Positions 1-64,000 of a stretch of 64,000 nt of DNA are shown piece after piece. The position numbers were made by a program, and so were the translations under genes. The notes under the pieces are model-generated. The model was not told the origin of the DNA and did no database searches. It saw nothing but the letters and a program-made list of their open reading frames with translations. The stretch comes from Pseudomonadota bacterium (lineage in GTDB: Bacteria; Pseudomonadota; Gammaproteobacteria; Burkholderiales; Thiobacillaceae): the NCBI GenBank assembly GCA_029558905.1, contig JAKQCX010000025.1:1-64000 (forward strand), read 5' to 3'. The stretch's first letter is position 1; the number at the start of each line of letters is the position of its first letter.

Positions 1-39
1 CATTCTACCCGGTGCCGGCCTCTCCGCCGGACGGCCGCC

Positions 40-1389
40 TCACAGCGTCTTGCGATAGACCTGCGAATTGCGCTGGTAGTTGTAGAGCGCGCGCTTCTCC
101 TTCGGCAGGTCGGACACCGCCACCGGGCGGAACCCGCGCTCGAGGAACCAGCCGGCGGTCCGTGTCGTCAGCACGAACAGCGCGCCGAGGCGGTGCTTGC
201 GGGCGCGCGCCTCGATCTCCTGCATCAGCGCCTCGCCGTAGCCTTCGCGGCGGAAGTCCGGGTGGACCGCCAGCGCGGCCAGTTCGCCGACGCGCTCCTC
301 CGGGAACGCGTAGAGCGCGGCGCAGCCGATGATCTGGTTGTCGTACTCCGCGACCACGAAGCGCTCGATCTCGGCTTCGAGGCGCTCGCGCGAGCGGCGC
401 ACCAGGACGCCCTGCTCCTCCAGCGGCCCGATGATCTGCAGGAGCCCCTGCACGTCGTCGATCGTCGCGTTGCGCAGGTGCGCGAGCGGCGCCGACGAGA
501 TCATCGTGCCCACGCCGTCGCGCGTGAAGAACTCGAGGAGCAGCGCGCCGTCCATGTGGCGCGACAGGAAGTGCGCGCGCGCCACGCCGTTGTCGCAGGC
601 GCGGACCGCGCAGGGCAGGTAGTGCCGGACGTCCTCGGCGAGGTGCTTGTCCTTCGCGAGCAGCGCCTCGGCGTCGCGGGTCGACAGGTCGGTGAGCAGG
701 CGCTTGCGGCCGTTGCGCACGCCGTCGTTGTCGATCAGGAACACGAGCTTCTGCGCCGTGAGCCGGACCGAGACCTGCATCGCGACTTCCTCGAGCGCGA
801 GGTTGAACAATTCGCCGGTGGGCGAGTAGCCGAGCGGCGAGATCAGCACGATGTCGCCGTCGTCGAGCCGCTGCCGGATCGCCTCGGTGTCGATCCGGCG
901 GACCTCGCCGGTGAGCTGCATGTCGATGCCGTCGACCACGCCCATCGGCTTCGCGGTGATGTAGTTGCCCGACGACACGCGGTTGTACGCGCCCGCCATC
1001 GGCGAGTTCGCCATGCCGAGCGAGAGCATCGCCTCGATGCGGCTGCGCACCTGTCCGGCGGCCTCCAGCACGCAGTCCATCGTCTCGGCGTCGGTGATGC
1101 GCAGGCCGGCGTGGTAGCGCGAGGGCAGGTGCTGCTGCGCGAGGATCGCCTCGATCTGCGGGCGCATCCCGTGCACGACGACGAGCCGGATGCCGAGGCT
1201 GTGCAGCAGGTTCAGGTCGTGGACGATGCCGAGGAACGATTCGTCGGCGACGACCTCGCCGCCGAAGGCGATGACGAAGGTCTTGCCGCGGAACGCGTAG
1301 ACGTAGGGCGCCGCCGCGCGCATCCACTGCACGAAGCCGCGCATCGCGGCGGACCGGGCGTCGGGGGGACTGGAGGGATCGCGGGCCAT
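40..1389 (-). CDS. argA: N-acetylglutamate synthase (amino-acid kinase fold + GNAT)
   Basis: The 449-residue protein catalyses acetyl-CoA + glutamate to N-acetylglutamate, the first step of arginine synthesis, in the cytoplasm. Residues about 25-290 form an amino-acid-kinase-like domain that normally binds arginine for feedback inhibition. Residues about 300-440 form a GNAT acetyltransferase domain with the acetyl-CoA loop around RREGYGEALM and the C-terminal NYQRNSQVYRK signature of ArgA. Length matches the classical two-domain ArgA. The ATG at 1389 lies only 18 bases from a TATAAT-type -10 box on the same strand, so the leader is very short. It is divergent from the helicase gene at 1501. 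Confidence 0.95.
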   Translation of the reverse strand: MARDPSSPPDARSAAMRGFVQWMRAAAPYVYAFRGKTFVIAFGGEVVADESFLGIVHDLNLLHSLGIRLVVVHGMRPQIEAILAQQHLPSRYHAGLRITDAETMDCVLEAAGQVRSRIEAMLSLGMANSPMAGAYNRVSSGNYITAKPMGVVDGIDMQLTGEVRRIDTEAIRQRLDDGDIVLISPLGYSPTGELFNLALEEVAMQVSVRLTAQKLVFLIDNDGVRNGRKRLLTDLSTRDAEALLAKDKHLAEDVRHYLPCAVRACDNGVARAHFLSRHMDGALLLEFFTRDGVGTMISSAPLAHLRNATIDDVQGLLQIIGPLEEQGVLVRRSRERLEAEIERFVVAEYDNQIIGCAALYAFPEERVGELAALAVHPDFRREGYGEALMQEIEARARKHRLGALFVLTTRTAGWFLERGFRPVAVSDLPKEKRALYNYQRNSQVYRKTL

Positions 1390-1405
1390 CGGCGGAATCC
1401 GGCGC

Positions 1406-1434
1406 GATTATAGCCTTCGCGCTCGCCTATAATC
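1406..1434. promoter_or_regulatory. Divergent promoter dyad between argA and uvrD-like gene
   Basis: A perfect inverted repeat, GATTATAG (1406-1413) and CTATAATC (1427-1434), separated by 13 bases, places a TATAAT -10 hexamer on each strand. The minus-strand box (1412-1407) would start argA transcription near 1400. The plus-strand box (1428-1433) would start the helicase transcript near 1440. No good -35 element is evident in this GC-rich spacer. The symmetry could also serve as an operator. Confidence 0.6.
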
Positions 1435-1500
1435 GGGCTGCCTCGCGCCTGCGCTATCCGATGCGCGGCGCCTCCCGCCGACGCCCGCCGGGCCGGCCCG

Positions 1501-3744
1501 ATGACGAGCCCGCTCCTCGCCGACCTCAATCCCCGCCAGCACGAGGCGGTCACGCTGCCGCACACGTCCGCGCTGGTGCTCGCGGGCGCCGGCAGCGGCG
1601 AGACGCGCGTGCTCACCACGCGCATCGCCTGGCTCATCGCCACCGGCCAGGCGTCCCCGCTGTCGATCCTCGCGGTCACCTTCACGAACAAGGCGGCGCG
1701 GGAGATGCTGCTGCGCCTGTCCGCGCTCACGCCGGTGTCGGTGCGCGGGATGTGGATCGGCACGTTCCACGGCCTGTGCAACCGGATGCTGCGCGCGCAC
1801 CACCGCGACGCGAACCTGCCGCAGCTCTTCCAGATCATGGACACGGCCGACCAGCTCGCGCTGATCAAGCGCCTGTACAAGGCGCACGGGCTGGACGCCG
1901 AGCGCTACCCGCCGCGCGAACTCGCCTGGTTCATCGCGAGCGCCAAGGAGGCGGGCCTGCGGCCGCAGGCGGTGGAGGCGGGCGACCCGTTCGCGCGCGC
2001 GCGCGTCGAGCACTACGCGCTCTACGAGGCGATGTGCCAGCGCGAGGGCGTCGTCGACTTCGCGGAACTGCTGCTCCGCAGCTACGAACTCCTCGCCGGG
2101 CGCGACGCGATCCGCGAGCACTACCGGCGGCGCTTCTCGAACCTCCTGGTCGACGAGTTCCAGGACACGAACCTGCTGCAGTACCGCTGGCTGCAGCTCC
2201 TCGCCGGGCCCGACGCGGCGGTGTTCGCGGTCGGCGACGACGACCAGTCGATCTACGCGTTCCGCGGCGCGAACGCCGCGAACATGCAGCACTTCGAGCG
2301 CGACTTCGGGCGGCCGGAGCGTCCGGCGCGCCTGGTGAAGCTCGAGCAGAACTACCGCTCGCACGGCAACATCCTCGACGCGGCGAACGCGCTGATCCGC
2401 CACAACCGGTCGCGCCTCGGCAAGGAACTGTGGACGAGCGAGGGCAAGGGCGAGCCGATCCGCGCGTTCGCGGCGCCGACCGACCTCGACGAGGCCGCGT
2501 TCGTCGTCGACGCGGTCAAGGGCATCGCGGACGAGGGCGTGCCGCTCTCCGAGATCGCGTTGCTCTACCGCAGCAACGCCCAGTCGCGCGTGCTCGAGCA
2601 TGCGCTGTTCAACGCGGGACTGCCGTACCGCGTCTGGGGCGGGATGCGCTTCTTCGAGCGCGCCGAGGTCAAGCACGCGCTGGGCTACCTGCGGCTCGTC
2701 GCCTCGCCGGAGGACGACGGCGCGTTCCTGCGCGTCGTGAATTTCCCGCCGCGCGGCATCGGCGCGCGAACGCTGGAACAGCTGCAGGACGCGGCGCGCG
2801 GGCGCGGCACGAGCCTGTGGCAGGCCGCCTCGAGCGGCGCCGTGGGCGGCAAGGCCGGTGCGAGCCTCGGTGCGTTCGTGACGCTGATCGAGAAGCTTCG
2901 CGCGGAGACGGCCTCGCTGCCGCTCTCCGAGGCGGTCGCGCAGGTCAACGAGGGATCGGGGCTCGTCGCGCACTACCGCTCGGAGAAGGACGGCGAGGAC
3001 CGGATCGAGAACCTCGAGGAACTTGTGAACGCCGCGCAGGGCTTCGTGCGCGAGGCCGAGATCGCGGGGGACGCACCGATGCTCGGCGACCGCGTGTCGC
3101 CCGACGCGCCGGTGCCGGACGAGGGGCCGTCCGAAGGCGCGACCGACCCGCTGACGGCGTTCCTCGCGCACGCGGCGCTCGAGGCGGGCGAGACGCAGGA
3201 GGCCGAGGGCAGGCCCGCGCTGCAACTGATGACCGTGCACTCGGCGAAGGGGCTCGAGTTCCACACGGTGTTCGTCACCGGCCTGGAAGAGGGCCTGTTC
3301 CCGCACGAGAACAGCCTGAACGAGATGGACGGGCCCGAGGAGGAGCGGCGACTCATGTACGTCGCGCTCACGCGAGCGCGGCGTCGGCTCTACCTGACGC
3401 ACGCGCAGTCGCGGATGCTGCACGGCCAGACCCGCTGGCACGTCGCGAGCCGCTTCCTCGACGAACTCCCGCGCGACCTCGTCGCGTGGCTCTCGCCCGC
3501 ACGCACGCGCACCGGCGCGGTCGAGGTCGACGAGGCGGAGTGGGGCCGCGCGGCGCGCGCGCCGGCGAAGGACGCGGACGCGCCGGGCTGGCGGATCGGC
3601 CAGAACGTGCGGCACGCGAAGTTCGGAGTCGGCGTCATCGTCGGTGCCGAGGGCCGCGGCAGCGACGCGCGCGTGCAGGTCAACTTCCGCGACGTCGGCG
3701 TCAAGTGGCTCGCGCTCGAGTACGCGAAGCTCGAGGCGGCGTAG
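1501..3744 (+). CDS. uvrD: UvrD/PcrA-like superfamily 1A helicase with altered Walker A
   Basis: The 747-residue protein has the UvrD/Rep helicase layout: Q-motif NPRQHEAV at 10-17, motif I, motif Ia (FTNKAAREM), motif II DEFQDTN, motif III GDDDQSIYAFRGA, and C-terminal motifs V (TVHSAKGLEF) and VI (VALTRARRRLYL). A C-terminal Tudor-like tail (GQNVRHAKFGVGVI) is present, as in PcrA/UvrD. The family unwinds DNA in nucleotide excision and mismatch repair. Motif I reads AGAGSGET, so the invariant ATP-binding lysine is Glu34 (GAG at 1600-1602). All other motifs look intact. If real, ATPase activity should be lost; a sequencing or assembly error is the alternative. The start has no strong ribosome site. 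Confidence 0.9.
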   Translation: MTSPLLADLNPRQHEAVTLPHTSALVLAGAGSGETRVLTTRIAWLIATGQASPLSILAVTFTNKAAREMLLRLSALTPVSVRGMWIGTFHGLCNRMLRAHHRDANLPQLFQIMDTADQLALIKRLYKAHGLDAERYPPRELAWFIASAKEAGLRPQAVEAGDPFARARVEHYALYEAMCQREGVVDFAELLLRSYELLAGRDAIREHYRRRFSNLLVDEFQDTNLLQYRWLQLLAGPDAAVFAVGDDDQSIYAFRGANAANMQHFERDFGRPERPARLVKLEQNYRSHGNILDAANALIRHNRSRLGKELWTSEGKGEPIRAFAAPTDLDEAAFVVDAVKGIADEGVPLSEIALLYRSNAQSRVLEHALFNAGLPYRVWGGMRFFERAEVKHALGYLRLVASPEDDGAFLRVVNFPPRGIGARTLEQLQDAARGRGTSLWQAASSGAVGGKAGASLGAFVTLIEKLRAETASLPLSEAVAQVNEGSGLVAHYRSEKDGEDRIENLEELVNAAQGFVREAEIAGDAPMLGDRVSPDAPVPDEGPSEGATDPLTAFLAHAALEAGETQEAEGRPALQLMTVHSAKGLEFHTVFVTGLEEGLFPHENSLNEMDGPEEERRLMYVALTRARRRLYLTHAQSRMLHGQTRWHVASRFLDELPRDLVAWLSPARTRTGAVEVDEAEWGRAARAPAKDADAPGWRIGQNVRHAKFGVGVIVGAEGRGSDARVQVNFRDVGVKWLALEYAKLEAA

Positions 3745-3781
3745 GGCCTCGCGGCACGACGGGCCGGCGTCCGCGCGGGAA

Positions 3782-5491
3782 CTACGAGGGAAGGCCGGCC
3801 CGCGACGTCGCGAAGTAGTCGTCGACCGCCGCCGACGCCGACGGGAAGAAGCGCTCGTGGCCCACGTCGTGGCCCGCGAGCATGCGGTGGATCTGCTCGC
3901 GCAGCGGGCGGTTCGCGCGCGCGAAGCGGAGATCGATCCCGCGATCCTCGAATTCGTCGTGCAGGCCGGTGAGGACGTCGGCGGCGGTGACGTCGATCTC
4001 CCACACCGCCTGCAGGTCGAGCACGACGACTCTCGCCTCCGGCGTCGCGGCGTAGACGACTTCGCGGATGCGGTCGGCGACGTGGCGCGCGTTCGCGAAC
4101 ACGAGCGGCGCATAGAGGCGATAGACGACGGCCCCGGGCGTCGACTCGCCCGGCTCGTCGTCGTCGAGATCGTGGAAGTGACGATCCCCGGGGCGGCGCC
4201 GCAGCACCGCGTCGCGCGGCCGCGCGACTTCGACCAGCACTTCGAGGAACGCGAGCGCGACGCCGATCAGCATGCCCGGCAGCACGCCCAGCACGAGCAC
4301 GCCGATCGTCACGCCCATCGCGATCAGGAACGCGTGGCGCTCGAGCTTCCACAGGGCGCGCAGGCCGCGGAGGTCGAGCAGGTGGATGCCCGCGGCGACG
4401 AGGATCGCGGCCAGCGCGACGCGCGGCAGCCACGCGAGGAACGGCGCGAGGAACTGGGTGAACGCGACGAGCAGCACGAGCGCGACGAGTTGCGTCCGCT
4501 GCGACGTGGCCCCGGCGGCGTCGCCGGCGATCGAACGCGAGCCGCTCGCGCCCACGCTGAAGCCGCCGGCGAGCCCGGCGGCGACGTTGGCCGCGCCCAG
4601 CGCACGCAGTTCCGCCTCCGCATCGACTTCCTCGCCGCGCCGCTCGGCGAGCGTGCGGGCGAGCAGGATGCCCTCGGCGAAGGTGAGGAACGCGAGCGCG
4701 AGCGCTCCGCCGGCGAGATCGCGGACGTCGGCGATCGTGACGTCGGGCAGCGCCGGCGCCGGCACGCCCGCAGCGATCGCGGGGAGCATCGCGACGCCGT
4801 GATCGCGGAGCGAGAAGGCGGCGTCCGCCGCGATGGCGAGCGCGCACGCCACGAGCGCGCCAGGCACGCGCGGGGTCCATCGCCGGCAGGCGAGCAGCAC
4901 GGCGATCAGCGTGCCGCCGAGGACGAGCGTCGGCGCATGCGCGACGGCAGCCGCGCTCGCGGCTTCGATCACGCGCGCGCCGAACGTCTGCTGCCCGGAT
5001 GAGACGCCGAGGAGCGTTCCGAGTTGCGAGACGATCAGCACCAGCGCCGCGCCGTTCGCATAGCCCACGATCACCGGCCGCGCGAGCGCGTCGGCGGCCT
5101 GGCCGAGTCCCAGGCGCGCGGCCGCCAGCAGCACGACGCCGGCCATGATGGCGACCAGCGCGGCGAGGGCCGCGGTGCGCGCCGGATCGCCCATCGCGAG
5201 CGGTGCGACGATGCTGGCGGCGAGAAGGGCGATCGTCGTGTCCGGGCCGACGATCACGCGCCGCGACGGCGTGAGCAGCAGGAAGACCGCCATCGAGCCG
5301 ATCGCCGCGTAGAGGCCGGCCGCGGGCGGGAGGCGGACGAGTTCCGCGTAGGCGAGCACCGACGGAATCATCACGACGGCGACCGTGGCCCCCGCGAGCG
5401 CGTCGGCGCGCCACGCTCCCGGCGTCCGGGTGAGGATCTGCGCGAGCCCGGGAAACGCGCGACGCCAGCCGGAGGATGCCGTCGCCGCCAT
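3782..5491 (-). CDS. SulP-family anion transporter with STAS domain
   Basis: The 569-residue protein has about 10-12 hydrophobic segments (residues about 30-410) followed by a cytoplasmic STAS domain (about 440-555). The conserved SulP stretch GASGSRSIAGDAAGATSQ is visible. SulP proteins carry sulfate, bicarbonate or dicarboxylates across the inner membrane. The substrate cannot be read from the sequence; sulfate or bicarbonate are the usual candidates. It is the last gene of a minus-strand run after thrB and the BPSS1780-type protein, with 10 bases between it and the upstream gene, so co-transcription is likely. It is convergent with the helicase gene. Confidence 0.9.
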   Translation of the reverse strand: MAATASSGWRRAFPGLAQILTRTPGAWRADALAGATVAVVMIPSVLAYAELVRLPPAAGLYAAIGSMAVFLLLTPSRRVIVGPDTTIALLAASIVAPLAMGDPARTAALAALVAIMAGVVLLAAARLGLGQAADALARPVIVGYANGAALVLIVSQLGTLLGVSSGQQTFGARVIEAASAAAVAHAPTLVLGGTLIAVLLACRRWTPRVPGALVACALAIAADAAFSLRDHGVAMLPAIAAGVPAPALPDVTIADVRDLAGGALALAFLTFAEGILLARTLAERRGEEVDAEAELRALGAANVAAGLAGGFSVGASGSRSIAGDAAGATSQRTQLVALVLLVAFTQFLAPFLAWLPRVALAAILVAAGIHLLDLRGLRALWKLERHAFLIAMGVTIGVLVLGVLPGMLIGVALAFLEVLVEVARPRDAVLRRRPGDRHFHDLDDDEPGESTPGAVVYRLYAPLVFANARHVADRIREVVYAATPEARVVVLDLQAVWEIDVTAADVLTGLHDEFEDRGIDLRFARANRPLREQIHRMLAGHDVGHERFFPSASAAVDDYFATSRAGLPS

Positions 5492-5501
5492 GCGGAGCGG
5501 G

Positions 5502-6374
5502 TCAGTCGCGCGGAGGCGCCGCCGGCGTCAGCGGCGCGAGCGTCTCGCCGGCGTGGAACACGTCGCGGTAGCTCACGTAGTCGGACACGTGCAGCGTCGC
5601 GGCGAAGAAGAACGCGTAGGGCATGAGGAGCGCGATGGCGAGCACGCCGACGGCCGAGGCGGGCAAGGCGGACGAGACGAGTCCGAGCGCGAGCGCCGGC
5701 AGGAGACCGCCCAGGGCGAACACGGCGATGCCGTAGACCGCGAGCGGCCGCCAGTTCGCGAGCGCGGCCTTGAGCGAGTAGCCGAGCGCGGCGGGCGCGG
5801 ACAGGTCCTGGAACACGACGAGGCCGGGAGCGAACCAGAGGGCCGCGAGCGTCGGCAAGGCGACGAGGACCGCGAAGGCCATCGCGAGCACCGTGCGCGG
5901 GTCGCGCAGCGTCGCGGTCAGCGTCGCGGCCCAGGCTTCGCGGGCCACGTCGTCCGCGGGCGCCGGCGACGAGAGCACGTCGAGCAGACGGCCGCCGTCG
6001 ACGAGCGAGGTCGCCATCACGGCGAACGCGACGCCGACGACGAACACGAGGCCCAGCACCAGGAGCGCCGCGAGGTTCGAACGAAACCCCAGGAAGAGGT
6101 CGCGCACGCGCGGCAGGCCGCCACGCTCCTGCGTCCAGGCCGCCGCCAGGAAGCCCACGGCGAACACCGGCTTGACCAGCGGCACGGCGAGCTGGCCGGC
6201 GAGCGGCACGAGTTCGATCGCCATCATCACCATGTAGTAGGTGGCGAGCATGAAGAGCCACGGCAGCCGGGCGCGCGAGAACAGGAGCCACGCGTCGCGC
6301 AGCCACGCGACGCCCCGGCGGGGCTCGTGCACCGTGAAGACGATGTCGCGCGGCGTGTCCGGGTTCGCGTTCAC
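5502..6374 (-). CDS. BPSS1780-family inner-membrane protein
   Basis: This 290-residue polytopic membrane protein has about six hydrophobic segments and matches the betaproteobacterial BPSS1780-type family of unknown function, which is often encoded near thrB and polA. The start is GTG at 6374; its GTGA overlaps the TGA stop of thrB, indicating translational coupling. The N-terminus contains PRRGVAWLRDAW, followed by the first membrane helix. No catalytic motif is visible. The function is unknown. Confidence 0.8.
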   Translation of the reverse strand: MNANPDTPRDIVFTVHEPRRGVAWLRDAWLLFSRARLPWLFMLATYYMVMMAIELVPLAGQLAVPLVKPVFAVGFLAAAWTQERGGLPRVRDLFLGFRSNLAALLVLGLVFVVGVAFAVMATSLVDGGRLLDVLSSPAPADDVAREAWAATLTATLRDPRTVLAMAFAVLVALPTLAALWFAPGLVVFQDLSAPAALGYSLKAALANWRPLAVYGIAVFALGGLLPALALGLVSSALPASAVGVLAIALLMPYAFFFAATLHVSDYVSYRDVFHAGETLAPLTPAAPPRD

Positions 6375-7324
6375 GCGGCGTCGGCGATCGGGAGCGTGGG
6401 GGCCTCGGTCGCGCGGTGCGCGAGGATCCGCTCGAAGACGGCGGGATCGTGCGCATGCACCAGTTCGCCGGGGCGCGGCAGGTGGAGGTCGTAGAGACGC
6501 GACAGCCAGAAGCGCAGCGCCGCCGCGCGCAGGAGCGTCGCCCAGTGGGCTCGCTCGTCGCGCGTGAGCGGCCGCAGCCGCTGGTAGCCGTCGACGAACG
6601 CGCGGGTGCGGCCGGGATGGAGCGCGCCGTCCGGTTCGCTGCACCAGTCGTTCACCGCGATCGCGAGATCGTAGGCGAGGAAGTCGGTCGCAGCGAAGCC
6701 GAAGTCGATGATCCCGACGACCTTGCCGTCCGCGAACAGCACGTTGTCGCGGAAGAGGTCGCCATGGATCGCGGCCTTCGGCAGCGTCATGCGTCCGGCC
6801 GCCGCCTGGAAGGCGAGTTCGTCGTCGAGGAGGCGCGCCTGCCCCGCATCGAGGAACGGGTGCACCGACCGCGCCGCGCGACGCCACCACGCGGCGCCCC
6901 GCCGGTTCGCGAGGCGCGCGCGGTAGCTCTGCGAGGCGAGGTGCAGCTCGGCCAGCGCGCGACCGACCTCGATGCAGTCGTTCTCGTCGGGCGAGAGGTG
7001 CGCCTCGCCGTCGACGCGGTCGACGAGGCTCGCGGGCTTGCCGCACAGCATCGAGAAGTACGCGCCGCTGCGGTCGGGCGACGGCGCGGGGACGGCGACG
7101 CCCGAGCGCGCGAGGTGCGCCATCAGGTTCAGGTAGAACGGCAGCTCGTCGGCGGGCAGGCGCTCGTAGAGCGTGAGCACGTGGCGGCCGCGCTCGGTCG
7201 TCACGAAGTAGTTGGTGTTCTCGATGCCCGCGCGGATGGGCTCGCAGGCGACGAGCCCGCCCAGCGGGTAGCGGGCGAGCCAGCCGTCGAGATCCTCGGC
7301 CGAGACGGTCGTGTAGACGGACAT
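6371..7324 (-). CDS. thrB: Homoserine kinase (APH-fold, ThrB type II)
   Basis: The 317-residue enzyme phosphorylates homoserine in threonine synthesis. It belongs to the aminoglycoside-phosphotransferase-like ThrB group rather than the GHMP type. Visible features are the N-terminal MSVYTTVSAEDLDGWL typical of this group, the catalytic loop AIHGDLFRDNVLF (HGD with Asp and Asn) and the metal-binding IIDFGFA (DFG-like). It is followed immediately by the coupled BPSS1780-type gene. Placement near polA and a DUF2782 gene is the usual betaproteobacterial order. Confidence 0.93.
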   Translation of the reverse strand: MSVYTTVSAEDLDGWLARYPLGGLVACEPIRAGIENTNYFVTTERGRHVLTLYERLPADELPFYLNLMAHLARSGVAVPAPSPDRSGAYFSMLCGKPASLVDRVDGEAHLSPDENDCIEVGRALAELHLASQSYRARLANRRGAAWWRRAARSVHPFLDAGQARLLDDELAFQAAAGRMTLPKAAIHGDLFRDNVLFADGKVVGIIDFGFAATDFLAYDLAIAVNDWCSEPDGALHPGRTRAFVDGYQRLRPLTRDERAHWATLLRAAALRFWLSRLYDLHLPRPGELVHAHDPAVFERILAHRATEAPTLPIADAA

Positions 7325-7375
7325 GCGGCAACGCGCGCTTCGCGCGAAGGGGTCAGCGATGGCCCCTGCGGGCGC

Positions 7376-7735
7376 TCACCACGAGAACAGCCGCCACTGG
7401 GGCACGCTCAGCGATTGATCGAGGCTGTCCCGGCGGAGGAACCCGGTGCCGTCGCGATTCGGAAGGAGGAAGTACGGCGGGCCCCCGCGCGGCGTCACCC
7501 GGACGTACTGGAGCACGCCGCCGACGCGCACCTCCTCGGTGCTCTCGCGCTCGCGGTGCGTGATCGTGACCTGCTGCTCGAGGTCGGGATCGCTCGCGAA
7601 CGCAGGCGGCGGGAGGGCCGCGGCGTCGGCGGGGATCGGAGGCGGCGGGGGTGGCGCCGTCTGGGCCTGTGCCGCTCCGGCGGCGAGACCGAGCAGAAAC
7701 GGCACCGCGGCAGCGAGGCGGACGAAGGGGCGCAT
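7376..7735 (-). CDS. DUF2782-family periplasmic protein
   Basis: This 119-residue protein has a Sec signal peptide (MRPFVRLAAAVPFLLGLAAG, cut after AQA), a proline-rich linker and a conserved C-terminal domain (VTITHRERESTEEVRVGG ... YFLLPNRDG) that matches DUF2782. The family lies beside polA/thrB in many beta- and gammaproteobacteria; its role is unknown. It ends 51 bases before the thrB start and is read in the same direction, so the two may share a transcript. Confidence 0.85.
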   Translation of the reverse strand: MRPFVRLAAAVPFLLGLAAGAAQAQTAPPPPPPIPADAAALPPPAFASDPDLEQQVTITHRERESTEEVRVGGVLQYVRVTPRGGPPYFLLPNRDGTGFLRRDSLDQSLSVPQWRLFSW

Positions 7736-8117
7736 GGTCGAATCGCTTCGCAGCGGGGAAGGCGGCTCGATTCTAGCATTGCGCGCCGCTGCGAGCGGTC
7801 GTGCGCCAACTCGCGTTCCCTGCGCACACGGAGTGTCGGGAGCGTCGCATCCGAGATGCATCTGCCACGACCGCGTCCTGCGCACGATGGGCGGCCCCAC
7901 TGTGGGTCGGCCTTCAGGCCGACGCCATTCATCGCACCGACGCGAACGCATCGCCTTCGCATCGGCGCGAACCCCGTCGGGCTGAAGCCCGACCCACGGA
8001 TGTGTCGATGCCGCTTGTCGGGCTGAAGCCCGACCCACGGATGTGTCGATGCCGCTTGTCGGGCTGATGCCCGACCCACAGCGCACGGCGGTCCTCCCGG
8101 TGCCGGACGCCGGAAGC
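7736..8117. other. Intergenic region with REP-like palindromes
   Basis: This 382-base gap between the DUF2782 gene start and the LOG gene stop has no convincing coding potential. Its right half is occupied by the palindromic repeats listed separately. The left part holds the upstream region of the DUF2782 gene; no clear promoter hexamers stand out. Confidence 0.6.
7906..8080. repeat. REP-like palindromic repeat cluster (4 copies)
   Basis: Four palindromes are present: GTCGGCCTTCAGGCCGAC at 7906-7923 and GTCGGGCTGAAGCCCGAC starting at 7976 and 8017, plus a variant with one mismatch (TGATGC centre) starting at 8058. The last three are spaced exactly 41 bases apart with the same spacer (ending GATGCCGCTT) and are followed by CCAC. 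The first copy is preceded by GTGG, so it is in the opposite orientation. This is the layout of bacterial REP/BIME elements mobilised by RAYT transposases. No RAYT gene is in the window. Confidence 0.85.
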
Positions 8118-8846
8118 TCAGAGATTCAACATCCGCTGGCGCTCCTCCTGCGTCGGCTGGAACCCGCGCCCCTCGTAGAAGCGGAAGATCGCCTCGACGA
8201 TCGCGTCCGGATCGTCGATCGTCTGCATGAGGTCGAGGTCGTGCTCGCCGACCATGCCCTCGCCGACCAGGTGCGCCCGCATCCAGTCGACGAGTCCCGA
8301 CCAGAACGACGAACCGACCAGGATGATCGGGATGCGGCGCGTCTTGCCGGTCTGCACGAGCGTCAGGCACTCGGAGAGTTCGTCGAGCGTGCCGAAACCG
8401 CCGGGGAGGACGACGTAGGCCGAAGCGAAGCGCACGAACATCATCTTGCGCGAGAAGAAGTACAGGAAGTCGAGCGAGACGTCCTGGGCGCTCCGGTCGC
8501 CCTTCTCGTGGGGCAGGTTGATGTTGAGTCCCACCGAAGGCGCGCGGCCGGCGTGCGCGCCGCGGTTCGCGGCCTCCATGAGCCCGGGGCCGCCGCCCGA
8601 GATCACCGCGAAACCCGCGTCGGAGAGCTTGCGCGCGATCGTGCGCGTCGTCTCGTAGTACGGATGGCCTTCGCGGATGCGCGCGCTCCCGAACATCGAG
8701 ACGGCGGGGCGAACGCCGCGAAGCCGTTCGGTGGCGGCGACGAACTCTGCCATAATCCCCAGCACCCGCCACGCTTCCTGCCCGTTCGTCGAGTACATCG
8801 CCTGCGGGTCGATGACCGGCGGGATCTTCGGCGTCGTTGTTCGCAT
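8118..8846 (-). CDS. LOG-family (TIGR00730) Rossmann-fold protein
   Basis: The 242-residue protein has the lysine-decarboxylase-like/LOG signature: nucleotide-binding SGGGPGLMEAANRGA and the PGGFGTLDELSE motif. LOG proteins hydrolyse nucleoside 5'-monophosphates to base and ribose 5-phosphate; bacterial members may act in purine-nucleotide metabolism or cytokinin-like compounds. The annotated ATG (8846) shares the four bases CATG with the divergent polA start. An internal Met at 8798 is an alternative that would leave room for a promoter. Confidence 0.88.
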   Translation of the reverse strand: MRTTTPKIPPVIDPQAMYSTNGQEAWRVLGIMAEFVAATERLRGVRPAVSMFGSARIREGHPYYETTRTIARKLSDAGFAVISGGGPGLMEAANRGAHAGRAPSVGLNINLPHEKGDRSAQDVSLDFLYFFSRKMMFVRFASAYVVLPGGFGTLDELSECLTLVQTGKTRRIPIILVGSSFWSGLVDWMRAHLVGEGMVGEHDLDLMQTIDDPDAIVEAIFRFYEGRGFQPTQEERQRMLNL

Positions 8847-11610
8847 GCCCAGGCTCGTCCTCGTCGACGGTTCGTCCTACCTCTATCGCGCGTTCCACGC
8901 GCTGCCGGACCTCCGCACGCGCTCGGGAGAGCCCACGGGCGCGCTGCGTGGCGTGCTGTCGATGTTGCGCCGGATCGTCGACGACGACAAGCCGGACTAC
9001 TTCGCCGTCGTCTTCGATGCGCCGGGCAGGACGTTCCGCGACGACCTCTACCCGCAGTACAAGGCGAACCGGCCGCCGATGCCCGACGACCTGCGCGCGC
9101 AGATCGAGCCGCTGCACGAACTGGTGCGCGCGCACGGCTGGCCGCTGCTCTCGGTCGAGGGCGTCGAGGCCGACGACGTGATCGGCACGCTGGCGAAGGC
9201 CGCGAAGCGGCAGCGCATCGACACGACGATCAGCTCGTCGGACAAGGACCTCGCGCAACTCGTCGAGCCGGGCATCACGATCGTCAACACGATGAGCAGC
9301 GAGACGCTCGACGAGGCGGGCGTGCTCGCGAAGTTCGGCGTGCGCGCCGACCAGATCCTCGATCTGCTGACGCTCACCGGCGACGCGGTCGACAACGTGC
9401 CCGGCGTCGACAAGGTGGGGCCGAAGACGGCGGCGAAGTGGCTCGGCGAGTACGGTACGCTCGACAATCTCGTGGCGCACGCGGCCGAGGTCGGCGGCAA
9501 GGTGGGCGAGAACCTGCGCGCGTCGCTCGCATGGCTGCCCAAGGGGCGGGAACTCCTCACCGTTCGGACCGACTGCAAGCTCGATGTCGGGCCGAAGGAC
9601 CTCGTGCCCGCCGCTCCCGACGGCGCGAGGCTCAGGGCGCTCTACGAACGCTACGGTTTCAGGAGCTGGCTGCGCGAGGTCGCGGGCGGCCCGTCCGCGG
9701 GCATGCCCGCGGACGCCGCGGGGGCGATCGCCGCGCGCGCGGCGAAGGAGGAAGCGCGACGCTTCGATCCGGAAGCGAACGCGGGCACGGCGAAGGGCAA
9801 GCCCGCGGACCTCTCCTACGAGTGCGTGCTCGACGCGAAGGCGTTCGAGCGCTGGCTGGACGCGATACGCGCGGCGCCCCTCGTCGCGTTCGACACCGAG
9901 ACGACGAGCCTCGACCCGATGGCCGCCGAGATCGTCGGCCTGTCGTTCGCGATCGCCCCGGGCCGCGCCTGCTACGTGCCGGTCGCCCATCGCTACGCCG
10001 GCGCGCCGGACCAGCTCGACCGCGACCGCGTGTTCTCGGCGCTCGCGCCGTGGTTCGCGGACGCGTCGCGCGCGAAGCTCGGCCAGAACGTCAAGTACGA
10101 CGAGCACGCGCTCGCGAACCACGGCATCGCGCTCGCGGGCGTCGCGCAGGACACGCTGCTCGAATCCTACGTGCTCGAGGCGCACCGCCCGCACGACATG
10201 GACAGCCTCGCGTGGCGCCACCTCGACTGGAAGACGATCTCCTACACCGAGGTCGCGGGCAAGGGCGCCGCGCAGATCGGCTTCGACCAGGTGCCGGTCG
10301 AGCGCGCGACCGAGTACTCGGCCGAGGACGCCGACGTCACGCTGAGGCTGCACCGGGCCATGCACCCGCAGATCGCAGCTGACGCGAAGCTGCGTCGCGT
10401 GTACGAGACGATCGAGCTTCCGGTGCGCGAGGTGCTCTTCCGCATGGAACGCAACGGCGTGCTGATCGATGCGGAGCTGCTGCGCGCGCAGAGCCGCGAA
10501 CTGGGCGAGCGCGTCGTCGCGCTCGAGCGGAAGGCGTTCGAACTCGCGGGCGGTCCGTTCAACCTGGCGTCGCCGAAGCAGCTGGGAGAGATCCTGTTCG
10601 AGCGGATGAAACTGCCGATCGCGAAGAAGACCGCGACCGGCCAGCCGTCGACCGACGAGGAGGTGCTCGAGGCGCTCGCGGCCGACTACCCGCTGCCGAA
10701 GGTGCTGCTCGAGCACCGCGCGCTCGCGAAGCTCAAGTCGACCTACACGGACAAGCTGCCGCAGATGGTGAATCCGCGGACCGGACGCGTGCACACGACG
10801 TTCTCGCAGGCGACCGCGGTGACCGGCCGTCTCGCGTCGTCGGACCCCAACCTGCAGAACATCCCGGTGCGCACCGAGGAGGGCCGGCGCATCCGCGAGG
10901 CGTTCGTCGCGCCGAAGGGCCGGGTGCTGGTGTCGGCGGACTACTCGCAGATCGAGCTGCGCATCATGGCGCACCTGTCTGGCGATGCCGCGCTGGTGCG
11001 CGCCTTCGCGGAAGACCGCGACGTGCACCAGGCCACCGCCGCCGAAGTGCTGGGCAAGTCGCCGGACGCCGTGACGCCCGAGGAGCGCCGCTCGGCCAAG
11101 GCGGTGAACTTCGGCCTCATCTACGGCATGTCGGAATTCGGTCTGGCCCAGCAGCTCAACGTCGAACGGACCGTGGCTCGGGCCTACATCGACCGTTATT
11201 TCGCCCGCTACCCCGGGGTCCTGGACTATATGAACCGCATCCGCGAGCAGGCCCGGGACGTGGGCTATGTACAGACCCTGTTCGGGCGCCGCCTGTGGCT
11301 GCCGGAGATCCGCCGCGGCGGTCCTCGTCGTCAGGCCGCAGAGCGGGCTGCCATCAATGCCCCCATGCAGGGCACGGCGGCGGACCTCATCAAACTGGCC
11401 ATGATCGCCGTGCAGGCCTGGCTGGACCAGGCCGGTCTGGGCTCCCGCCTCGTCATGCAGGTGCACGACGAACTGGTGCTGGAGGTGCCGCTTGCCGAGC
11501 TTGCGCGCATCCGCACGGGCCTGCCCGAAAAGATGTGCGGCGTGGCCGAGCTGGCGGTACCCCTGAAGGCGGAGGTGGGGAGCGGGCCGAACTGGGAAGC
11601 GGCACACTGA
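8845..11610 (+). CDS. polA: DNA polymerase I
   Basis: The 921-residue three-domain enzyme for Okazaki-fragment maturation and repair synthesis. Residues 1-290 form the 5'-3' exonuclease (LVDGSSYLYRAFHALP; SSDKDLAQL). About 310-500 form the 3'-5' proofreading domain, with the exonuclease site FDTETTSLD intact. About 520-921 form the polymerase, with motif A DYSQIELRIMAHLSGD and motif C MQVHDELVLEVP. Length and motifs are normal. A -10-like CATAAT (8751-8756) lies inside the LOG coding sequence. Codon use changes sharply around motif A: alanine is almost always GCG upstream and mostly GCC downstream. The gene may therefore be joined from two genomes. Confidence 0.95.
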   Translation: MPRLVLVDGSSYLYRAFHALPDLRTRSGEPTGALRGVLSMLRRIVDDDKPDYFAVVFDAPGRTFRDDLYPQYKANRPPMPDDLRAQIEPLHELVRAHGWPLLSVEGVEADDVIGTLAKAAKRQRIDTTISSSDKDLAQLVEPGITIVNTMSSETLDEAGVLAKFGVRADQILDLLTLTGDAVDNVPGVDKVGPKTAAKWLGEYGTLDNLVAHAAEVGGKVGENLRASLAWLPKGRELLTVRTDCKLDVGPKDLVPAAPDGARLRALYERYGFRSWLREVAGGPSAGMPADAAGAIAARAAKEEARRFDPEANAGTAKGKPADLSYECVLDAKAFERWLDAIRAAPLVAFDTETTSLDPMAAEIVGLSFAIAPGRACYVPVAHRYAGAPDQLDRDRVFSALAPWFADASRAKLGQNVKYDEHALANHGIALAGVAQDTLLESYVLEAHRPHDMDSLAWRHLDWKTISYTEVAGKGAAQIGFDQVPVERATEYSAEDADVTLRLHRAMHPQIAADAKLRRVYETIELPVREVLFRMERNGVLIDAELLRAQSRELGERVVALERKAFELAGGPFNLASPKQLGEILFERMKLPIAKKTATGQPSTDEEVLEALAADYPLPKVLLEHRALAKLKSTYTDKLPQMVNPRTGRVHTTFSQATAVTGRLASSDPNLQNIPVRTEEGRRIREAFVAPKGRVLVSADYSQIELRIMAHLSGDAALVRAFAEDRDVHQATAAEVLGKSPDAVTPEERRSAKAVNFGLIYGMSEFGLAQQLNVERTVARAYIDRYFARYPGVLDYMNRIREQARDVGYVQTLFGRRLWLPEIRRGGPRRQAAERAAINAPMQGTAADLIKLAMIAVQAWLDQAGLGSRLVMQVHDELVLEVPLAELARIRTGLPEKMCGVAELAVPLKAEVGSGPNWEAAH
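10930..11060. other. Compositional junction inside polA
   Basis: To the left, codons are strongly GCG/CGC/GTC biased through argA, the helicase, sulP, thrB and most of polA. To the right, GCC, CGG, GTG and GAA become common and stay so for the next tens of kilobases. The change falls on the most conserved part of polA (motif A, about 10,936-10,985), where unrelated genomes share long near-identical stretches. Reading frame is preserved across it. Confidence 0.6.
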
Positions 11611-11625
11611 GGGCGCGAGGCGCGT

Positions 11626-12087
11626 CTAACCCGGCTTGTCCACCCAGCGCGCCGCCGCCATGTCGTCACTCTCCCGCGCATCCACCCATTTCCCGCCCTC
11701 GGGCGTGGTCTCCTTCTTCCAGAAGGGGGCCCGGGTCTTCAGATAGTCCATGATGAACTCGCATGCGGCGAATGCATCGCCGCGGTGCGCGCAGGCCACC
11801 GCCACCAGGACGATGGGGTCCGTGGGCAGCAGGGGACCCACCCGATGGATGACGCAGCCATCCAGCACCCGCCAGCGGCTGCTGGCCTCCGCGACGATGG
11901 CAGCGAGGGCCTTTTCCGTCATGCCGGGGTAGTGCTCCAGGGACATCGAAGACACAGCCCGGCCGGCGCTTATGTCGCGCACCAGTCCTAGAAAGGCCAC
12001 CACGGCCCCCACCCGGGGATTGGTCCGATGCAGGGCGGCCACCTCGGTGGCCAGATCAAAGGCTTCGCTCTGGACAAGGATCTTCAT
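11626..12087 (-). CDS. moaE: Molybdopterin synthase catalytic subunit
   Basis: The 153-residue MoaE uses the thiocarboxylated C-terminus of MoaD to insert sulfur into precursor Z, making molybdopterin. Family features are LGLVRD, LEHYPGMTEKAL, HRVGPLLPTDPIVLVAVA (HRxG), HRGDAF and the C-terminal FWKKETTPEGGKWV. The lysines of the KTRAPFWKKE loop are the usual substrate-binding residues. It is convergent with polA and 15 bases from its stop. No moaD or other moa gene is adjacent, so this copy is isolated. Confidence 0.95.
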   Translation of the reverse strand: MKILVQSEAFDLATEVAALHRTNPRVGAVVAFLGLVRDISAGRAVSSMSLEHYPGMTEKALAAIVAEASSRWRVLDGCVIHRVGPLLPTDPIVLVAVACAHRGDAFAACEFIMDYLKTRAPFWKKETTPEGGKWVDARESDDMAAARWVDKPG

Positions 12088-12430
12088 GACGGGAAAGGCA
12101 CGCGGGCCGAACTTGCAGGTCGTATCTTGCTACGATTTCGGCAAATAACCACTACTGCTTGCGCGGGTCACCTTTCCCCCTCGTCGATTTCGCCACGACG
12201 CCGCTGGATGCCAGCCTGCTCCACATGGGTGCGCATGATCCGCCGCGGCTGACCCTGTCGCCCGTCATCGCCATGTTCGTGCACATACCGCACTCATGCT
12301 GGCCGGGCACACCGGCCATGACCAGGCCATATTCGCAACACCGCGGAGGACATCCCCCTGACGGATGCGCGGGGCAGAGTCCCGCCGGTGCACGCCAGCC
12401 GGGAACATCCCTGCGGCGAGCCCCCGCCTC
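12088..12430. other. Intergenic, no gene recognised
   Basis: A 343-base gap lies upstream of moaE and downstream of the metallo-hydrolase gene. Short open frames exist on both strands, including a 49-codon minus-strand frame with HECGMC, but none has a ribosome site or recognisable family. It must contain the moaE promoter. No riboswitch could be folded convincingly by eye. Confidence 0.4.
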
Positions 12431-13843
12431 TCACTCCCGCAGGTGCTCGCACTGGCCCCGCTCGGGCACCACCACTTGCCAGCCCAGGCGCGTCTGCAGC
12501 AACCGGGCAAAACCCAGGGCGGTTTCCTCCTCGCCGTGGACCACGAAGGTTCGGCGGGGCGGCACCCTGAAATGCGCCAGCCAGCGCAGCAGGGCATCCC
12601 GGTCCGCATGCGCGGACAGTCCTCCCAGGGTGTAGATGTCCGCCCGCACGGGTACCGTCTCACGGAACAGGCGCACGGACGGGACACTGTCCACCAGCTG
12701 CCGGCCCAGGGTGCCGGCCGCCTGGAAGCCGGCGATGACGATGCTGCTCTCCCGGCGCGGCAGATTGTGCCTGAGGTGATGCTTGATGCGACCCGCATCG
12801 CACATACCCGAGGCGGAGAGGATGATGGCCCCCGCGCTGATGCGGTTCAGGGCCATGGAGTCCTCCACACTCTCGGTCATGCGCAGGTAGGGGGCGTCGG
12901 GACTGCTGCGGAACCAGCGCAGCAGTTCCACGGTTTCCTCGTCCAGCAGACCCCGGTGCTTCAGGGTGATCTCCGTGGCGGCATTGGCCATAGGCGAGTC
13001 CACGAAGACGGACAGGTTGCGTGGCAGGCGTCTGCTCCGTACCAGGTCCATGAGCAGGAACAGCAATTCCTGCGTACGGCCCACGGCAAAGGCAGGGATG
13101 ATGACGTTGCCCTTTTTGCGCAACAAGGTGTCGCCAATGGCGTGCACCAGCTCGTCGCGCGTCTCCTCCATGCCCTTGTGCAGACGGTTGCCGTAGGTGG
13201 ATTCCACCAGCAGCACGTCCGCCGTTTCGATGGGTGTGGGGTCGTTGACCACCGGCCGGGCAGGCATGCCCAGATCGCCGGAAAACACCAGCTTGGTCTC
13301 CCCGCCGTCCTGCGTCAGCCACAACTCGACGATGGCGGAACCCAGGATGTGACCCGCATCGCGAAAGCAGACCCGCACCCCGGGATGGGGCCGCACCATC
13401 CGGTCATAACTCACGCCCCGCAGTAGTTTCAGAGCCTCATGTGCCTGGGTGACGGTATACAGCGGGGCCCGTTCATGCGCATGTGCCTTGCGCATCTTGT
13501 GCTGATCGCAATTGGCCCATTCCGCCTCCTTCTCCTGGATATGGGCCGAGTCCGGCAACATCACCTCCAGCAGATCCCGAGTGGCGCGGGTACAGTACAC
13601 CGGACCGCGAAAGCCCTTGGCCACCAGGCGTGGCAGCAGACCGCTGTGGTCGATGTGCGCATGCGTGAGAAGGACGAAATCCAGGGTCTGCGGATCGAAT
13701 CCTGGATACATGCGGTTGGCGGCCTCGGCGTTGCGATCGCCGTGAAACATGCCGCAGTCGATGATGCCGCGCAGCCCCGCCGCCTCCAGCAGATAGCAGG
13801 AACCAGTGACTTCGCGCGCGGCGCCGAGAAAGGTGAGCCTCAT
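12431..13843 (-). CDS. Metallo-beta-lactamase/beta-CASP RNA-processing exonuclease family
   Basis: The 470-residue protein begins with MRLTFLGAAREVTGSCY, followed by the metal-binding HAHIDHSG (HxHxDH), a third histidine site DAGHILGSA, a central beta-CASP domain and a C-terminal RMMBL segment (IYTLGGLSAHADRDALL ... FVVHGE). This is the CPSF73/YsH1-like bacterial group, often annotated as RNA-specificity exonuclease. I chose ATG 13843 because homologues start MRLTFLGA; longer upstream frames have no homology. It is divergent from the gene at 13903, leaving 59 bases for both promoters. Confidence 0.9.
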   Translation of the reverse strand: MRLTFLGAAREVTGSCYLLEAAGLRGIIDCGMFHGDRNAEAANRMYPGFDPQTLDFVLLTHAHIDHSGLLPRLVAKGFRGPVYCTRATRDLLEVMLPDSAHIQEKEAEWANCDQHKMRKAHAHERAPLYTVTQAHEALKLLRGVSYDRMVRPHPGVRVCFRDAGHILGSAIVELWLTQDGGETKLVFSGDLGMPARPVVNDPTPIETADVLLVESTYGNRLHKGMEETRDELVHAIGDTLLRKKGNVIIPAFAVGRTQELLFLLMDLVRSRRLPRNLSVFVDSPMANAATEITLKHRGLLDEETVELLRWFRSSPDAPYLRMTESVEDSMALNRISAGAIILSASGMCDAGRIKHHLRHNLPRRESSIVIAGFQAAGTLGRQLVDSVPSVRLFRETVPVRADIYTLGGLSAHADRDALLRWLAHFRVPPRRTFVVHGEEETALGFARLLQTRLGWQVVVPERGQCEHLRE

Positions 13844-13902
13844 GTCGCAAGCATACGCGCCAAACCCTGTGGAGGCTGTCCCTGGGCCATAATGAGTACA
13901 CC

Positions 13903-14346
13903 ATGCACGATGCCGACAGGGGCCCGGAAGCCGACGATTACCAGCTCGCCGAGCAGGATCCCCTGTCCTCTTCACCCGCCACGCCATGGTGGCGCAACTG
14001 GAAGGTGATGCTGCCCCTATGGCTGCTCATGCTGGTGCTGGTGTGGCTGGGCATGCATTTCCAGGTGGACCATCGCATCATTGCCGGCAGCGTGTTCGTG
14101 GTGGGTCTGGTATCCAACGCCTTTGCCTGGCTGCTGGGTGTGATCGCCCTGGTACCGCTCGTCGGCCCGCTGGTGGTGAAAATCCTCTCCATCGGTTTCA
14201 TCTGGCTACTCAATGCCCTGGGCTACCTGGTGTCCATCGTCGCCATCCGCCGCGGCTATTCCCGTGACGTGCTGACCTATCGAGGGCTGACCCTGGCTTT
14301 GCTGGTGGGTATCGTCATCGGTTATGTCCTTGGCAAGCTGATCTAG
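13903..14346 (+). CDS. Hypothetical three-helix membrane protein
   Basis: The 147-residue protein starts with an acidic cytoplasmic stretch (to about residue 30). Hydrophobic segments follow at about 38-53, 62-98 (probably two helices) and 125-145. No family is recognised. It begins 59 bases from the divergent metallo-hydrolase gene. Codon use matches the right-hand part of the window, which supports it as a real gene. Confidence 0.65.
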   Translation: MHDADRGPEADDYQLAEQDPLSSSPATPWWRNWKVMLPLWLLMLVLVWLGMHFQVDHRIIAGSVFVVGLVSNAFAWLLGVIALVPLVGPLVVKILSIGFIWLLNALGYLVSIVAIRRGYSRDVLTYRGLTLALLVGIVIGYVLGKLI

Positions 14347-14529
14347 GAAGGCGTGGCTGGATGCGCCACCGCAACCCAAGGAGCACGGACAGGAAGTTTC
14401 CCTCTGCGTCCAATGATCACGCCTGATGCGGAATGATGATCCCCGACGTATGGAATGGCGGGTTGCGGGCTTTCCAGCGTCTTCCTTGCCGATAGAATCA
14501 GCCCTGCAATCCATCTTTACGGAGCTCGC

Positions 14530-14715
14530 ATGCAAGATCCCAACCACTCCGCCTCCTTCTGGATCGGCAACGCGCTGCTGGGCCTGGCCCTGGTGGTATT
14601 GATCTTCCTGGGCCGCCTGTGGGAGATGATGGGTTCCCTGGCCATGCTCTTGTGGATGGGCATGGCCGGCGCGGGCATCTACCTGGTCACGCGGGACAAG
14701 GGACCTTCTTCCTGA
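14530..14715 (+). CDS. Small two-helix membrane protein (61 aa)
   Basis: ATG 14530 is preceded by GGAG at a good distance. The 61-residue product has two hydrophobic helices (about 12-27 and 33-53) and a charged tail (TRDKGPSS). It sits 18 bases upstream of msrB and is probably co-transcribed. No known family was recognised. Confidence 0.6.
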   Translation: MQDPNHSASFWIGNALLGLALVVLIFLGRLWEMMGSLAMLLWMGMAGAGIYLVTRDKGPSS

Positions 14716-14733
14716 TCGGCTACGGGCTCCGCC

Positions 14734-15198
14734 ATGAACCGTCCCGTCCGTTCCGCCAGCGGCCACGATCTCACACCCCCCAGCCCCGAACAACGCGCGG
14801 CCCTGGCCGCCGGGCTCAGTCCGGAAGAACGCCGTGTCCTGCTGCATCAGGGCACCGAACCGCCTTTCTGTGGTGACCTGCCGCAGGAAGAACACCCGGG
14901 GGTATTCGCCTGTCGCCTGTGTGGCCTGCCTCTGTTCCGCTCCACGGCCAAGTTCGAGTCCGGTAGCGGCTGGCCCAGTTTTTTCCAGCCATATGATCCG
15001 GACCACATCCGTTATCTGCAGGATCGCAGCCATGGCATGCTGCGCACCGAGATCCGCTGTGCCCGCTGCGATGGCCATCTGGGCCATGTGTTCGACGACG
15101 GCCCCGCGCCCACGGGCCTGCGCTACTGCCTCAACTCCGTCTCCCTGACCTTCCACGAAGAACCCGCCTCCTCAAGCAATCCGCCCTCCGCCCGATAA
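14734..15198 (+). CDS. msrB: Peptide-methionine (R)-S-oxide reductase
   Basis: The 154-residue MsrB repairs methionine-R-sulfoxide in oxidised proteins. Two CxxC pairs for structural zinc are visible (CRLCG and CARCDG), plus substrate-site motif SGSGWPSF and the catalytic cysteine in RYCLNSVSLTF. It is in the plus-strand run that ends with cheZ. The partner msrA is encoded separately at 24,439. The presence of both, with katA, indicates an oxidative-stress repair capacity. Confidence 0.95.
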   Translation: MNRPVRSASGHDLTPPSPEQRAALAAGLSPEERRVLLHQGTEPPFCGDLPQEEHPGVFACRLCGLPLFRSTAKFESGSGWPSFFQPYDPDHIRYLQDRSHGMLRTEIRCARCDGHLGHVFDDGPAPTGLRYCLNSVSLTFHEEPASSSNPPSAR

Positions 15199-15223
15199 TG
15201 GCGCATCGGACAAAGGGGATGCC

Positions 15224-15739
15224 ATGGATCGACAAGAACGGCTGCGCCAAACCCTCCAGACCCTGGTGCAGGACCTGCGCAGCAACCTGCAGGAAATCGG
15301 CCAGGATTCCCTGCCCCAGGCCCAGCTCGTGACCAACACACGGGATCGCCTGCGCTACATCGCCAGTCTCACCGAACAGGCGGCCAGCCAGACGCTCAAT
15401 GCCACCGAAAACATCGGGGAGCGCCTGCGCGGTCAGCGCAGGGAAGCCAGCTCGCTCGCCCGGCACACCCGCTCCCCGCGCATACGCGCCTTTCTGGCCA
15501 GTCTGGAAAGCGAGCACAGTCTCTCCGCGGACGAACTCTCGGAAGTCATCCAGGCCCAGGCCTTCCAGGACCTGGTCGGACAAGTGATCAACAAGCTGCT
15601 GGTCACGGTGGAGAGGATGGAGAAGGGACTTGCCCATCTGCTCATCGAGGAGGAAAAAGACCCGGGGCTGTTGGCCGGGCCCCAGGTGAAGGTCGAAGAA
15701 CGGATCAGCCAGGACGACATCGACAGGCTTTTCGATTGA
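15224..15739 (+). CDS. cheZ: Chemotaxis protein phosphatase CheZ (short form)
   Basis: The 171-residue protein resembles CheZ, which dephosphorylates CheY-P. The catalytic helix reads FQDLVGQVI, with the Asp and Gln that correspond to the two catalytic residues of enterobacterial CheZ. The C-terminal peptide SQDDIDRLFD matches the CheY-binding tail. It is about 40 residues shorter than the E. coli protein, mainly at the N-terminal hairpin. No other che gene is adjacent; a chemoreceptor is encoded at 53,415. Confidence 0.88.
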   Translation: MDRQERLRQTLQTLVQDLRSNLQEIGQDSLPQAQLVTNTRDRLRYIASLTEQAASQTLNATENIGERLRGQRREASSLARHTRSPRIRAFLASLESEHSLSADELSEVIQAQAFQDLVGQVINKLLVTVERMEKGLAHLLIEEEKDPGLLAGPQVKVEERISQDDIDRLFD

Positions 15740-15796
15740 GTTCCTGCCGACCGCGCACAGGGCGGAGGGCGCGACCGGCGCGCCACCCGCGCGAAG

Positions 15797-17233
15797 CTAC
15801 AGGCCGAGTGCCTTGGCCACGCCCGCGCCGTAGGCGGGATCGCACTGTGTGCAGTTGGCGATGTGACGACGCTTGACCTCTTCCGGCGCATCGCCCATGG
15901 CGCGCGCGGTGTTGTCGAACAGCACCTGCTGCTGGGCGGGCGTCATCAGACGGAACAGGGCGCGCGGCTGGCTGAAGTAATCGTCGTCGTCCTCGCGGAA
16001 GTTCCAGTGATCCGCGGCGCCGTCGATCTTCAGCGGCGGCTCGCGATAGTCCGGCTGTTCCTGCCACTGGCCGTGGCTGTTCGGCTCGTAGCCGAGGGTG
16101 CCGCCGAAGTTGCCGTCGACGCGCATGGCGCCGTCGCGGTGGTAGCTGTGCACCGGGCAGCGCGGCGCGTTGACCGGGATCAGGCCGTGGTTGACGCCGA
16201 GCCGATAGCGCTGCGCATCGCCATAGGAAAACAGGCGGCCTTGCAGCATCTTGTCGGGTGAGAAACCGATGCCCGGCACGACGTTGGCCGGGTTGAAGGC
16301 GGCCTGCTCGACCTCGGCGAAATAGTTGGCCGGGTTGCGGTTCAATTCCAGCACGCCGACTTCGATCGGCGGGTAATCCTTGTGCGGCCAGATCTTGGTG
16401 AGATCGAAGGGGTGGTAGGGGACCTTGGCGGCGTCGAGTTCGGGCATGACCTGCACGTAGAGCGTCCATTTCGGAAAATCGCCGCGCTCGATTGCGTCGT
16501 ACAGGTCGCGCTGGTGGGTTTCGCGGCACTTGCCGATGGCGGCTTCGGCTTCGGCGTCGGTCCAGTTCCTGATGCCCTGCTGGGTCTTGAAGTGGAACTT
16601 GACCCAGAAGCGCTCGTTTCGCGTGTTGATGAAGCTGAAGGTGTGCGAACCGAAGCCGTGCATGTGGCGGTAGCTCGCGGGAATGCCGCGGTCGGACATG
16701 ACGATGGTGACCTGGTGCAGGGCTTCCGGCAGCAGGGTCCAGAAATCCCAGTTGTTGCGCGCGCTGCGCAGGTTGGTGCGCGGATCGCGCTTGACGGCGT
16801 GATTGAGGTCGGGGAATTTGAGCGGATCGCGCAGGAAGAACACCGGCGTGTTGTTGCCGGCCAGATCCCAGTTGCCTTCCTCGGTATAGAACTTGATCGC
16901 GAAGCCACGGATGTCGCGCTCGGCATCGGCCGCGCCCCGCTCGCCGGCGACGGTGGAAAAGCGCACGAACAGATTGGTCTGCTTGCCGATCGCGGAAAAG
17001 ATGCGGGCGCGGGTGTAGCGGGTGATGTCGTGGGTGACGGTGAAGTGGCCGTAGGCGCCGGAGCCCTTGGCGTGCATGCGGCGCTCCGGGATGACTTCGC
17101 GATCGAAGTGGGCGAGCTTCTCGAGGAACCAGACGTCTTGCAGCAGTTGCGGCCCGCGCGCACCGGCGGTCATCACGTTCTGGTTGTCGACGACCGGGCA
17201 GCCGGCGGTGGTGGTGAGATTCTTCGTTCCCAT
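15797..17233 (-). CDS. katA: Monofunctional haem catalase (clade 3, small subunit)
   Basis: The 478-residue enzyme disproportionates H2O2. Visible elements are the distal histidine region [14 protein letters not shown], the distal-side asparagine in GNNTPVFF, and the proximal haem ligand tyrosine in [14 protein letters not shown]. The length is typical of clade 3 small-subunit catalases. It is convergent with cheZ. An OxyR-like dyad (17,365-17,381) lies about 130 bases upstream of the start. Codon use (GAA- and GCG-rich stretches) is somewhat different from the immediate neighbours, so acquisition by transfer is possible. Confidence 0.95.
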
Positions 17234-17636
17234 GGTTTCGCTCCTGTAGAGATAAGGGGTCGGTCAGTGAAGGCGAGCCCCGGGATGACACGCGGGACAC
17301 GGACCCGAACCCATAGTCTATGCAGGCGCGATTTTCTAAGCCAATCGCATGCGGCAATGATATGGATAGACGCAGACTATCTTTTCCATGGAATAAATTG
17401 CATTGTTATCAGTGCACATGGATACCACTGATGGCAACCATACAGACGTACGGACGATATAGGTACTTATGTACCAATGTCATGGCTTTGTATGCTAGTG
17501 TTGCGCACGCATTCATGTGTCGATAACCGCCGGACAGGCCGTGAGCCTGAATCCTCGGCCTGCAGTTTTCACCCATGTGCAACCGCTTGGCCGATCCAGG
17601 CGACCACCCTCCCTCATAGAGCAAGGAGAAACCCCC
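17234..17636. other. katA-fccA divergent intergenic region
   Basis: This 403-base region separates two divergently read genes and is clearly more AT-rich than its surroundings between about 17,330 and 17,520. It holds the OxyR-like dyad and a small inverted repeat GGTAC-TTAT-GTACC (17,462-17,475) that could be an operator for fccAB. The fccA ribosome site AGGAG precedes ATG 17,637. Confidence 0.6.
17365..17381. promoter_or_regulatory. OxyR-like binding dyad upstream of katA
   Basis: GATAG, seven bases, CTATC: this is the ATAG-N7-CTAT half of the OxyR consensus with both arms extended by one matching base. The next seven bases are followed by ATGG, close to the third ATAG element; the fourth element is poor. 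Location upstream of a catalase gene fits peroxide induction. Confidence 0.6.
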
Positions 17637-17939
17637 ATGACGAAACAATCTCCCCTCGCGGCGGCTGTGCTGGCCTGCCTGAGCATGGCCGGCCCTACCC
17701 AGGCCGAGGACCTGCACATCAAGGTCATCGCCGCCACCTGCGTCAACTGCCATGGCCAAGGCGGCCAGAGCCTGGGGGCCGTGCCCAGCCTGGCCGGTCA
17801 GGACGTCGCCTACCTGCAAACCGCCATGCTGGAGCAACGCTCGGGCGTGCGCGAGACCACGGTCATGCGGCGTTACATGAACGGCTATACCGACACCGAA
17901 ATTGCCAAGCTGGCCGAGCATTTCTCCCGGCTGAAGTAA
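17637..17939 (+). CDS. fccA: Flavocytochrome c sulfide dehydrogenase, cytochrome subunit (monohaem)
   Basis: The 100-residue protein has a Sec signal (cut after TQA) and one CVNCH haem-c motif, with a likely axial methionine late in the chain (MRRYMNGY). It is the electron-accepting cytochrome partner of the flavoprotein encoded 26 bases downstream. The Allochromatium FccA is dihaem and larger; this one resembles the shorter monohaem SoxE/FccA forms. It acts in the periplasm, passing electrons from sulfide to the respiratory chain. Confidence 0.88.
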   Translation: MTKQSPLAAAVLACLSMAGPTQAEDLHIKVIAATCVNCHGQGGQSLGAVPSLAGQDVAYLQTAMLEQRSGVRETTVMRRYMNGYTDTEIAKLAEHFSRLK

Positions 17940-17965
17940 GAACAAAAACCATCAGAGGAACGAAA

Positions 17966-19234
17966 ATGAACCCGAATCGCCGCCAGTTTCTGCACGCATC
18001 CGTCGCCTCCATGGCCCTTGCCGCCGCGTCCGGCAATGCGTTCGCCAAATCCGGCAAGTCCCACCCCCATGTGGTGGTGGTGGGTGCCGGCTGGGGGGGC
18101 GCCACCTGCGCCAAGTATCTGCGCCTGTGGGACCCCGGCATCCAGGTCACCCTGATCGAGCCCAACCCACATTTCATCTCCTGTCCCATGTCCAACTGGG
18201 TGGTCGGCGGCTTCCAGGATTTCGATTATCTGGTCAAGAGCTATGACAACCTGCCCCGATATGGCATACAAATGTTGCAGGATCTTGTGATCGGCGTGGA
18301 TGCGGACAAGCAGGTCGTGCGTACCCGGGGTGGCCGGCGGATCCGCTACGACCGTCTGGTTCTGGCGCCCGGCATGGAATGGATGACCGAGACCGTGGAG
18401 GGTTACGAGGATGGTGCCAAGGCGCAAAAAGTCATGCATGCCTTCCGCGCCGGACCGGAAACCCTGCTCCTGCGCAAACAGCTGGAAGCCATGCCCGATG
18501 GTGGCGTGTTCATCATTGCCAGCCCGCCCCGGCCCGGCCGATGCGTGTCCGGGCCTTACGAGCGTGCCTGTGCCGCGGCCCACTACTTCAAGCAACACAA
18601 GCCCAAATCCAAGATCATCATGCTGGATGGCGACATCGATATCGTATCCAAGGGCCCGATGTTCAAAGCCGCCTGGAAGGAATTTTATCCGGGCATGATC
18701 GAACACCGGCCCAATAACCTGGCCATGGGCTTCGACCACAGGGAGATGGTCGTGCGCACCGAATTCGAGGACGTCAAGGGCGACGTGGTGAACATCATCC
18801 CCCCGCAGCGCGCCCCCCGGCTGTGCAAGGACGTGGGCGTGCGCAACGACGCCCTGGACCGCTGGTGTGGCATAGATTTCGTCACCTATGAGTCCACTTC
18901 AGTGCCCAAGGTGCATGTGATCGGTGACCCGGTGTTGTCCAACATGCCGAAATCCGCGCATGTATCCAACAACCAGGCCAAGATCTGCGCCGCCGCCCTC
19001 ATCGAGATCCTGAACGACCGGCAGCCACTGCCCACCCCCGTCATCGGCAGTACCAGCTACTCCATCACCTCGGATCACACCTCCGGCTCCATCGCCGTGG
19101 TGATGCGCTACGACCCGGCGAAGAAGGCGTACATCCGCCAGCCTGAAGGTGGCGCCAACACCCGCCACAGCGAGCTCGATTTCGCGTATGGCCGGGCCTG
19201 GCACGAGAACATGTGGGCTGACACCCTGGGCTGA
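17966..19234 (+). CDS. fccB: Flavocytochrome c sulfide dehydrogenase, flavoprotein subunit
   Basis: The 422-residue protein has a Tat signal (NRRQFLH), a dinucleotide-binding motif VVVGAGWGGA near residue 40, and Cys in HFISCPMSNW where FccB attaches FAD covalently. It also has the two cysteines (PGRCVSGP and PRLCKDVG) expected to form the redox-active disulfide. The C-terminal FCSD domain is complete. It oxidises sulfide to sulfur/polysulfide in the periplasm and hands electrons to FccA. Its presence points to sulfur-based chemolithotrophy. Confidence 0.93.
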   Translation: MNPNRRQFLHASVASMALAAASGNAFAKSGKSHPHVVVVGAGWGGATCAKYLRLWDPGIQVTLIEPNPHFISCPMSNWVVGGFQDFDYLVKSYDNLPRYGIQMLQDLVIGVDADKQVVRTRGGRRIRYDRLVLAPGMEWMTETVEGYEDGAKAQKVMHAFRAGPETLLLRKQLEAMPDGGVFIIASPPRPGRCVSGPYERACAAAHYFKQHKPKSKIIMLDGDIDIVSKGPMFKAAWKEFYPGMIEHRPNNLAMGFDHREMVVRTEFEDVKGDVVNIIPPQRAPRLCKDVGVRNDALDRWCGIDFVTYESTSVPKVHVIGDPVLSNMPKSAHVSNNQAKICAAALIEILNDRQPLPTPVIGSTSYSITSDHTSGSIAVVMRYDPAKKAYIRQPEGGANTRHSELDFAYGRAWHENMWADTLG

Positions 19235-19266
19235 GCCCGAAAACATCCGACCGAGAAGTGATGCGA

Positions 19267-19296
19267 CGAAGAACGGGGCCATGGCCCCGTTCTTCG
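19267..19296. terminator. 30-bp perfect palindrome between convergent genes
   Basis: Arms CGAAGAACGGGGCCA and its exact reverse complement abut with no loop bases, lying 32 bases after fccB and 42 bases after the stop of the minus-strand OmpA-type gene. In RNA it gives a strong GC hairpin readable from both strands. There is no long T tract, so termination strength is uncertain. Confidence 0.65.
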
Positions 19297-19338
19297 TGCG
19301 TGGCACGCGCCCGTCCGGGGCGCAGGAGACTCACGCCA

Positions 19339-20994
19339 TCATTTCAGTACCACCAACACCACGCGCCGGTTCTTGATGCGCCCTTCCCGCGTCTTGTTGT
19401 CCGCCACGGGATGAGCCTCGCCATAGGCGACCACATTCATGCGGTGCAGGGGTAGCCCGGCACTGGTGTGCAGGAAATCACGCACGGACTCGGCACGCTG
19501 CCGGGATAGCCGCAGGTTGGCATTCGCCAGACCGGTCGTATCGGTGTAACCCTGGATTTCGATGTATACGCCCTTGCCGTCCTGCTTGAGTCGATCGGCG
19601 AAGTCCAGCAGAGTCCGCTGCGCCGGCTCGTCCAGATTCGGGCGCGACAGGGCAAATCCAACCGATTCATTGAGCACCACCTCCGCCAGCAACCGGCCTT
19701 CGGCCAGGCGCCCGGCCGCCTGGGCCCGTTCCAGGGCCTCGCGCGCCGTGGCGGAGGTTATGGCATCGCTGGCATCGTTGCGTGTCAGGCGATCATCCAG
19801 CCCCACCAGTTGCCTCTCCGCCTGCCCCAGGCGGTCGTTGGCCGTCCTGACATCCGCCAGGGCCGTATCGACTCGTTCATTCACCTGGCCCATGGCCCGG
19901 GTATTGGCACCGATATTCTGGTCCAACTCCGCCAACCGGTCACGCACGGCGGAGATCTCCTCCCGTGTGGCCTGGAGCGCCGCCTCGCTAGCCGTACCGC
20001 GCCGCCCTGCTGCTGCCAGGCCCGATTCAAGCTCGCCGATGCGCATATTGCTGGTCTGCAGGCTGGATGTATTGACATTGATGCGGCGATGTACTTCGGC
20101 TATAAGCACATCCACTCGATCCAGGCGGTTCTGCAGCTCGGACGGATCCGCAACCGACGGCGTCCGGGCCACCGGGTTCGTGGGTGGCTGCGTGGATGGG
20201 CCGGTGGCTTCCGCGCCCGACTGACCCGGGACCGGGTCCTGGAGCAGCGCGGTGCTCACGGAGGCACCCGGCACGGATACCGGGCGCGATACGGCTGGCG
20301 TATCGGCGCCTGACACGGGCACCGGTTCACTGGCGGGCACGGAAGTCGGCGCAAAATCCGACCCGGTCTCCGGCATGACGGCGTGGGCCGCGCCGGTCGG
20401 TGGTACACGCACCAGTTCCCTGACCTCGGCCTCGACCGCCGAGAGCCTTCCATCCACCCGATGCAGGCCGTCGGACGCCGTATCCAGCCGCTGATCCGTG
20501 CGACCCAGTCGTTGCCCCAGCTCAGCTTCCAAGGCGCTCACCCGGCCATCCGTCTGCGCCAGGCGCGTCACCGTGACATCCAGCCGCTGTCGGGTGGCGT
20601 CCAGCTGTTGTTCCACCATTGCCAGGTGCCGCTGGCTGGCGAGGATATAACCGGCATTGGTCTCGATACGCTGATGGGCGGAACTCATACCCACCTTCAG
20701 CTCCGCCAGATCGTAGTGGGCGCCTGTCAGGGTCGTCTGGGTGTCATCCAGGCGCCGGTTCAGGGCGGCATGACCCAGCTCCGCCCGGCCGATACGCTCT
20801 TCCGAAGCCTGGATACGGGATGCCGTGGCATTGAGGCGTTGATTGGCCTGCTCCACCAGTCCTTCCAGGCTGGAGATGCGTGTGCCCACGGCAGCCACTT
20901 CCTGCTGTACGAAATCCCGGGTGGCGCAGCCTGCCAGACTCAGGGTCACCAACAGGGGCAGCAGGGACGTATGGGGAAAGACGGTCCGCGTCAT
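19339..20994 (-). CDS. OmpA-family lipoprotein with long coiled-coil region
   Basis: The 551-residue protein has a lipoprotein signal (LSLAGC, lipidated Cys near 22). A long region of heptad-like repeats about 30-160 and 300-430 (predicted coiled coil) is broken by a Pro/Thr/Val-rich linker. A C-terminal OmpA peptidoglycan-binding domain covers about 440-551 (QGYTDTTGLANANLRLSRQR; GRIKNRRVVLVV). It probably tethers the outer membrane to peptidoglycan. ATG 20,994 was chosen because it starts the signal peptide. Confidence 0.85.
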   Translation of the reverse strand: MTRTVFPHTSLLPLLVTLSLAGCATRDFVQQEVAAVGTRISSLEGLVEQANQRLNATASRIQASEERIGRAELGHAALNRRLDDTQTTLTGAHYDLAELKVGMSSAHQRIETNAGYILASQRHLAMVEQQLDATRQRLDVTVTRLAQTDGRVSALEAELGQRLGRTDQRLDTASDGLHRVDGRLSAVEAEVRELVRVPPTGAAHAVMPETGSDFAPTSVPASEPVPVSGADTPAVSRPVSVPGASVSTALLQDPVPGQSGAEATGPSTQPPTNPVARTPSVADPSELQNRLDRVDVLIAEVHRRINVNTSSLQTSNMRIGELESGLAAAGRRGTASEAALQATREEISAVRDRLAELDQNIGANTRAMGQVNERVDTALADVRTANDRLGQAERQLVGLDDRLTRNDASDAITSATAREALERAQAAGRLAEGRLLAEVVLNESVGFALSRPNLDEPAQRTLLDFADRLKQDGKGVYIEIQGYTDTTGLANANLRLSRQRAESVRDFLHTSAGLPLHRMNVVAYGEAHPVADNKTREGRIKNRRVVLVVLK

Positions 20995-21164
20995 ATGGGC
21001 TCCTTGCAGTATGGTGGTGATTTCAGGCCGGCGGCAAGCCAGAAGCATAGGGCATGGGCTTGCAGTCATGCACGGCATTCGGATGGCTTCACATTCACGT
21101 GGATTGACTATGTTGAAAGAACCTGCGTCACGGCGTGGGTCCACGACTATCAAGGAGAGAGTAC

Positions 21165-21455
21165 ATGAGCACCCGCCTCGGTCAGGGCAGTCCTGTGCAG
21201 CTTGAACGCCGCACCCATCCCCATCTGCGGAGTCTCTTCAACGAGGCCCGTGCCCGTATCGACGACTTCTTTCAGGACGCCGGCAACTGGGCAGGCACTC
21301 CCATCGACTACCTGGCCCTGAGAGTGGTGCACGAGACCTATCCAGACCTGAAGCCCGAGGATGTGCGCATCCTGGTGGGGGCCATCGAGCGCCGTTACGG
21401 GCAGGAACAGCGCTTCTCCCAGCAGGATTTCCAGCGCTTGAACGCTCGCCGCTGA
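21165..21455 (+). CDS. Conserved hypothetical protein (96 aa)
   Basis: ATG 21,165 follows AAGGAGAG. The 96-residue soluble protein is helical and charged (LRSLFNEARARIDDFFQDA ... DVRILVGAIERRYGQEQ). No domain is recognised. It is divergent from the OmpA-type gene and followed 80 bases later by the SirB2-like gene. Confidence 0.6.
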   Translation: MSTRLGQGSPVQLERRTHPHLRSLFNEARARIDDFFQDAGNWAGTPIDYLALRVVHETYPDLKPEDVRILVGAIERRYGQEQRFSQQDFQRLNARR

Positions 21456-21535
21456 ATGCGCGTGTTCCACTGCGGGGCAGGGGGCCGGTTCCCGGTCGAG
21501 GGGGTAAGATGCGCCTTTACACATGAACACCCGCC

Positions 21536-21919
21536 ATGGATTACGCCTTTCTGCGCATCGCCCACATCGCCACCGTCCACATCAGCCTGGCCCTGTTTCT
21601 GTTGCGCGGTTTCTGGATGTGGCGGGACTCCCCCCAGCTCCGGAGGCGTTGGGTGCGCACCCTGCCCCATGTCAACGACACCCTGTTGCTTGTGACGGCC
21701 ATCGCCATGCTGGTGGCGGCCAATCTCAATCCCCTGCAGCACCCCTGGCTCATGGCCAAAATCATCGGCCTGCTGGCCTACATTGGCGTGGGTACCGTGG
21801 CCCTCAAGCGGGGGCGTAGCAAGACCATGCGCCTGAAGGCCCTGGTGGTGGCGGTGGGCATCTACGCCTACATCGTCGCCGTAGCCATTAGCAAGCAGGT
21901 CGTCCCCGGAGTGGCTTGA
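21536..21919 (+). CDS. SirB2-family membrane protein
   Basis: This 127-residue protein has four hydrophobic helices and the SirB2 pattern (HISLALFLLRGFWMW; LPHVNDTLLLVTAI; WLMAKIIGLLAYIGVG). The family is widespread and of unknown biochemical role. Its stop overlaps the start of the M20 gene (TGATG), so the two are translationally coupled. Confidence 0.85.
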   Translation: MDYAFLRIAHIATVHISLALFLLRGFWMWRDSPQLRRRWVRTLPHVNDTLLLVTAIAMLVAANLNPLQHPWLMAKIIGLLAYIGVGTVALKRGRSKTMRLKALVVAVGIYAYIVAVAISKQVVPGVA

Positions 21920-23103
21920 TGCCGGCCCTCCTGGCTGCTCTGCCCGCGCTCGAGGCCCGGCGGGAAGTCCTGACGGCCCTGCGCCACGAACTGCATGCCC
22001 ATCCTGAACTGGCCTACGACGAGCGGCGCACCAGTCAGCGGGTCAGTGACTTCCTGAATGCCTGCGGCATTCCGGTGCACCGGGGCCTGGCGGGTACCGG
22101 CGTGGTTGGAGTCCTGAAGAACGGCGACAGTCCCCGCATGATCGGCCTGCGCGCGGACATGGATGCACTGCCCTTACAGGAACAGAACACTTTTCCGCAC
22201 CGCTCCCAGCATCCCGGCAGGATGCATGCCTGCGGCCACGACGGACACACCGCCATGCTTCTGGGGGCAGCGGAATACCTGGCGGCCACCCGTGACTTCA
22301 ACGGTACGGTGGTATTCATCTTCCAGCCGGCGGAAGAAACCGACGGCGGCGCCCGAGTGATGCTCGAGCAGGGCCTGTTCGAGCAATTCCCCGTGCAGTC
22401 GGTGTATGGCATGCACAACTGGCCGGGCCTGCCGGCGGGAGAATTCGCCGTACACCGGGGTCCGGTGATGGCCAGTGCCGACCAGTTCGACATTCTCATC
22501 CAAGGCCATGGTGCGCACGCCGCCATGCCGCAACAAGGCAAGGACCCCCTGCTGGCGGGGGCCGCCCTGACGCAGGCCCTGCAGGGCATCGTCAGCCGCA
22601 ACCTGGACCCGCTGGATGCGGCGGTACTATCCGTGACCCGTTTCTTCGCCGGCGGCGAGGCCTACAACATCATCCCCACCGAGGCGAAGATCGGCGGCAC
22701 GGTGCGCGCCTTCCGACCCGAGGTACAGGATCTCGTGGAAGGCGCCATGCAACGCCTGTGCTCCGGCATTGCCGCCGCCCATGACGTACAGGTCCGCCTG
22801 GACTACCGACGTGGTTACCCACCCACCATCAACACCGTGGCGCAGGCGGAATCCTGTATTGGCGTACTGTACGGCCTGGTGGGAGCGGAGCGTGTGCGCA
22901 CCGACATGAATCCTTCCATGGGTGCGGAGGACTTCGCCTTCATGTTGCGCGAGCGGCCGGGCTGCTATGTGTGGATCGGCAACGGCCCGACGGAAGGGGG
23001 CTGCATGCTGCATAACCCGCATTACGACTTCAACGACGCGGTACTGGCCCTGGGGTCCAGCTACTGGGTGCGCTTGGTGGAAACGCTGCTCTCGGCGAAA
23101 TAG
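21919..23103 (+). CDS. M20D amidohydrolase (hippurate hydrolase/aminoacylase type)
   Basis: The 394-residue enzyme has the M20 metal-binding motifs CGHDGHTAMLLGAA and AEETDGGARVM, the lid-domain GHGAHAAMPQQG and the C-terminal MGAEDFAFM. These enzymes cleave N-acyl amino acids. The substrate is not predictable. The ATG overlaps the sirB2 stop. Its last 43 bases overlap the 3' end of the convergent HD-GYP gene. Confidence 0.88.
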   Translation: MPALLAALPALEARREVLTALRHELHAHPELAYDERRTSQRVSDFLNACGIPVHRGLAGTGVVGVLKNGDSPRMIGLRADMDALPLQEQNTFPHRSQHPGRMHACGHDGHTAMLLGAAEYLAATRDFNGTVVFIFQPAEETDGGARVMLEQGLFEQFPVQSVYGMHNWPGLPAGEFAVHRGPVMASADQFDILIQGHGAHAAMPQQGKDPLLAGAALTQALQGIVSRNLDPLDAAVLSVTRFFAGGEAYNIIPTEAKIGGTVRAFRPEVQDLVEGAMQRLCSGIAAAHDVQVRLDYRRGYPPTINTVAQAESCIGVLYGLVGAERVRTDMNPSMGAEDFAFMLRERPGCYVWIGNGPTEGGCMLHNPHYDFNDAVLALGSSYWVRLVETLLSAK

Positions 23104-24341
23104 TTCACACGGCTGCGTGGCTGCAGATAGTCGTACACCGCCCTGTCCAGTTCGTCCGGCCGCAGGACCTTTTCCACCTTTAGGTCTTCCATTTCCGCCA
23201 GATCCAGCCACAGGGCCTCTTCCTTGGGCACATCCGGGTCATGGAGCAGCAGACCGGGATGCAGCAGGCGCCCCGGATTCACGCTCATCACCAAGCCGAT
23301 GGCGCCATTGCTGAGTTGGACCAGGCTGCCGGGTGGGTAAACCCCCATCGCCTGGATGAAGAGCTGCATCAGCCGCGCATCGTACTTGCCGGCTTCGCGC
23401 CGGAACATGTAACGGATGGCCTCGGCCGGACTCATGGAGTCCGCCGGATTGACTCGATTGCAATAGTTGTCGAAGGCATTGGCAATGCAGACGATGCGAG
23501 CCAGCAGGCCGATGCCCTCAGCCTGCAGACGATCCGGAAATCCCGTGCCGTCCAGCAGCTCATGATGCATGGCCACCACCTCCAGAACCGACGGGGCAAT
23601 ACCCGGCAGCAGGCGCGCCATTTCCACGCCATAGCGCACATGCTGCTGGTAGAAATTCCTCTCCGCCGTACTCCAGGCCGTCTTTTTCAGCAGGATCTGG
23701 CTGGGCACCTTTTCCTTGCCCAGGTCGTGCAGCAGGGCACCCAGGCCCAGATCGCGCATGGTTTCCGCGTCCAGACCGGCGGCCTTGCCCAGCATGAGGG
23801 ACAACACAGTGACGTTCAGGACATGATAGTAGGCATTCTCGTCCCCGGCCTTGGCATTCATCAGGTGCAGGACAACGTCCTTCTCCGCCAGCAGGGAGTC
23901 CACCATCTCGGCAACCAGCCCCTGGGCCTGGGCCAGGGACTGCGCGGGGCGGGAGAACAGGTCGCGCAGCAGACCCTTCACCGTTGCCATACCGGTGCTG
24001 AACCTCTTCTCACAACGACCCAGGGCCTCGCGTTGCAGGCTCAGTTTTTCACGTCGGGCCTTCTTTGCCTGCCACATGGCCGCCACCTCGGGATCCGGCT
24101 GCGCCGGAGATCGCGGCGCGGAGGGCGCATCTCCCACTGGCGCTGGCAGGGGCGCCAGATCGCTCTTCTCGCGCACATAGATCACATGCTGGATCCCCAG
24201 GCTGCGCAGGGTCTTGAGCTGCTTTTCGTTGCGGATCTTGAAGCTGTTGAACAGGAAGGGATGCTCCATCCAGTCCTCCAGACGGATATAGAGTCCCACC
24301 CGCAGCTGGTCGATGCCGATACGTTGATCCCGTGCGTCCAT
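23061..24341 (-). CDS. HD-GYP domain protein with N-terminal DUF3391
   Basis: The 426-residue protein begins with a DUF3391 segment (QLRVGLYIRLEDWMEHPF), then a helical linker, then an HD-GYP domain about 170-370 with HDLGKEKVP and HHELLDGTGFPDRL. HD-GYP proteins are cyclic-di-GMP phosphodiesterases. The GYP-type motif here reads GTGFP, and key metal residues HD and HH are present. It is convergent with the M20 gene and overlaps it by 43 bases. It is divergent from msrA. Likely function: c-di-GMP turnover controlling motility or biofilm. Confidence 0.88.
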   Translation of the reverse strand: MDARDQRIGIDQLRVGLYIRLEDWMEHPFLFNSFKIRNEKQLKTLRSLGIQHVIYVREKSDLAPLPAPVGDAPSAPRSPAQPDPEVAAMWQAKKARREKLSLQREALGRCEKRFSTGMATVKGLLRDLFSRPAQSLAQAQGLVAEMVDSLLAEKDVVLHLMNAKAGDENAYYHVLNVTVLSLMLGKAAGLDAETMRDLGLGALLHDLGKEKVPSQILLKKTAWSTAERNFYQQHVRYGVEMARLLPGIAPSVLEVVAMHHELLDGTGFPDRLQAEGIGLLARIVCIANAFDNYCNRVNPADSMSPAEAIRYMFRREAGKYDARLMQLFIQAMGVYPPGSLVQLSNGAIGLVMSVNPGRLLHPGLLLHDPDVPKEEALWLDLAEMEDLKVEKVLRPDELDRAVYDYLQPRSRVNYFAESSVSTKRTQ

Positions 24342-24438
24342 TTATGAAAGGATTGAAATGGTTGGCCATGCTTTTGCGGGAAATGACGCCTGCATATCGT
24401 CATCCACGCCTGAAACTGTAATTGCAGAGGAAGAACCC

Positions 24439-24978
24439 ATGGGTCTGCAGACCGCCACCCTGGCCGGAGGCTGCTTCTGGTGCCTGCAATCCGCCTTCAG
24501 CCGGTTGCAAGGCGTGGAACACGCCACTGCCGGCTACATGGGCGGCACCCTGGAGCAACCGGATTACGCACGGGTCTGCACCGGCGAGACCGGCCATGCC
24601 GAGGTGGTGCAGGTGCGCTTCGACGCACACGTCTTGCGTTTCGATGAATTGTTGGAGGTGTTCTTCGCCCTGCACGACCCCACCACCCTGAACCGGCAGG
24701 GTAACGACGTGGGCAGCCAGTATCGTTCCGCCGTTTTCTTTCATACGCCGGAGCAGGCCGCCCAGGCGCATGACATGATCGCGCAACTCACGCATGCGCG
24801 TCTGTTCGTCGATCCCATCGTCACCCAGGTATGCCCCGCCACCACCTTCTGGCCAGCGGAGGACTACCACCAAGGCTATGCCGAGCGGAACCCTACCCAG
24901 GCCTACTGCCGCTTCGTGGTCGCGCCCAAGTTGGCCACATTACGCGCCCGCTTCGCGGCACGTCTCAAACCCTCCTGA
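24439..24978 (+). CDS. msrA: Peptide-methionine (S)-S-oxide reductase
   Basis: The 179-residue MsrA has the catalytic GGCFWC motif at residues 10-15, GYMGG, the GHAEVVQV stretch and the DDYHQGY-like EDYHQGYAE. The resolving Cys near the C-terminus (QAYCRFVV) is present. It reduces methionine-S-sulfoxide and complements MsrB encoded at 14,734. ATG 24,439 matches the family start; no upstream signal peptide is present, so the enzyme is cytoplasmic. Confidence 0.94.
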   Translation: MGLQTATLAGGCFWCLQSAFSRLQGVEHATAGYMGGTLEQPDYARVCTGETGHAEVVQVRFDAHVLRFDELLEVFFALHDPTTLNRQGNDVGSQYRSAVFFHTPEQAAQAHDMIAQLTHARLFVDPIVTQVCPATTFWPAEDYHQGYAERNPTQAYCRFVVAPKLATLRARFAARLKPS

Positions 24979-25048
24979 GGCTCCCTCCATGAAACCCACA
25001 TCCTGGAATATTGACTTATGATTCAAGGTGTTCGACCAGGATACGTCC

Positions 25049-25402
25049 ATGGAGATCCCGAGCCTCAGCGCGACGACACTGACCGCCCCCCGGGCGATTC
25101 GCGGGGATGAGCCGAGCGTGCCCGCGCGATCGACGCCCCCTGTGCAACGTCACGATGACAGTGCGGTGCGCGGGAAGGATGACTCGGCAGGCGCGCGCCA
25201 GGTGGACACCGAGCAGGCCGCTCACGCTCCAGCGCGGGCGGCACTGGGTCGTGTCCGCTTCGAGATGCAAGACCATACCCGGGTGGCCAAGTATTTCGAT
25301 ACCCGGGATGTTCTGATTTACCAGGTCCCGCCCGCCGGGCACCTCTATCTGGTGAAGATTCAGGAAAACACCAGTCGACACCGGGTGGACACCGCGGCCT
25401 GA
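25049..25402 (+). CDS. Small protein with possible FlaG-like C-terminus
   Basis: ATG 25,049 follows AGGA at seven bases; an in-frame GTG at 25,028 is an alternative. The 117-residue product has a low-complexity charged N-terminal half and a C-terminal segment (VRFEMQDHTRVAKYFDTRD ... IYQVPPAGHLYLVKI) that resembles the FlaG fold weakly. No flagellar genes are adjacent. It ends 38 bases from the stop of der. Confidence 0.5.
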   Translation: MEIPSLSATTLTAPRAIRGDEPSVPARSTPPVQRHDDSAVRGKDDSAGARQVDTEQAAHAPARAALGRVRFEMQDHTRVAKYFDTRDVLIYQVPPAGHLYLVKIQENTSRHRVDTAA

Positions 25403-25440
25403 GCCCCGATGCATTGCCGGGACCAGGCAGTGCGCCCGGG

Positions 25441-26838
25441 TCAGCCGAAGGTCTTTCTGCGGTGGCGACGCTCGCGTTGCGCCCTGTTGGCCTGGCGCTG
25501 GGTCAGGGGCTTGGCCTTGCGCGCTTCGAATGGATTGGGGTTGGCCTTGAAGTCCACCCGCAGGGGCGTTCCGACCAGATCGAAGGCCTTGCGAAAGGTG
25601 TTTTCCAGATAACGCCGGTAATCCTCGCCGATACCTTCCAGATGGTTGCCGTGCACGACGATGACGGGGGGGTTGCTGCCACCCTGGTGGGCATACTTGG
25701 GCTTGGGCCGGAACAGGCCGGATTTGGGAGGTTGGTGTTGCGTCACGGCCTCATGCAGAATCTTGCTCAGGCGCGGCGTGGACAGCTTGGCGAAGGCGGC
25801 GGCATAGGCCTCATCCACGGATTTCAGTAGCCCCCTCACGCCCTGGCCATGCAGGGCGGAGATGAAGTGGAAGCGGGCGAAGTCCAGAAATTCCATGCGC
25901 CGCTGCAATGTGCGCTTCACCTGGTCCCGTTGGTAGGCGTCCAGACCATCCCATTTGTTGATGGCCACCACCAGGGCCCGGCCGGCTTCCAGGATGAAAC
26001 CCGCCAGATGGGCATCCTGATCGCTGATTTCCTGGCGCGCGTCCAGCACCAGCAGCACCACGTTGGCTTCCTCGATGGCTTGCAGGGTCTTCAACACGGA
26101 GAATTTCTCGATCGCCTCGAACACCCGGCCCTTGCGCCGCACGCCCGCCGTATCGATGAGTGTGTAGGGCCGCCCGTTCTGTTCGAAGTCCACATGGATG
26201 GCATCCCGCGTGGTACCCGGCTGATCGCAGGCGATGACCCGCTCCTGCCCGACCAGGGCATTCATCAGCGTGGATTTGCCCACATTGGGACGCCCGACGA
26301 TGGCGATCCTGGGCCGGTCTGCCGCAGCCGGCTCCTCCGCGCTCTCGGGAACCCCGGCCAGCACCTGCTCCATGAGTTCCCGCACACCTTCGCCGTGCGC
26401 GCTGGAAATGGCCAGGGGTTCGCCCAGGCCCAGTTCATGGAATTCGGCACAGGCCACGTCCCGGTTCATGCCTTCCACCTTGTTCACGGCCACGAATACG
26501 GGACGATCTGCACGCCGCAGACGCTCGGCAATGATTCTGTCCTGTGGGGCAATGCCACCGCGGCCATCCACCAGGAAGACGATCACATCGCCCTCGTCCA
26601 CGGCCTGCAGAGTCTGTCTGGCCATTTCCGCCAGGATGCCCGTATCCACCACTGGTTCGAAGCCGCCCGTATCCACCACCAGATAAGGCTTCTGCCCGAC
26701 TCGGCCATGACCGTAATGACGATCCCGGGTCAGACCCGGCTGATCATGCACCAAGGCATCCCGACTCTTGGTGAGTCGGTTGAACAGGGTGGATTTGCCC
26801 ACATTCGGGCGTCCCACCAGGACGACACTGGGTTTCAT
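25441..26838 (-). CDS. der: Ribosome-associated GTPase Der (EngA)
   Basis: The 465-residue essential GTPase has two tandem G domains. G1: [12 protein letters not shown] at 8-19, DTGGF, NKVE. G2: [12 protein letters not shown] near 184, DTAGV, NKWD. A C-terminal KH-like domain ends in a basic tail ([14 protein letters not shown]). It acts in 50S assembly. It is the last gene of the minus-strand hisS-yfgM-bamB-der block, 46 bases after bamB. This order is standard in beta- and gammaproteobacteria. Confidence 0.97.
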
Positions 26839-26884
26839 GTTGTGCGGCGACGCACGGACCTGGGCCAGTCCGCCACTCTGCCCC

Positions 26885-28045
26885 TCACTGGATTTTCAGT
26901 GCGTAGATCCCACCCTGCGCGGTCTGCGCCACCAGGCCGGATTTCAGCGGCAGCATAACGCCACGTATGGCGCTGCCATCGGTGGGCACCCGCGCCGAGA
27001 AGGCCCCGTCGTCCGTATCGACCAGATGCACATACCCCTGAAAATCCCCTACGGCCACATAGCGTTCCGCCACGGCCACCGGGCTGGACAGGTCGCGATC
27101 CCGCAGCCTGTCCTGCTTCCACGGATTGGTACCGCGTATCTTGTCGAAGGCCAGCAGCGCTCCCCGCTCGTCCACCACGTAGAGCATGCGTCCGTCCATG
27201 TCCACGCCACGCCTGGCAGACACGTCCCGGGCCCACAGACCGCTGCCGCGCGCCGGGTCGAAGCAGGCGACCCGACCCTGGTAGGCGGCCGCGCAGATAC
27301 GCGCACCATCCAGGGCCAGGGGGCCCACCACGTCGGCAATGCGTTCCAGCTCGGTGGTGCCCCGCGGCAGGGCCACGTTGGATTCCCACAGAGACGCGCC
27401 ATTGTTCAGGGCCAGGGCGGACAGGCGACCTCCGGCATGCCCTACATACAGGGCCTCGGGGGTCAGGAGCATGTGGCTCTGCTCGCGCAGAGTCAGGGCT
27501 GGCAGGGTGCGCTCCGTATCCCAGCGCAGCTTGCCATCGGCTGCCTGCAGCAGATATACATGGCCATTGTTACCGCGCGCGGCCACCATGCCGTCGCCGG
27601 CAACGGGAGGCACCAGGATCTCACCCGACAGCCTGGCGATCCAGGCCGGAGCGCCGTCCCGGGCATGGTAGGCCAGAACCTCGCCTTTGGGCGTACCCAC
27701 CAGCACCAGGCCCGCGCCGACACCCACGCCGGCCGACAGGACCTGTCCCGCTTCCACGCGCCAGATTTCTCGCCCGCTGGCCAGATCCAGCTTGATGATG
27801 CGCCCGTCCCGAGCGGCGGCATACACAAACTGGCCATCCGTGGCCGGCGAGAAGATGTAGGGCCCGGCACTGCCCACGGTGGCTTCCCAGGCCCGGGCCA
27901 GCCCCACGCTGGGCTTGAATTCAACCAACTCGGCCGGTTTCAGCGTGGTTTTGCCGGCACCGAACCAGCCACCCAGGGTGGAGGTCACGGAGGAACAGCC
28001 CGCCAGGGCAAGCACCACGGGCAGAACGTAGACAGTGGAATGCAT
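26885..28045 (-). CDS. bamB: Outer membrane assembly lipoprotein BamB
   Basis: The 386-residue lipoprotein (signal ending LALAGC) carries PQQ-like beta-propeller repeats throughout, with alternating [18 protein letters not shown] and GRVACFDP blades. BamB is the scaffold subunit of the BAM complex that inserts outer-membrane proteins. It follows yfgM by 13 bases and precedes der. ATG 28,045 starts the signal peptide. Confidence 0.95.
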
Positions 28046-28058
28046 GTGGGATTTCACC

Positions 28059-28688
28059 TCACCCCCCCAAGGCATCCAGGCGCATCTCCAGCAGCGGCTT
28101 GAGAGAGCTCTTGTCACCCAGCTTGTCGAGGGCTTCCCGATAAGCGGTACGTGCCGCGTCGTTCTGGCCCTGCGCCACCAGCACATCGCCCCTGAGCTGG
28201 GCCGCCAGGCCGGCGAAGGCCGGTGCAAAGGGTGCCTGCAGCAGGGCCAGGGCACCGGCCAGGTCTTTTTCCTCGAACTTGAGGCCAGCCAGGCGCAGGC
28301 GGGCCAGTTGGCTCGTGCCTTCATCCCGGGCATGCTCCAGGGCAAACTCGTACTGCGCCCGGGCGCTCTTCAAGTCACCGGCCTCATAGTTGATGCTGCC
28401 CGCCATCCAGGCAGCGGGTGTGGCATAGGCACTGCGTGCATGCTCGTCCATGATGCGTGCGGCGGCTTCCCGCGCGGTCTTCGCATCATTCATGCTGGCC
28501 GCGTCCACGACCCGATCGAACAGTACGGAGGCCTCGGCCGCCTGGTTGCGATTCCAGGTCTCCCAGGCCCGCCATCCGGCCGTGGCCAGGAGAAAGATCG
28601 TCACCCCCCAGATCACCTTGTTGCCGTGCTGCTTCCACCACGCCTTCGCTTCGTCGAGCTGTTCCTGTTCTTCCAGATCGAATGCCAT
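28059..28688 (-). CDS. yfgM: YfgM-type Sec-translocon accessory protein (TPR)
   Basis: This 209-residue protein has a short cytoplasmic N-terminus (LEEQEQLDEAKAWWKQHG, the YfgM signature), one membrane helix at about 25-42 and a periplasmic TPR-like domain. It joins SecYEG and periplasmic chaperones to aid secreted-protein folding. It starts two bases after hisS and lies 13 bases before bamB, so it is in the same operon. Confidence 0.93.
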   Translation of the reverse strand: MAFDLEEQEQLDEAKAWWKQHGNKVIWGVTIFLLATAGWRAWETWNRNQAAEASVLFDRVVDAASMNDAKTAREAAARIMDEHARSAYATPAAWMAGSINYEAGDLKSARAQYEFALEHARDEGTSQLARLRLAGLKFEEKDLAGALALLQAPFAPAFAGLAAQLRGDVLVAQGQNDAARTAYREALDKLGDKSSLKPLLEMRLDALGG

Positions 28689-28690
28689 AA

Positions 28691-29956
<1,266 letters not shown>

Positions 29957-29993
29957 AACTGGGTGCCGGAAAGCGGGAAAGGGCGCAGGCGCA

Positions 29994-31229
29994 TCAGGCA
30001 GCATCCCTGCCGTACGTTCGTCGCACGTAGTCCTCGACGATGACCTGGAAATCCTCAGCGATCCGGCCTCCCTTCAAGGTCACGGTCTTTTCGCCGTCCA
30101 CGTAGACCGGGGCCACCGGGACCTCGTTGGTCCCCGGCAGGGAGATGCCTACGTTGGCGTGCTTGCTCTCGCCCGGGCCGTTCACCACACAGCCCATGAC
30201 CGCCACGCTCATGTCCTCCACGCCCGGGTAGGTGTCACGCCATACCGGCATCTGCTCGCGCAGCCAGTTCTGGATCTTCAGGGCCAGTTCCTGGAAGACC
30301 GTGGAAGTGGTACGCCCACAGCCGGGACAGGCCGTCACCAGGGGGGTGAAGGAGCGGATGCCCAGGGTCTGCAGGATTTCCTGGGCCACCTGGACTTCCA
30401 GGGTACGGGGCTCGTCGGGTTTGGGCGTCAGGGAGACACGAATGGTGTCGCCGATGCCTTCCCGCAGCAGCACGGCCAAAGCCGCGGTCGAGGCGACGAT
30501 GCCCTTGCTGCCCATGCCCGCCTCGGTCAGACCCAGGTGCAGGGCGTAATTACAGCGGCTGGCCAGGTCCTGATACACGTCGATGAGATCCTGCACACCG
30601 GAGAGTTTGCAGGACAGGATGATGCGGTCGGCCCCCAGACCCAGTTCCTCCGCCCGCCTGGCGGAATCCAGGGCGGAAGCGATGAGAGCGCGGCGCATCA
30701 CTTCTTCCGGTGACGCGGGCACGGGACGCTGGGCATTCTCATCCATCATGCGGGCCAGCAGTTCCTGGTCCAGGCTACCCCAGTTCACTCCGATGCGCAC
30801 GGTCTTGCCATGGCGGGCCGCTGTTTCGATCAGGGTGGCGAACTGCTCGTCCTTTTTCGCGCCCCGCCCCACATTGCCCGGGTTGATACGCAGCTTGGCC
30901 AGGGCCTGGGCGCACTCCGGCACGGCGGTCACCAGGCGATGACCGTTGAAGTGGAAATCCCCCACCAGGGGCACACTGCAACCCAACGCATCCAGTTTCT
31001 CGCGGATGCGGGGGACGGCACGGGCCGCGTCTTCGGTATTCACCGTGATGCGCACCAGTTCGGAACCGGCCTGCCACAGGTCGTAGGTTTGGCGTACGGT
31101 GGCCACGACATCCGCCGTGTCGGTATTGGTCATGGACTGCACCACCACAGGGGCACCGCCCCCCACGGGCACATGTCCCACCATGACCCGCCGCGTGGGA
31201 TGCCGCGTGATCCTCTTGCGCATGGTCAT
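29994..31229 (-). CDS. ispG: 4-hydroxy-3-methylbut-2-en-1-yl diphosphate synthase
   Basis: The 411-residue IspG (GcpE) of the MEP isoprenoid pathway reduces MEcPP to HMBPP with a 4Fe-4S cluster. The cluster motif [12 protein letters not shown] and the third Cys in [12 protein letters not shown] are seen, with the substrate-binding [11 protein letters not shown] near the N-terminus. ATG 31,229 overlaps the rodZ stop by four bases (ATGA). Confidence 0.97.
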
Positions 31230-32134
31230 TCCAGGGTCAACCGCGCCACCCTCTGGCCTATGAACGGGGTCAGATCAATGTTCTGGCCGTCATAAGTCAG
31301 GCGTACCTGGGCAGCCTCGCCCACCACCAGCTGGAAGGGCGCGACACCGGCGATCGTATCGCCGCCGCCCGCGCGTATGAGTCTGGAATAGCGCCTGCCC
31401 TGGCCGTCCACCACCTGTACCCAGGCATCCGCATGGGCCTGGAAACGCAGGACATGACCCAGGACCGGAGCAGGGCTCGCCCGGGGCTCGGCTCGGACGG
31501 GCTCATCCCTTTCGCCGATGGGCGCGGCGGCCACCTCGGCCGGGACGGGGGCGTCCGCCGGCGTCGGGTTTCGGCGCACGGTCGTCACGACCGGGGGTTC
31601 CGTCCCGGGATCCGCCTCATCCCGGACAGCCGCGGGTGGCGCGTCCGCGACCGGAGGAGCCACGGCAGCAGCGGCGGGCGGTTCCATATCACGGGCCTGC
31701 TGCATCGACGCATCGTGCACGGGGACATCGACCACCAGGGTGTCCTCGCCCTGTCGCAGCCACTGATAGAGCAGGGCCACAAAGAGAATGAACAGGACCA
31801 GGATCGCGAGCGGTACCAGGAGCCAGCGCTGCAAGCCGCTCTTGTTGAGGCTGAGTCCTTCACTGGGTGCGGTGATGGTTTCGGAAACCGTCGCCTGGAT
31901 CTCCAGGGGGAGCATGAAATCGTCCGGATTCAACCCCACCAGGCGAGCGTAGTTGCGCACGAAGCCACGCAGAAAGACATCCGCCGGCAGGCGGGAGGCA
32001 TCCTCGTCCTCCATGGCCTGCACCTGGCGTACGGTGAGCTTGAGCTTGGCTGCCACATCGGCCGTGGACAGATTCTTTTCCGTCCGGGCCTGAGCCAGCA
32101 GCTGGCCGTAACCAGGACGCAGGCCCTCGTTCAC
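31226..32134 (-). CDS. rodZ: RodZ-like helix-turn-helix membrane protein
   Basis: The 302-residue protein has an N-terminal HTH_25 domain ([20 protein letters not shown]), a membrane helix about 115-137, a Pro/Ala-rich periplasmic linker and a C-terminal DUF4115 domain ([15 protein letters not shown]). RodZ links MreB to the cell-wall elongation machinery. It is between pilW and ispG, with four-base overlaps on both sides. Confidence 0.9.
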
Positions 32135-32922
32135 AGGAGCTCTCCCGTCTGGTCATACTGGCCCATCATCAGCCACTGGGTCTGAAGCGCTTCGGGATAG
32201 CGTCGCTTCAACTGCGTGGCGAAGCTGTTTTCCGCGGCGTGGTCCCCCAGGCTGCGTTCCACCCGCACACCCAGCCACAGGGCCTGTGCATTCAGCTCGG
32301 TCAGATTGGCCAGTTGCTTGAGCTTGCCGCGGGCGGCCAGCAAGCGCCCGGTGCGGTATTCCACCTCCGCCATGCCCAGCAGGGCCAACGGCTGATCGGG
32401 GGCCCGGCGCAGGGCACGTGCAAAGTACCTTTCCGCCTGGGTGACATCCGCCTTGCCAAGGCTGCAGACTCCCGCGTTGGCCAGGGCCGTCTCCGGCGTG
32501 GCGTACAGTGGGTTGGCCAGCGCGGCCTCGAAACGGGACAGGGCCTCTTCCGTGCGTCCGCGATGGCAAAGGAACAGGGCGTAGTTGTTGAGGGCCTCGG
32601 AATACTGCGGCTGCAGGGCAATGGCCCGCCGATAGGCATCTTCCGCCTCCTTGTCCTCGCCGAGTTCGCCACGCACCAAGCCGAGGATGTTGTAGGCCGG
32701 GGCATAGGAGGCTTCCGCCGCGAGGGCCTCCTTCAGCTCACTGAGCGCCACACCATACTGCCCCCGGGCAAAATAACCGGCCCCGAGCTCGGTATGGATG
32801 CGGGCCCGGTTTTGCTCGCTGCCACGCGTGGCATCCGTCGCCCCGCTCAAGCCGGGAGACGGCGTGGCGCCGCAGGCGGCCAGCAGCCAGGTCACGGAAA
32901 GAAACATCAGCATCCGTTTCAT
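32131..32922 (-). CDS. pilW: Type IV pilus biogenesis/stability lipoprotein PilW (PilF)
   Basis: The 263-residue lipoprotein (signal ending LLAACG) has about five TPR repeats ([38 protein letters not shown]). PilW/PilF is the pilotin for secretin PilQ. Its stop overlaps the start of rodZ. It is preceded by rlmN, the conserved order in proteobacteria. No other pil genes lie here. Confidence 0.93.
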
Positions 32923-34016
32923 GCCGGCAACTCCTTCAGCAAGTGGATGCGCTGCGACACACGTCTGGACCTGTCGTGAACCTGGCCAGCCAGCTGACCG
33001 CAGGCCGCATCGATGTCATCGCCCCGGGTCCTGCGCGTGGTGGAAATCCTGCCTTCGGCCATGAGACGCTGGGCAAAGCGGCGCACCGTCTCCGCGGAAG
33101 AGCGCTTGAAGCCGGAGTCCGGGAAGGGGTTGAAGGGGATCAGGTTGAACTTGCAAGGCACGTCCCGGGTGAGTCGCAAGAGTTGCTCCGCGTGTTCCGG
33201 CTGGTCGTTTATTCCGGCCAGCATCACATACTCGAAGGTGATGAAGTCCCGCGGGGCGTGTTCCAGGTAACGCAGGCAGGCCGCCATCAGCGCCTCGAGC
33301 GGATACTTCCTGTTGATGGGCACCAGCCGCTCGCGCAGCGCGTCATTGGGGGCATGCAGGGACACTGCCAGGGCCACGGGCTGAACCTCCCGCAGCCGGT
33401 CCATGGCCGGCACGATGCCCGCGGTGGACACCGTCACCCGCCGGCGCGACAGGCCATATGCGTGGTCGTCCAGCATGAGGGATAGGGCCGTCATGGTGTT
33501 GTCGAAGTTGAGCAGGGGCTCGCCCATGCCCATGAGCACCACGTTGGAAATGAGCCGCTCACCCTTCGGATCCCGGCCCATGGCCCGGTTGGCCCACCAA
33601 AGCTGGCCGATGATTTCCGCCACGCTCAGGTTGCGGTTGAAACCCTGGCGGCCGGTGGAGCAGAACGCACACTCCAGGGCGCAGCCCACTTGGGTGGACA
33701 CGCACAGGGTGCCGCGTCCGTTCTCGGGAATGAAGACGGTCTCGACCCGGTTGTCCGGTCCCACCTCCAGCAGCCACTTGCGGGTGCCGTCGGCGGACAG
33801 TTGCTCGTGCACCAGGCGCGGGGGACGAATCTCCGCCACTTCCGGCAACCTGGCGCGCAGTGACTTGGCCAGGTCGGTCATCTGTCCGAAGTCGTCCACC
33901 CCGTACTGATGCAGCCAGCGCAGGACCTGGCGGGCACGGAAGGGCTTCTCGCCGATCTCGGAGAAGAAGCCGGCGAGGCCGGACAGGTCGAAATCCAGCA
34001 GGTTGACGCGGCTCAA
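32919..34016 (-). CDS. rlmN: Dual-specificity RNA methyltransferase RlmN (TTG start)
   Basis: The 365-residue radical-SAM enzyme methylates A2503 of 23S rRNA and A37 of some tRNAs. The cluster motif [11 protein letters not shown] is visible, along with GMGEPLLN and the C-terminal catalytic Cys (DIDAACGQL). I chose TTG 34,016 because homologues start MSRVNLLDF, and GAGG overlapping the ndk stop gives a ribosome site. Longer upstream frames run into ndk and are not homologous. Its stop overlaps the pilW start by four bases. Confidence 0.95.
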
Positions 34017-34023
34017 GAGCGCC

Positions 34024-34449
34024 TCAGCGAGAGAAGATCTCGCAGCCGGGGAAGAAGTAGGCAATCTCCACGGCGGCGGTCTCGGGGGCATCAGAGCCGT
34101 GCACGGCATTGGCATCGATGCTCTGGGCGAAGTCGGCGCGTATGGTGCCCGCATCGGCCTTCTTGGGATCGGTGGCGCCCATCAGCTCACGGTTCCTGGC
34201 GATGGCGTTCTCGCCCTCCAGCACCTGGATCATCACGGGCCCGGAGGTCATGAAGTCCACCAGATCGCGGAAGAACGGGCGCTCCCTGTGCACGGCATAG
34301 AAACCCTCGGCCTCGGTGCGGGACAGCCAGGCCATCCTGGCGGCAACGATCTTCAGCCCATTGGTCTCGAAACGGGAATAGATCCTGCCAATGACGTCCT
34401 TGGCCACGGCGTCGGGTTTGATGATGGAAAGCGTGCGTTGCATAGCCAC
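34024..34449 (-). CDS. ndk: Nucleoside diphosphate kinase
   Basis: The 141-residue enzyme equilibrates NTP/NDP pools. The active-site histidine is in [10 protein letters not shown], with [11 protein letters not shown] at the N-terminus. GTG 34,449 aligns with the usual M-A-x-x-R-T-L-S start and gives the normal length; the internal ATG at 34,443 would lose two residues. It is the first gene of the minus-strand block. Confidence 0.97.
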
Positions 34450-34581
34450 GATGGATCACTCCGGAAGGGTATGAAATGGAAGATGTTGAATTGACGCGAA
34501 AAAGCGCGCGCAAGGTAGCATGAAACGCCCCTAAAATAAAGGCGATCCGCCCTTTATGGCGGCCTTGGCGAGGAGATGGAA

Positions 34582-35256
34582 ATGGCGGTAGAGGCAGGCC
34601 AGCCCAGGCCCGACGATGCAGGCAAGAAGGCCCTCGTGCGCCTGGTCGTGGCCGGTCTGGTCATCAGCATGGCCCTGATCGGACTCTGGTGGCTGGATCG
34701 AGACGGGAAGGCCCCGACGCGAATATCGACCAGCACCGCACCGCAACCCGTCCCGATCCTGCCCGCGCCTGCACCGGATCTCCCGCCCCCAGTGGCCGAT
34801 ACGGACCTGCCGCGGGAAGGCGACACGCCCGCGGCCGATGCGGGACAGGACACTCCCATGCCGGAGGTCGCGGCGGAGCGTCCTGCCCCGCCAGAGCCTC
34901 CACCTCCGCCCCGGGTACACAACACCCCCGGACCCGTTGCCCGAGCCGCCCAGCCTATGGTGGGCATGCGCCAGACCCCTGCCCCACCCACCATACCGGC
35001 CGCGGCGCAACCCGCTGCGTCCGCGGCACACCCGCCGACCACGGGCGGGTTCCTGCTACAGATCGGGGTATTCGGCAATCCAGCGCGGGCCGTAGAATTG
35101 GTGCAGAGGCTGCAACGTCAGGGCATTCGGGCGCGCACGGAGACGCGTGTCCAGGTGGGTCCCTTCCCGACCCGGGAAGAAGCGGAAAAGGCCCGGATCG
35201 AGATGCGCCGTCTGGGGCTGGACGGCATGATCACCACGCCGGCGACCACGCAATAG
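34582..35256 (+). CDS. SPOR-domain membrane protein
   Basis: The 224-residue protein has one membrane helix (about 20-40), a long Pro/Ala-rich periplasmic linker (40-155) and a C-terminal SPOR domain (GGFLLQIGVFGNPARA ... VQVGPFPTREEAEKARIEM). SPOR binds denuded glycan at the division septum, so a FtsN/DedD-like role is likely. ATG 34,582 is six bases after AGGAG; the ATG at 34,576 abuts it and is less likely. It is convergent with tilS, overlapping it by 26 bases. Confidence 0.88.
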   Translation: MAVEAGQPRPDDAGKKALVRLVVAGLVISMALIGLWWLDRDGKAPTRISTSTAPQPVPILPAPAPDLPPPVADTDLPREGDTPAADAGQDTPMPEVAAERPAPPEPPPPPRVHNTPGPVARAAQPMVGMRQTPAPPTIPAAAQPAASAAHPPTTGGFLLQIGVFGNPARAVELVQRLQRQGIRARTETRVQVGPFPTREEAEKARIEMRRLGLDGMITTPATTQ

Positions 35257-36562
35257 CCCAGCCGTCCTCACCCCGGAACTCAAACGCGGCCCCCAACCCG
35301 GCGACCCAGGCTACCTGGCCATTTATCTCCAGCACTGGCAGCCAGGCCCGCTGCCAGGGAGGAATGCCCGCCTCCCTCAGCAGGTCTTTCAGGCTGCGCC
35401 GGGCCTGGCGTGCATCCCGGCGCATGCGGTCACCCGGCTGACGGTGCCGCAGGCGAGCATGAGACGGCAGCCTCACCTCGCCTGCCCCATGCGTGAACTC
35501 CAGCGTCCCCGCAGCCCCCAGATCCATGCGGGGCTCACCCCGCCAGACCCGGTCCAGCGGGGGTACCGGCGCAAAAACCGCGCGCGGGACCACCAGTACC
35601 TGCTGCCGAAAGCACACCACGCTGCGATCACCGAAATCGAGGCGCAAACCGGCCGTATCCGTCGCATCGCGCAGCTGGCGTGCCGCCTCCAGCAAACCCG
35701 CGCGGCTCACCTGACCACCCGCGCGTTCGACGATGGAACGCAGCAGGTTGCGTGCCCGGGGTTCGGACAGGGCGCGCACCCGGGACAAGGCCAGTCTCGC
35801 CTGCCCCGGAGGGTTGTCCGCGTCCAGTTCCGCCAAATCGTCCAGCAGGCCCACCCATTCGGCGAAATGGCTGGCAGAGCGGGCCAGGGCCGTGGACAGG
35901 CCTGGCATGGCCGCTTCCAGCCCGGGCAGGAGCGCATGGCGCACGTGGTTACGCGCCAGGGTGGGATCCTGGTTGCTTTCGTCTTCCACCCAGACCAGGC
36001 CATGCCGCAAGGCGTAGGCCTCCAGCCCATGCCGGGCAAGGGCCAGGAAGGGGCGCAAAAGCCAGGTGCCAGGCCTGAGCAGCCGTGCCTCCGGCATGGC
36101 GGCCAGACCCCGCACACTGGCGCCACGCAGCATCTGCAGCAGGACGGTTTCCGCCTGGTCGTCGCGATGCTGGGCCAGCAGCAGGGCATCGGTCCGCAGC
36201 ACCCTGAATACCTCATAGCGGGCCTGACGGGCGGCCGCCTCCAGGCCCTTGCCGGCAGGTCGCACCTGTACGCGGGCCATGGACAAGGCGACGCCCAGAG
36301 ACGCGCAAAAGTCCTGGCAATGCGCGGCCCAGACATCAGCGAGAGGGGAAAGACCGTGGTGTACGTGTACGGCGGCCAGCATGCGCCGTTCCAGCCCCGG
36401 CACCCGAGTCAGTGCATGCAGCAAGACCGTGGAATCCAGTCCGCCCGAGTAACCGACGGCTATGCGCCCACCGCCAGGCAGATGCCTGGCCAGGCAGGCG
36501 GCTACGGCATGTACGGGATCCGCGGCGAGATCAGCCGCCGCGGCCTTCCTTGAACTTGCCAT
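35231..36562 (-). CDS. tilS: tRNA(Ile)-lysidine synthetase
   Basis: The 443-residue enzyme modifies C34 of tRNA-Ile(CAU) to lysidine. The PP-loop motif [11 protein letters not shown] lies at about 38-48, with [19 protein letters not shown] and the C-terminal TilS substrate-binding domains (RQPGDRMR ... [15 protein letters not shown]). It follows accA with a 32-base overlap, the usual betaproteobacterial arrangement. Confidence 0.95.
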
Positions 36563-37499
36563 AGCCCATGAGGCGGGCGTATCGATCGTTGAGCAAGGCG
36601 TTGAGGGGGCGCTCGCGCACCTCGCTCAGCGTGGCGGACAGGGCGATGCGCAGATTTTCCATCATGCGTTCCGGATCCCGGTGAGCTCCTCCCAGGGGTT
36701 CGTTCACCACCTGGTCCACGAGGCCCAGCGCCTTCAGGCGGGAGGCCGTGATACCCAGGGTCTCGGCGGCGAGCGGGGCCTGCTCGGCGCTTTTCCACAG
36801 GATGGAGGCGCAGCCTTCCGGAGAGATGACGGAATAGGTGGCGTACTGCAGCATCAGGAGCCGGTCTCCCACGCCAATGGCCAATGCCCCGCCGGACCCT
36901 CCCTCGCCGATCACCGTGCAGATCACCGGGACCTTCAGCTGGGCCATGGCATAGAGGTTGCGGGCGATGGCCTCGGATTGCCCACGCTCCTCGGCATCGA
37001 TGCCCGGGTAGGCACCTGGGGTATCGATGAAGGTCAGCACGGGCATGCGGAACTTCTCCGCCATGTGCATGAGGCGCAGGGCCTTGCGATAGCCTTCCGG
37101 TCTGGGCATGCCGAAATTACGGTATTGGCGTTCCTTAACGTCGCGGCCTTTCTGATGGCCGATGACCATGACGGGATCACCCGCGAAACGTGCCACGCCA
37201 CCGACGATGGCGGGGTCATCCGCGTAGGCGCGGTCTCCGTGCAGTTCCTCGAACTCGCTGAACAGGGCCTGGATATAGTCCAGGGTGTAGGGGCGCTGCG
37301 CATGGCGGGCCACCTGGGAGATCTGCCAGGCATTCAGCTTGGCGTAAATCTGTCTGGTGAGGCTCGCGCCCTTCTTGCGCAAGCGCTCGACCTCCTCGGA
37401 GATGTCCAGGCCCGCATCACCGCGTACCTCGGACAGTTCCTCGATCTTGGCCTCGAGCTCGGCGATGGGTTGCTCGAAATCGAGAAAGGTCACCTTCAT
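36531..37499 (-). CDS. accA: Acetyl-CoA carboxylase, carboxyltransferase subunit alpha
   Basis: The 322-residue AccA, with AccD, transfers the carboxyl group from biotin to acetyl-CoA in fatty-acid synthesis. Features are [18 protein letters not shown] at the start, [20 protein letters not shown] and [15 protein letters not shown]. It is followed by tilS. The ATG at 37,499 is the conserved start. Confidence 0.97.
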
Positions 37500-37542
37500 G
37501 GGAAAACGGCCTTCATGCTATGCGGCGATCTTCAGGAGGGTC

Positions 37543-38028
37543 TCAGTGCTGGTGGCCATGTGGCCCATGCACGTGGCCATGGGCCACTTCTTCGCTGCTG
37601 GCGGCGCGCACGTCCTGCACGTGACAGTGCAGACGCAGGGATTGCCCCGCCAGGGGATGGTTGCCATCCACCACCACCTTGCCATCGGCGATGTCGGTCA
37701 CGGTGTAGATCAGGCGGAATTGTTCGTCTTCGCTGCTGCCCTCCAGCTGCATGCCCACCGACACGTCCTCGGGAAACATGTGCGCGGGTTCCACACGCAC
37801 CAGATCCGCGTCGTATTCACCGAAGGCATCGCCGGGCTCCAGCACCAGGTCCAGGACCATGCCGGTGGCCTGGCCCTGCAGCGCGGCCTCCACCTTCGGA
37901 AATATGCCGTCATAGCCACCGTGCAGGTAGATAGCGGGGTTTTCCGGGCTGGCCTCCTCCAGCAGTTCGCCCGACAGGGTGGTGAGGGTATAGGTCAGGG
38001 TGACCACGGTGTCCTTGTCGATCAGCAC
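37543..38028 (-). CDS. slyD: SlyD-like FKBP-type peptidyl-prolyl isomerase
   Basis: The 161-residue protein has the SlyD arrangement: FKBP core, inserted chaperone flap (about 70-125), and a histidine-rich C-terminus (GHVHGPHGHQH) for nickel. Translation begins at GTG 38,028 with GGAG seven bases upstream; it starts two bases after the bcp-type gene stop. Nickel-binding chaperone function would serve the [NiFe] hydrogenase encoded at 60,680, but that link is inference. Confidence 0.9.
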   Translation of the reverse strand: MLIDKDTVVTLTYTLTTLSGELLEEASPENPAIYLHGGYDGIFPKVEAALQGQATGMVLDLVLEPGDAFGEYDADLVRVEPAHMFPEDVSVGMQLEGSSEDEQFRLIYTVTDIADGKVVVDGNHPLAGQSLRLHCHVQDVRAASSEEVAHGHVHGPHGHQH

Positions 38029-38029
38029 T

Positions 38030-38518
38030 TCACAGCTCCTGCACCAGTTTGAGGATTTCCGCCGCGTGCCCCTTGGCGGTCACGCCATAGAGCGCGTGAC
38101 GAACGATGCCCTTGCGGTCGATGACAAAGGTGGATCGAGTCACGCCTTCCCGCATCACCCCATCCACTTCGCGCCGGTTCAGCACACCGTAGGCCCGGCA
38201 GGCAATTGCATCACGGTCCGCCAGGAGACGCACGCTGATGCCATGTTTGTCGCGAAAGGCGCCATGACGGATGCAGTCGTCCCGGGAAACACCCAGGACA
38301 GAAGCCCCCAGACGGGTGAATTCCGTTTCCAGATCGCTGAACTCGATGGCCTCGGCCGTGCAGCCCGGCGTGTCGTCCCGGACGTAAAAGTACAGCACCA
38401 CGGCCCCCGCCCGGGCGCCCTTGAACAAGTCGCTCAAGCGCAGAATGGACATGTCTGCATCCGGCAATTCAAAGTCCGGTGCGGGGTCTCCCGCCTTGAC
38501 GGCACCTGCGTTTTCCAT
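38030..38518 (-). CDS. Peroxiredoxin of the BCP/PrxQ group (1-Cys type)
   Basis: The 162-residue protein has the peroxidatic cysteine motif DDTPGCTAEAIEF. The usual PrxQ resolving cysteine five residues later is isoleucine, so resolution must use another thiol. Its partner slyD starts two bases after the stop, indicating one transcript. ATG 38,518 follows GAGGAG. Confidence 0.9.
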   Translation of the reverse strand: MENAGAVKAGDPAPDFELPDADMSILRLSDLFKGARAGAVVLYFYVRDDTPGCTAEAIEFSDLETEFTRLGASVLGVSRDDCIRHGAFRDKHGISVRLLADRDAIACRAYGVLNRREVDGVMREGVTRSTFVIDRKGIVRHALYGVTAKGHAAEILKLVQEL

Positions 38519-38646
38519 CCTGGCTCCTCAGCAATTCGGCCGCCGGAATTATAGGGGCAAAGCATCTCCCGGCATGGGTGACATTGGCATCGGAAAGCCC
38601 CGGATGCGCCGCGTGGCGGATCAGCAAAATCCGCCGCAAATCGTGC

Positions 38647-38674
38647 TGGCACTACAAAAAAAATTTGCTAGAAT
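38647..38674 (+). promoter_or_regulatory. Probable sigma-70 promoter of small lipoprotein gene
   Basis: TAGAAT (38,669-38,674) makes a good -10 box, with TGGCAC (38,647-38,652) sixteen bases upstream as a poor -35. An A-run sits between. The TGGCAC is not a sigma-54 element because no GC lies 10 bases after its GG. Confidence 0.4.
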
Positions 38675-38749
38675 TTTTGCGTCAGTGATACGTGACCAGC
38701 GTATTTCTTGATAACCCAGCCGTTCAACACCTTCGTAAGGAAAAACCAA

Positions 38750-38983
38750 ATGAAATATTCCGTTCTGCTCGCTGCCCTGCTGGCCGTGTCCCTGTCTGCC
38801 TGCGGCAAGAAAGAAGAAGCCCCGGCCACCGAACCTGCTCCTGCCATGGAAGCCCCCGCTCCCACCATGCCAGAAGCCGCTCCTGCCGATGCCGCTGCCC
38901 CGGCCCCGGCCGATGCCGCCGCCCCGGCCGAAGGCGCCGCGCCCGCCGGCACGGAAGCGGCCCCTGCCGCGCCCGCCAACTGA
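38750..38983 (+). CDS. Small Ala/Pro/Glu-rich lipoprotein
   Basis: ATG 38,750 follows TAAGGA. The 77-residue product has a lipoprotein signal (LAVSLSACGKKEEA) with Lys at +3 of the mature chain, then a low-complexity tail of Ala-Pro-Ala-Asp repeats. No domain is recognised. A strong hairpin terminator follows at 39,049. Such proteins are often abundant surface or periplasmic spacer proteins. Confidence 0.75.
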   Translation: MKYSVLLAALLAVSLSACGKKEEAPATEPAPAMEAPAPTMPEAAPADAAAPAPADAAAPAEGAAPAGTEAAPAAPAN

Positions 38984-39048
38984 CACTGGCGCGTCGTTCT
39001 CCAAAAAGTCGGCCGGCCGTGTCAGAACGGTCGGCCGACGACCCCTCC

Positions 39049-39077
39049 AACGCCCCGCTTTGCGGGGCGTTGTCTTT
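39049..39077 (+). terminator. Rho-independent terminator
   Basis: AACGCCCCGC, loop TTT, GCGGGGCGTT, then GTCTTT. A ten-base-pair stem followed by a short T-rich tail, 65 bases after the stop of the small lipoprotein gene. Confidence 0.8.
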
Positions 39078-39231
39078 CGGGCGCAAGGCCACAGAAGGCC
39101 GCACCAGCTGCCCGCAAGGCCTTGACGTTCTCGCGGGGAACCCGGCAATCGCCTTGTGATCCGGTACCAGGCGGTCGAGCAGCCGCATCGCCTCGACGTT
39201 GCGCCGATACCCGCACTCCAGGCGGCGCGGT
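39078..39231 (-). pseudogene. IS1182-family transposase remnant
   Basis: Read on the minus strand, the sequence gives RRLECGYRRNVEAMRLLDRL followed by VPDHKAIAGF, then after a frameshift RENVKALRAAGAAFCGL. This matches the conserved RRLEREAQRNVE-x-MWLTGRL-x-PDHKTIADF-RRDN block of IS1182-type transposases. Both ends are missing and no inverted repeats remain, so it is a decayed insertion sequence of about 150 bases. Confidence 0.7.
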
Positions 39232-39389
39232 GGCGGGCACGGTGGGCGCAGGGATGCAACTTGGGCAGGCCGGCCTTTTTGCCCCTTCCTTGTCAGGGTT
39301 TCATCAAGGCAGTCGGATCTTCGATGCTCCGACCAGGCAATTTTGCCCGCTCAAACTACAACACATTGTTTCCATTGATGTCATGAGTC

Positions 39390-39405
39390 TGGTATGACAT
39401 CTGCG
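39390..39405 (+). promoter_or_regulatory. Possible sigma-54 promoter of PEP-CTERM gene
   Basis: TGGTATGACATCTGC has GG (39,391-39,392) and GC (39,403-39,404) separated by exactly ten bases. The -24 box TGGTAT departs from TGGCAC at one core position; -12 is CTGC. It sits 30 bases upstream of ATG 39,435, which leaves about 18 bases of leader. Confidence 0.5.
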
Positions 39406-39434
39406 TTGCGGGGTGCGTCACATAGGAGATCATC

Positions 39435-40283
39435 ATGCACACCACGCACGCACTCATCCTCGCCGGCCTCCTGGGCCTGACGGCCCATGCTACCCAAGCC
39501 TCCATCCTTACCGTAGATGGCAATCTGAACGACTGGGGCCTGCACCGAAACGGCCAGGCCAGCGACTGGCTACCCGATCCGGCCCTGGGACTGGTCCATG
39601 GCAAGACCTACATCGTGGAAGACCAGACTGGCGGAAGCAATACCTATCTGAATCCGGGCTATGGCGGTCAGGCCTACGATGCCGAGGCCCTGTATGTCTA
39701 CCTGAACAGCACCCATCTCTACATCGCCCTGGTAACGGGACTGTCCCCCCAAACCGCGAACAATCCCGCGCAGAACAGCTATGGCCCGGGCGACTTTGCC
39801 ATCGATTTTCACGACCACGGCACAGCCGGCAGCTTCGAGTTCGGCATCCAGACGACCGGTCCCGATGCCGGCGGTGTCTACAGGAACGTGGCCTGGGATT
39901 ACGGCATCTGGGATGCGGCCGGCAATCATAATCCCGCGCACGCGGATCCCCTGCATCCCACCTCCATTCTGAGCGGCGAACGGGTGGCCCAGGGCAGCCT
40001 GGTCTATACCGACATCCCCTTCACCCACATGGGCATTCACCGGAATGACAGGCACTATGTCATCGAGGCCGCCATTCCGCTGTCCGCCTTTGCGGGCTAC
40101 AGCGGTGGCTTTGACGTGCACTGGACCATGAACTGCGCCAACGACATCCTCTCCGTAGACCCGGACCTGACGGCCATGGTGCCCGAACCAGCCAGCCTGG
40201 CCCTGCTGCCCCTGGGGCTGGTGGGCATGGTGGCCCTGCACCGGCGCGGATCGGACCGTCTCAACCGAGATGTGCGTCAATGA
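39435..40283 (+). CDS. PEP-CTERM sorted extracellular protein
   Basis: The 282-residue secreted protein has a Sec signal (cut near ATQA) and a beta-rich body opening ILTVDGNLNDWGLHRNG. The C-terminal tripartite PEP-CTERM signal VPEPASLALLPLGLVGM ends in a basic tail, and is recognised by exosortase. The function of the body is unknown; the family is linked to EPS and biofilm matrix. AGGAG precedes ATG. It is convergent with the thioredoxin gene and overlaps it by 23 bases. No exosortase gene is in the window. Confidence 0.88.
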   Translation: MHTTHALILAGLLGLTAHATQASILTVDGNLNDWGLHRNGQASDWLPDPALGLVHGKTYIVEDQTGGSNTYLNPGYGGQAYDAEALYVYLNSTHLYIALVTGLSPQTANNPAQNSYGPGDFAIDFHDHGTAGSFEFGIQTTGPDAGGVYRNVAWDYGIWDAAGNHNPAHADPLHPTSILSGERVAQGSLVYTDIPFTHMGIHRNDRHYVIEAAIPLSAFAGYSGGFDVHWTMNCANDILSVDPDLTAMVPEPASLALLPLGLVGMVALHRRGSDRLNRDVRQ

Positions 40284-40644
40284 ACCGGCGCACGAAATGT
40301 TCGGGCCTGGCACTGTGGAACCGGTCCTTTTCCTCCCCGTCCTTGAACAGTAGTACGGTGGGAAAGCCACGGGCCCCATAGCGGCCAGCCAGTTTCATGT
40401 TGTCACCCTCATCCACCTCCACCTTGGCCAGGCGCACCCGGCCGGCATAGGCGGGAATCACACGTTCCAGCACAGGCGCCAGGAAATGACAGGGGCCGCA
40501 CCAATCCGCCCACAGGTCCACCAGTACCAGATGGTGTCTGGAGGCCTCGAGCACATCGATATCGAAGTGGTGCAGATCGGTATCGAAGATGAGTCTGTCG
40601 CCCACCCCGATGGTGTGCTGGTGATCATGATGTTGCAGGGTCAT
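40261..40644 (-). CDS. Thioredoxin-like protein
   Basis: The 127-residue protein has the redox site ADWCGPCHFLAP in a thioredoxin fold, with a histidine-rich N-terminal extension (HHDHQHT) and the cis-proline GFPTVLLF. It lacks a signal peptide, so it is cytoplasmic. It is coupled to mtfA upstream by a four-base overlap and overlaps the convergent PEP-CTERM gene by 23 bases. Confidence 0.9.
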   Translation of the reverse strand: MTLQHHDHQHTIGVGDRLIFDTDLHHFDIDVLEASRHHLVLVDLWADWCGPCHFLAPVLERVIPAYAGRVRLAKVEVDEGDNMKLAGRYGARGFPTVLLFKDGEEKDRFHSARPEHFVRRFIDAHLG

Positions 40645-41444
40645 TCAATGGCTCCGATGGGCTGTACGGGGAAGGACGACAGGCGCCGCAGGGTGTCCTG
40701 ACGATAGAACTGGCACAGTTGCGCATAAACGGCCGGATAGGTCGCGAATACCAGCTCCGGCCACTCGAAGAAATATTCCGACATCACGGCAAAAAATTCC
40801 GCCGGACTCTCGGCGGCGTAGGGGTCGATCTCGGAGTCCTCCATGCCCTGTGGCCGGGCAAGGGATGCACGGAGATCCGCGTAGGCCGTGGCAAAGGCGG
40901 TGCTCCACGCCTCCCGCCGCATGTCCGCGTGCAGAGGTGGAAAGCCATTCACGCTGCCACTGTTCATGTCCAGCTTGTGGGCGAACTCGTGGATCACCAC
41001 GTTGTAGCCCTCCCTGTGACCAGACATGCGTACCGAATCCAGGGACAGCACCAGGGGTCCGCCCTCCCAGGCTTCGCCACTGCGCACATGGCGTACCCGA
41101 TGCACGATGCCGAATTCATCCGTCTCATCTCCTTCATGCGCGAACTCGCCCGGGTAGAGCACCACCTCGTTCCAGCCCCTGTACCAGCGGGTTCCCAGAT
41201 GCAGGATGGGCAGCGCGGCCTGAGTGACGATGGCGGCGATGTCCAGGCCACCGGGATCCGCGCCTGCCACGGGCGAGAAGCGCTTGCCCGCCAGCAGCTC
41301 TTGCGCCAACAGCAGCAGGTGTCGGCGATCCACGGCGGGAAATCCGGCGAACACAGGCAGGTCCAGGGCAGCCGCCCACTCGTCCGTGGTTGGCGCCGGC
41401 ACGGGCATGGTCCGGGAAAACAGGGCCCTGAGCAGGGATATCAC
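40641..41444 (-). CDS. mtfA: M90-family metallopeptidase MtfA
   Basis: The 267-residue enzyme is homologous to E. coli MtfA, an aminopeptidase that also binds the Mlc repressor. The zinc motif HEFAHKLD is present, plus the EFFAVMSEYFFE stretch providing the third ligand. GTG 41,444 was chosen: GGAGG lies nine bases upstream and it aligns with the family start; longer frames are non-homologous. It is translationally coupled to the thioredoxin gene. Confidence 0.9.
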   Translation of the reverse strand: MISLLRALFSRTMPVPAPTTDEWAAALDLPVFAGFPAVDRRHLLLLAQELLAGKRFSPVAGADPGGLDIAAIVTQAALPILHLGTRWYRGWNEVVLYPGEFAHEGDETDEFGIVHRVRHVRSGEAWEGGPLVLSLDSVRMSGHREGYNVVIHEFAHKLDMNSGSVNGFPPLHADMRREAWSTAFATAYADLRASLARPQGMEDSEIDPYAAESPAEFFAVMSEYFFEWPELVFATYPAVYAQLCQFYRQDTLRRLSSFPVQPIGAIE

Positions 41445-41634
41445 CCCGCACCGCCTCCAGCCATCGCCGTCATTGCCCACACAGGCATGTGATCGCCACC
41501 TCCATCCTCTCGGTGGCGTCATTCTACGTCTACGCCCCACGGCAGACCGATACCCTTGCATGCGCGCGCCGCGGCCCATGCCGGCCGGGGAACGAAGGCG
41601 GATGAGCCGGGATTCTCGGCATGCATCGCATCTT

Positions 41635-41655
41635 TTGCTAGCTTGTAGCTAGCAA
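41635..41655. promoter_or_regulatory. Perfect inverted repeat upstream of sigma-54 activator gene
   Basis: TTGCTAGC, TTGTA, GCTAGCAA: eight-base perfect arms 22 bases before ATG 41,677. It could be an autoregulatory operator or a 5'-leader hairpin. Confidence 0.55.
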
Positions 41656-41676
41656 CTCGACAATCAGGAGGATCAA

Positions 41677-42675
41677 ATGACCGTTGCAGCGCTCGAGCAC
41701 TGCCTGATCGGTACGTCCGCGGTCTTTAGGACGATGCTGCAGACCCTGGAAAAAATGGCCACCTTCGACGCCCCGGTGCTGATTACCGGTGAAACGGGCT
41801 GTGGCAAGGAAGTGGCGGCACGCGCCATCCACTATCTCAGCCCGCGACGGGATCGTCCCTTCGTACCCCTGAACTGCGGTGCGCTGCCCGACCATCTGGT
41901 GGAGAACGAGCTCTTCGGTCATCGCCGCGGCGCCTACACCGATGCACGCGAGCATCATCCAGGTGTGATCGCCCAGGCCGAGGGAGGCACCCTGTTCCTG
42001 GACGAAATCGATGCCCTGTCCGCCAAGGCCCAGGTGGCCCTGCTGCGCTTCCTCCAGGACGGCAGCTACCGCCCCCTGGGAGCGGCATCCCCAACCCAGG
42101 CCAATGTGCGCATCCTGGCCGCGACACATGCCAATCTGGCGTTGGCCTTGGAAAAGGGCAGCTTTCGGGCCGATCTGCACTATCGCCTCAACGTCCTGGA
42201 ACTGCGGGTGCCGGCCTTGCGGCAACGCCCCGAGGACATTCCCCTGCTGGCCAGCCATGTGATCCGCGAAACCGCCGGGCGTTATGGGCTGCAGGAGAAA
42301 CCGTTACACCCGCAAAGTCTGGACTGGCTCATGCGGCAGCCCTGGCCCGGCAACATACGAGAGCTGGAAAACTGCGTGCAGCGCGCCTTCCTGCTGTCGG
42401 ACGGAGCCCTGGTGATGGTTCGGGAAACCCGCTTGGGTGACGATGCACCCCAGCCGCCGCGGGCCTCGCCCGAGCCTTCCACATCCCTGCATTTCAATAC
42501 GGCGCGGCAACAGGCGCTGCTTGCCTTCGAGCACGCCCACCTGAGCCATCTCATGCAACTCAGCGCCGGCAACGTCACCCAGGCCGCCCGGCTTGCCGGC
42601 AAGGAACGCCGTTCTCTGGGCAAGCTGCTCAAGGCACATGGCATCGAGCCGGCTCGCTTCCGTATGGCACAGTGA
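41677..42675 (+). CDS. Sigma-54-dependent activator without sensor domain
   Basis: The 332-residue bacterial enhancer-binding protein consists of an AAA+ domain starting almost at the N-terminus (Walker A GETGCGKE 38-45, Walker B GGTLFLDE about 104-111) and a C-terminal Fis-type helix-turn-helix (AGNVTQAARLAGKERRSLGK). The sigma-54-contact loop reads GAYTDA (85-90) instead of GAFTGA; the essential Thr is kept. There is no receiver, GAF or PAS domain. Activity must therefore be set by amount or by a partner protein. It precedes a small gene with a near-perfect sigma-54 promoter. Confidence 0.88.
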   Translation: MTVAALEHCLIGTSAVFRTMLQTLEKMATFDAPVLITGETGCGKEVAARAIHYLSPRRDRPFVPLNCGALPDHLVENELFGHRRGAYTDAREHHPGVIAQAEGGTLFLDEIDALSAKAQVALLRFLQDGSYRPLGAASPTQANVRILAATHANLALALEKGSFRADLHYRLNVLELRVPALRQRPEDIPLLASHVIRETAGRYGLQEKPLHPQSLDWLMRQPWPGNIRELENCVQRAFLLSDGALVMVRETRLGDDAPQPPRASPEPSTSLHFNTARQQALLAFEHAHLSHLMQLSAGNVTQAARLAGKERRSLGKLLKAHGIEPARFRMAQ

Positions 42676-42716
42676 CACCCAGGCCGACGCGAAGGCTGTC
42701 GGGAAATCGTGATGGA

Positions 42717-42736
42717 ATGGGTATTTTTCGACCCAT
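42717..42736. promoter_or_regulatory. Inverted repeat, candidate enhancer for sigma-54 promoter
   Basis: ATGGGT, eight bases, ACCCAT. It lies 58 bases upstream of the -24 box at 42,795, the usual distance range for enhancer sites of sigma-54 activators. The arms may extend imperfectly (TGGAATGGGT against TGGATGGGT). Confidence 0.45.
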
Positions 42737-42794
42737 CCACTCGCGGCACGTCATGCATCCAGTTGATAGGAAAGAGATTTTTTGCGCGGTGCGC

Positions 42795-42809
42795 TGGCAC
42801 GGCGATTGC
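42795..42809 (+). promoter_or_regulatory. Sigma-54 promoter of 81-aa protein gene
   Basis: TGGCACGGCGATTGC is a full match to TGGCACG-N4-TTGC: GG at 42,796-97, GC at 42,808-09, ten bases between. It lies 31 bases before ATG 42,841 and just after the activator gene. Confidence 0.85.
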
Positions 42810-42840
42810 GTGAGGGCGGACGCCCATTCCCGGAGACGCA

Positions 42841-43086
42841 ATGTCCACGCAAACCTCTCTGCCCCAGATCGCCGCTGGCATCCTGGCCTACCTCCAGCGG
42901 CATCCGAATGCCGCCGACACGGCCCGGGGCATTGCCCGCTGGTGGCTACCCGCACCCCTGGGACAGGACGTGGAACTGGTGGCACACGCCCTCGACACCC
43001 TGTTGCAGCAGGGGCTGCTGCATCGTCAAGTCAATGCGGATCGACAAACCATCTATTCCGGTCGGGACGCTCGCGGCCAGGGTTGA
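42841..43086 (+). CDS. Small winged-helix-like hypothetical protein (81 aa)
   Basis: The 81-residue protein (PQIAAGILAYLQRHPNAADT ... VAHALDTLLQQGLLHRQV) has a helix-helix-wing pattern like small DNA-binding or regulator proteins. No family was recognised. It starts 31 bases after a near-perfect sigma-54 promoter and 165 bases after the activator gene, so it is probably the activator's target or modulator. It is convergent with the HtrA gene. Confidence 0.7.
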   Translation: MSTQTSLPQIAAGILAYLQRHPNAADTARGIARWWLPAPLGQDVELVAHALDTLLQQGLLHRQVNADRQTIYSGRDARGQG

Positions 43087-43101
43087 TGGATGCATCCGGG
43101 T

Positions 43102-44265
43102 TCAGCCGCCCGCTTGCAGGGTCACCGGCACCTCCAGCGTCCTGTCCGCCCGGCGCACGGTGAGCGTGACCGTATCCCCCACACGATAATCGTCCAGGCG
43201 GCTCAGCATCCCGTTCACGCCCGTAACGGCCTTGCCATCAACGGCGATGATGGTATCTCCGGGCACGATCTCCCCATCACGGGTCAGGTCGGCTCCATGC
43301 AGTCCTGCCTTGTCCGCGCCCGACCCGGGCGCGACACGCAGGATCACCACCCCCTCGATGCCGTAATGGCGGGCCAGACGCTGATTGAGGCGTTCATCCA
43401 CTTCGATGCCCAAAGCGGGGCGGATGATCTTGCCTCGGCGTATCAGTTCGGGCACCACCCGGTTGACGGTGTCCACGGGCACGGCGAAGCCGATGCCGGC
43501 ACTGGCACCACTGGGGCTGTAGATGGCCGTATTGATCCCGATGAGGCGACCGGCGGAATCCAGCAGGGGGCCGCCGGAATTACCCGGATTGATGGCGGCA
43601 TCGGTCTGGATCAGATGATCGACGCTGGGGCCGCCCTCGCCACCCAGGGAACGGTCCAGCGCCGAAATGATGCCGTTGGTGAGGGTCCAGTCCAGCCCGA
43701 ATGGATTGCCGATGGCAAAGACCTTCTGTCCCACCTTCAGATCGCCGCTGGTCCCCAGGGGCACGGGAGGTGGCCGCTGGAAGCCTACGCCAATCTTCAG
43801 CACGGCGATGTCGTGCGCCGGAGAAACCCCCACCAGGGAGGCATTGAACGCACGCCCGTCCGCCAGTTTCACGGTGGCCGCGCTGGCGTTTTCGATGACG
43901 TGGAAATTTGTGATCACATGGCCCGCATCGTCCCATATGAAACCGGAGCCGGTGCCGCGTGGGACGGAAAACACGTTGCGCGTCCAAACATCCACCACCT
44001 CCGCACGGGTGGAAATGAACACCACGGAATCCCTGGCCTTCTCGAACAACTCTATGGTGGCCTGCTCATCCGCCGCCAGATCGCCCCGGGCCGTCACGGT
44101 ACGCGGCGCGGCCTCTGGCCCGGGTGCCAGCCAGCCCACCAGATCCGGTAACGCGCGCCAGATCAGCAGCAACAGGGCCGCGGCCAGGGTGAGCCAGAAC
44201 AGGCGAAAGAGGAAACGGTCTTGCCCGGAAGTGGACATGGCTGTGGAACCGGTGGATGAGTGCAT
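43102..44265 (-). CDS. Trypsin-like S1C serine protease (DegS/HtrA type)
   Basis: The 387-residue membrane-anchored protease has one N-terminal helix (about 20-40), a trypsin-like domain with TNFHVIENA (His), HDIAVLKI (Asp) and GNSGGPLL (Ser), and one C-terminal PDZ domain. The single PDZ and anchor resemble DegS, the envelope-stress sensor protease. ATG 44,265 gives 387 residues; ATG 44,238 is an alternative. It is convergent with the 81-aa gene. Confidence 0.9.
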   Translation of the reverse strand: MHSSTGSTAMSTSGQDRFLFRLFWLTLAAALLLLIWRALPDLVGWLAPGPEAAPRTVTARGDLAADEQATIELFEKARDSVVFISTRAEVVDVWTRNVFSVPRGTGSGFIWDDAGHVITNFHVIENASAATVKLADGRAFNASLVGVSPAHDIAVLKIGVGFQRPPPVPLGTSGDLKVGQKVFAIGNPFGLDWTLTNGIISALDRSLGGEGGPSVDHLIQTDAAINPGNSGGPLLDSAGRLIGINTAIYSPSGASAGIGFAVPVDTVNRVVPELIRRGKIIRPALGIEVDERLNQRLARHYGIEGVVILRVAPGSGADKAGLHGADLTRDGEIVPGDTIIAVDGKAVTGVNGMLSRLDDYRVGDTVTLTVRRADRTLEVPVTLQAGG

Positions 44266-44379
44266 GCGCAGGCTAGGGTACCGCCCGCGACCCTCACCGG
44301 TCACGCGTGGCCGGCAACGATCCTGGACCGCACCGGGGTCTGCGAGCCCCACGGCGCTGCAACGCTGGGGCTCGCGCCC

Positions 44380-44691
44380 TCATGGCTCACGCGCCAGTCC
44401 GTGCAGGTGCGCGCGCAGACGATCCATCTCTTCCAGCATGTCTGCAACCAAGGCTGCCAGTTCGGGAACGGCGTCAAAATCCCGTTCGAGCTGGCGCATC
44501 CGTCGCGCCCGCAGCAGGGCGGGCCCGGAAAAGCGCCATACACCGGCCACGCTCTCGGCATGTGGAAAGAGTCCTTCGTCCAAGTGGCGCATCAGCCAGG
44601 TCGGCTCAACTGCGCAGGCGGCGGCCACCTGTTCCAGGGTGAGCCAGCTCTCCTCCATGAAGCTGCCACTCAACAGATCATCCTCCTGCAT
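44380..44691 (-). CDS. cbpM: Chaperone modulator CbpM
   Basis: The 103-residue MerR-like protein (EESWLTLEQVAAACAVEP ... RRMRQLERDFDAVPELAALV) matches CbpM, which inhibits the DnaJ homologue CbpA by binding its J-domain. It starts two bases after the cbpA stop with GGAGG placed for ATG 44,691. Confidence 0.88.
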   Translation of the reverse strand: MQEDDLLSGSFMEESWLTLEQVAAACAVEPTWLMRHLDEGLFPHAESVAGVWRFSGPALLRARRMRQLERDFDAVPELAALVADMLEEMDRLRAHLHGLAREP

Positions 44692-44693
44692 GC

Positions 44694-45635
44694 TCACTTC
44701 CTCCCACGTGGATCAAAGCCCAGATCGCGCGCCATGGCCTCGTAGAGTTCACGGGCCCGGGGCGTATCGGCGGGTGGCAGGGCCACCTGGAGTTCCAGCA
44801 ACAGATCCCCGGGCGGGTCACCGGGGATACCCTGGCCGCGCACACGCAACTGGCGCCCGCCCTGACTGCCTTCCGGAATGCGCACCTTGACCGTGCCACG
44901 CGGCAGATCCACACCCACCACGGCGCCCAGGGCGGCCTCCCAGGGCGCCACGGGCAGACTCAGGCGCAGGTCGCGCCCTTCCACCCGAAAGCGCCCGTGG
45001 GGATTGAACTGGACTTCCAGCAACAGGTCGCCCGCCGCGCCAGCCCCCAGGCCCGGCGCCCCCTGGCCTGCCAGACGGATCACCTGGCCGGCGCGCACAC
45101 CCTTGGGGATCCTCACATTGAGAGTGCGGCTGCTCAACACGACCCTGCCCTGCGCATCCGTCTTGGGGGTGCGCAGGCTGATCTGGCGGGTGGCGCCGCT
45201 GAAGGCATCCTCCACATCCAGCATCACCTTGGCGTAATGGTCCTGTCCCTGTGCATGGAAGCCGGTATGCTGACCGTGCAGGCCGCTTCTGCCCATGTGC
45301 CCGAACAACTCGGCAAAGAAGTCGGAGAAGTCCGCGCTCTCGCGTGACGAAGTGCCCTGCCCGGAAAACTCGAAGCCGGCATCCCAGCCCGGCGGCGGAC
45401 GAAACTCCTGGCCCGTGTGATAACCCTGGCCCAACTGGTCGTAGGCCGCCCGCCTCTCCGGATCGGACAGCACCGCATAGGCCTCGTTCACATCCTTCAT
45501 GCGCGCTTCGGCATCCTTCTCCTTTGACACGTCCGGGTGGTATTTGCGTGCCAGCTTGCGAAAGGATTTCTTGATGTCCTCGGCCTTGGCATCCCTGGAC
45601 ACCCCCAGGATCTCGTAATAGTCCCTGTATTGCAT
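44694..45635 (-). CDS. cbpA: DnaJ-family co-chaperone CbpA
   Basis: The 313-residue protein has a J-domain ([21 protein letters not shown] in KYHPDVSKE), a Gly/Phe-rich linker and two CTD substrate-binding subdomains without the zinc-finger. It acts with DnaK and may bind DNA. It is divergent from hsp20 and followed by cbpM, forming a heat-shock-type chaperone pair. Confidence 0.93.
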
Positions 45636-45718
45636 GTTGCTCCTCTGCTCCCGTTTCCGGGCAGTGCCTGGTCGGCAATCCCCGCATAGATGGTGATTTC
45701 CCGCCAAAGGTCAAGCCA

Positions 45719-45746
45719 TTGAAGTCATGAGACTCATACCTACATT
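45719..45746 (+). promoter_or_regulatory. Possible heat-shock sigma-32 promoter of hsp20 pair
   Basis: TTGAAG (45,719-45,724), 14 bases, CCTACATT (45,739-45,746) resembles the sigma-32 pattern CTTGAA-N13-CCCCATNT. It sits 50 bases before ATG 45,796, between the divergent cbpA and hsp20 genes. Confidence 0.4.
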
Positions 45747-45795
45747 GCATGGCAAGGGCGCCGGGTGGCGCCCGTGAACCTGGAGGAATAGGACC

Positions 45796-46227
45796 ATGTT
45801 GTATCGCACTCTGTTTCCCCGCGACCTGTTCGCGGAACTCGACCGCCTGCAAAGGGAGATGCAGCAGGCCTCCGAATGGTCGCCCAGCATCCGTGGCCTG
45901 ACCCGGGGCTACCCCGCCATGAATGTGGGTGGTAACGCCAAGAGCGTCGAAATCTATGCCTTTGTCCCGGGCATCGATGCCGCCAGCCTGGACGTACAGA
46001 TCGAAAAGGGCGTGCTCACCATTACGGGTGAGCGCAAGAGCGCCGAGATCCCGGAGAAGGCCGCCGTGCACATCGATGAACGCTTCGCCGGGCGTTTCCG
46101 CCGTGTGGTCACCTTGCCCGACGACGTGGACGCCAATGCCGTGGAAGCCCGCTATCGGGATGGCGTCCTGCACATCAGCGTGGCCCGCAAGGAGGCCGCC
46201 CAGCCCCGCCGCATCACCATTCAGTAA
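45796..46227 (+). CDS. Small heat-shock protein, Hsp20/alpha-crystallin (first)
   Basis: The 143-residue protein has an alpha-crystallin domain (about 40-125) with EIYAFVPGIDAASLDVQIEK and GVLHISVARKEAAQPRRI. It holds unfolding proteins for DnaK. GGAGGAA precedes ATG. The second Hsp20 gene starts ten bases after its stop. Confidence 0.93.
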   Translation: MLYRTLFPRDLFAELDRLQREMQQASEWSPSIRGLTRGYPAMNVGGNAKSVEIYAFVPGIDAASLDVQIEKGVLTITGERKSAEIPEKAAVHIDERFAGRFRRVVTLPDDVDANAVEARYRDGVLHISVARKEAAQPRRITIQ

Positions 46228-46237
46228 GGAGGAACCC

Positions 46238-46594
46238 ATGGCCGAAAGCAAACCCCATCCAGAAACCGCCCTCCTTCCCCCCGTGGACGTGGTGGAAGAT
46301 GCCAGCGGCATCACCCTGTATGCCGACCTGCCAGGCGTGCCCAAGGACAGCCTGCAACTGCGCATCGAGGCGGAAACCCTCACCATCGAAGGCGAGATCG
46401 ACCTGGACATACCCGAGGGTATGGAGGCCAGCCATGCCGAAGTCAGCCTGCCCCGCTATCGCCGGGTATTCACCCTCTCCAAGGAACTGGACAGCACCAG
46501 AGTGGAGGCCGCGTTCAACCACGGAGTCCTGACGCTGCGCATTCCCAAAGCGGAGCATGCCCAACCCCGCAAGGTGGATGTAAAGATCCTCTGA
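46238..46594 (+). CDS. Small heat-shock protein, Hsp20/alpha-crystallin (second)
   Basis: The 118-residue protein has an alpha-crystallin domain (ITLYADLPGVPKDSLQLRIE; GVLTLRIPKAEHAQPRKV). Its N-terminal arm is shorter than in the first copy; the two are related but not near-identical. They form one operon, giving likely hetero-oligomers. A hairpin follows at 46,605. Confidence 0.93.
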   Translation: MAESKPHPETALLPPVDVVEDASGITLYADLPGVPKDSLQLRIEAETLTIEGEIDLDIPEGMEASHAEVSLPRYRRVFTLSKELDSTRVEAAFNHGVLTLRIPKAEHAQPRKVDVKIL

Positions 46595-46604
46595 GCCCTC
46601 CCAT

Positions 46605-46626
46605 GCCGGGTCGCAATCGACCCGGC
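46605..46626 (+). terminator. Hairpin after hsp20 operon
   Basis: GCCGGGTCG, CAAT, CGACCCGGC: a nine-base-pair perfect stem, 11 bases after the second hsp20 stop. No T tract follows. It could be a terminator or an upstream activator site for the sigma-54 promoter 94 bases downstream. Confidence 0.5.
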
Positions 46627-46719
46627 GCGGGGTGTGCCGCGGGTCCGGCATGCCCCGCCCGTGCCCGTAGCCTTCCGTACAAACCCCACCAGGCCGTGCC
46701 GGGCCATGGTGCGCGTGCA

Positions 46720-46734
46720 TGGCACGGCCCTTGC
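46720..46734 (+). promoter_or_regulatory. Sigma-54 promoter of peptidase/patatin/GH19 operon
   Basis: TGGCACGGCCCTTGC is a complete consensus match with GG at 46,721-22 and GC at 46,733-34. It shares TGGCACGG with the site at 42,795. The operon's first ATG is 47 bases downstream, preceded by GAGGAGGA. Confidence 0.85.
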
Positions 46735-46780
46735 GCATGCAATGCTCGACGACAGACCGTGTTTTCGAGGAGGACATGCC

Positions 46781-48793
46781 ATGACCCGCCAGCCCCGCCG
46801 CGCATCCCCCAGCCCACGAACCCAGATTTCCACGCAACGCAGGAAGGCCTGGGCCACACTCAAGGCCAGCCTCAACACCCTACCGGACAGCATCGATATC
46901 CGTGACTGGGTATACCAGCCCAGCCTGATGCCCGTGCCGCCGAGTCTGGTGAACTGCCACCGCGTACCCGAGATCCTCGACCAGGGCAACGAAGGGGCCT
47001 GCACCGGCTTTGCCCTGGCGGCTGTCGCCAATTTCCTGCTGCACAGCCAAGGCCAGAAGCGGCGCGTCAGCCCACGCATGCTCTACGAACTGGCGCGGCG
47101 CTACGATGAATGGCCAGGGGAATGGTACGAAGGCTCGTCCGCCCGGGGGGCCATGAAAGGCTGGCTGCGCCACGGCGTGGCGAATCGCAGTCTGTGGCGG
47201 GACGACCAGCACGGCGCCAACCATATGACCCAGGATGTGGTGCGTGACGCCATGCAATGTCCCGGTGGCGCCTACTACCGGGTGAACCACCGCCAGGTGC
47301 GCGACATGCATGCGGCCCTGACCGAGGTGGGCATCCTCTACGCCACGCTCATGGTGCACGATGGCTGGATGGAGCCCGGTCCGCGCACCATATCCGTGCC
47401 CTATGTGCGCAATGGCCGCCAGGCCAGACTCAAGCTGCCCATCATCACACGCCAGGGACAGGCCGACAGCGGTCACGCGGTGGCCATCGTGGGTTATGGC
47501 GAGCACGGTTTCATCATCCAGAACTCCTGGGGTGTCGGTTGGGGCGCGAATGGCTTCGCCCTGTTGCCCTATGAAGACTACATGCTGCATGCCACCGATG
47601 TGTGGGTGGCCCAGCTGGGCGTGCCAGTGAGCGTGGACGTGTGGGCGCAGGAAGAGAAGCGGGATGCCAGTGTCTCCGAGGGTGCCGCGCGGGCCCTGCC
47701 GGCCCTGACCCTGGACAGCCTGCGGCCCTATGTCATCGATGTGGGCAACAATGGGGAGTTGTCGCGCAACGGGGATTACTGGACCACGCCCGAGGACCTC
47801 CGGCGCCTGGTCACGCAGGACATCCCGCAGACCACCCAGGACTGGAAGAAGCGCCGCGTCATGCTCTACCTGCACGGTGGCCTCAACAGCGAGAAGGATG
47901 CCGCCAAACGCATCGCTGCCATGCGTGGCCCCTGCCTGGCCAACGAGATCTACCCCCTGCACGTGATGTGGGAGACAGGCTTCATGGAATCCCTCGCCAG
48001 CTATTTCGGCGACTGGTCCAGCCACGCGGACAAGCTCTCCGGACGCAGCCTGCTGGACAGCGTGGGCGAGGGCCGGGACTGGATGATCGAGCGCAGCCTG
48101 GCCTTCCCCCTGCGCAAGCTGTGGGGCGAAATGAAGGAAAACGCGCGTCTGGCCTCGGACCATTCCCAGGGCCAGGGTGCCATGCAGCTGCTCGCCCAGG
48201 ACATCCGCGCCGCCGGCAAGGAAAAAGGCAAGGATTGGGAGCTGCATGTGGTGGCCCATTCCGCCGGCAGCATCTTCTTCGCCTACATGCTGCGCCACGT
48301 CCTGGACCTGCAACTGCCCTTGCGCAGCGTGCAGTTTCTGGCCCCGGCGGTGACTGTGGAGGTATTCCGGGAAAAGGTCTTCCAGCACGCGCAAGCAGGT
48401 GCGTGCCCCATGCCCATCCTCTATCTGCTTTCCGGCGAAGCCGAACTGGCGGACACGGTGGGTGGGCAGCTGGTGTATGGCAAGTCCCTGCTCTATCTGG
48501 TTTCCAACGCCTGTGAAGAGAAACGTGGCACACCCATCCTCGGCATGCTGCGCTTCCTGGAGGAAAACAAGGGCATGTACGCCGCCTACCAGGCGGCCGA
48601 TGCTCGGGGCCTGCCGCAGCTGATCATCACAGGCGCGCAGCAGGAAGAACCGGAGCATGCCAGGACCTCCAGCCGGAGCTCCAGCCATGGCGGCTTCGAC
48701 AACGACGTGGCCACCATGAATTCCGTGCTCTACCGCATTCTCGGGAATGCCCCGCTGCGCCCCTTCAATGCCCGGGATCTGGCCTACGGATAG
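46781..48793 (+). CDS. Papain-like (C1) peptidase fused to alpha/beta hydrolase domain
   Basis: The 670-residue protein has two catalytic modules. Residues about 35-285 form a C1-type cysteine peptidase: oxyanion Gln68 and nucleophile Cys74 in DQGNEGACTGFA, His232 in SGHAVAIVGYG, Asn248 in IQNSWGVGWG. Residues about 355-600 form an alpha/beta hydrolase: oxyanion loop YLHGGLN (365-369) and nucleophile Ser494 in VVAHSAGSIF. There is no signal peptide or membrane helix. The third residue of the hydrolase triad was not located. It is the first gene of a sigma-54-type operon, 44 bases before the patatin gene. Substrates and role are unknown. ATG 46,781 follows GAGGAGGA. Confidence 0.8.
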   Translation: MTRQPRRASPSPRTQISTQRRKAWATLKASLNTLPDSIDIRDWVYQPSLMPVPPSLVNCHRVPEILDQGNEGACTGFALAAVANFLLHSQGQKRRVSPRMLYELARRYDEWPGEWYEGSSARGAMKGWLRHGVANRSLWRDDQHGANHMTQDVVRDAMQCPGGAYYRVNHRQVRDMHAALTEVGILYATLMVHDGWMEPGPRTISVPYVRNGRQARLKLPIITRQGQADSGHAVAIVGYGEHGFIIQNSWGVGWGANGFALLPYEDYMLHATDVWVAQLGVPVSVDVWAQEEKRDASVSEGAARALPALTLDSLRPYVIDVGNNGELSRNGDYWTTPEDLRRLVTQDIPQTTQDWKKRRVMLYLHGGLNSEKDAAKRIAAMRGPCLANEIYPLHVMWETGFMESLASYFGDWSSHADKLSGRSLLDSVGEGRDWMIERSLAFPLRKLWGEMKENARLASDHSQGQGAMQLLAQDIRAAGKEKGKDWELHVVAHSAGSIFFAYMLRHVLDLQLPLRSVQFLAPAVTVEVFREKVFQHAQAGACPMPILYLLSGEAELADTVGGQLVYGKSLLYLVSNACEEKRGTPILGMLRFLEENKGMYAAYQAADARGLPQLIITGAQQEEPEHARTSSRSSSHGGFDNDVATMNSVLYRILGNAPLRPFNARDLAYG

Positions 48794-48837
48794 AGAAGAT
48801 TCCGCGGACGGCCTGCCTGTCCGGAAGCGGATGCCGC

Positions 48838-51800
48838 ATGGATTTTCAGCACATCCAAGCACAAGAGCCCCCGTTCCAAGGAGATCGCGGGGACCCGTGC
48901 CGCCAGGCGGGCAACGCCGTGGGCCTGGCGTTTTCAGGGGGCGGCATCCGCAGCGCCACCTTCAATCTGGGCATCCTGCAAGGCATGGCCCGGCGTGGTC
49001 TGCTCAAGCATGTGGATTACCTGTCCACCGTCTCCGGAGGCGGCTACATCGGTGCCTGGTACATGGCCTTCCTCAAGCGTCAGGCGCAGAACCAGCCCAT
49101 CCAGGCTGAAGACATGCTCGACCCGGAGGGCCCACGTCGCCCCGGCGAGCCGGTGGAACACCCCTCCATTACCTGGCTGCGCCGCTTCAGCAACTACCTC
49201 ACGCCCCGCACCGGCCTGTCCGGAGACAGTCTGACCCTGGTTTCCACCTACCTGCGCAATCTGTTGCTCAACCTCATCGTCATCCTCAGTTTCCTGGGTG
49301 TCCTGCTGCTCGTGCCCCGGGCCCTGGCCTGGAGCGTGCCCTATCTCTGGTATCTGGAGATCCTGCCCTTCCTGGCCACGCTGCCCCTGGTGTTCGCCGT
49401 GCTTTCCCTGCCCGTTCTGCTGCTCAACATGCACCAGGGCACACGTGCCGCGGAGCCCTGGTGGAAAAGCCAAGCCGGGGTATTGCTGCTGGTGGTGCTG
49501 CCCGCCATGCTCGCCGCCTTCTTTCTGAGCCTGAGCCTGGCCTCACCGGCCTTTGGTCCCTGGACCGCGCATGCAGCCCGCATCCTGACGCGGCACATGC
49601 CTTTCCTGGGCAGCCGGATGCTGGACGACTCCCTGTTGATCACCCAGTTCATCGCCACGCTCATCTATCTCGTGCCATGGATCCTGGCTGCGGTATGGAT
49701 CTGGTTCCGGCGGCGGGACATCCCGCGTGCGGCCGCTCCGGCGCTCGTCCTTTCGGCACTGGGCACCAGCATCGCCGCCGGTCTGATGTTCTTCGGCCTG
49801 GCCCACCTGGCGGCCCTCACCTTTCCGACCCCCTTCGAACTGGTCATTTTCGGTCCACCCCTGGTGCTGACGGCGTTCATGTTGCCGGTGGCCCTGCACA
49901 TCGGCCTGGCCCGGCGCCGATTTTCCGACATGCAACGCGAATGGTGGGCACGCCTGGGAGGTTGGCTGCTGACCCTCATGCTGGCCTGGCTGCTGCTGTT
50001 CGGCCTGGCCTTCTTCGGCGCCCCCCTCCTGGGACTGCTGAATGACTGGGTGGCCACCAGCGGCGGATTGGCCTGGGCGGCCACCACCCTTTGGGGTGTC
50101 CTGGCCGGCAAGTCGGCAAACCGCAATACACCCGGAAAGGGCCTGCGCGAAACACTGCTGGGCCTGGCACCCTGGGTGTTCCTGCTGGGTCTGCTGCTGC
50201 TCCTGAGCCTGGCCATGCAAAAGGGCCTGGAAGCCCCCTGGGAGGACGCGCCCGGGCGAGGAACCAGCACGGTCGCGCACACCATGCCGGGTAAGGGCCT
50301 GGAAGCGTGGCGCGCGGCCATCGCGCCCCAGCATGGCGCGGTCTCCTTGGAGTCGGTAGCCGGCGCCGGAAGCGTGCTGCTTACCCTGTTCGCGCTGTTC
50401 GGCTGGCGCATCGACATCAATCTGTTCTCCCTGCACAACTTCTACCGCAACCGGCTCACGCGCTGCTACCTGGGTGCCTCCCGCCATTGTGGCGAGCTGG
50501 ACCGCGGCTGGCCCGGCTGTCGCAAGCCCGATGCCTTCACCGGCTTCGATCCGGACGACGATCTGGCGGTCTCGGAACTGGGGCCACGGCCCTATCCCCT
50601 GTTCAACACCGCCTTGAACCTGGTGGGCGGTGAGGAACTGGCCTGGCAACAGCGCAAGGCGGCATCCTTCTGCATCACCCCACGCAGCAGTGGCTATCAG
50701 TTCCCACCGGGGATGGCCGATGCGCAGATCCAGCCCACCTACGGCCCCAGCGACATCTTTATGTCCGGGGAATCACGCAGCGGCGGGATACGCGTGGGCA
50801 CCGCCATGGCCATCTCGGGCGCGGCGGTGAATCCCAGCATGGGCTTCCATTCCTCCCGGGAAGTGTCCTTCCTGCTCACCGTGTTCAACGTGCGCCTGGG
50901 TCGCTGGGTGGGGAATCCAGCACACGCCGCCACCTGGCGCAAAACCAGTCCGGGCTTTGGTGTGCGCTACCTGTTTCTCGAGCTGTTCGGCATGACCTCG
51001 GCAAGGCGTCCCTGGCTGAACCTGTCGGATGGGGGCCACTTCGAGAACCTGGGACTGTACGAACTGGTACGCCGGCGCCTGCCTTACATCATCGTCAGCG
51101 ATGCCGCCGAGGATGCGGACTATCACTTCGATGACCTGGCCAATGCCATCCGCAAGGTGCGCGCGGATTTCGGCATCGATATCGAAATCGATGTCTCCGG
51201 CATGCGTCCCAGCGAGCCAGGCGGACGACAGCGGACCTGCGCCACGGTGGGCAGCATCCGCTACGATCGGCTCGACCACGGCCTGCGTCCCGGTGTGCTC
51301 GTCTACATACGTCCCGGCCTGACCGGCGACGAACCCGTCGATGTGCTCGGCTACGCCAGCTTGCACCCGTCCTTCCCCTTCCAGAGCACCACGGACCAGT
51401 TCTTCGACGAGTCCCAGTTCGAAAGCTACCGCCAGCTTGGGCTGCATATCGCCAAAAAGGTATTTGCGGAAGCGGCGCAGCGCCAGCCCACGCGCAGGGG
51501 ATTTTTCAATGTCGAGGCCTTCTTCACCGTACTCAAGGAAAGCTGGCGCGGCCGGCTGGCGGTCGACCCGGACAGCGCGCAAAGGCTGCACATACGCCTG
51601 GACGACCTGTTCGAGCGCCTGCGCAAGGACCCGGATCTGGCCTTCCTGTCCGCGGAGATATTCCCAGAATGGCCGAATCTCATGGGCCGGCCACCCACGC
51701 CCCCGCAGCTCCCGCCCTTCGAAGCGCAGCGCCGCGCCGGCTTCTATGTATGCCGTGAGATCGCCCAGTTCATGGAGCGCGCCTACCTGGATCTGAACCT

Positions 51801-52452
51801 GGAAGAGCATCATGACCACCCGGACAGCCGGGCCTGGATGAATCTGTTCCGGCACTGGTCCTGGTCACCCATGTTCCGGGTGACCTACGCCATCACCGCC
51901 TCCACCCTGAGCGAACGCTTCCAGCGCTTCTGCGGACGTCACCTGGATCTGCGCCTGGGAGATGCGGAGATCTGCCTGAGCACCCTGTCCGAGGCGGCAC
52001 TCAATCGCCTCAACTTCCTCGAGCGCGACCTGGTGAAAAGACTGCTGGCGACAGCCCCCGACCGCGAGGGCGCGTCAGGGCATGACCTGGTGCGTTTCGA
52101 ACTGGTGGTCGCCAACCCGATCGACCATGCCAAGGCGGCGCACTTCGCCTTGCTGCACTTCCATTTCGGCTTTGCCCTGCTGGAAGATCGGCAGCTGGTC
52201 TATTTCCGCGTACAGGATCACCTGCGCCGTATGGGACTGGCACGGCAGGCCATGAGCCTGCTGCTGGCACGCGAACCGGACCTGGTCATGGACCTGGAAG
52301 CCTGCACCCGGCGACTGCGAGGCGTGGATGTCCCGCAATCGGAATCGAGGGTCCTGTACCAGTTGTACCAATCGGTCCAGCACATCCAACACAGCCGGGA
52401 CCCCCTTCCTTCCCGGGCATCTTCCACAGGAGGACGACATGGAGACACTTAG
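48838..52452 (+). CDS. Large polytopic patatin-like phospholipase
   Basis: The 1204-residue protein starts with a patatin half-domain: phosphate-binding FSGGGIRSATF (32-42) and nucleophile Ser66 in STVSGGGYIG, which is GxSxG-like with valine instead of the first glycine. About ten hydrophobic helices occupy roughly 140-525. The second patatin half follows, with catalytic aspartate Asp731 in LSDGGHFENLGLYEL. A long charged C-terminal part (about 800-1204) has no recognised domain. The catalytic dyad is thus split by a membrane insertion. It probably hydrolyses membrane lipids. It overlaps the next gene by 14 bases. Confidence 0.82.
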   Translation: MDFQHIQAQEPPFQGDRGDPCRQAGNAVGLAFSGGGIRSATFNLGILQGMARRGLLKHVDYLSTVSGGGYIGAWYMAFLKRQAQNQPIQAEDMLDPEGPRRPGEPVEHPSITWLRRFSNYLTPRTGLSGDSLTLVSTYLRNLLLNLIVILSFLGVLLLVPRALAWSVPYLWYLEILPFLATLPLVFAVLSLPVLLLNMHQGTRAAEPWWKSQAGVLLLVVLPAMLAAFFLSLSLASPAFGPWTAHAARILTRHMPFLGSRMLDDSLLITQFIATLIYLVPWILAAVWIWFRRRDIPRAAAPALVLSALGTSIAAGLMFFGLAHLAALTFPTPFELVIFGPPLVLTAFMLPVALHIGLARRRFSDMQREWWARLGGWLLTLMLAWLLLFGLAFFGAPLLGLLNDWVATSGGLAWAATTLWGVLAGKSANRNTPGKGLRETLLGLAPWVFLLGLLLLLSLAMQKGLEAPWEDAPGRGTSTVAHTMPGKGLEAWRAAIAPQHGAVSLESVAGAGSVLLTLFALFGWRIDINLFSLHNFYRNRLTRCYLGASRHCGELDRGWPGCRKPDAFTGFDPDDDLAVSELGPRPYPLFNTALNLVGGEELAWQQRKAASFCITPRSSGYQFPPGMADAQIQPTYGPSDIFMSGESRSGGIRVGTAMAISGAAVNPSMGFHSSREVSFLLTVFNVRLGRWVGNPAHAATWRKTSPGFGVRYLFLELFGMTSARRPWLNLSDGGHFENLGLYELVRRRLPYIIVSDAAEDADYHFDDLANAIRKVRADFGIDIEIDVSGMRPSEPGGRQRTCATVGSIRYDRLDHGLRPGVLVYIRPGLTGDEPVDVLGYASLHPSFPFQSTTDQFFDESQFESYRQLGLHIAKKVFAEAAQRQPTRRGFFNVEAFFTVLKESWRGRLAVDPDSAQRLHIRLDDLFERLRKDPDLAFLSAEIFPEWPNLMGRPPTPPQLPPFEAQRRAGFYVCREIAQFMERAYLDLNLEEHHDHPDSRAWMNLFRHWSWSPMFRVTYAITASTLSERFQRFCGRHLDLRLGDAEICLSTLSEAALNRLNFLERDLVKRLLATAPDREGASGHDLVRFELVVANPIDHAKAAHFALLHFHFGFALLEDRQLVYFRVQDHLRRMGLARQAMSLLLAREPDLVMDLEACTRRLRGVDVPQSESRVLYQLYQSVQHIQHSRDPLPSRASSTGGRHGDT

Positions 52453-53239
52453 ATTCGGCGCCCGCGGCAAGGAAGTGGAACGTCTGCAGAAACGCCTTTT
52501 AAGACTGGGTTTCCCCCCCGGCAACATCGATGGCGATTTCGGCCTGGGCACTGAGGCTGCCGTCCTCGCATTCCAGCGCGGCAAGGGTCTGCTGGCGGAT
52601 GGCGTCGCCGGGCCCCGCACCCTGAAGGCCCTGGGGCTGACGGAAGACGACACCCTGGCCTCGGTCATCCCCCGCATCACACCCCAGCTGGTGTCGCGTC
52701 TGTTTCCATTCACCTTCATCGGCAACATCAAGGTTCATCTGCCTTTCGTCCTGGCGGGTCTGGAAGCCCACGGCCTGGTGGATCGGCCCATGGTGCTCAT
52801 GGCCCTGGCCACCATCCGCGCGGAATCCGAAGGCTTCGTGCCCGTATCGGAAGACCGCTCGCGTTTCAACACATCCCCCAATGGTCATCCCTTCGATCTC
52901 TATGACAAACGGCGGGACCTGGGCAACCGGGGTCGTCCGGACGGCGAGCGCTACCGGGGGCGCGGGTTCGTGCAGCTCACCGGCCGTGACAATTACGCGC
53001 GCCATGGTCGCCAGATGGGCCTCAAGCTGCTCGAGCAGCCGGATCTGGCTTGCCAGCCGGACATCGCCGGCCAGCTGCTGGGCTCCTTCCTCCGGGACAA
53101 GGAGCGGGAGATCAAGCAGGCCCTGGTGGCCGATGACCTGCGCGTCGCCCGCCGTGCCGTCAATGGCGGCAGCCATGGCCTGGACCGCTTCAGCGACACC
53201 TATCTGCGCGGACTGGAGCTGCTGCCCGACATGCCGTAA
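52439..53239 (+). CDS. Peptidoglycan-binding and GH19-type lysozyme-like enzyme
   Basis: The 266-residue protein has an N-terminal PG_binding_1 domain (LRFGARGKEVERLQKRLLRL, 4-64) and a GH19-like domain (about 80-260) with the catalytic Glu in ATIRAESEGF (129 or 131) and the YRGRGFVQLTGRDNY signature. It would cleave peptidoglycan or chitin. No signal peptide is present, so its route out of the cell is not evident. ATG 52,439 follows ACAGGAGG and lies within the patatin 3' end, so translation is coupled. Confidence 0.83.
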   Translation: METLRFGARGKEVERLQKRLLRLGFPPGNIDGDFGLGTEAAVLAFQRGKGLLADGVAGPRTLKALGLTEDDTLASVIPRITPQLVSRLFPFTFIGNIKVHLPFVLAGLEAHGLVDRPMVLMALATIRAESEGFVPVSEDRSRFNTSPNGHPFDLYDKRRDLGNRGRPDGERYRGRGFVQLTGRDNYARHGRQMGLKLLEQPDLACQPDIAGQLLGSFLRDKEREIKQALVADDLRVARRAVNGGSHGLDRFSDTYLRGLELLPDMP

Positions 53240-53414
53240 CCGTAGGCCGGCGATACGACCCGGAATCATGTCGGCCGCGTCCCGACCGCCACCACCTTGG
53301 TGGTAGCGGCAATCATCCCATGGAGGTATCGAGCCCTACCCCGGCTGGACCGTAATCCATGCAGGACACGACGCCGGATACTGCAGCCTCTCCCCCTCCC
53401 CGTCAGGAAAGCAC

Positions 53415-55025
53415 ATGAACCAAAAGCGGACCCACTCCCTGCAGGCACGTATCCTACTGGCCATCAGCCTGGCCTTTGTCCTTGTCCTGCTGGTCTCCAG
53501 TGCGCTGACCTATCGCAGCGAGCATGCCCTGGCCGAAAAGATCGGCATGGACAAGGCCAAGGACATGGCGCGCACCTATTTCGATGGCGTCAACCGCATG
53601 ATGCTGTCCGGTACGACGGAGCAGAAGGAGGATCTGCGCCAGTCCATGATCGCCCAGGGCAGCCTGCTGGACGTCGGCATCGTGCACGCCGGGGATGCTC
53701 TGCGGGACATGGCCCGAAAGGCTTCGCCCCCCCGGGATGAACTGGACCGTCGTGCCCTGGCAGGCGAGACCGTGCATGTCCTGGTGGAGACCGATGACGG
53801 GCGCAACGTCATCCATGTGGCACCCCTGAAAGCCAGCCGCAACTATCTGGGCACGAATTGCCTGGGCTGCCATCAGGTCCCGGAAGGCACCATCCTGGGG
53901 GCCGTGCGGGCCACCTATTCCCTGAAGGTGCTGGACGCCCAGATCCGTGAGAACCTGCTCATCAACGGCCTGGTCAATCTGGGCCTGTTCATCCTTGGCC
54001 TGGGCCTGGTGATCTGGCTGTTGCGGCGCATCGTGATCCTGCCCCTGACATCCATGCGTCAGTCCATGCAACGCATCGAGGCGCAAGCCGACCTGAGCCA
54101 CCGTCTCACGCCTCGGGGGGAAGACGAGGTGGGCGTGCTGTCCCAGGCCATCAACAGCATGCTGGCCAAGTTCACCAACAGCCTTACCCTGGTGGCGGAG
54201 ACCTCCGGGCACCTGTCCAGCGCGGCGGAGCACATCGCCAGCGTCTCGGAACGCACCGCCGCGCAGGCAGGCAGGCAGCAGGCGGAAAGCCAGGATGCCG
54301 CCAGGCATGTGAGCGATCTCAAGGACATTGCCGCCCAGGTGGGCGGCAATGCACAACATGCGGCCGCCGCATCCGTGCAAACGGACCAGGAAGCGATACG
54401 CGGCATCGAGATGACCCGCGAAGCCATCCGCGGCATTGCCAGCCTGCTGCAGGAGATTTCCCAGGCCGTGCAGGCCATCGGCCAACTCAACGATAGAAGC
54501 CGGAATGTGAGCCAGGTACTGGATGTCATCCGCGGCATCGCCGAGCAGACCAATCTCCTGGCCCTGAATGCCGCCATCGAGGCCGCGCGCGCGGGAGAGG
54601 CCGGACGCGGCTTTGCCGTGGTGGCGGACGAGGTGCGCAAGCTTGCCACCCTGTCCCAGGATTCCACACGCAGCATCGAAGAAACTGTGCGTCTGCTACA
54701 GGCGGAAGCCGGCCAGGCCGTGCTCGCCATGAGCAATGCGCGCGACAAGGCCGAACTCAATCATGCCCAACTGGATCAGGCCATGCAGAGCCTGGATCAG
54801 ATCGTGGCAAGGATCGCGCAAATCCGCGCGCTCAACGACGACATGTCGCAGGCGGTGGAACGCCAGTGCGACCTCACGGAACGTGTCAACCAGCGCGTAC
54901 AGGCCGTCAACGATCTTGCCGGCCGCACCGCCCAGGAGGCCATGGAGAGCCGCGCCCAGAGCGAAACCCTGGTGAACCTGGCGCGGGAACTGAATGGCCT
55001 CGTCGGGCGTTTCCACCTGGGCTGA
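53415..55025 (+). CDS. Methyl-accepting chemoreceptor with CxxCH haem-binding motif
   Basis: The 536-residue protein has a first membrane helix (about 12-32), a periplasmic sensor (about 33-182), a second helix (185-207), a HAMP domain and a signalling domain with the hairpin tip [19 protein letters not shown]. The sensor contains CLGCH (Cys149, Cys152, His153), a haem-c attachment site, near NYLGTN. It resembles the DUF3365/Tll0287-like haem sensors. It likely responds to redox state, oxygen or NO. It is encoded 175 bases after the GH19 gene and is probably transcribed separately. Confidence 0.88.
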
Positions 55026-55054
55026 TCACGATCGGGCGGTTGGCGGACGGGTGG

Positions 55055-55447
55055 TCAGGGCTGCAAGGGCACCGCTTCGCAGGCCTTGCGTCCCACGGCG
55101 CCGGCGCAGCGAAACACAGCGCCATCCGCGTGGATGACCCAGACGTACTGCTCCCGCTCGCAGGAAAAGGCCACGATCCTGGACGCCCGGGCGGGCAGCC
55201 CCGTCAGCCGTATGCATTGGCTGCGGCTCAGGCACCACTGCACGGAGCCATCCTCAAACCCGATGAAGGCCTGGCGGTCGTTGTAATCCCCCATGCGGGG
55301 TGAACACACATGCGTGGGCAGGACATTGCCCGGACCCTCGGCCCACGCCATCGCGGCCGCGGCCAGAAGAGCAGCGAGCAGCAGGACAGACAGACCATGT
55401 CCGTGCGCCTGCCGCAATCCCGCCTGGCCGAGCGCGGGCGGATGCAT
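55055..55447 (-). CDS. Small secreted cysteine-containing protein
   Basis: The 130-residue product has a hydrophobic signal peptide (SVLLLAALLAAAAMAWAE) and a body with six cysteines in pairs (HVCSP; WCLSRSQCIRL; FSCERE; FRCAGAVGRKAC). These probably form disulfides in the periplasm. It resembles uncharacterised beta-propeller-like fragments (GFEDGSVQWC, ADGAVFRC). No known family was recognised. ATG 55,447 gives a start shortly before the signal peptide. Confidence 0.55.
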   Translation of the reverse strand: MHPPALGQAGLRQAHGHGLSVLLLAALLAAAAMAWAEGPGNVLPTHVCSPRMGDYNDRQAFIGFEDGSVQWCLSRSQCIRLTGLPARASRIVAFSCEREQYVWVIHADGAVFRCAGAVGRKACEAVPLQP

Positions 55448-55628
55448 TTCAGTCCTGGTGCGCAACAAGTGCGGGCCATCTGCGCCTGGGTGGGCGGTGC
55501 CATCGCGCAAGGTCCCCACGGCTCGACCACAAGCCCGCCCCGCACGGCCCAGTCCCGTCATCCAATCCGGCCTGCCCGAAGACGCCTACCGTTTCGCGCA
55601 CATGGCCCGTGTCGGGCCCTAGCGCTCG

Positions 55629-55656
55629 AAAAAAACGGCCTGCCCGAAGCAGGCCG
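55629..55656 (-). terminator. Rho-independent terminator of rspA-type gene
   Basis: On the minus strand CGGCCTGC, TTCGG, GCAGGCCG is followed by seven T residues. It lies 22 bases after the stop of the DsrC-family gene. Confidence 0.85.
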
Positions 55657-55677
55657 CATTGAATTGGGCACACTGAC

Positions 55678-56046
55678 CTACACCACACTGCCGAAGCTCT
55701 GATCCTGTGCACCCGCCAGTGCCTCCAGGCCAGCCAGCCTGAACCCCTGGGACACGGGGCCCTGGGGGAAGAGCCGATAGAGCTGCTTGATGCCGCCCTC
55801 GGCATGGAAGTGCTCATCCAGGGCATCGTGCAGTTCGCGGAAATTGATATTGCCGTCCTCCTGTCGGGCATGGTAGTCCTGCAAGGCACGAATCACCCGC
55901 CAATGGGCCGGGGTCAGTTGCAGGTTTTCACGCCGGGCCTGCTGTTCCGCCATATCCCGGGACCAATCCGCGGGGGCGTGGGGGAATTCCGGATCCGTAT
56001 GAAATTCGTAGCCGGGTCTTTCGATGCGTTGCGTGCTTTGGTTCAT
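55678..56046 (-). CDS. rspA: DsrC/TusE-family protein lacking both cysteines (RspA-type)
   Basis: The 122-residue protein has the DsrC fold signature: RNLQLTPAHWRVIRAL-like HTH, GGIKQLYRLFPQGPVSQGF and SFGSVV at the C-terminus. In DsrC the GPVxQGC and AGCxDxSFGSVQ positions hold two redox cysteines; here they are Phe and Ala. Proteins with neither cysteine have been grouped as RspA and are thought to be regulatory rather than sulfur-relay. ATG 56,046 is nine bases after GGAGG; an ATG six bases upstream has poor spacing. Confidence 0.85.
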   Translation of the reverse strand: MNQSTQRIERPGYEFHTDPEFPHAPADWSRDMAEQQARRENLQLTPAHWRVIRALQDYHARQEDGNINFRELHDALDEHFHAEGGIKQLYRLFPQGPVSQGFRLAGLEALAGAQDQSFGSVV

Positions 56047-56213
56047 CTTCATTCTCCTCCGGTTGTCTCCACCCGAGTACCGGTGGAGATACCACTTCAC
56101 ACTAGTCGAACCGGCCCGGCATGCAAGCCGGTTATGATATGCAGCACAGCTCTGCGCCCACACGGGCCAGGGATGGCACCTCACCGCAAGACGCTCCACA
56201 AGTATCCGCCCAC

Positions 56214-57158
56214 ATGCCCGACTCCTGGAAAGACAGCATCTATCAACAGCGGGAACGCCTGGGCCGTCTGCTGCATGAGCCCCTCGCCCATCTGGCGCAG
56301 GCCTGTGCCCCCGCATGGGAAGACCGGCAGGCCCTGAATGACGTGCTGTCGCAGGGGTTTGCCCACATCCCCCACTGCAAGTTCCTGTACTGCGTGGCCA
56401 CGAACGGTATCCAGATCTGCGACAACGTGGACCTGAACGGGCTGGTGGCCGGGCATTTCGGCCGTGACCGCTCCATGCGGCCCTACATGAACGAGGCCGT
56501 GCCGGTGTGGGGTTTCCTGCTCTCGGATGCCTACATCAGCCTGCTGGGCAAGCGCCCTTCCCTCACCGCCCTGCAGATCGTGCGCCGGAATGAGAGGGTA
56601 TTGGGGTATCTGGGGGCGGACTTCGACCTGCGGGATCTGCCCGCGCATGGAGACCGTTACCAGGAATCCAGCGAATGGCGTCAGATCCGGGGTGATCCGG
56701 CCATCCGCGGTACCGTCATGCAGCAATGCCGGGTGGACAGCCCCATGGACCGCAGCCTGGACCAGTCCATGTCCATTCTGGAGGAGCTGATGACGGAGCG
56801 GGGCGTGTTCCAGGCCGTCATCCACTTTTCCAGCAGCCGCGCCACGGTCTGGACACTGGACGACCCTTACCGTTATCGACTCCTGGATCAGGAAGCCCTG
56901 GCGGACCCGGACATCTGCCTGGTATATCCCGCCATTAGCTATCCCGCCGAGGTCCTCATCCCCAAGCAGGACATCGCCCCCATCCTGGAGACCCTGAAGG
57001 CCCTGCGCATGGCGGACGAAAACATCTATCTGCGCATGGCCTCCATCAACCTGTTCAACGGCATGGTCAGCCTCACCTTCTCCTGCGACGGCAGCCACTA
57101 CATGCGCTGGGATGAATTCCTCGACCGCAACCTGGGGTTCTGGCTCGGGGCGAGCTGA
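56214..57158 (+). CDS. PDC-sensor-domain protein (soluble)
   Basis: The 314-residue protein has two PDC/Cache-like segments (about 25-135: YCVATNGIQICDNVDLNG, GRDRSMRPYMNEAVPVWGF; and 150-290). There is no membrane helix or output domain. Proteins of this kind have been labelled PDC sensor domain-containing and bind small ligands. ATG 56,214 was chosen for want of a better site; ATG 56,121 is possible. It is divergent from rspA. Confidence 0.7.
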   Translation: MPDSWKDSIYQQRERLGRLLHEPLAHLAQACAPAWEDRQALNDVLSQGFAHIPHCKFLYCVATNGIQICDNVDLNGLVAGHFGRDRSMRPYMNEAVPVWGFLLSDAYISLLGKRPSLTALQIVRRNERVLGYLGADFDLRDLPAHGDRYQESSEWRQIRGDPAIRGTVMQQCRVDSPMDRSLDQSMSILEELMTERGVFQAVIHFSSSRATVWTLDDPYRYRLLDQEALADPDICLVYPAISYPAEVLIPKQDIAPILETLKALRMADENIYLRMASINLFNGMVSLTFSCDGSHYMRWDEFLDRNLGFWLGAS

Positions 57159-57772
57159 TTCCGGCCCCGCTGGCCGGTAGCGGCGGGGCACTGCATCCTG
57201 GCAGGCGTGGCGCTTGCCCTGGCCGGCACCGGGTAGGTATTTTCCAGGAGGCGGTCGAAACACAAGCAATGCGGCTGACATGCCTCGCCGTGGCACAAGA
57301 CCACCGGGGCACGCACGCCGGCCACACGACACTCGTTCTCGGGCTCCGGGCCATGGCCAGGGTGGGCCCACCGCATGCCCCCTTGCCCACCTGTTGCCAA
57401 GCCGCTCCCACCCGTGCAGCGGGCAGGGCCATGACCAGTCCGAGTCCCGCGCACATCCGGCGCGGTAGTGATGGATCCGCGGTGTGCGCAGCGGATGGTC
57501 TGCCCATCATGCAACACCTTCCCGCTCCTGCCTGCTCCCGTCCCGTCACGGCGAAAAGGACCCGGTCCGTGTCGAACAACTTGACAGCACTGGCCCGTTC
57601 TTGTGATCGGCGTCGTATCGGGCAAGGCCATGATCCGATAACTCATTGATGACACGAATGAATTTTTTTATGTATTTATGGCACCATAATTGCTTATACC
57701 CACTCAGGCAATCTTCCCCACCATAGGAAATTGCGAATACCCCACCTTGTAACGCCTCTTTGGAGATCCACC
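57159..57772. other. Intergenic region before PEP-CTERM gene
   Basis: A 614-base gap. Its last 120 bases are AT-rich and hold the sigma-54 promoter and an inverted repeat TATCGG...CCGATA (57,616-57,640). The GC-rich first half shows a possible frameshifted minus-strand secreted protein but nothing supportable as a gene. Confidence 0.5.
57679..57693 (+). promoter_or_regulatory. Sigma-54 promoter of second PEP-CTERM gene
   Basis: TGGCACCATAATTGC: GG at 57,680-81 and GC at 57,692-93, exactly ten bases apart, preceded by an A/T run. It is 79 bases before ATG 57,773. Confidence 0.82.
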
Positions 57773-58447
57773 ATGAACAAACTCCTGATCCCTCTCATCC
57801 TGGCTGGCGTCTTCGCGCTACCCGCGCATGCCGACACGGTGTACTGGACCGACTGGACATCCACCTCGGCAACCACCAGCCAGGTCTCCGGCACCCTGCA
57901 GGTGGGTGCCACTTCCGTGGCGGTCACCTACAGCGGTGCCTATGCCTTTGCCCAGACATCGGCTGGCACCAATTTCTGGAGTCCCGATGCGCCCTACACT
58001 TCCAGTCTGGTGGACAACGCACCACCGGCGTCCGACATCATCGGCCTGGCTCAGGGCGGCACGAAGACCATCCTGTTTTCCGAGACCGTGCAGGACCCCC
58101 TCATCGCCCTGGTGAGCTGGAACGGCAACACGGTGGACTTTGGCGTACCCATCCAGATCGTGAGTACCGGTCAGGGATACTGGGGAAATGGCAGCGCCAT
58201 CCTCAATGCGGCCGGCACGGGTTTCTTCGGCAACGGGGAAGTGCACGGCGTCATCCGGCTGCCGGGCGCGCACACCTCCATCACCTTCACCGACACGAGC
58301 GAGAACTGGCACGGCTTCACCATTGGCGTCGTGGGGCTGGCCAACCAGGGTGGCGGAAGCAACGGCGTGCCCGAACCCGCATCCCTGGCCCTGCTGGGCA
58401 TCGGTGTCGCCGGCTTGCTCGGCCTGCGCCGCAGGACGCGGGCCTGA
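57773..58447 (+). CDS. PEP-CTERM sorted extracellular protein (second)
   Basis: The 224-residue secreted protein has a Sec signal (LLIPLILAGVFALPAHA) and a beta-rich body beginning DTVYWTDWTS. The C-terminal sorting signal is VPEPASLALLGIGVAGLLGL followed by RRRTRA. Body function is unknown. GGAG precedes ATG. Its stop and the typA stop face each other inside a GGCCTGAG-T-CTCAGGCC palindrome. Confidence 0.9.
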   Translation: MNKLLIPLILAGVFALPAHADTVYWTDWTSTSATTSQVSGTLQVGATSVAVTYSGAYAFAQTSAGTNFWSPDAPYTSSLVDNAPPASDIIGLAQGGTKTILFSETVQDPLIALVSWNGNTVDFGVPIQIVSTGQGYWGNGSAILNAAGTGFFGNGEVHGVIRLPGAHTSITFTDTSENWHGFTIGVVGLANQGGGSNGVPEPASLALLGIGVAGLLGLRRRTRA

Positions 58448-58450
58448 GTC

Positions 58451-60292
58451 TCAGGCCGCTTCCCGGGCCGCGCGCTTGCGCTCGTGCTCCTTCAGGTAGC
58501 GCTTGCGCAGGCGCAGGGCCTTGGGGGTGATCTCCACCAGCTCGTCCTCGGCGATGAATTCGATGGCGGATTCCAGGCTCAGGGCGATGGGGGGGGTGAG
58601 GCGCACGGCCTCGTCGCTGCCGGAGGCGCGCACGTTGGTGAGCTGCTTGCCCTTGATGGGGTTCACCACCAGGTCGTTGTCGCGACTGTGTATGCCGATG
58701 ATCATGCCTTCGTATAGTTTTTCCCCGGGGTTGATGAACATGCGGCCTCGATCCTGCAGTTTCCACAGGGCATAGGCCACGGCCTCGCCGTCCTCCTGGG
58801 ACACCAGCACGCCATTGCGCCTTTCCGCCACGCCGCCGGCGGATACGGGGGCATAGGCGTCGAACACATGGCTCATGAGACCCGTGCCGCGGGTCATGTT
58901 CATGAACTCGCCCTGGAAGCCGATGAGACCGCGCGCGGGGATGCGGTATTCGATGCGCACCCGGCCACGGCCATCCGGCACCATGTCCTGCATCTCGCCA
59001 CGACGCAGACCCAGGCTCTCCATGACCGCGCCCTGGTGGCCTTCTTCCACGTCCACGGACAGGATCTCGTAGGGCTCGCACTCCACCCCGTCCAGCACCT
59101 TCCTCACCACGCGTGGACGTCCCACGGCCAACTCGTAGCCTTCCCGCCGCATGTTTTCCAGGAGGATGGACAGGTGCAGCTCGCCTCGTCCGAAGACGTC
59201 GAACACGTCCGCGTCCCGCGTGTCGTGCACGCGCAGGGCCATGTTGGTGAGCAGCTCCCTGTGCAGACGCTCCCGAATCTGGCGGCTGGTGACGAACTTG
59301 CCCTCGGTGCCGGCCAGGGGCGAGGTATTCACCATGAACTGCATGGACAGGGTGGGCTCGTCGATCTGTAACAGGGGCAGGGCCTCGGGCAGTTCGGGGT
59401 CGGCAAGCGTGGCGCCCAGCACCAGGTCCTCGATACCGGTGATCTGCACGATATCTCCCGCCACGCCCTCATCCAGTTCGATGCGATTCAGGCCCTGGTA
59501 GCCGAAGACCTGGCCCACTCTGGCCTTGAGTGGGTTGCGCTCGTGTTCGGCCATCTCTTCTTCCGTGCCGAAGAGCACCGTGACCGGCTGGCCCGTCCTG
59601 ATGCGGCCCCGGCTGATGCGGCCCACGCCGATGCGGCCCACATAGCTGGAATAGTCCAGGGCAGAGATCTGCAGCTGCAGGGGCGCGTCCGCCTGGGTGT
59701 CCGGGGCCGGTACGTGTCGCAGGATGGTGTCGAACAAGGGCTGCATGTCCACCCGCGGGGCCTCCAACTCCAGAACGGCCCAGCCGTTCAGACCGGAGGC
59801 ATAGACGATGGGGAAGTCCATCTGCGCGTCCGTGGCCCCCAGCTTGTCGAACAGATCGAAGGTGAGATTCACGGCGTTGTCCGGATTGGCACCGTCACGG
59901 TCCACCTTGTTCACCACGACGATGGGGCGCAGGCCCAGGGCCAGGGCCTTCTTGGTGACGAAGCGGGTCTGGGGCATGGGACCTTCCACCGCATCCACCA
60001 GCAGCAGCACGCCGTCCACCATGCCCAGCACGCGTTCCACCTCGCCGCCGAAGTCGGCGTGACCCGGCGTGTCCACGATGTTGATGTGCACTCCCTGGTA
60101 TTCCACCGCCGTGTTCTTGGCCAGGATGGTGATGCCCCGCTCCCGTTCCAGGTCACCCGAGTCCATGACCCGTTCCGCCACCTGCTGGTGGGCGGCAAAG
60201 GTGCCGGACTGCCGCAGGAGCTGGTCCACCAGGGTGGTCTTGCCGTGATCCACGTGGGCGATGATGGCGATGTTGCGAAGGGCGCGGCGCAT
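58451..60292 (-). CDS. typA: Translational GTPase TypA/BipA
   Basis: The 613-residue ribosome-binding GTPase has G1 [13 protein letters not shown], the switch-[24 protein letters not shown] and the BipA-specific C-terminal domain ([12 protein letters not shown]). It is linked to ribosome assembly and stress growth, here encoded convergent to the second PEP-CTERM gene and divergent from hupS. ATG 60,292. Confidence 0.97.
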
Positions 60293-60679
60293 GTGGGTAA
60301 CCGGGTCATCAAAAAGCTTGGAATTTTATCAGTTCGACACGGAACCAACCCCCTACCGCGGCAAATCGTGATCCTGGGTCCGTACCCGCAATTGCCATCC
60401 GTCACGTCGAAGCCTGGAGCAGATATCGACAAGCGCATCGCGCGCTTGCCCCGCGTGTCGCACACGGCGGGTTCGCGCTATATAGGTCATCAAATATACA
60501 TATTTTGTAAAGCATGATTACGTTTATAACGTGCAAGGGAGACAGACATTCTGTAACCGATTGATTGCATTGGCGGTCAGCCCGCCCTTCTCCTGGCACG
60601 CTTCTTGTGAAGGCCGAACCAGACCCGGCTTACCCAACGCCTGGCTGGATTCCAACCCGATCAAGAGGAGACCGTTCCC
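60293..60679. other. typA-hupS intergenic region
   Basis: A 387-base divergent region with an AT-rich stretch (about 60,478-60,530) suitable for a bending protein such as IHF, and a sigma-54-type promoter at 60,594. No gene was seen. Confidence 0.5.
60594..60608 (+). promoter_or_regulatory. Sigma-54-type promoter of hydrogenase operon
   Basis: TGGCACGCTTCTTGT matches TGGCACG-N4-TTG with GG (60,595-96) ten bases before the -12 position, where GT replaces GC. Hydrogenase operons of this kind are often RpoN-dependent. It lies 72 bases before ATG 60,680. Confidence 0.65.
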
Positions 60680-61762
60680 ATGGTGGAGACCTTCTACGAG
60701 GTGATGCGACGGCAGGGCATCACCCGCCGCAGCTTCCTCAAATTCTGCAGCCTGACCGCCGCCTCCCTGGGGCTGGGCCCGGCCTTCGTGCCCCGCATCG
60801 CCCACGCCATGGAAAGCAAGCCGCGCACCCCCGTGCTGTGGCTCCACGGCCTGGAGTGCACCTGCTGCTCGGAGTCCTTCATCCGCTCCGGTCATCCCCT
60901 GGCGAAGGACGCGGTGCTGTCCATGATCTCCCTGGACTACGACGACACCATCATGAGCGCCGCCGGCCATCAGGCCGAAGCCATCCTCGACGAGGTCATG
61001 GGCAAGTACAAGGGCAACTACATCCTGGCGGTCGAGGGCAACCCGCCGCTGAACCAGGATGGCATGAGCTGCATCATCGGCGGCAAGCCCTTCATCGACC
61101 AGCTCAAGCACGTGGCCAAGGACGCCAAGGCCATCATCTCCTGGGGGTCCTGTGCCAGCTGGGGCTGCGTGCAGGCGGCCAAGCCGAACCCGACGCAGGC
61201 CACCCCGGTGCACAAGGTCATCTTCGACAAGCCCATCATCAAGGTGCCGGGCTGTCCGCCGATCGCCGAGGTGATGACCGGCGTGATCACCTACATGCTG
61301 ACCTTCGACAAGATCCCCGAACTGGATCGCCAGGGCCGGCCCAAGATGTTCTACAGCCAGCGCATCCACGACAAGTGCTATCGCCGGCCGCACTTCGACG
61401 CGGGTCAGTTTGTCGAATCGTTCGACGACGAGAACGCGCGCAAGGGCTACTGCCTCTACAAGGTGGGCTGCAAGGGCCCCACCACCTACAACGCCTGCTC
61501 CACGGTGCGCTGGAATGATGGGACGAGCTGGCCCGTGCAGTCGGGCCATGGCTGCCTGGGCTGCTCGGAAGAGGGCTTCTGGGACAAAGGCTCGTTCTAC
61601 GACCGGCTCACCAACATCAACGCCTTCGGTGTCGAGTCCAACGCCGACAAGGTGGGCGTGGCTGCGGCCGGGGCCGTGGGCGCGGCCGTGGCGGCGCATG
61701 CGGCGGTGTCCATGCTCAAGCGCGCCTCCGACAAGAACGAGCCGGCCAAGGCCGACCACTGA
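60680..61762 (+). CDS. hupS: [NiFe] uptake hydrogenase small subunit (O2-tolerant type)
   Basis: The 360-residue subunit has a Tat signal (TRRSFLKFC) and iron-sulfur ligands for three clusters. Cys60, Cys62 and Cys63 ([10 protein letters not shown]) and SCASWGC supply the six-cysteine proximal cluster typical of oxygen-tolerant group 1d enzymes. A C-terminal membrane anchor follows (about 320-345). The sequence is very like HoxK/HupS proteins. It oxidises H2 at the periplasmic face and passes electrons to a cytochrome b. hupL follows 23 bases later. Confidence 0.95.
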
Positions 61763-61785
61763 TCCAGCACAAGGAGCCACGCACC

Positions 61786-63642
61786 ATGGGCGCCAACGAC
61801 CAGACCCCCTTCGCACTCGACAACAGCGGCAAGCGCATCGTCGTCGATCCTGTCACACGCATCGAGGGGCATATGCGCTGCGAGGTCAACCTCGACAGCA
61901 ACAACGTGATCCGCAACGCGGTGTCCACCGGCACGCTCTGGCGGGGGCTGGAGGTCATCCTCAAGGGGCGCGACCCGCGCGACGCCTGGGCCTTCGTCGA
62001 GCGCATCTGCGGCGTGTGCACCAGCAGCCACGCGCTGACCTCGGTGCGCGCCGTGGAGGATGCGCTGGGCATCAAGATTCCCAAGAACGCGCACCTGATC
62101 CGCGAAATCATGGCCAAGGCCCAGATGGTGCAGGACCATGTGGTGCACTTCTACCACCTGCACGCGCTGGACTGGGTGGACGTGGTCGCCTGCCTCAAGG
62201 CCGACCCCAAGAAGACCTCCGAGCTGCAGCAACTGGTGTCGCCCGCGCACCCGCTGTCCTCGCCGGGCTACTTCCGCGACATCCAGAACCGCATCAAGAA
62301 GTTTGTCGAGAGTGGCCAGCTTGGGCCGTTCAAGAACGGCTACTGGGGCTCCAAGGCCTACATCCTGCCGGCCGAGGCCAACCTCATGGCCGTGGCGCAC
62401 TACCTGGAGGCGTTGGATCTGCAGAAGGAATGGATCAAGATCCACGCCATCTTCGGCGGCAAGAACCCGCACCCCAACTACCTGGTGGGCGGCATGCCCT
62501 GCGCCATCAACATTGACCGCGACGGCGCGGCGGGGGCGCCCATCAACATGGAGCGGCTCAACTTCGTCAAGGCGCGCATCGACGAGGGCAACGCGTTCTA
62601 TCGCAACGTCTATCTGCCCGACGTGCTGGCCATCGGAACGCTGTACAAGCAGGCGGGCTGGCTCTACGGCGGCGGTCTGGCGGGCCTCAACGTCATGGAC
62701 TACGGCGAGCACGCCAAGGTCAGCTACGACAAGAGTACCGACCAGTTGCCCGGCGGTGCCATCATCAATGGCGACTGGAGCAAGATCCACCCGGTCGATC
62801 TGCGCGACCCCGAGCAGATCCAGGAATTCGTCACCCACTCCTGGTACAAGTACGCCGACGAAACCAAGGGCCTGCACCCCTGGGACGGCGTCACCGAACC
62901 CAACTACGTGCTGGGCGCCAAGACCAAGGGCACGCGCACCGACATCCACGAAATCGACGAAAGCGCCAAGTACTCCTGGCTCAAAGCTCCGCGCTGGCGC
63001 GGCCATGCCATGGAGGTGGGGCCGCTGGCACGCTACATCCTGGCCTATGTGCACGCGTCGCAAGGCAACAAGTATTGCCAGCGCGCCAAGGAGCAGGTGG
63101 ACTTCCTGGCCAGCATGGTCAACAGCGGCATTCCCAAGGCGCTGGGCTTGCCCGAAACGCAGTACACCCTCAAGCAATTGCTGCCCACCACCATCGGCCG
63201 CACGGCAGCCCGCTGCCTGGAAGGCCAGTACCTGGGCGAGTTGCTGCTCGAAGACTGGCACTCGCTCGTGGCCAACATCAAGGCAGGCGACACCGCCACG
63301 GCCAACGTCGAGAAGTGGGACCCGTCCACCTGGCCCAAGGAGGCCAAGGGCGTGGGCTCCTCGGCCGCACCGCGCGGCGGCCTGGCGCACTGGATCCGCA
63401 TCAAGGACGGCAAGATCGACAACTACCAGTGCGTCGTGCCCACCACCTGGAACGGCAGCCCGCGCGACGCCAAGGGCCAGATCGGCGCCTTCGAAGCCGC
63501 GCTGCTGGGCACACCCATGGTCAACCCGGAGCAGCCGCTGGAGATCCTGCGCACCCTGCACTCGTTCGACCCCTGCCTGGCGTGCTCCACGCACGTCATG
63601 GGGCCGGACGGGCAGGAACTCACCTCGGTCAAGGTACGCTGA
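61786..63642 (+). CDS. hupL: [NiFe] uptake hydrogenase large subunit
   Basis: The 618-residue catalytic subunit holds the Ni-Fe(CN)2CO site through Cys75/Cys78 ([10 protein letters not shown]) and Cys597/Cys600 (DPCLACSTH, His603). The 15-residue tail [15 protein letters not shown] after His603 is the peptide removed by the maturation protease HupD. Length is normal for group 1d. It is exported with HupS by Tat. Maturation (hyp, hupD) and cytochrome b genes are not in the window. Confidence 0.96.
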
Positions 63643-63670
63643 AGGCCTCGGAACGACATAGGAGACAAAC

Positions 63671-64000
63671 ATGCGAATGAACACTGTTGCAGCCAAGGGC
63701 CTGCTGACCATTGCCCTGTGTGCCCTGGGCGGAGCGGCCCAGGCCCATGTGGGCCACGAGGGCGGCCATGCCGCCACCTTTGTCAGCGGACTGGCACACC
63801 CCGTGTCGGGACTGGACCACCTGCTGGCCATGGTGGCCGTGGGTCTGTGGTCTGCCGTGGCCCTGCCGCAGCGCCGCTGGCAGGCGCCCGCGGTGTTCGT
63901 GGTCGCCATGGCCCTGGGGGCCTTGCTGGCGCACCTTGGGGCTGCACTGCCCCTGGGTGGCGCGCTGGAAGTGATGATTGCCGCCAGCGTGGTGCTGCTG
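63671..64000 (+). CDS. hupE: HupE/UreJ-family nickel permease, 5' part
   Basis: The first 110 residues are present; the gene runs off the window. They include a signal-like helix (LLTIALCALGGAAQA) and the family motif HVGHEGGH ... HPVSGLDHLLAMVAVG. HupE/UreJ proteins transport nickel (or cobalt) for hydrogenase or urease. It starts 28 bases after hupL, with GGAG before ATG, so it belongs to the hup operon. This is consistent with the histidine-tailed SlyD. Confidence 0.88.
   Translation, partial: MRMNTVAAKGLLTIALCALGGAAQAHVGHEGGHAATFVSGLAHPVSGLDHLLAMVAVGLWSAVALPQRRWQAPAVFVVAMALGALLAHLGAALPLGGALEVMIAASVVLL

Follow-up and report, generated by a model that had tools for sequence, protein, structure and literature searches.

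The open reading frame at positions 53415-55025 (+) of the window, i. e. of the whole stretch of 64,000 nucleotides analysed here, raises the question whether its product is a chemoreceptor with a covalently bound haem in the sensor and, if so, what the haem would report and to which partner.

Architecture of the receptor

The frame is open throughout, starts with ATG and encodes 536 amino acids. Pfam found a HAMP domain at residues 202-251 (54018-54167, +; PF00672, E 9.9e-11) and an MCP signalling domain at residues 346-501 (54450-54917, +; PF00015, E 5.4e-43). By hydropathy there are two membrane spans, at about residues 9-33 (53439-53513, +) and within residues 181-214 (53955-54056, +), leaving residues from about 34 to 180 (53514-53954, +) outside. 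With its spans followed by HAMP and an MCP signalling domain, the protein is by Pfam and hydropathy a methyl-accepting chemotaxis protein, and the chemoreceptor that an earlier note had recognised here is thereby borne out. The periplasmic part is described below as a haem-c sensor of the Cache type, on the basis of a structure model with a single Cache fold, fold searches and the match of a family profile to the PDB entries 3b42 and 3b47.

The motif CLGCH (53859-53873, +) begins at residue 149 and sits between the two spans, i. e. exactly at residues 149-153 of the periplasmic part as noted earlier. Since the receptor contains three cysteines and only about 0.0004 CXXCH motifs are expected from its composition, a chance occurrence is unlikely. 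A scan for a sigma-28 type promoter upstream of the gene found none, the best candidate agreeing with the consensus at 9 of 16 bases.

The gene neighbours, which comprise a patatin-like protein, a peptidoglycan-binding protein and a DsrC-like frame, offer no functional link to the receptor. The first is a protein of 1204 amino acids (48838-52452) whose start is patatin-like and whose middle is hydrophobic; the frame with the DsrC-like domain lies at 55678-56316 (-). A frame of 345 amino acids downstream of the receptor (56121-57158) had no Pfam match at E 0.01.

Conservation and kinship of the sensor

To follow the motif through related genomes the sensor alone was searched at E 0.001 in 101 genomes, namely the window's own and 100 relatives. 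It was matched at 82 places in 44 of these genomes (own included), and CXXCH was present at all 82, albeit the weakest matches depend on the motif region itself and are less informative. At the level of sequence this conservation is stronger evidence than the composition statistic that the motif is no chance product. One of the genes (L082) is broken by a frame change and carries CXXCH in its second piece. A search of named genomes gave five loci; one of them, L039, is the same gene as L025, and the four others have CXXCH as well. In the alignment A1 (82 rows; L057 and L082 omitted as partial) Met63, Cys149, Cys152, His153 and Gly162 never vary.

The same pattern was found in a sample of the class (369 genomes, E 1e-5), where the sensor domain matched at 77 places in 58 genomes (own included), a count that may be low because at most ten candidates were scored per genome. 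The alignment A4 of 76 rows, i. e. the window's sensor and 75 of the 76 other places of this sample (the remnant L176 was omitted), shows Met63, Pro137, both cysteines, His153 and Gly162 invariant in 76 of 76. When all loci were pooled (165 domain hits, 163 of them distinct), 163 of the 165 had CXXCH and 164 had the methionine. Only the two pieces of L082, in which methionine and motif lie apart, and the deletion remnant L176 deviate. In the latter (L176:454-789) the haem motif was lost through a deletion that also fused the start of the sensor to the apparent end of an HD-GYP protein. A limited search of the open-licence literature found no description of an invariant methionine across this branch of sensors.

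The kinship of the sensor is visible only through the family. The single receptor sequence gave no sensor-family match in Pfam even at E 1, none in NCBIfam above its cut-off, and none to a related PDB chain by phmmer. These blank searches first pointed to a sensor of a new kind, a reading that was dropped when the family profile matched the haem-c sensors of Geobacter. With A1 as the profile, 3b42 (GSU0935) was matched at E 1.9e-7 and 3b47 (GSU0582) at E 7.8e-7, both over the whole domain; with A4, which is built mainly from other genomes, the values were 2.8e-7 for 3b47 and 2.5e-4 for 3b42. The bare CXXCH motif accounts for some of this score; plain cytochromes appeared at E 0.07 and up (A1) or from 0.0027 (A4) and were matched over short stretches only. 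In the HMMER alignment the invariant methionine falls on position 26 of chain 3b42 and the histidine of CXXCH on position 110. The latter is His144 in the numbering used in the available part of PMC8396549, and therefore the methionine at position 26 is Met60. Met63 of the receptor (53601-53603, +), invariant in our alignments, thus aligns with Met60 of GSU0935 and is the predicted distal haem ligand.

The two Pfam families that one would name here cover the branch poorly. At E 1, PF11845 (Tll0287-like) matched 33 of the 82 members of A1, the best at 1.9e-4, and PF21563 (Mcp40H-20_sensor) matched 14; at E 0.01 they matched 9 and 12 of the 76 members of A4, respectively. Neither matched the receptor protein at E 1, and PF21563 had no match anywhere in its genome. 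An NCBIfam scan of the 82 relatives returned mainly matches to HAMP-bearing proteins. By profile, then, the receptor appears to be a Geobacter-type haem-c Cache sensor, a member of "sCache_heme" in the wide sense, outside both PF11845 and PF21563.

A structure model was built from 6 rows (mean pLDDT 79.9) and contains no haem. Its fold is predicted to be a Cache fold, with a first helix that runs from residue 3 to 65 and is continuous from the membrane span. It has CXXCH between strands three and four, in a part of low confidence (pLDDT 53 for residues 141-150 and 66 for 151-160); with this reservation about the region near the motif, the extracytoplasmic Cache fold and the position of CXXCH between strands 3 and 4 are those of sCache_heme in the wide sense. 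In both fold searches the best structural match was the sensor kinase WalK, which is not a haem sensor. In Foldseek a WalK model came first, followed at ranks 2 and 3 by the two chains of 3b42, with low TM-scores to 3b42 (0.48-0.49 by target length, rmsd 13.4), perhaps because the crystal is a swapped dimer. VIA-align also placed WalK first (Z 12.3, rmsd 3.2, 204 residues); Tll0287 (5b82) reached Z 8.1 with rmsd 3.8 over 121 residues, a score shared by many other Cache domains. 3b42 and 3b47 were not among the best 50 entries listed by VIA-align, and their absence there is no evidence of different folds. The case for haem kinship therefore depends on the sequence profile of the family and not on the fold.

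Pfam shows the receptor as an MCP with an unnamed sensor, in which Met63 and His153 can now be named as predicted ligands. The earlier observation is confirmed, the receptor belonging to a known kind of redox or nitric oxide haem sensor, and the invariant methionine is the point added here. The earlier note had such receptors sensing redox state or gases in "a few anaerobes"; the kind is indeed known, but it is not confined to a few, given that 58 of the 369 genomes of the class sample match and that the 2026 preprint PMC12889525, in its available part, describes a wide family.

A proposed haem switch, its possible signal and its partner

The analysis established the architecture, the invariant CXXCH and methionine, and the homology to GSU0935 and GSU0582. 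On this basis we consider it probable that the protein is a transmembrane chemoreceptor whose periplasmic single-Cache sensor holds one covalent c-type haem and works by a ligand switch at His153 and Met63. That the motif should attach haem covalently, as proposed earlier, is strongly supported as a prediction because of the invariant CXXCH, the homology to two crystallised haem-c sensors and the proteins for cytochrome c assembly: three proteins with a Cytochrom_C_asm domain are encoded in the same genome, so that haem c can probably be made.

In the proposed mechanism Cys149 and Cys152 would hold the haem with His153 as the proximal ligand, and Met63, located on the long helix that extends out of the first span, would be the distal one. 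Met63 would be bound to the reduced haem and be freed either by oxidation or by NO or CO on the iron, as suggested by the published Geobacter sensors. In the model this helix reaches from the span as far as residue 65, so that any shift of Met63 would be felt by the helix leading to the membrane. By way of the spans and HAMP the shift might then arrive at the signalling tip and alter, in one direction or the other, the activity of a putative CheA partner.

According to the available part of PMC8396549, the haems of GSU0582 and GSU0935 change from high-spin in the oxidised to low-spin in the reduced state, in which NO and CO displace Met60. In the oxidised crystals Met60 is the distal ligand on only one haem of the GSU0935 dimer, with water on the other and in GSU0582. 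The potentials given are -251 mV (GSU0935) and -156 mV (GSU0582). Redox state and NO are both candidate signals because the findings of this Geobacter review and of PMC12889525, as far as the accessible text of each goes, differ. Methionine and CXXCH alone cannot tell redox sensing from NO sensing, and thus the redoxtaxis suggested earlier is plausible but not separable from a response to NO. That suggestion had been made for a sulfur/hydrogen oxidiser, and its sulfur part agrees with the window, where the frame at 17477-19234 has the domains of a flavocytochrome c sulfide dehydrogenase flavoprotein, which fits sulfur oxidation.

Of the alternatives, a dedicated periplasmic NO sensor survives best. 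Here the haem would stay reduced, NO from a nitrite reductase of the NirS type would displace Met63, and the receptor would steer the cell by NO. The accessible part of PMC12889525 reports tight binding of NO by a membrane-bound sCache_heme protein of P. azotoformans and no stable complex with O2; an NO off-rate near 6e-4 per second is given there. A NirS-type match (Cytochrom_D1, contig C12, E 6.7e-141) is present in the window's genome; periplasmic NO production is therefore possible and NO a plausible signal. Among the 101 genomes, 30 had both the sensor and a strong Cytochrom_D1 match (best E below 1e-60, a threshold of our choice), 14 the sensor only, 21 the Cytochrom_D1 match only and 36 neither (Fisher p 0.0025), and outside the family the association held (5, 1, 9 and 25 in the same order; p 0.014). 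Yet it was absent inside the family (25, 13, 12 and 11; p 0.42) and inside the genus (14, 7, 1 and 1; p 1), and thus kinship may explain what remains. Moreover, a strong match is absent from 14 of the 44 sensor-bearing genomes, and PF02239 is a loose marker that also matches the NirN and NirF types. The protein tested in PMC12889525 is, in the part of that text available, described without an axial cysteine, perhaps with water as the ligand, and may not represent the branch of the receptor. We therefore regard an exclusive NO sensor as possible but somewhat unlikely.

A second alternative, compatible with the ligand switch, concerns the partner: this strain could lack a flagellar chemotaxis partner for the haem receptor, which would then feed the pilus (Pil-Chp) array or nothing. 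CheW domains were found at two places only in the assembly, namely in a CheA-like protein of 1896 amino acids with four Hpt stretches that adjoins PilJ, and in a nearby frame of 191 amino acids; these, the only ones found, form a cluster of the Pil-Chp type. In ten sensor-bearing relatives, picked by hand, there were 5 to 10 CheW places each, and in all ten the CheW domain also occurred in a frame of 625-656 amino acids, the ordinary size of CheA, a frame that the window's genome lacks. On the other hand, the assembly is 89.8% complete, CheZ is encoded in the window, and contig C17 carries near one of its ends FlhA, MotA, a sigma-70 family factor and an SRP54-type GTPase; a che operon may therefore just be missing, and we judge the lack of a flagellar partner unlikely. 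The CheZ gene (15224-15739, +; PF04344, E 4e-24), to which the earlier note had ascribed signal termination, is correctly identified. A link to the receptor is no more than putative, given a distance of about 38 kb and given that all CheW domains found in the assembly belong to the Pil-Chp type cluster.

Direct sensing of oxygen, i. e. aerotaxis by O2 binding to the haem, is very improbable. The title of the paper on DcrA of Desulfovibrio, a chemoreceptor with a c-type haem, does speak of oxygen or redox potential as the signal. But no stable O2 complex is reported for the tested proteins in the accessible part of PMC12889525, and an effect of oxygen is more to be expected through oxidation of the haem, that is, within the mechanism of the ligand switch. 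An ordinary ligand-binding Cache receptor with CXXCH as a metal or disulphide site is hardly credible: small molecules are the usual ligands of Cache domains (PMC12889525, as far as available) and WalK, CitA, DcuS and other Cache domains are among the hits of the fold searches, but histidine and methionine are invariant besides the two cysteines, and the two homologous sensors have haem in their crystal structures.

The wider branch and its relation to known systems

The proposed ligand switch at His153 and Met63 may not be peculiar to this receptor. By simple motifs of the protein tails, outputs were assigned across all 163 distinct hits, among them the pieces and the remnant. There were 91 MCP, 15 GGDEF, 4 GGDEF-EAL and 9 HD-GYP outputs, 9 short pieces and 35 others. 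Thirty of these 35 share a common MCP-like tail of about 480 residues with the motif RRLADQ (L107, L109, L111, L113-L118, L120-L128, L130-L132, L136, L139, L141, L144-L146, L149, L150 and L164), a tail that we take to resemble receptors of the WspA type. The remaining five are the cut frames L065, L119 and L135, the HD-GYP-like L091 and the second piece of L082.

The genome of the window itself encodes two further PF11845 proteins above the cut-off, L094 (G000:C32:83246) and L095 (G000:C7:37155), both with CXXCH. By eye, L094 has GGDEF and then EAL regions after the sensor. L095 is a stand-alone protein and has, again by eye, a cysteine about where the receptor has Met63. In a profile comparison, A1 and L095 aligned over only 51 columns that end at the motif, and A1 and L094 over 120 columns, which begin ahead of the motif and extend into HAMP; in neither case was the first helix covered, and the equivalence of methionine and cysteine between the receptor and L095 is seen by eye only.

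A possible interpretation, which we put forward tentatively, is that the receptor belongs to a large coherent haem-c Cache branch, mostly missed by Pfam, in which the distal methionine is as invariant as CXXCH. With its several outputs (MCP, the second MCP-like tail, GGDEF, GGDEF-EAL and HD-GYP), the branch could represent a general periplasmic redox switch that works by Met/His ligand exchange, and would differ from the stand-alone Cys/His proteins and depart from the preprint's "NO sensor" rule. The strictness of the methionine across outputs could help to decide whether there is one Met-release switch for signalling haem-c Cache domains. This question bears on the choice between redox and NO, on which the studies of the Geobacter sensors and PMC12889525 come to different answers. 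As a whole, the earlier note is partly supported, its observation being correct and its interpretation mostly so.

Among known systems, DcrA of Desulfovibrio vulgaris is, by the title of its paper, a chemoreceptor with a c-type haem like the receptor described here. The resemblance to sCache_heme proteins (DUF3365/Tll0287, PF11845) is more specific. The preprint PMC12889525, in the part accessible, treats them as extracytoplasmic single Cache domains, places CXXCH between the third and fourth strands and describes frequent fusion to signalling outputs; all of this agrees with the receptor. Its main text contains neither "Met" nor "methionine", and for Tll0287 the accessible part gives a His/Cys haem, in contrast to the methionine predicted in the receptor, which PF11845 does not reach.

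The closest counterparts are GSU0935 and GSU0582 of Geobacter sulfurreducens (3b42, 3b47), which are likewise MCPs with a periplasmic sensor, CXXCH and a methionine at the same aligned place. They carry one haem c, whereas the haem of the receptor is predicted from the whole-domain profile homology. The sequences are distant, and the profile of the receptor family has five extra residues just before the motif. The Geobacter sensors are grouped with PF21563 by name only, and this family misses the sensor of the receptor. Nevertheless, the receptor shares with them the homology over the whole domain, the histidine of CXXCH and, at the level of the alignment, a methionine at the place of Met60.
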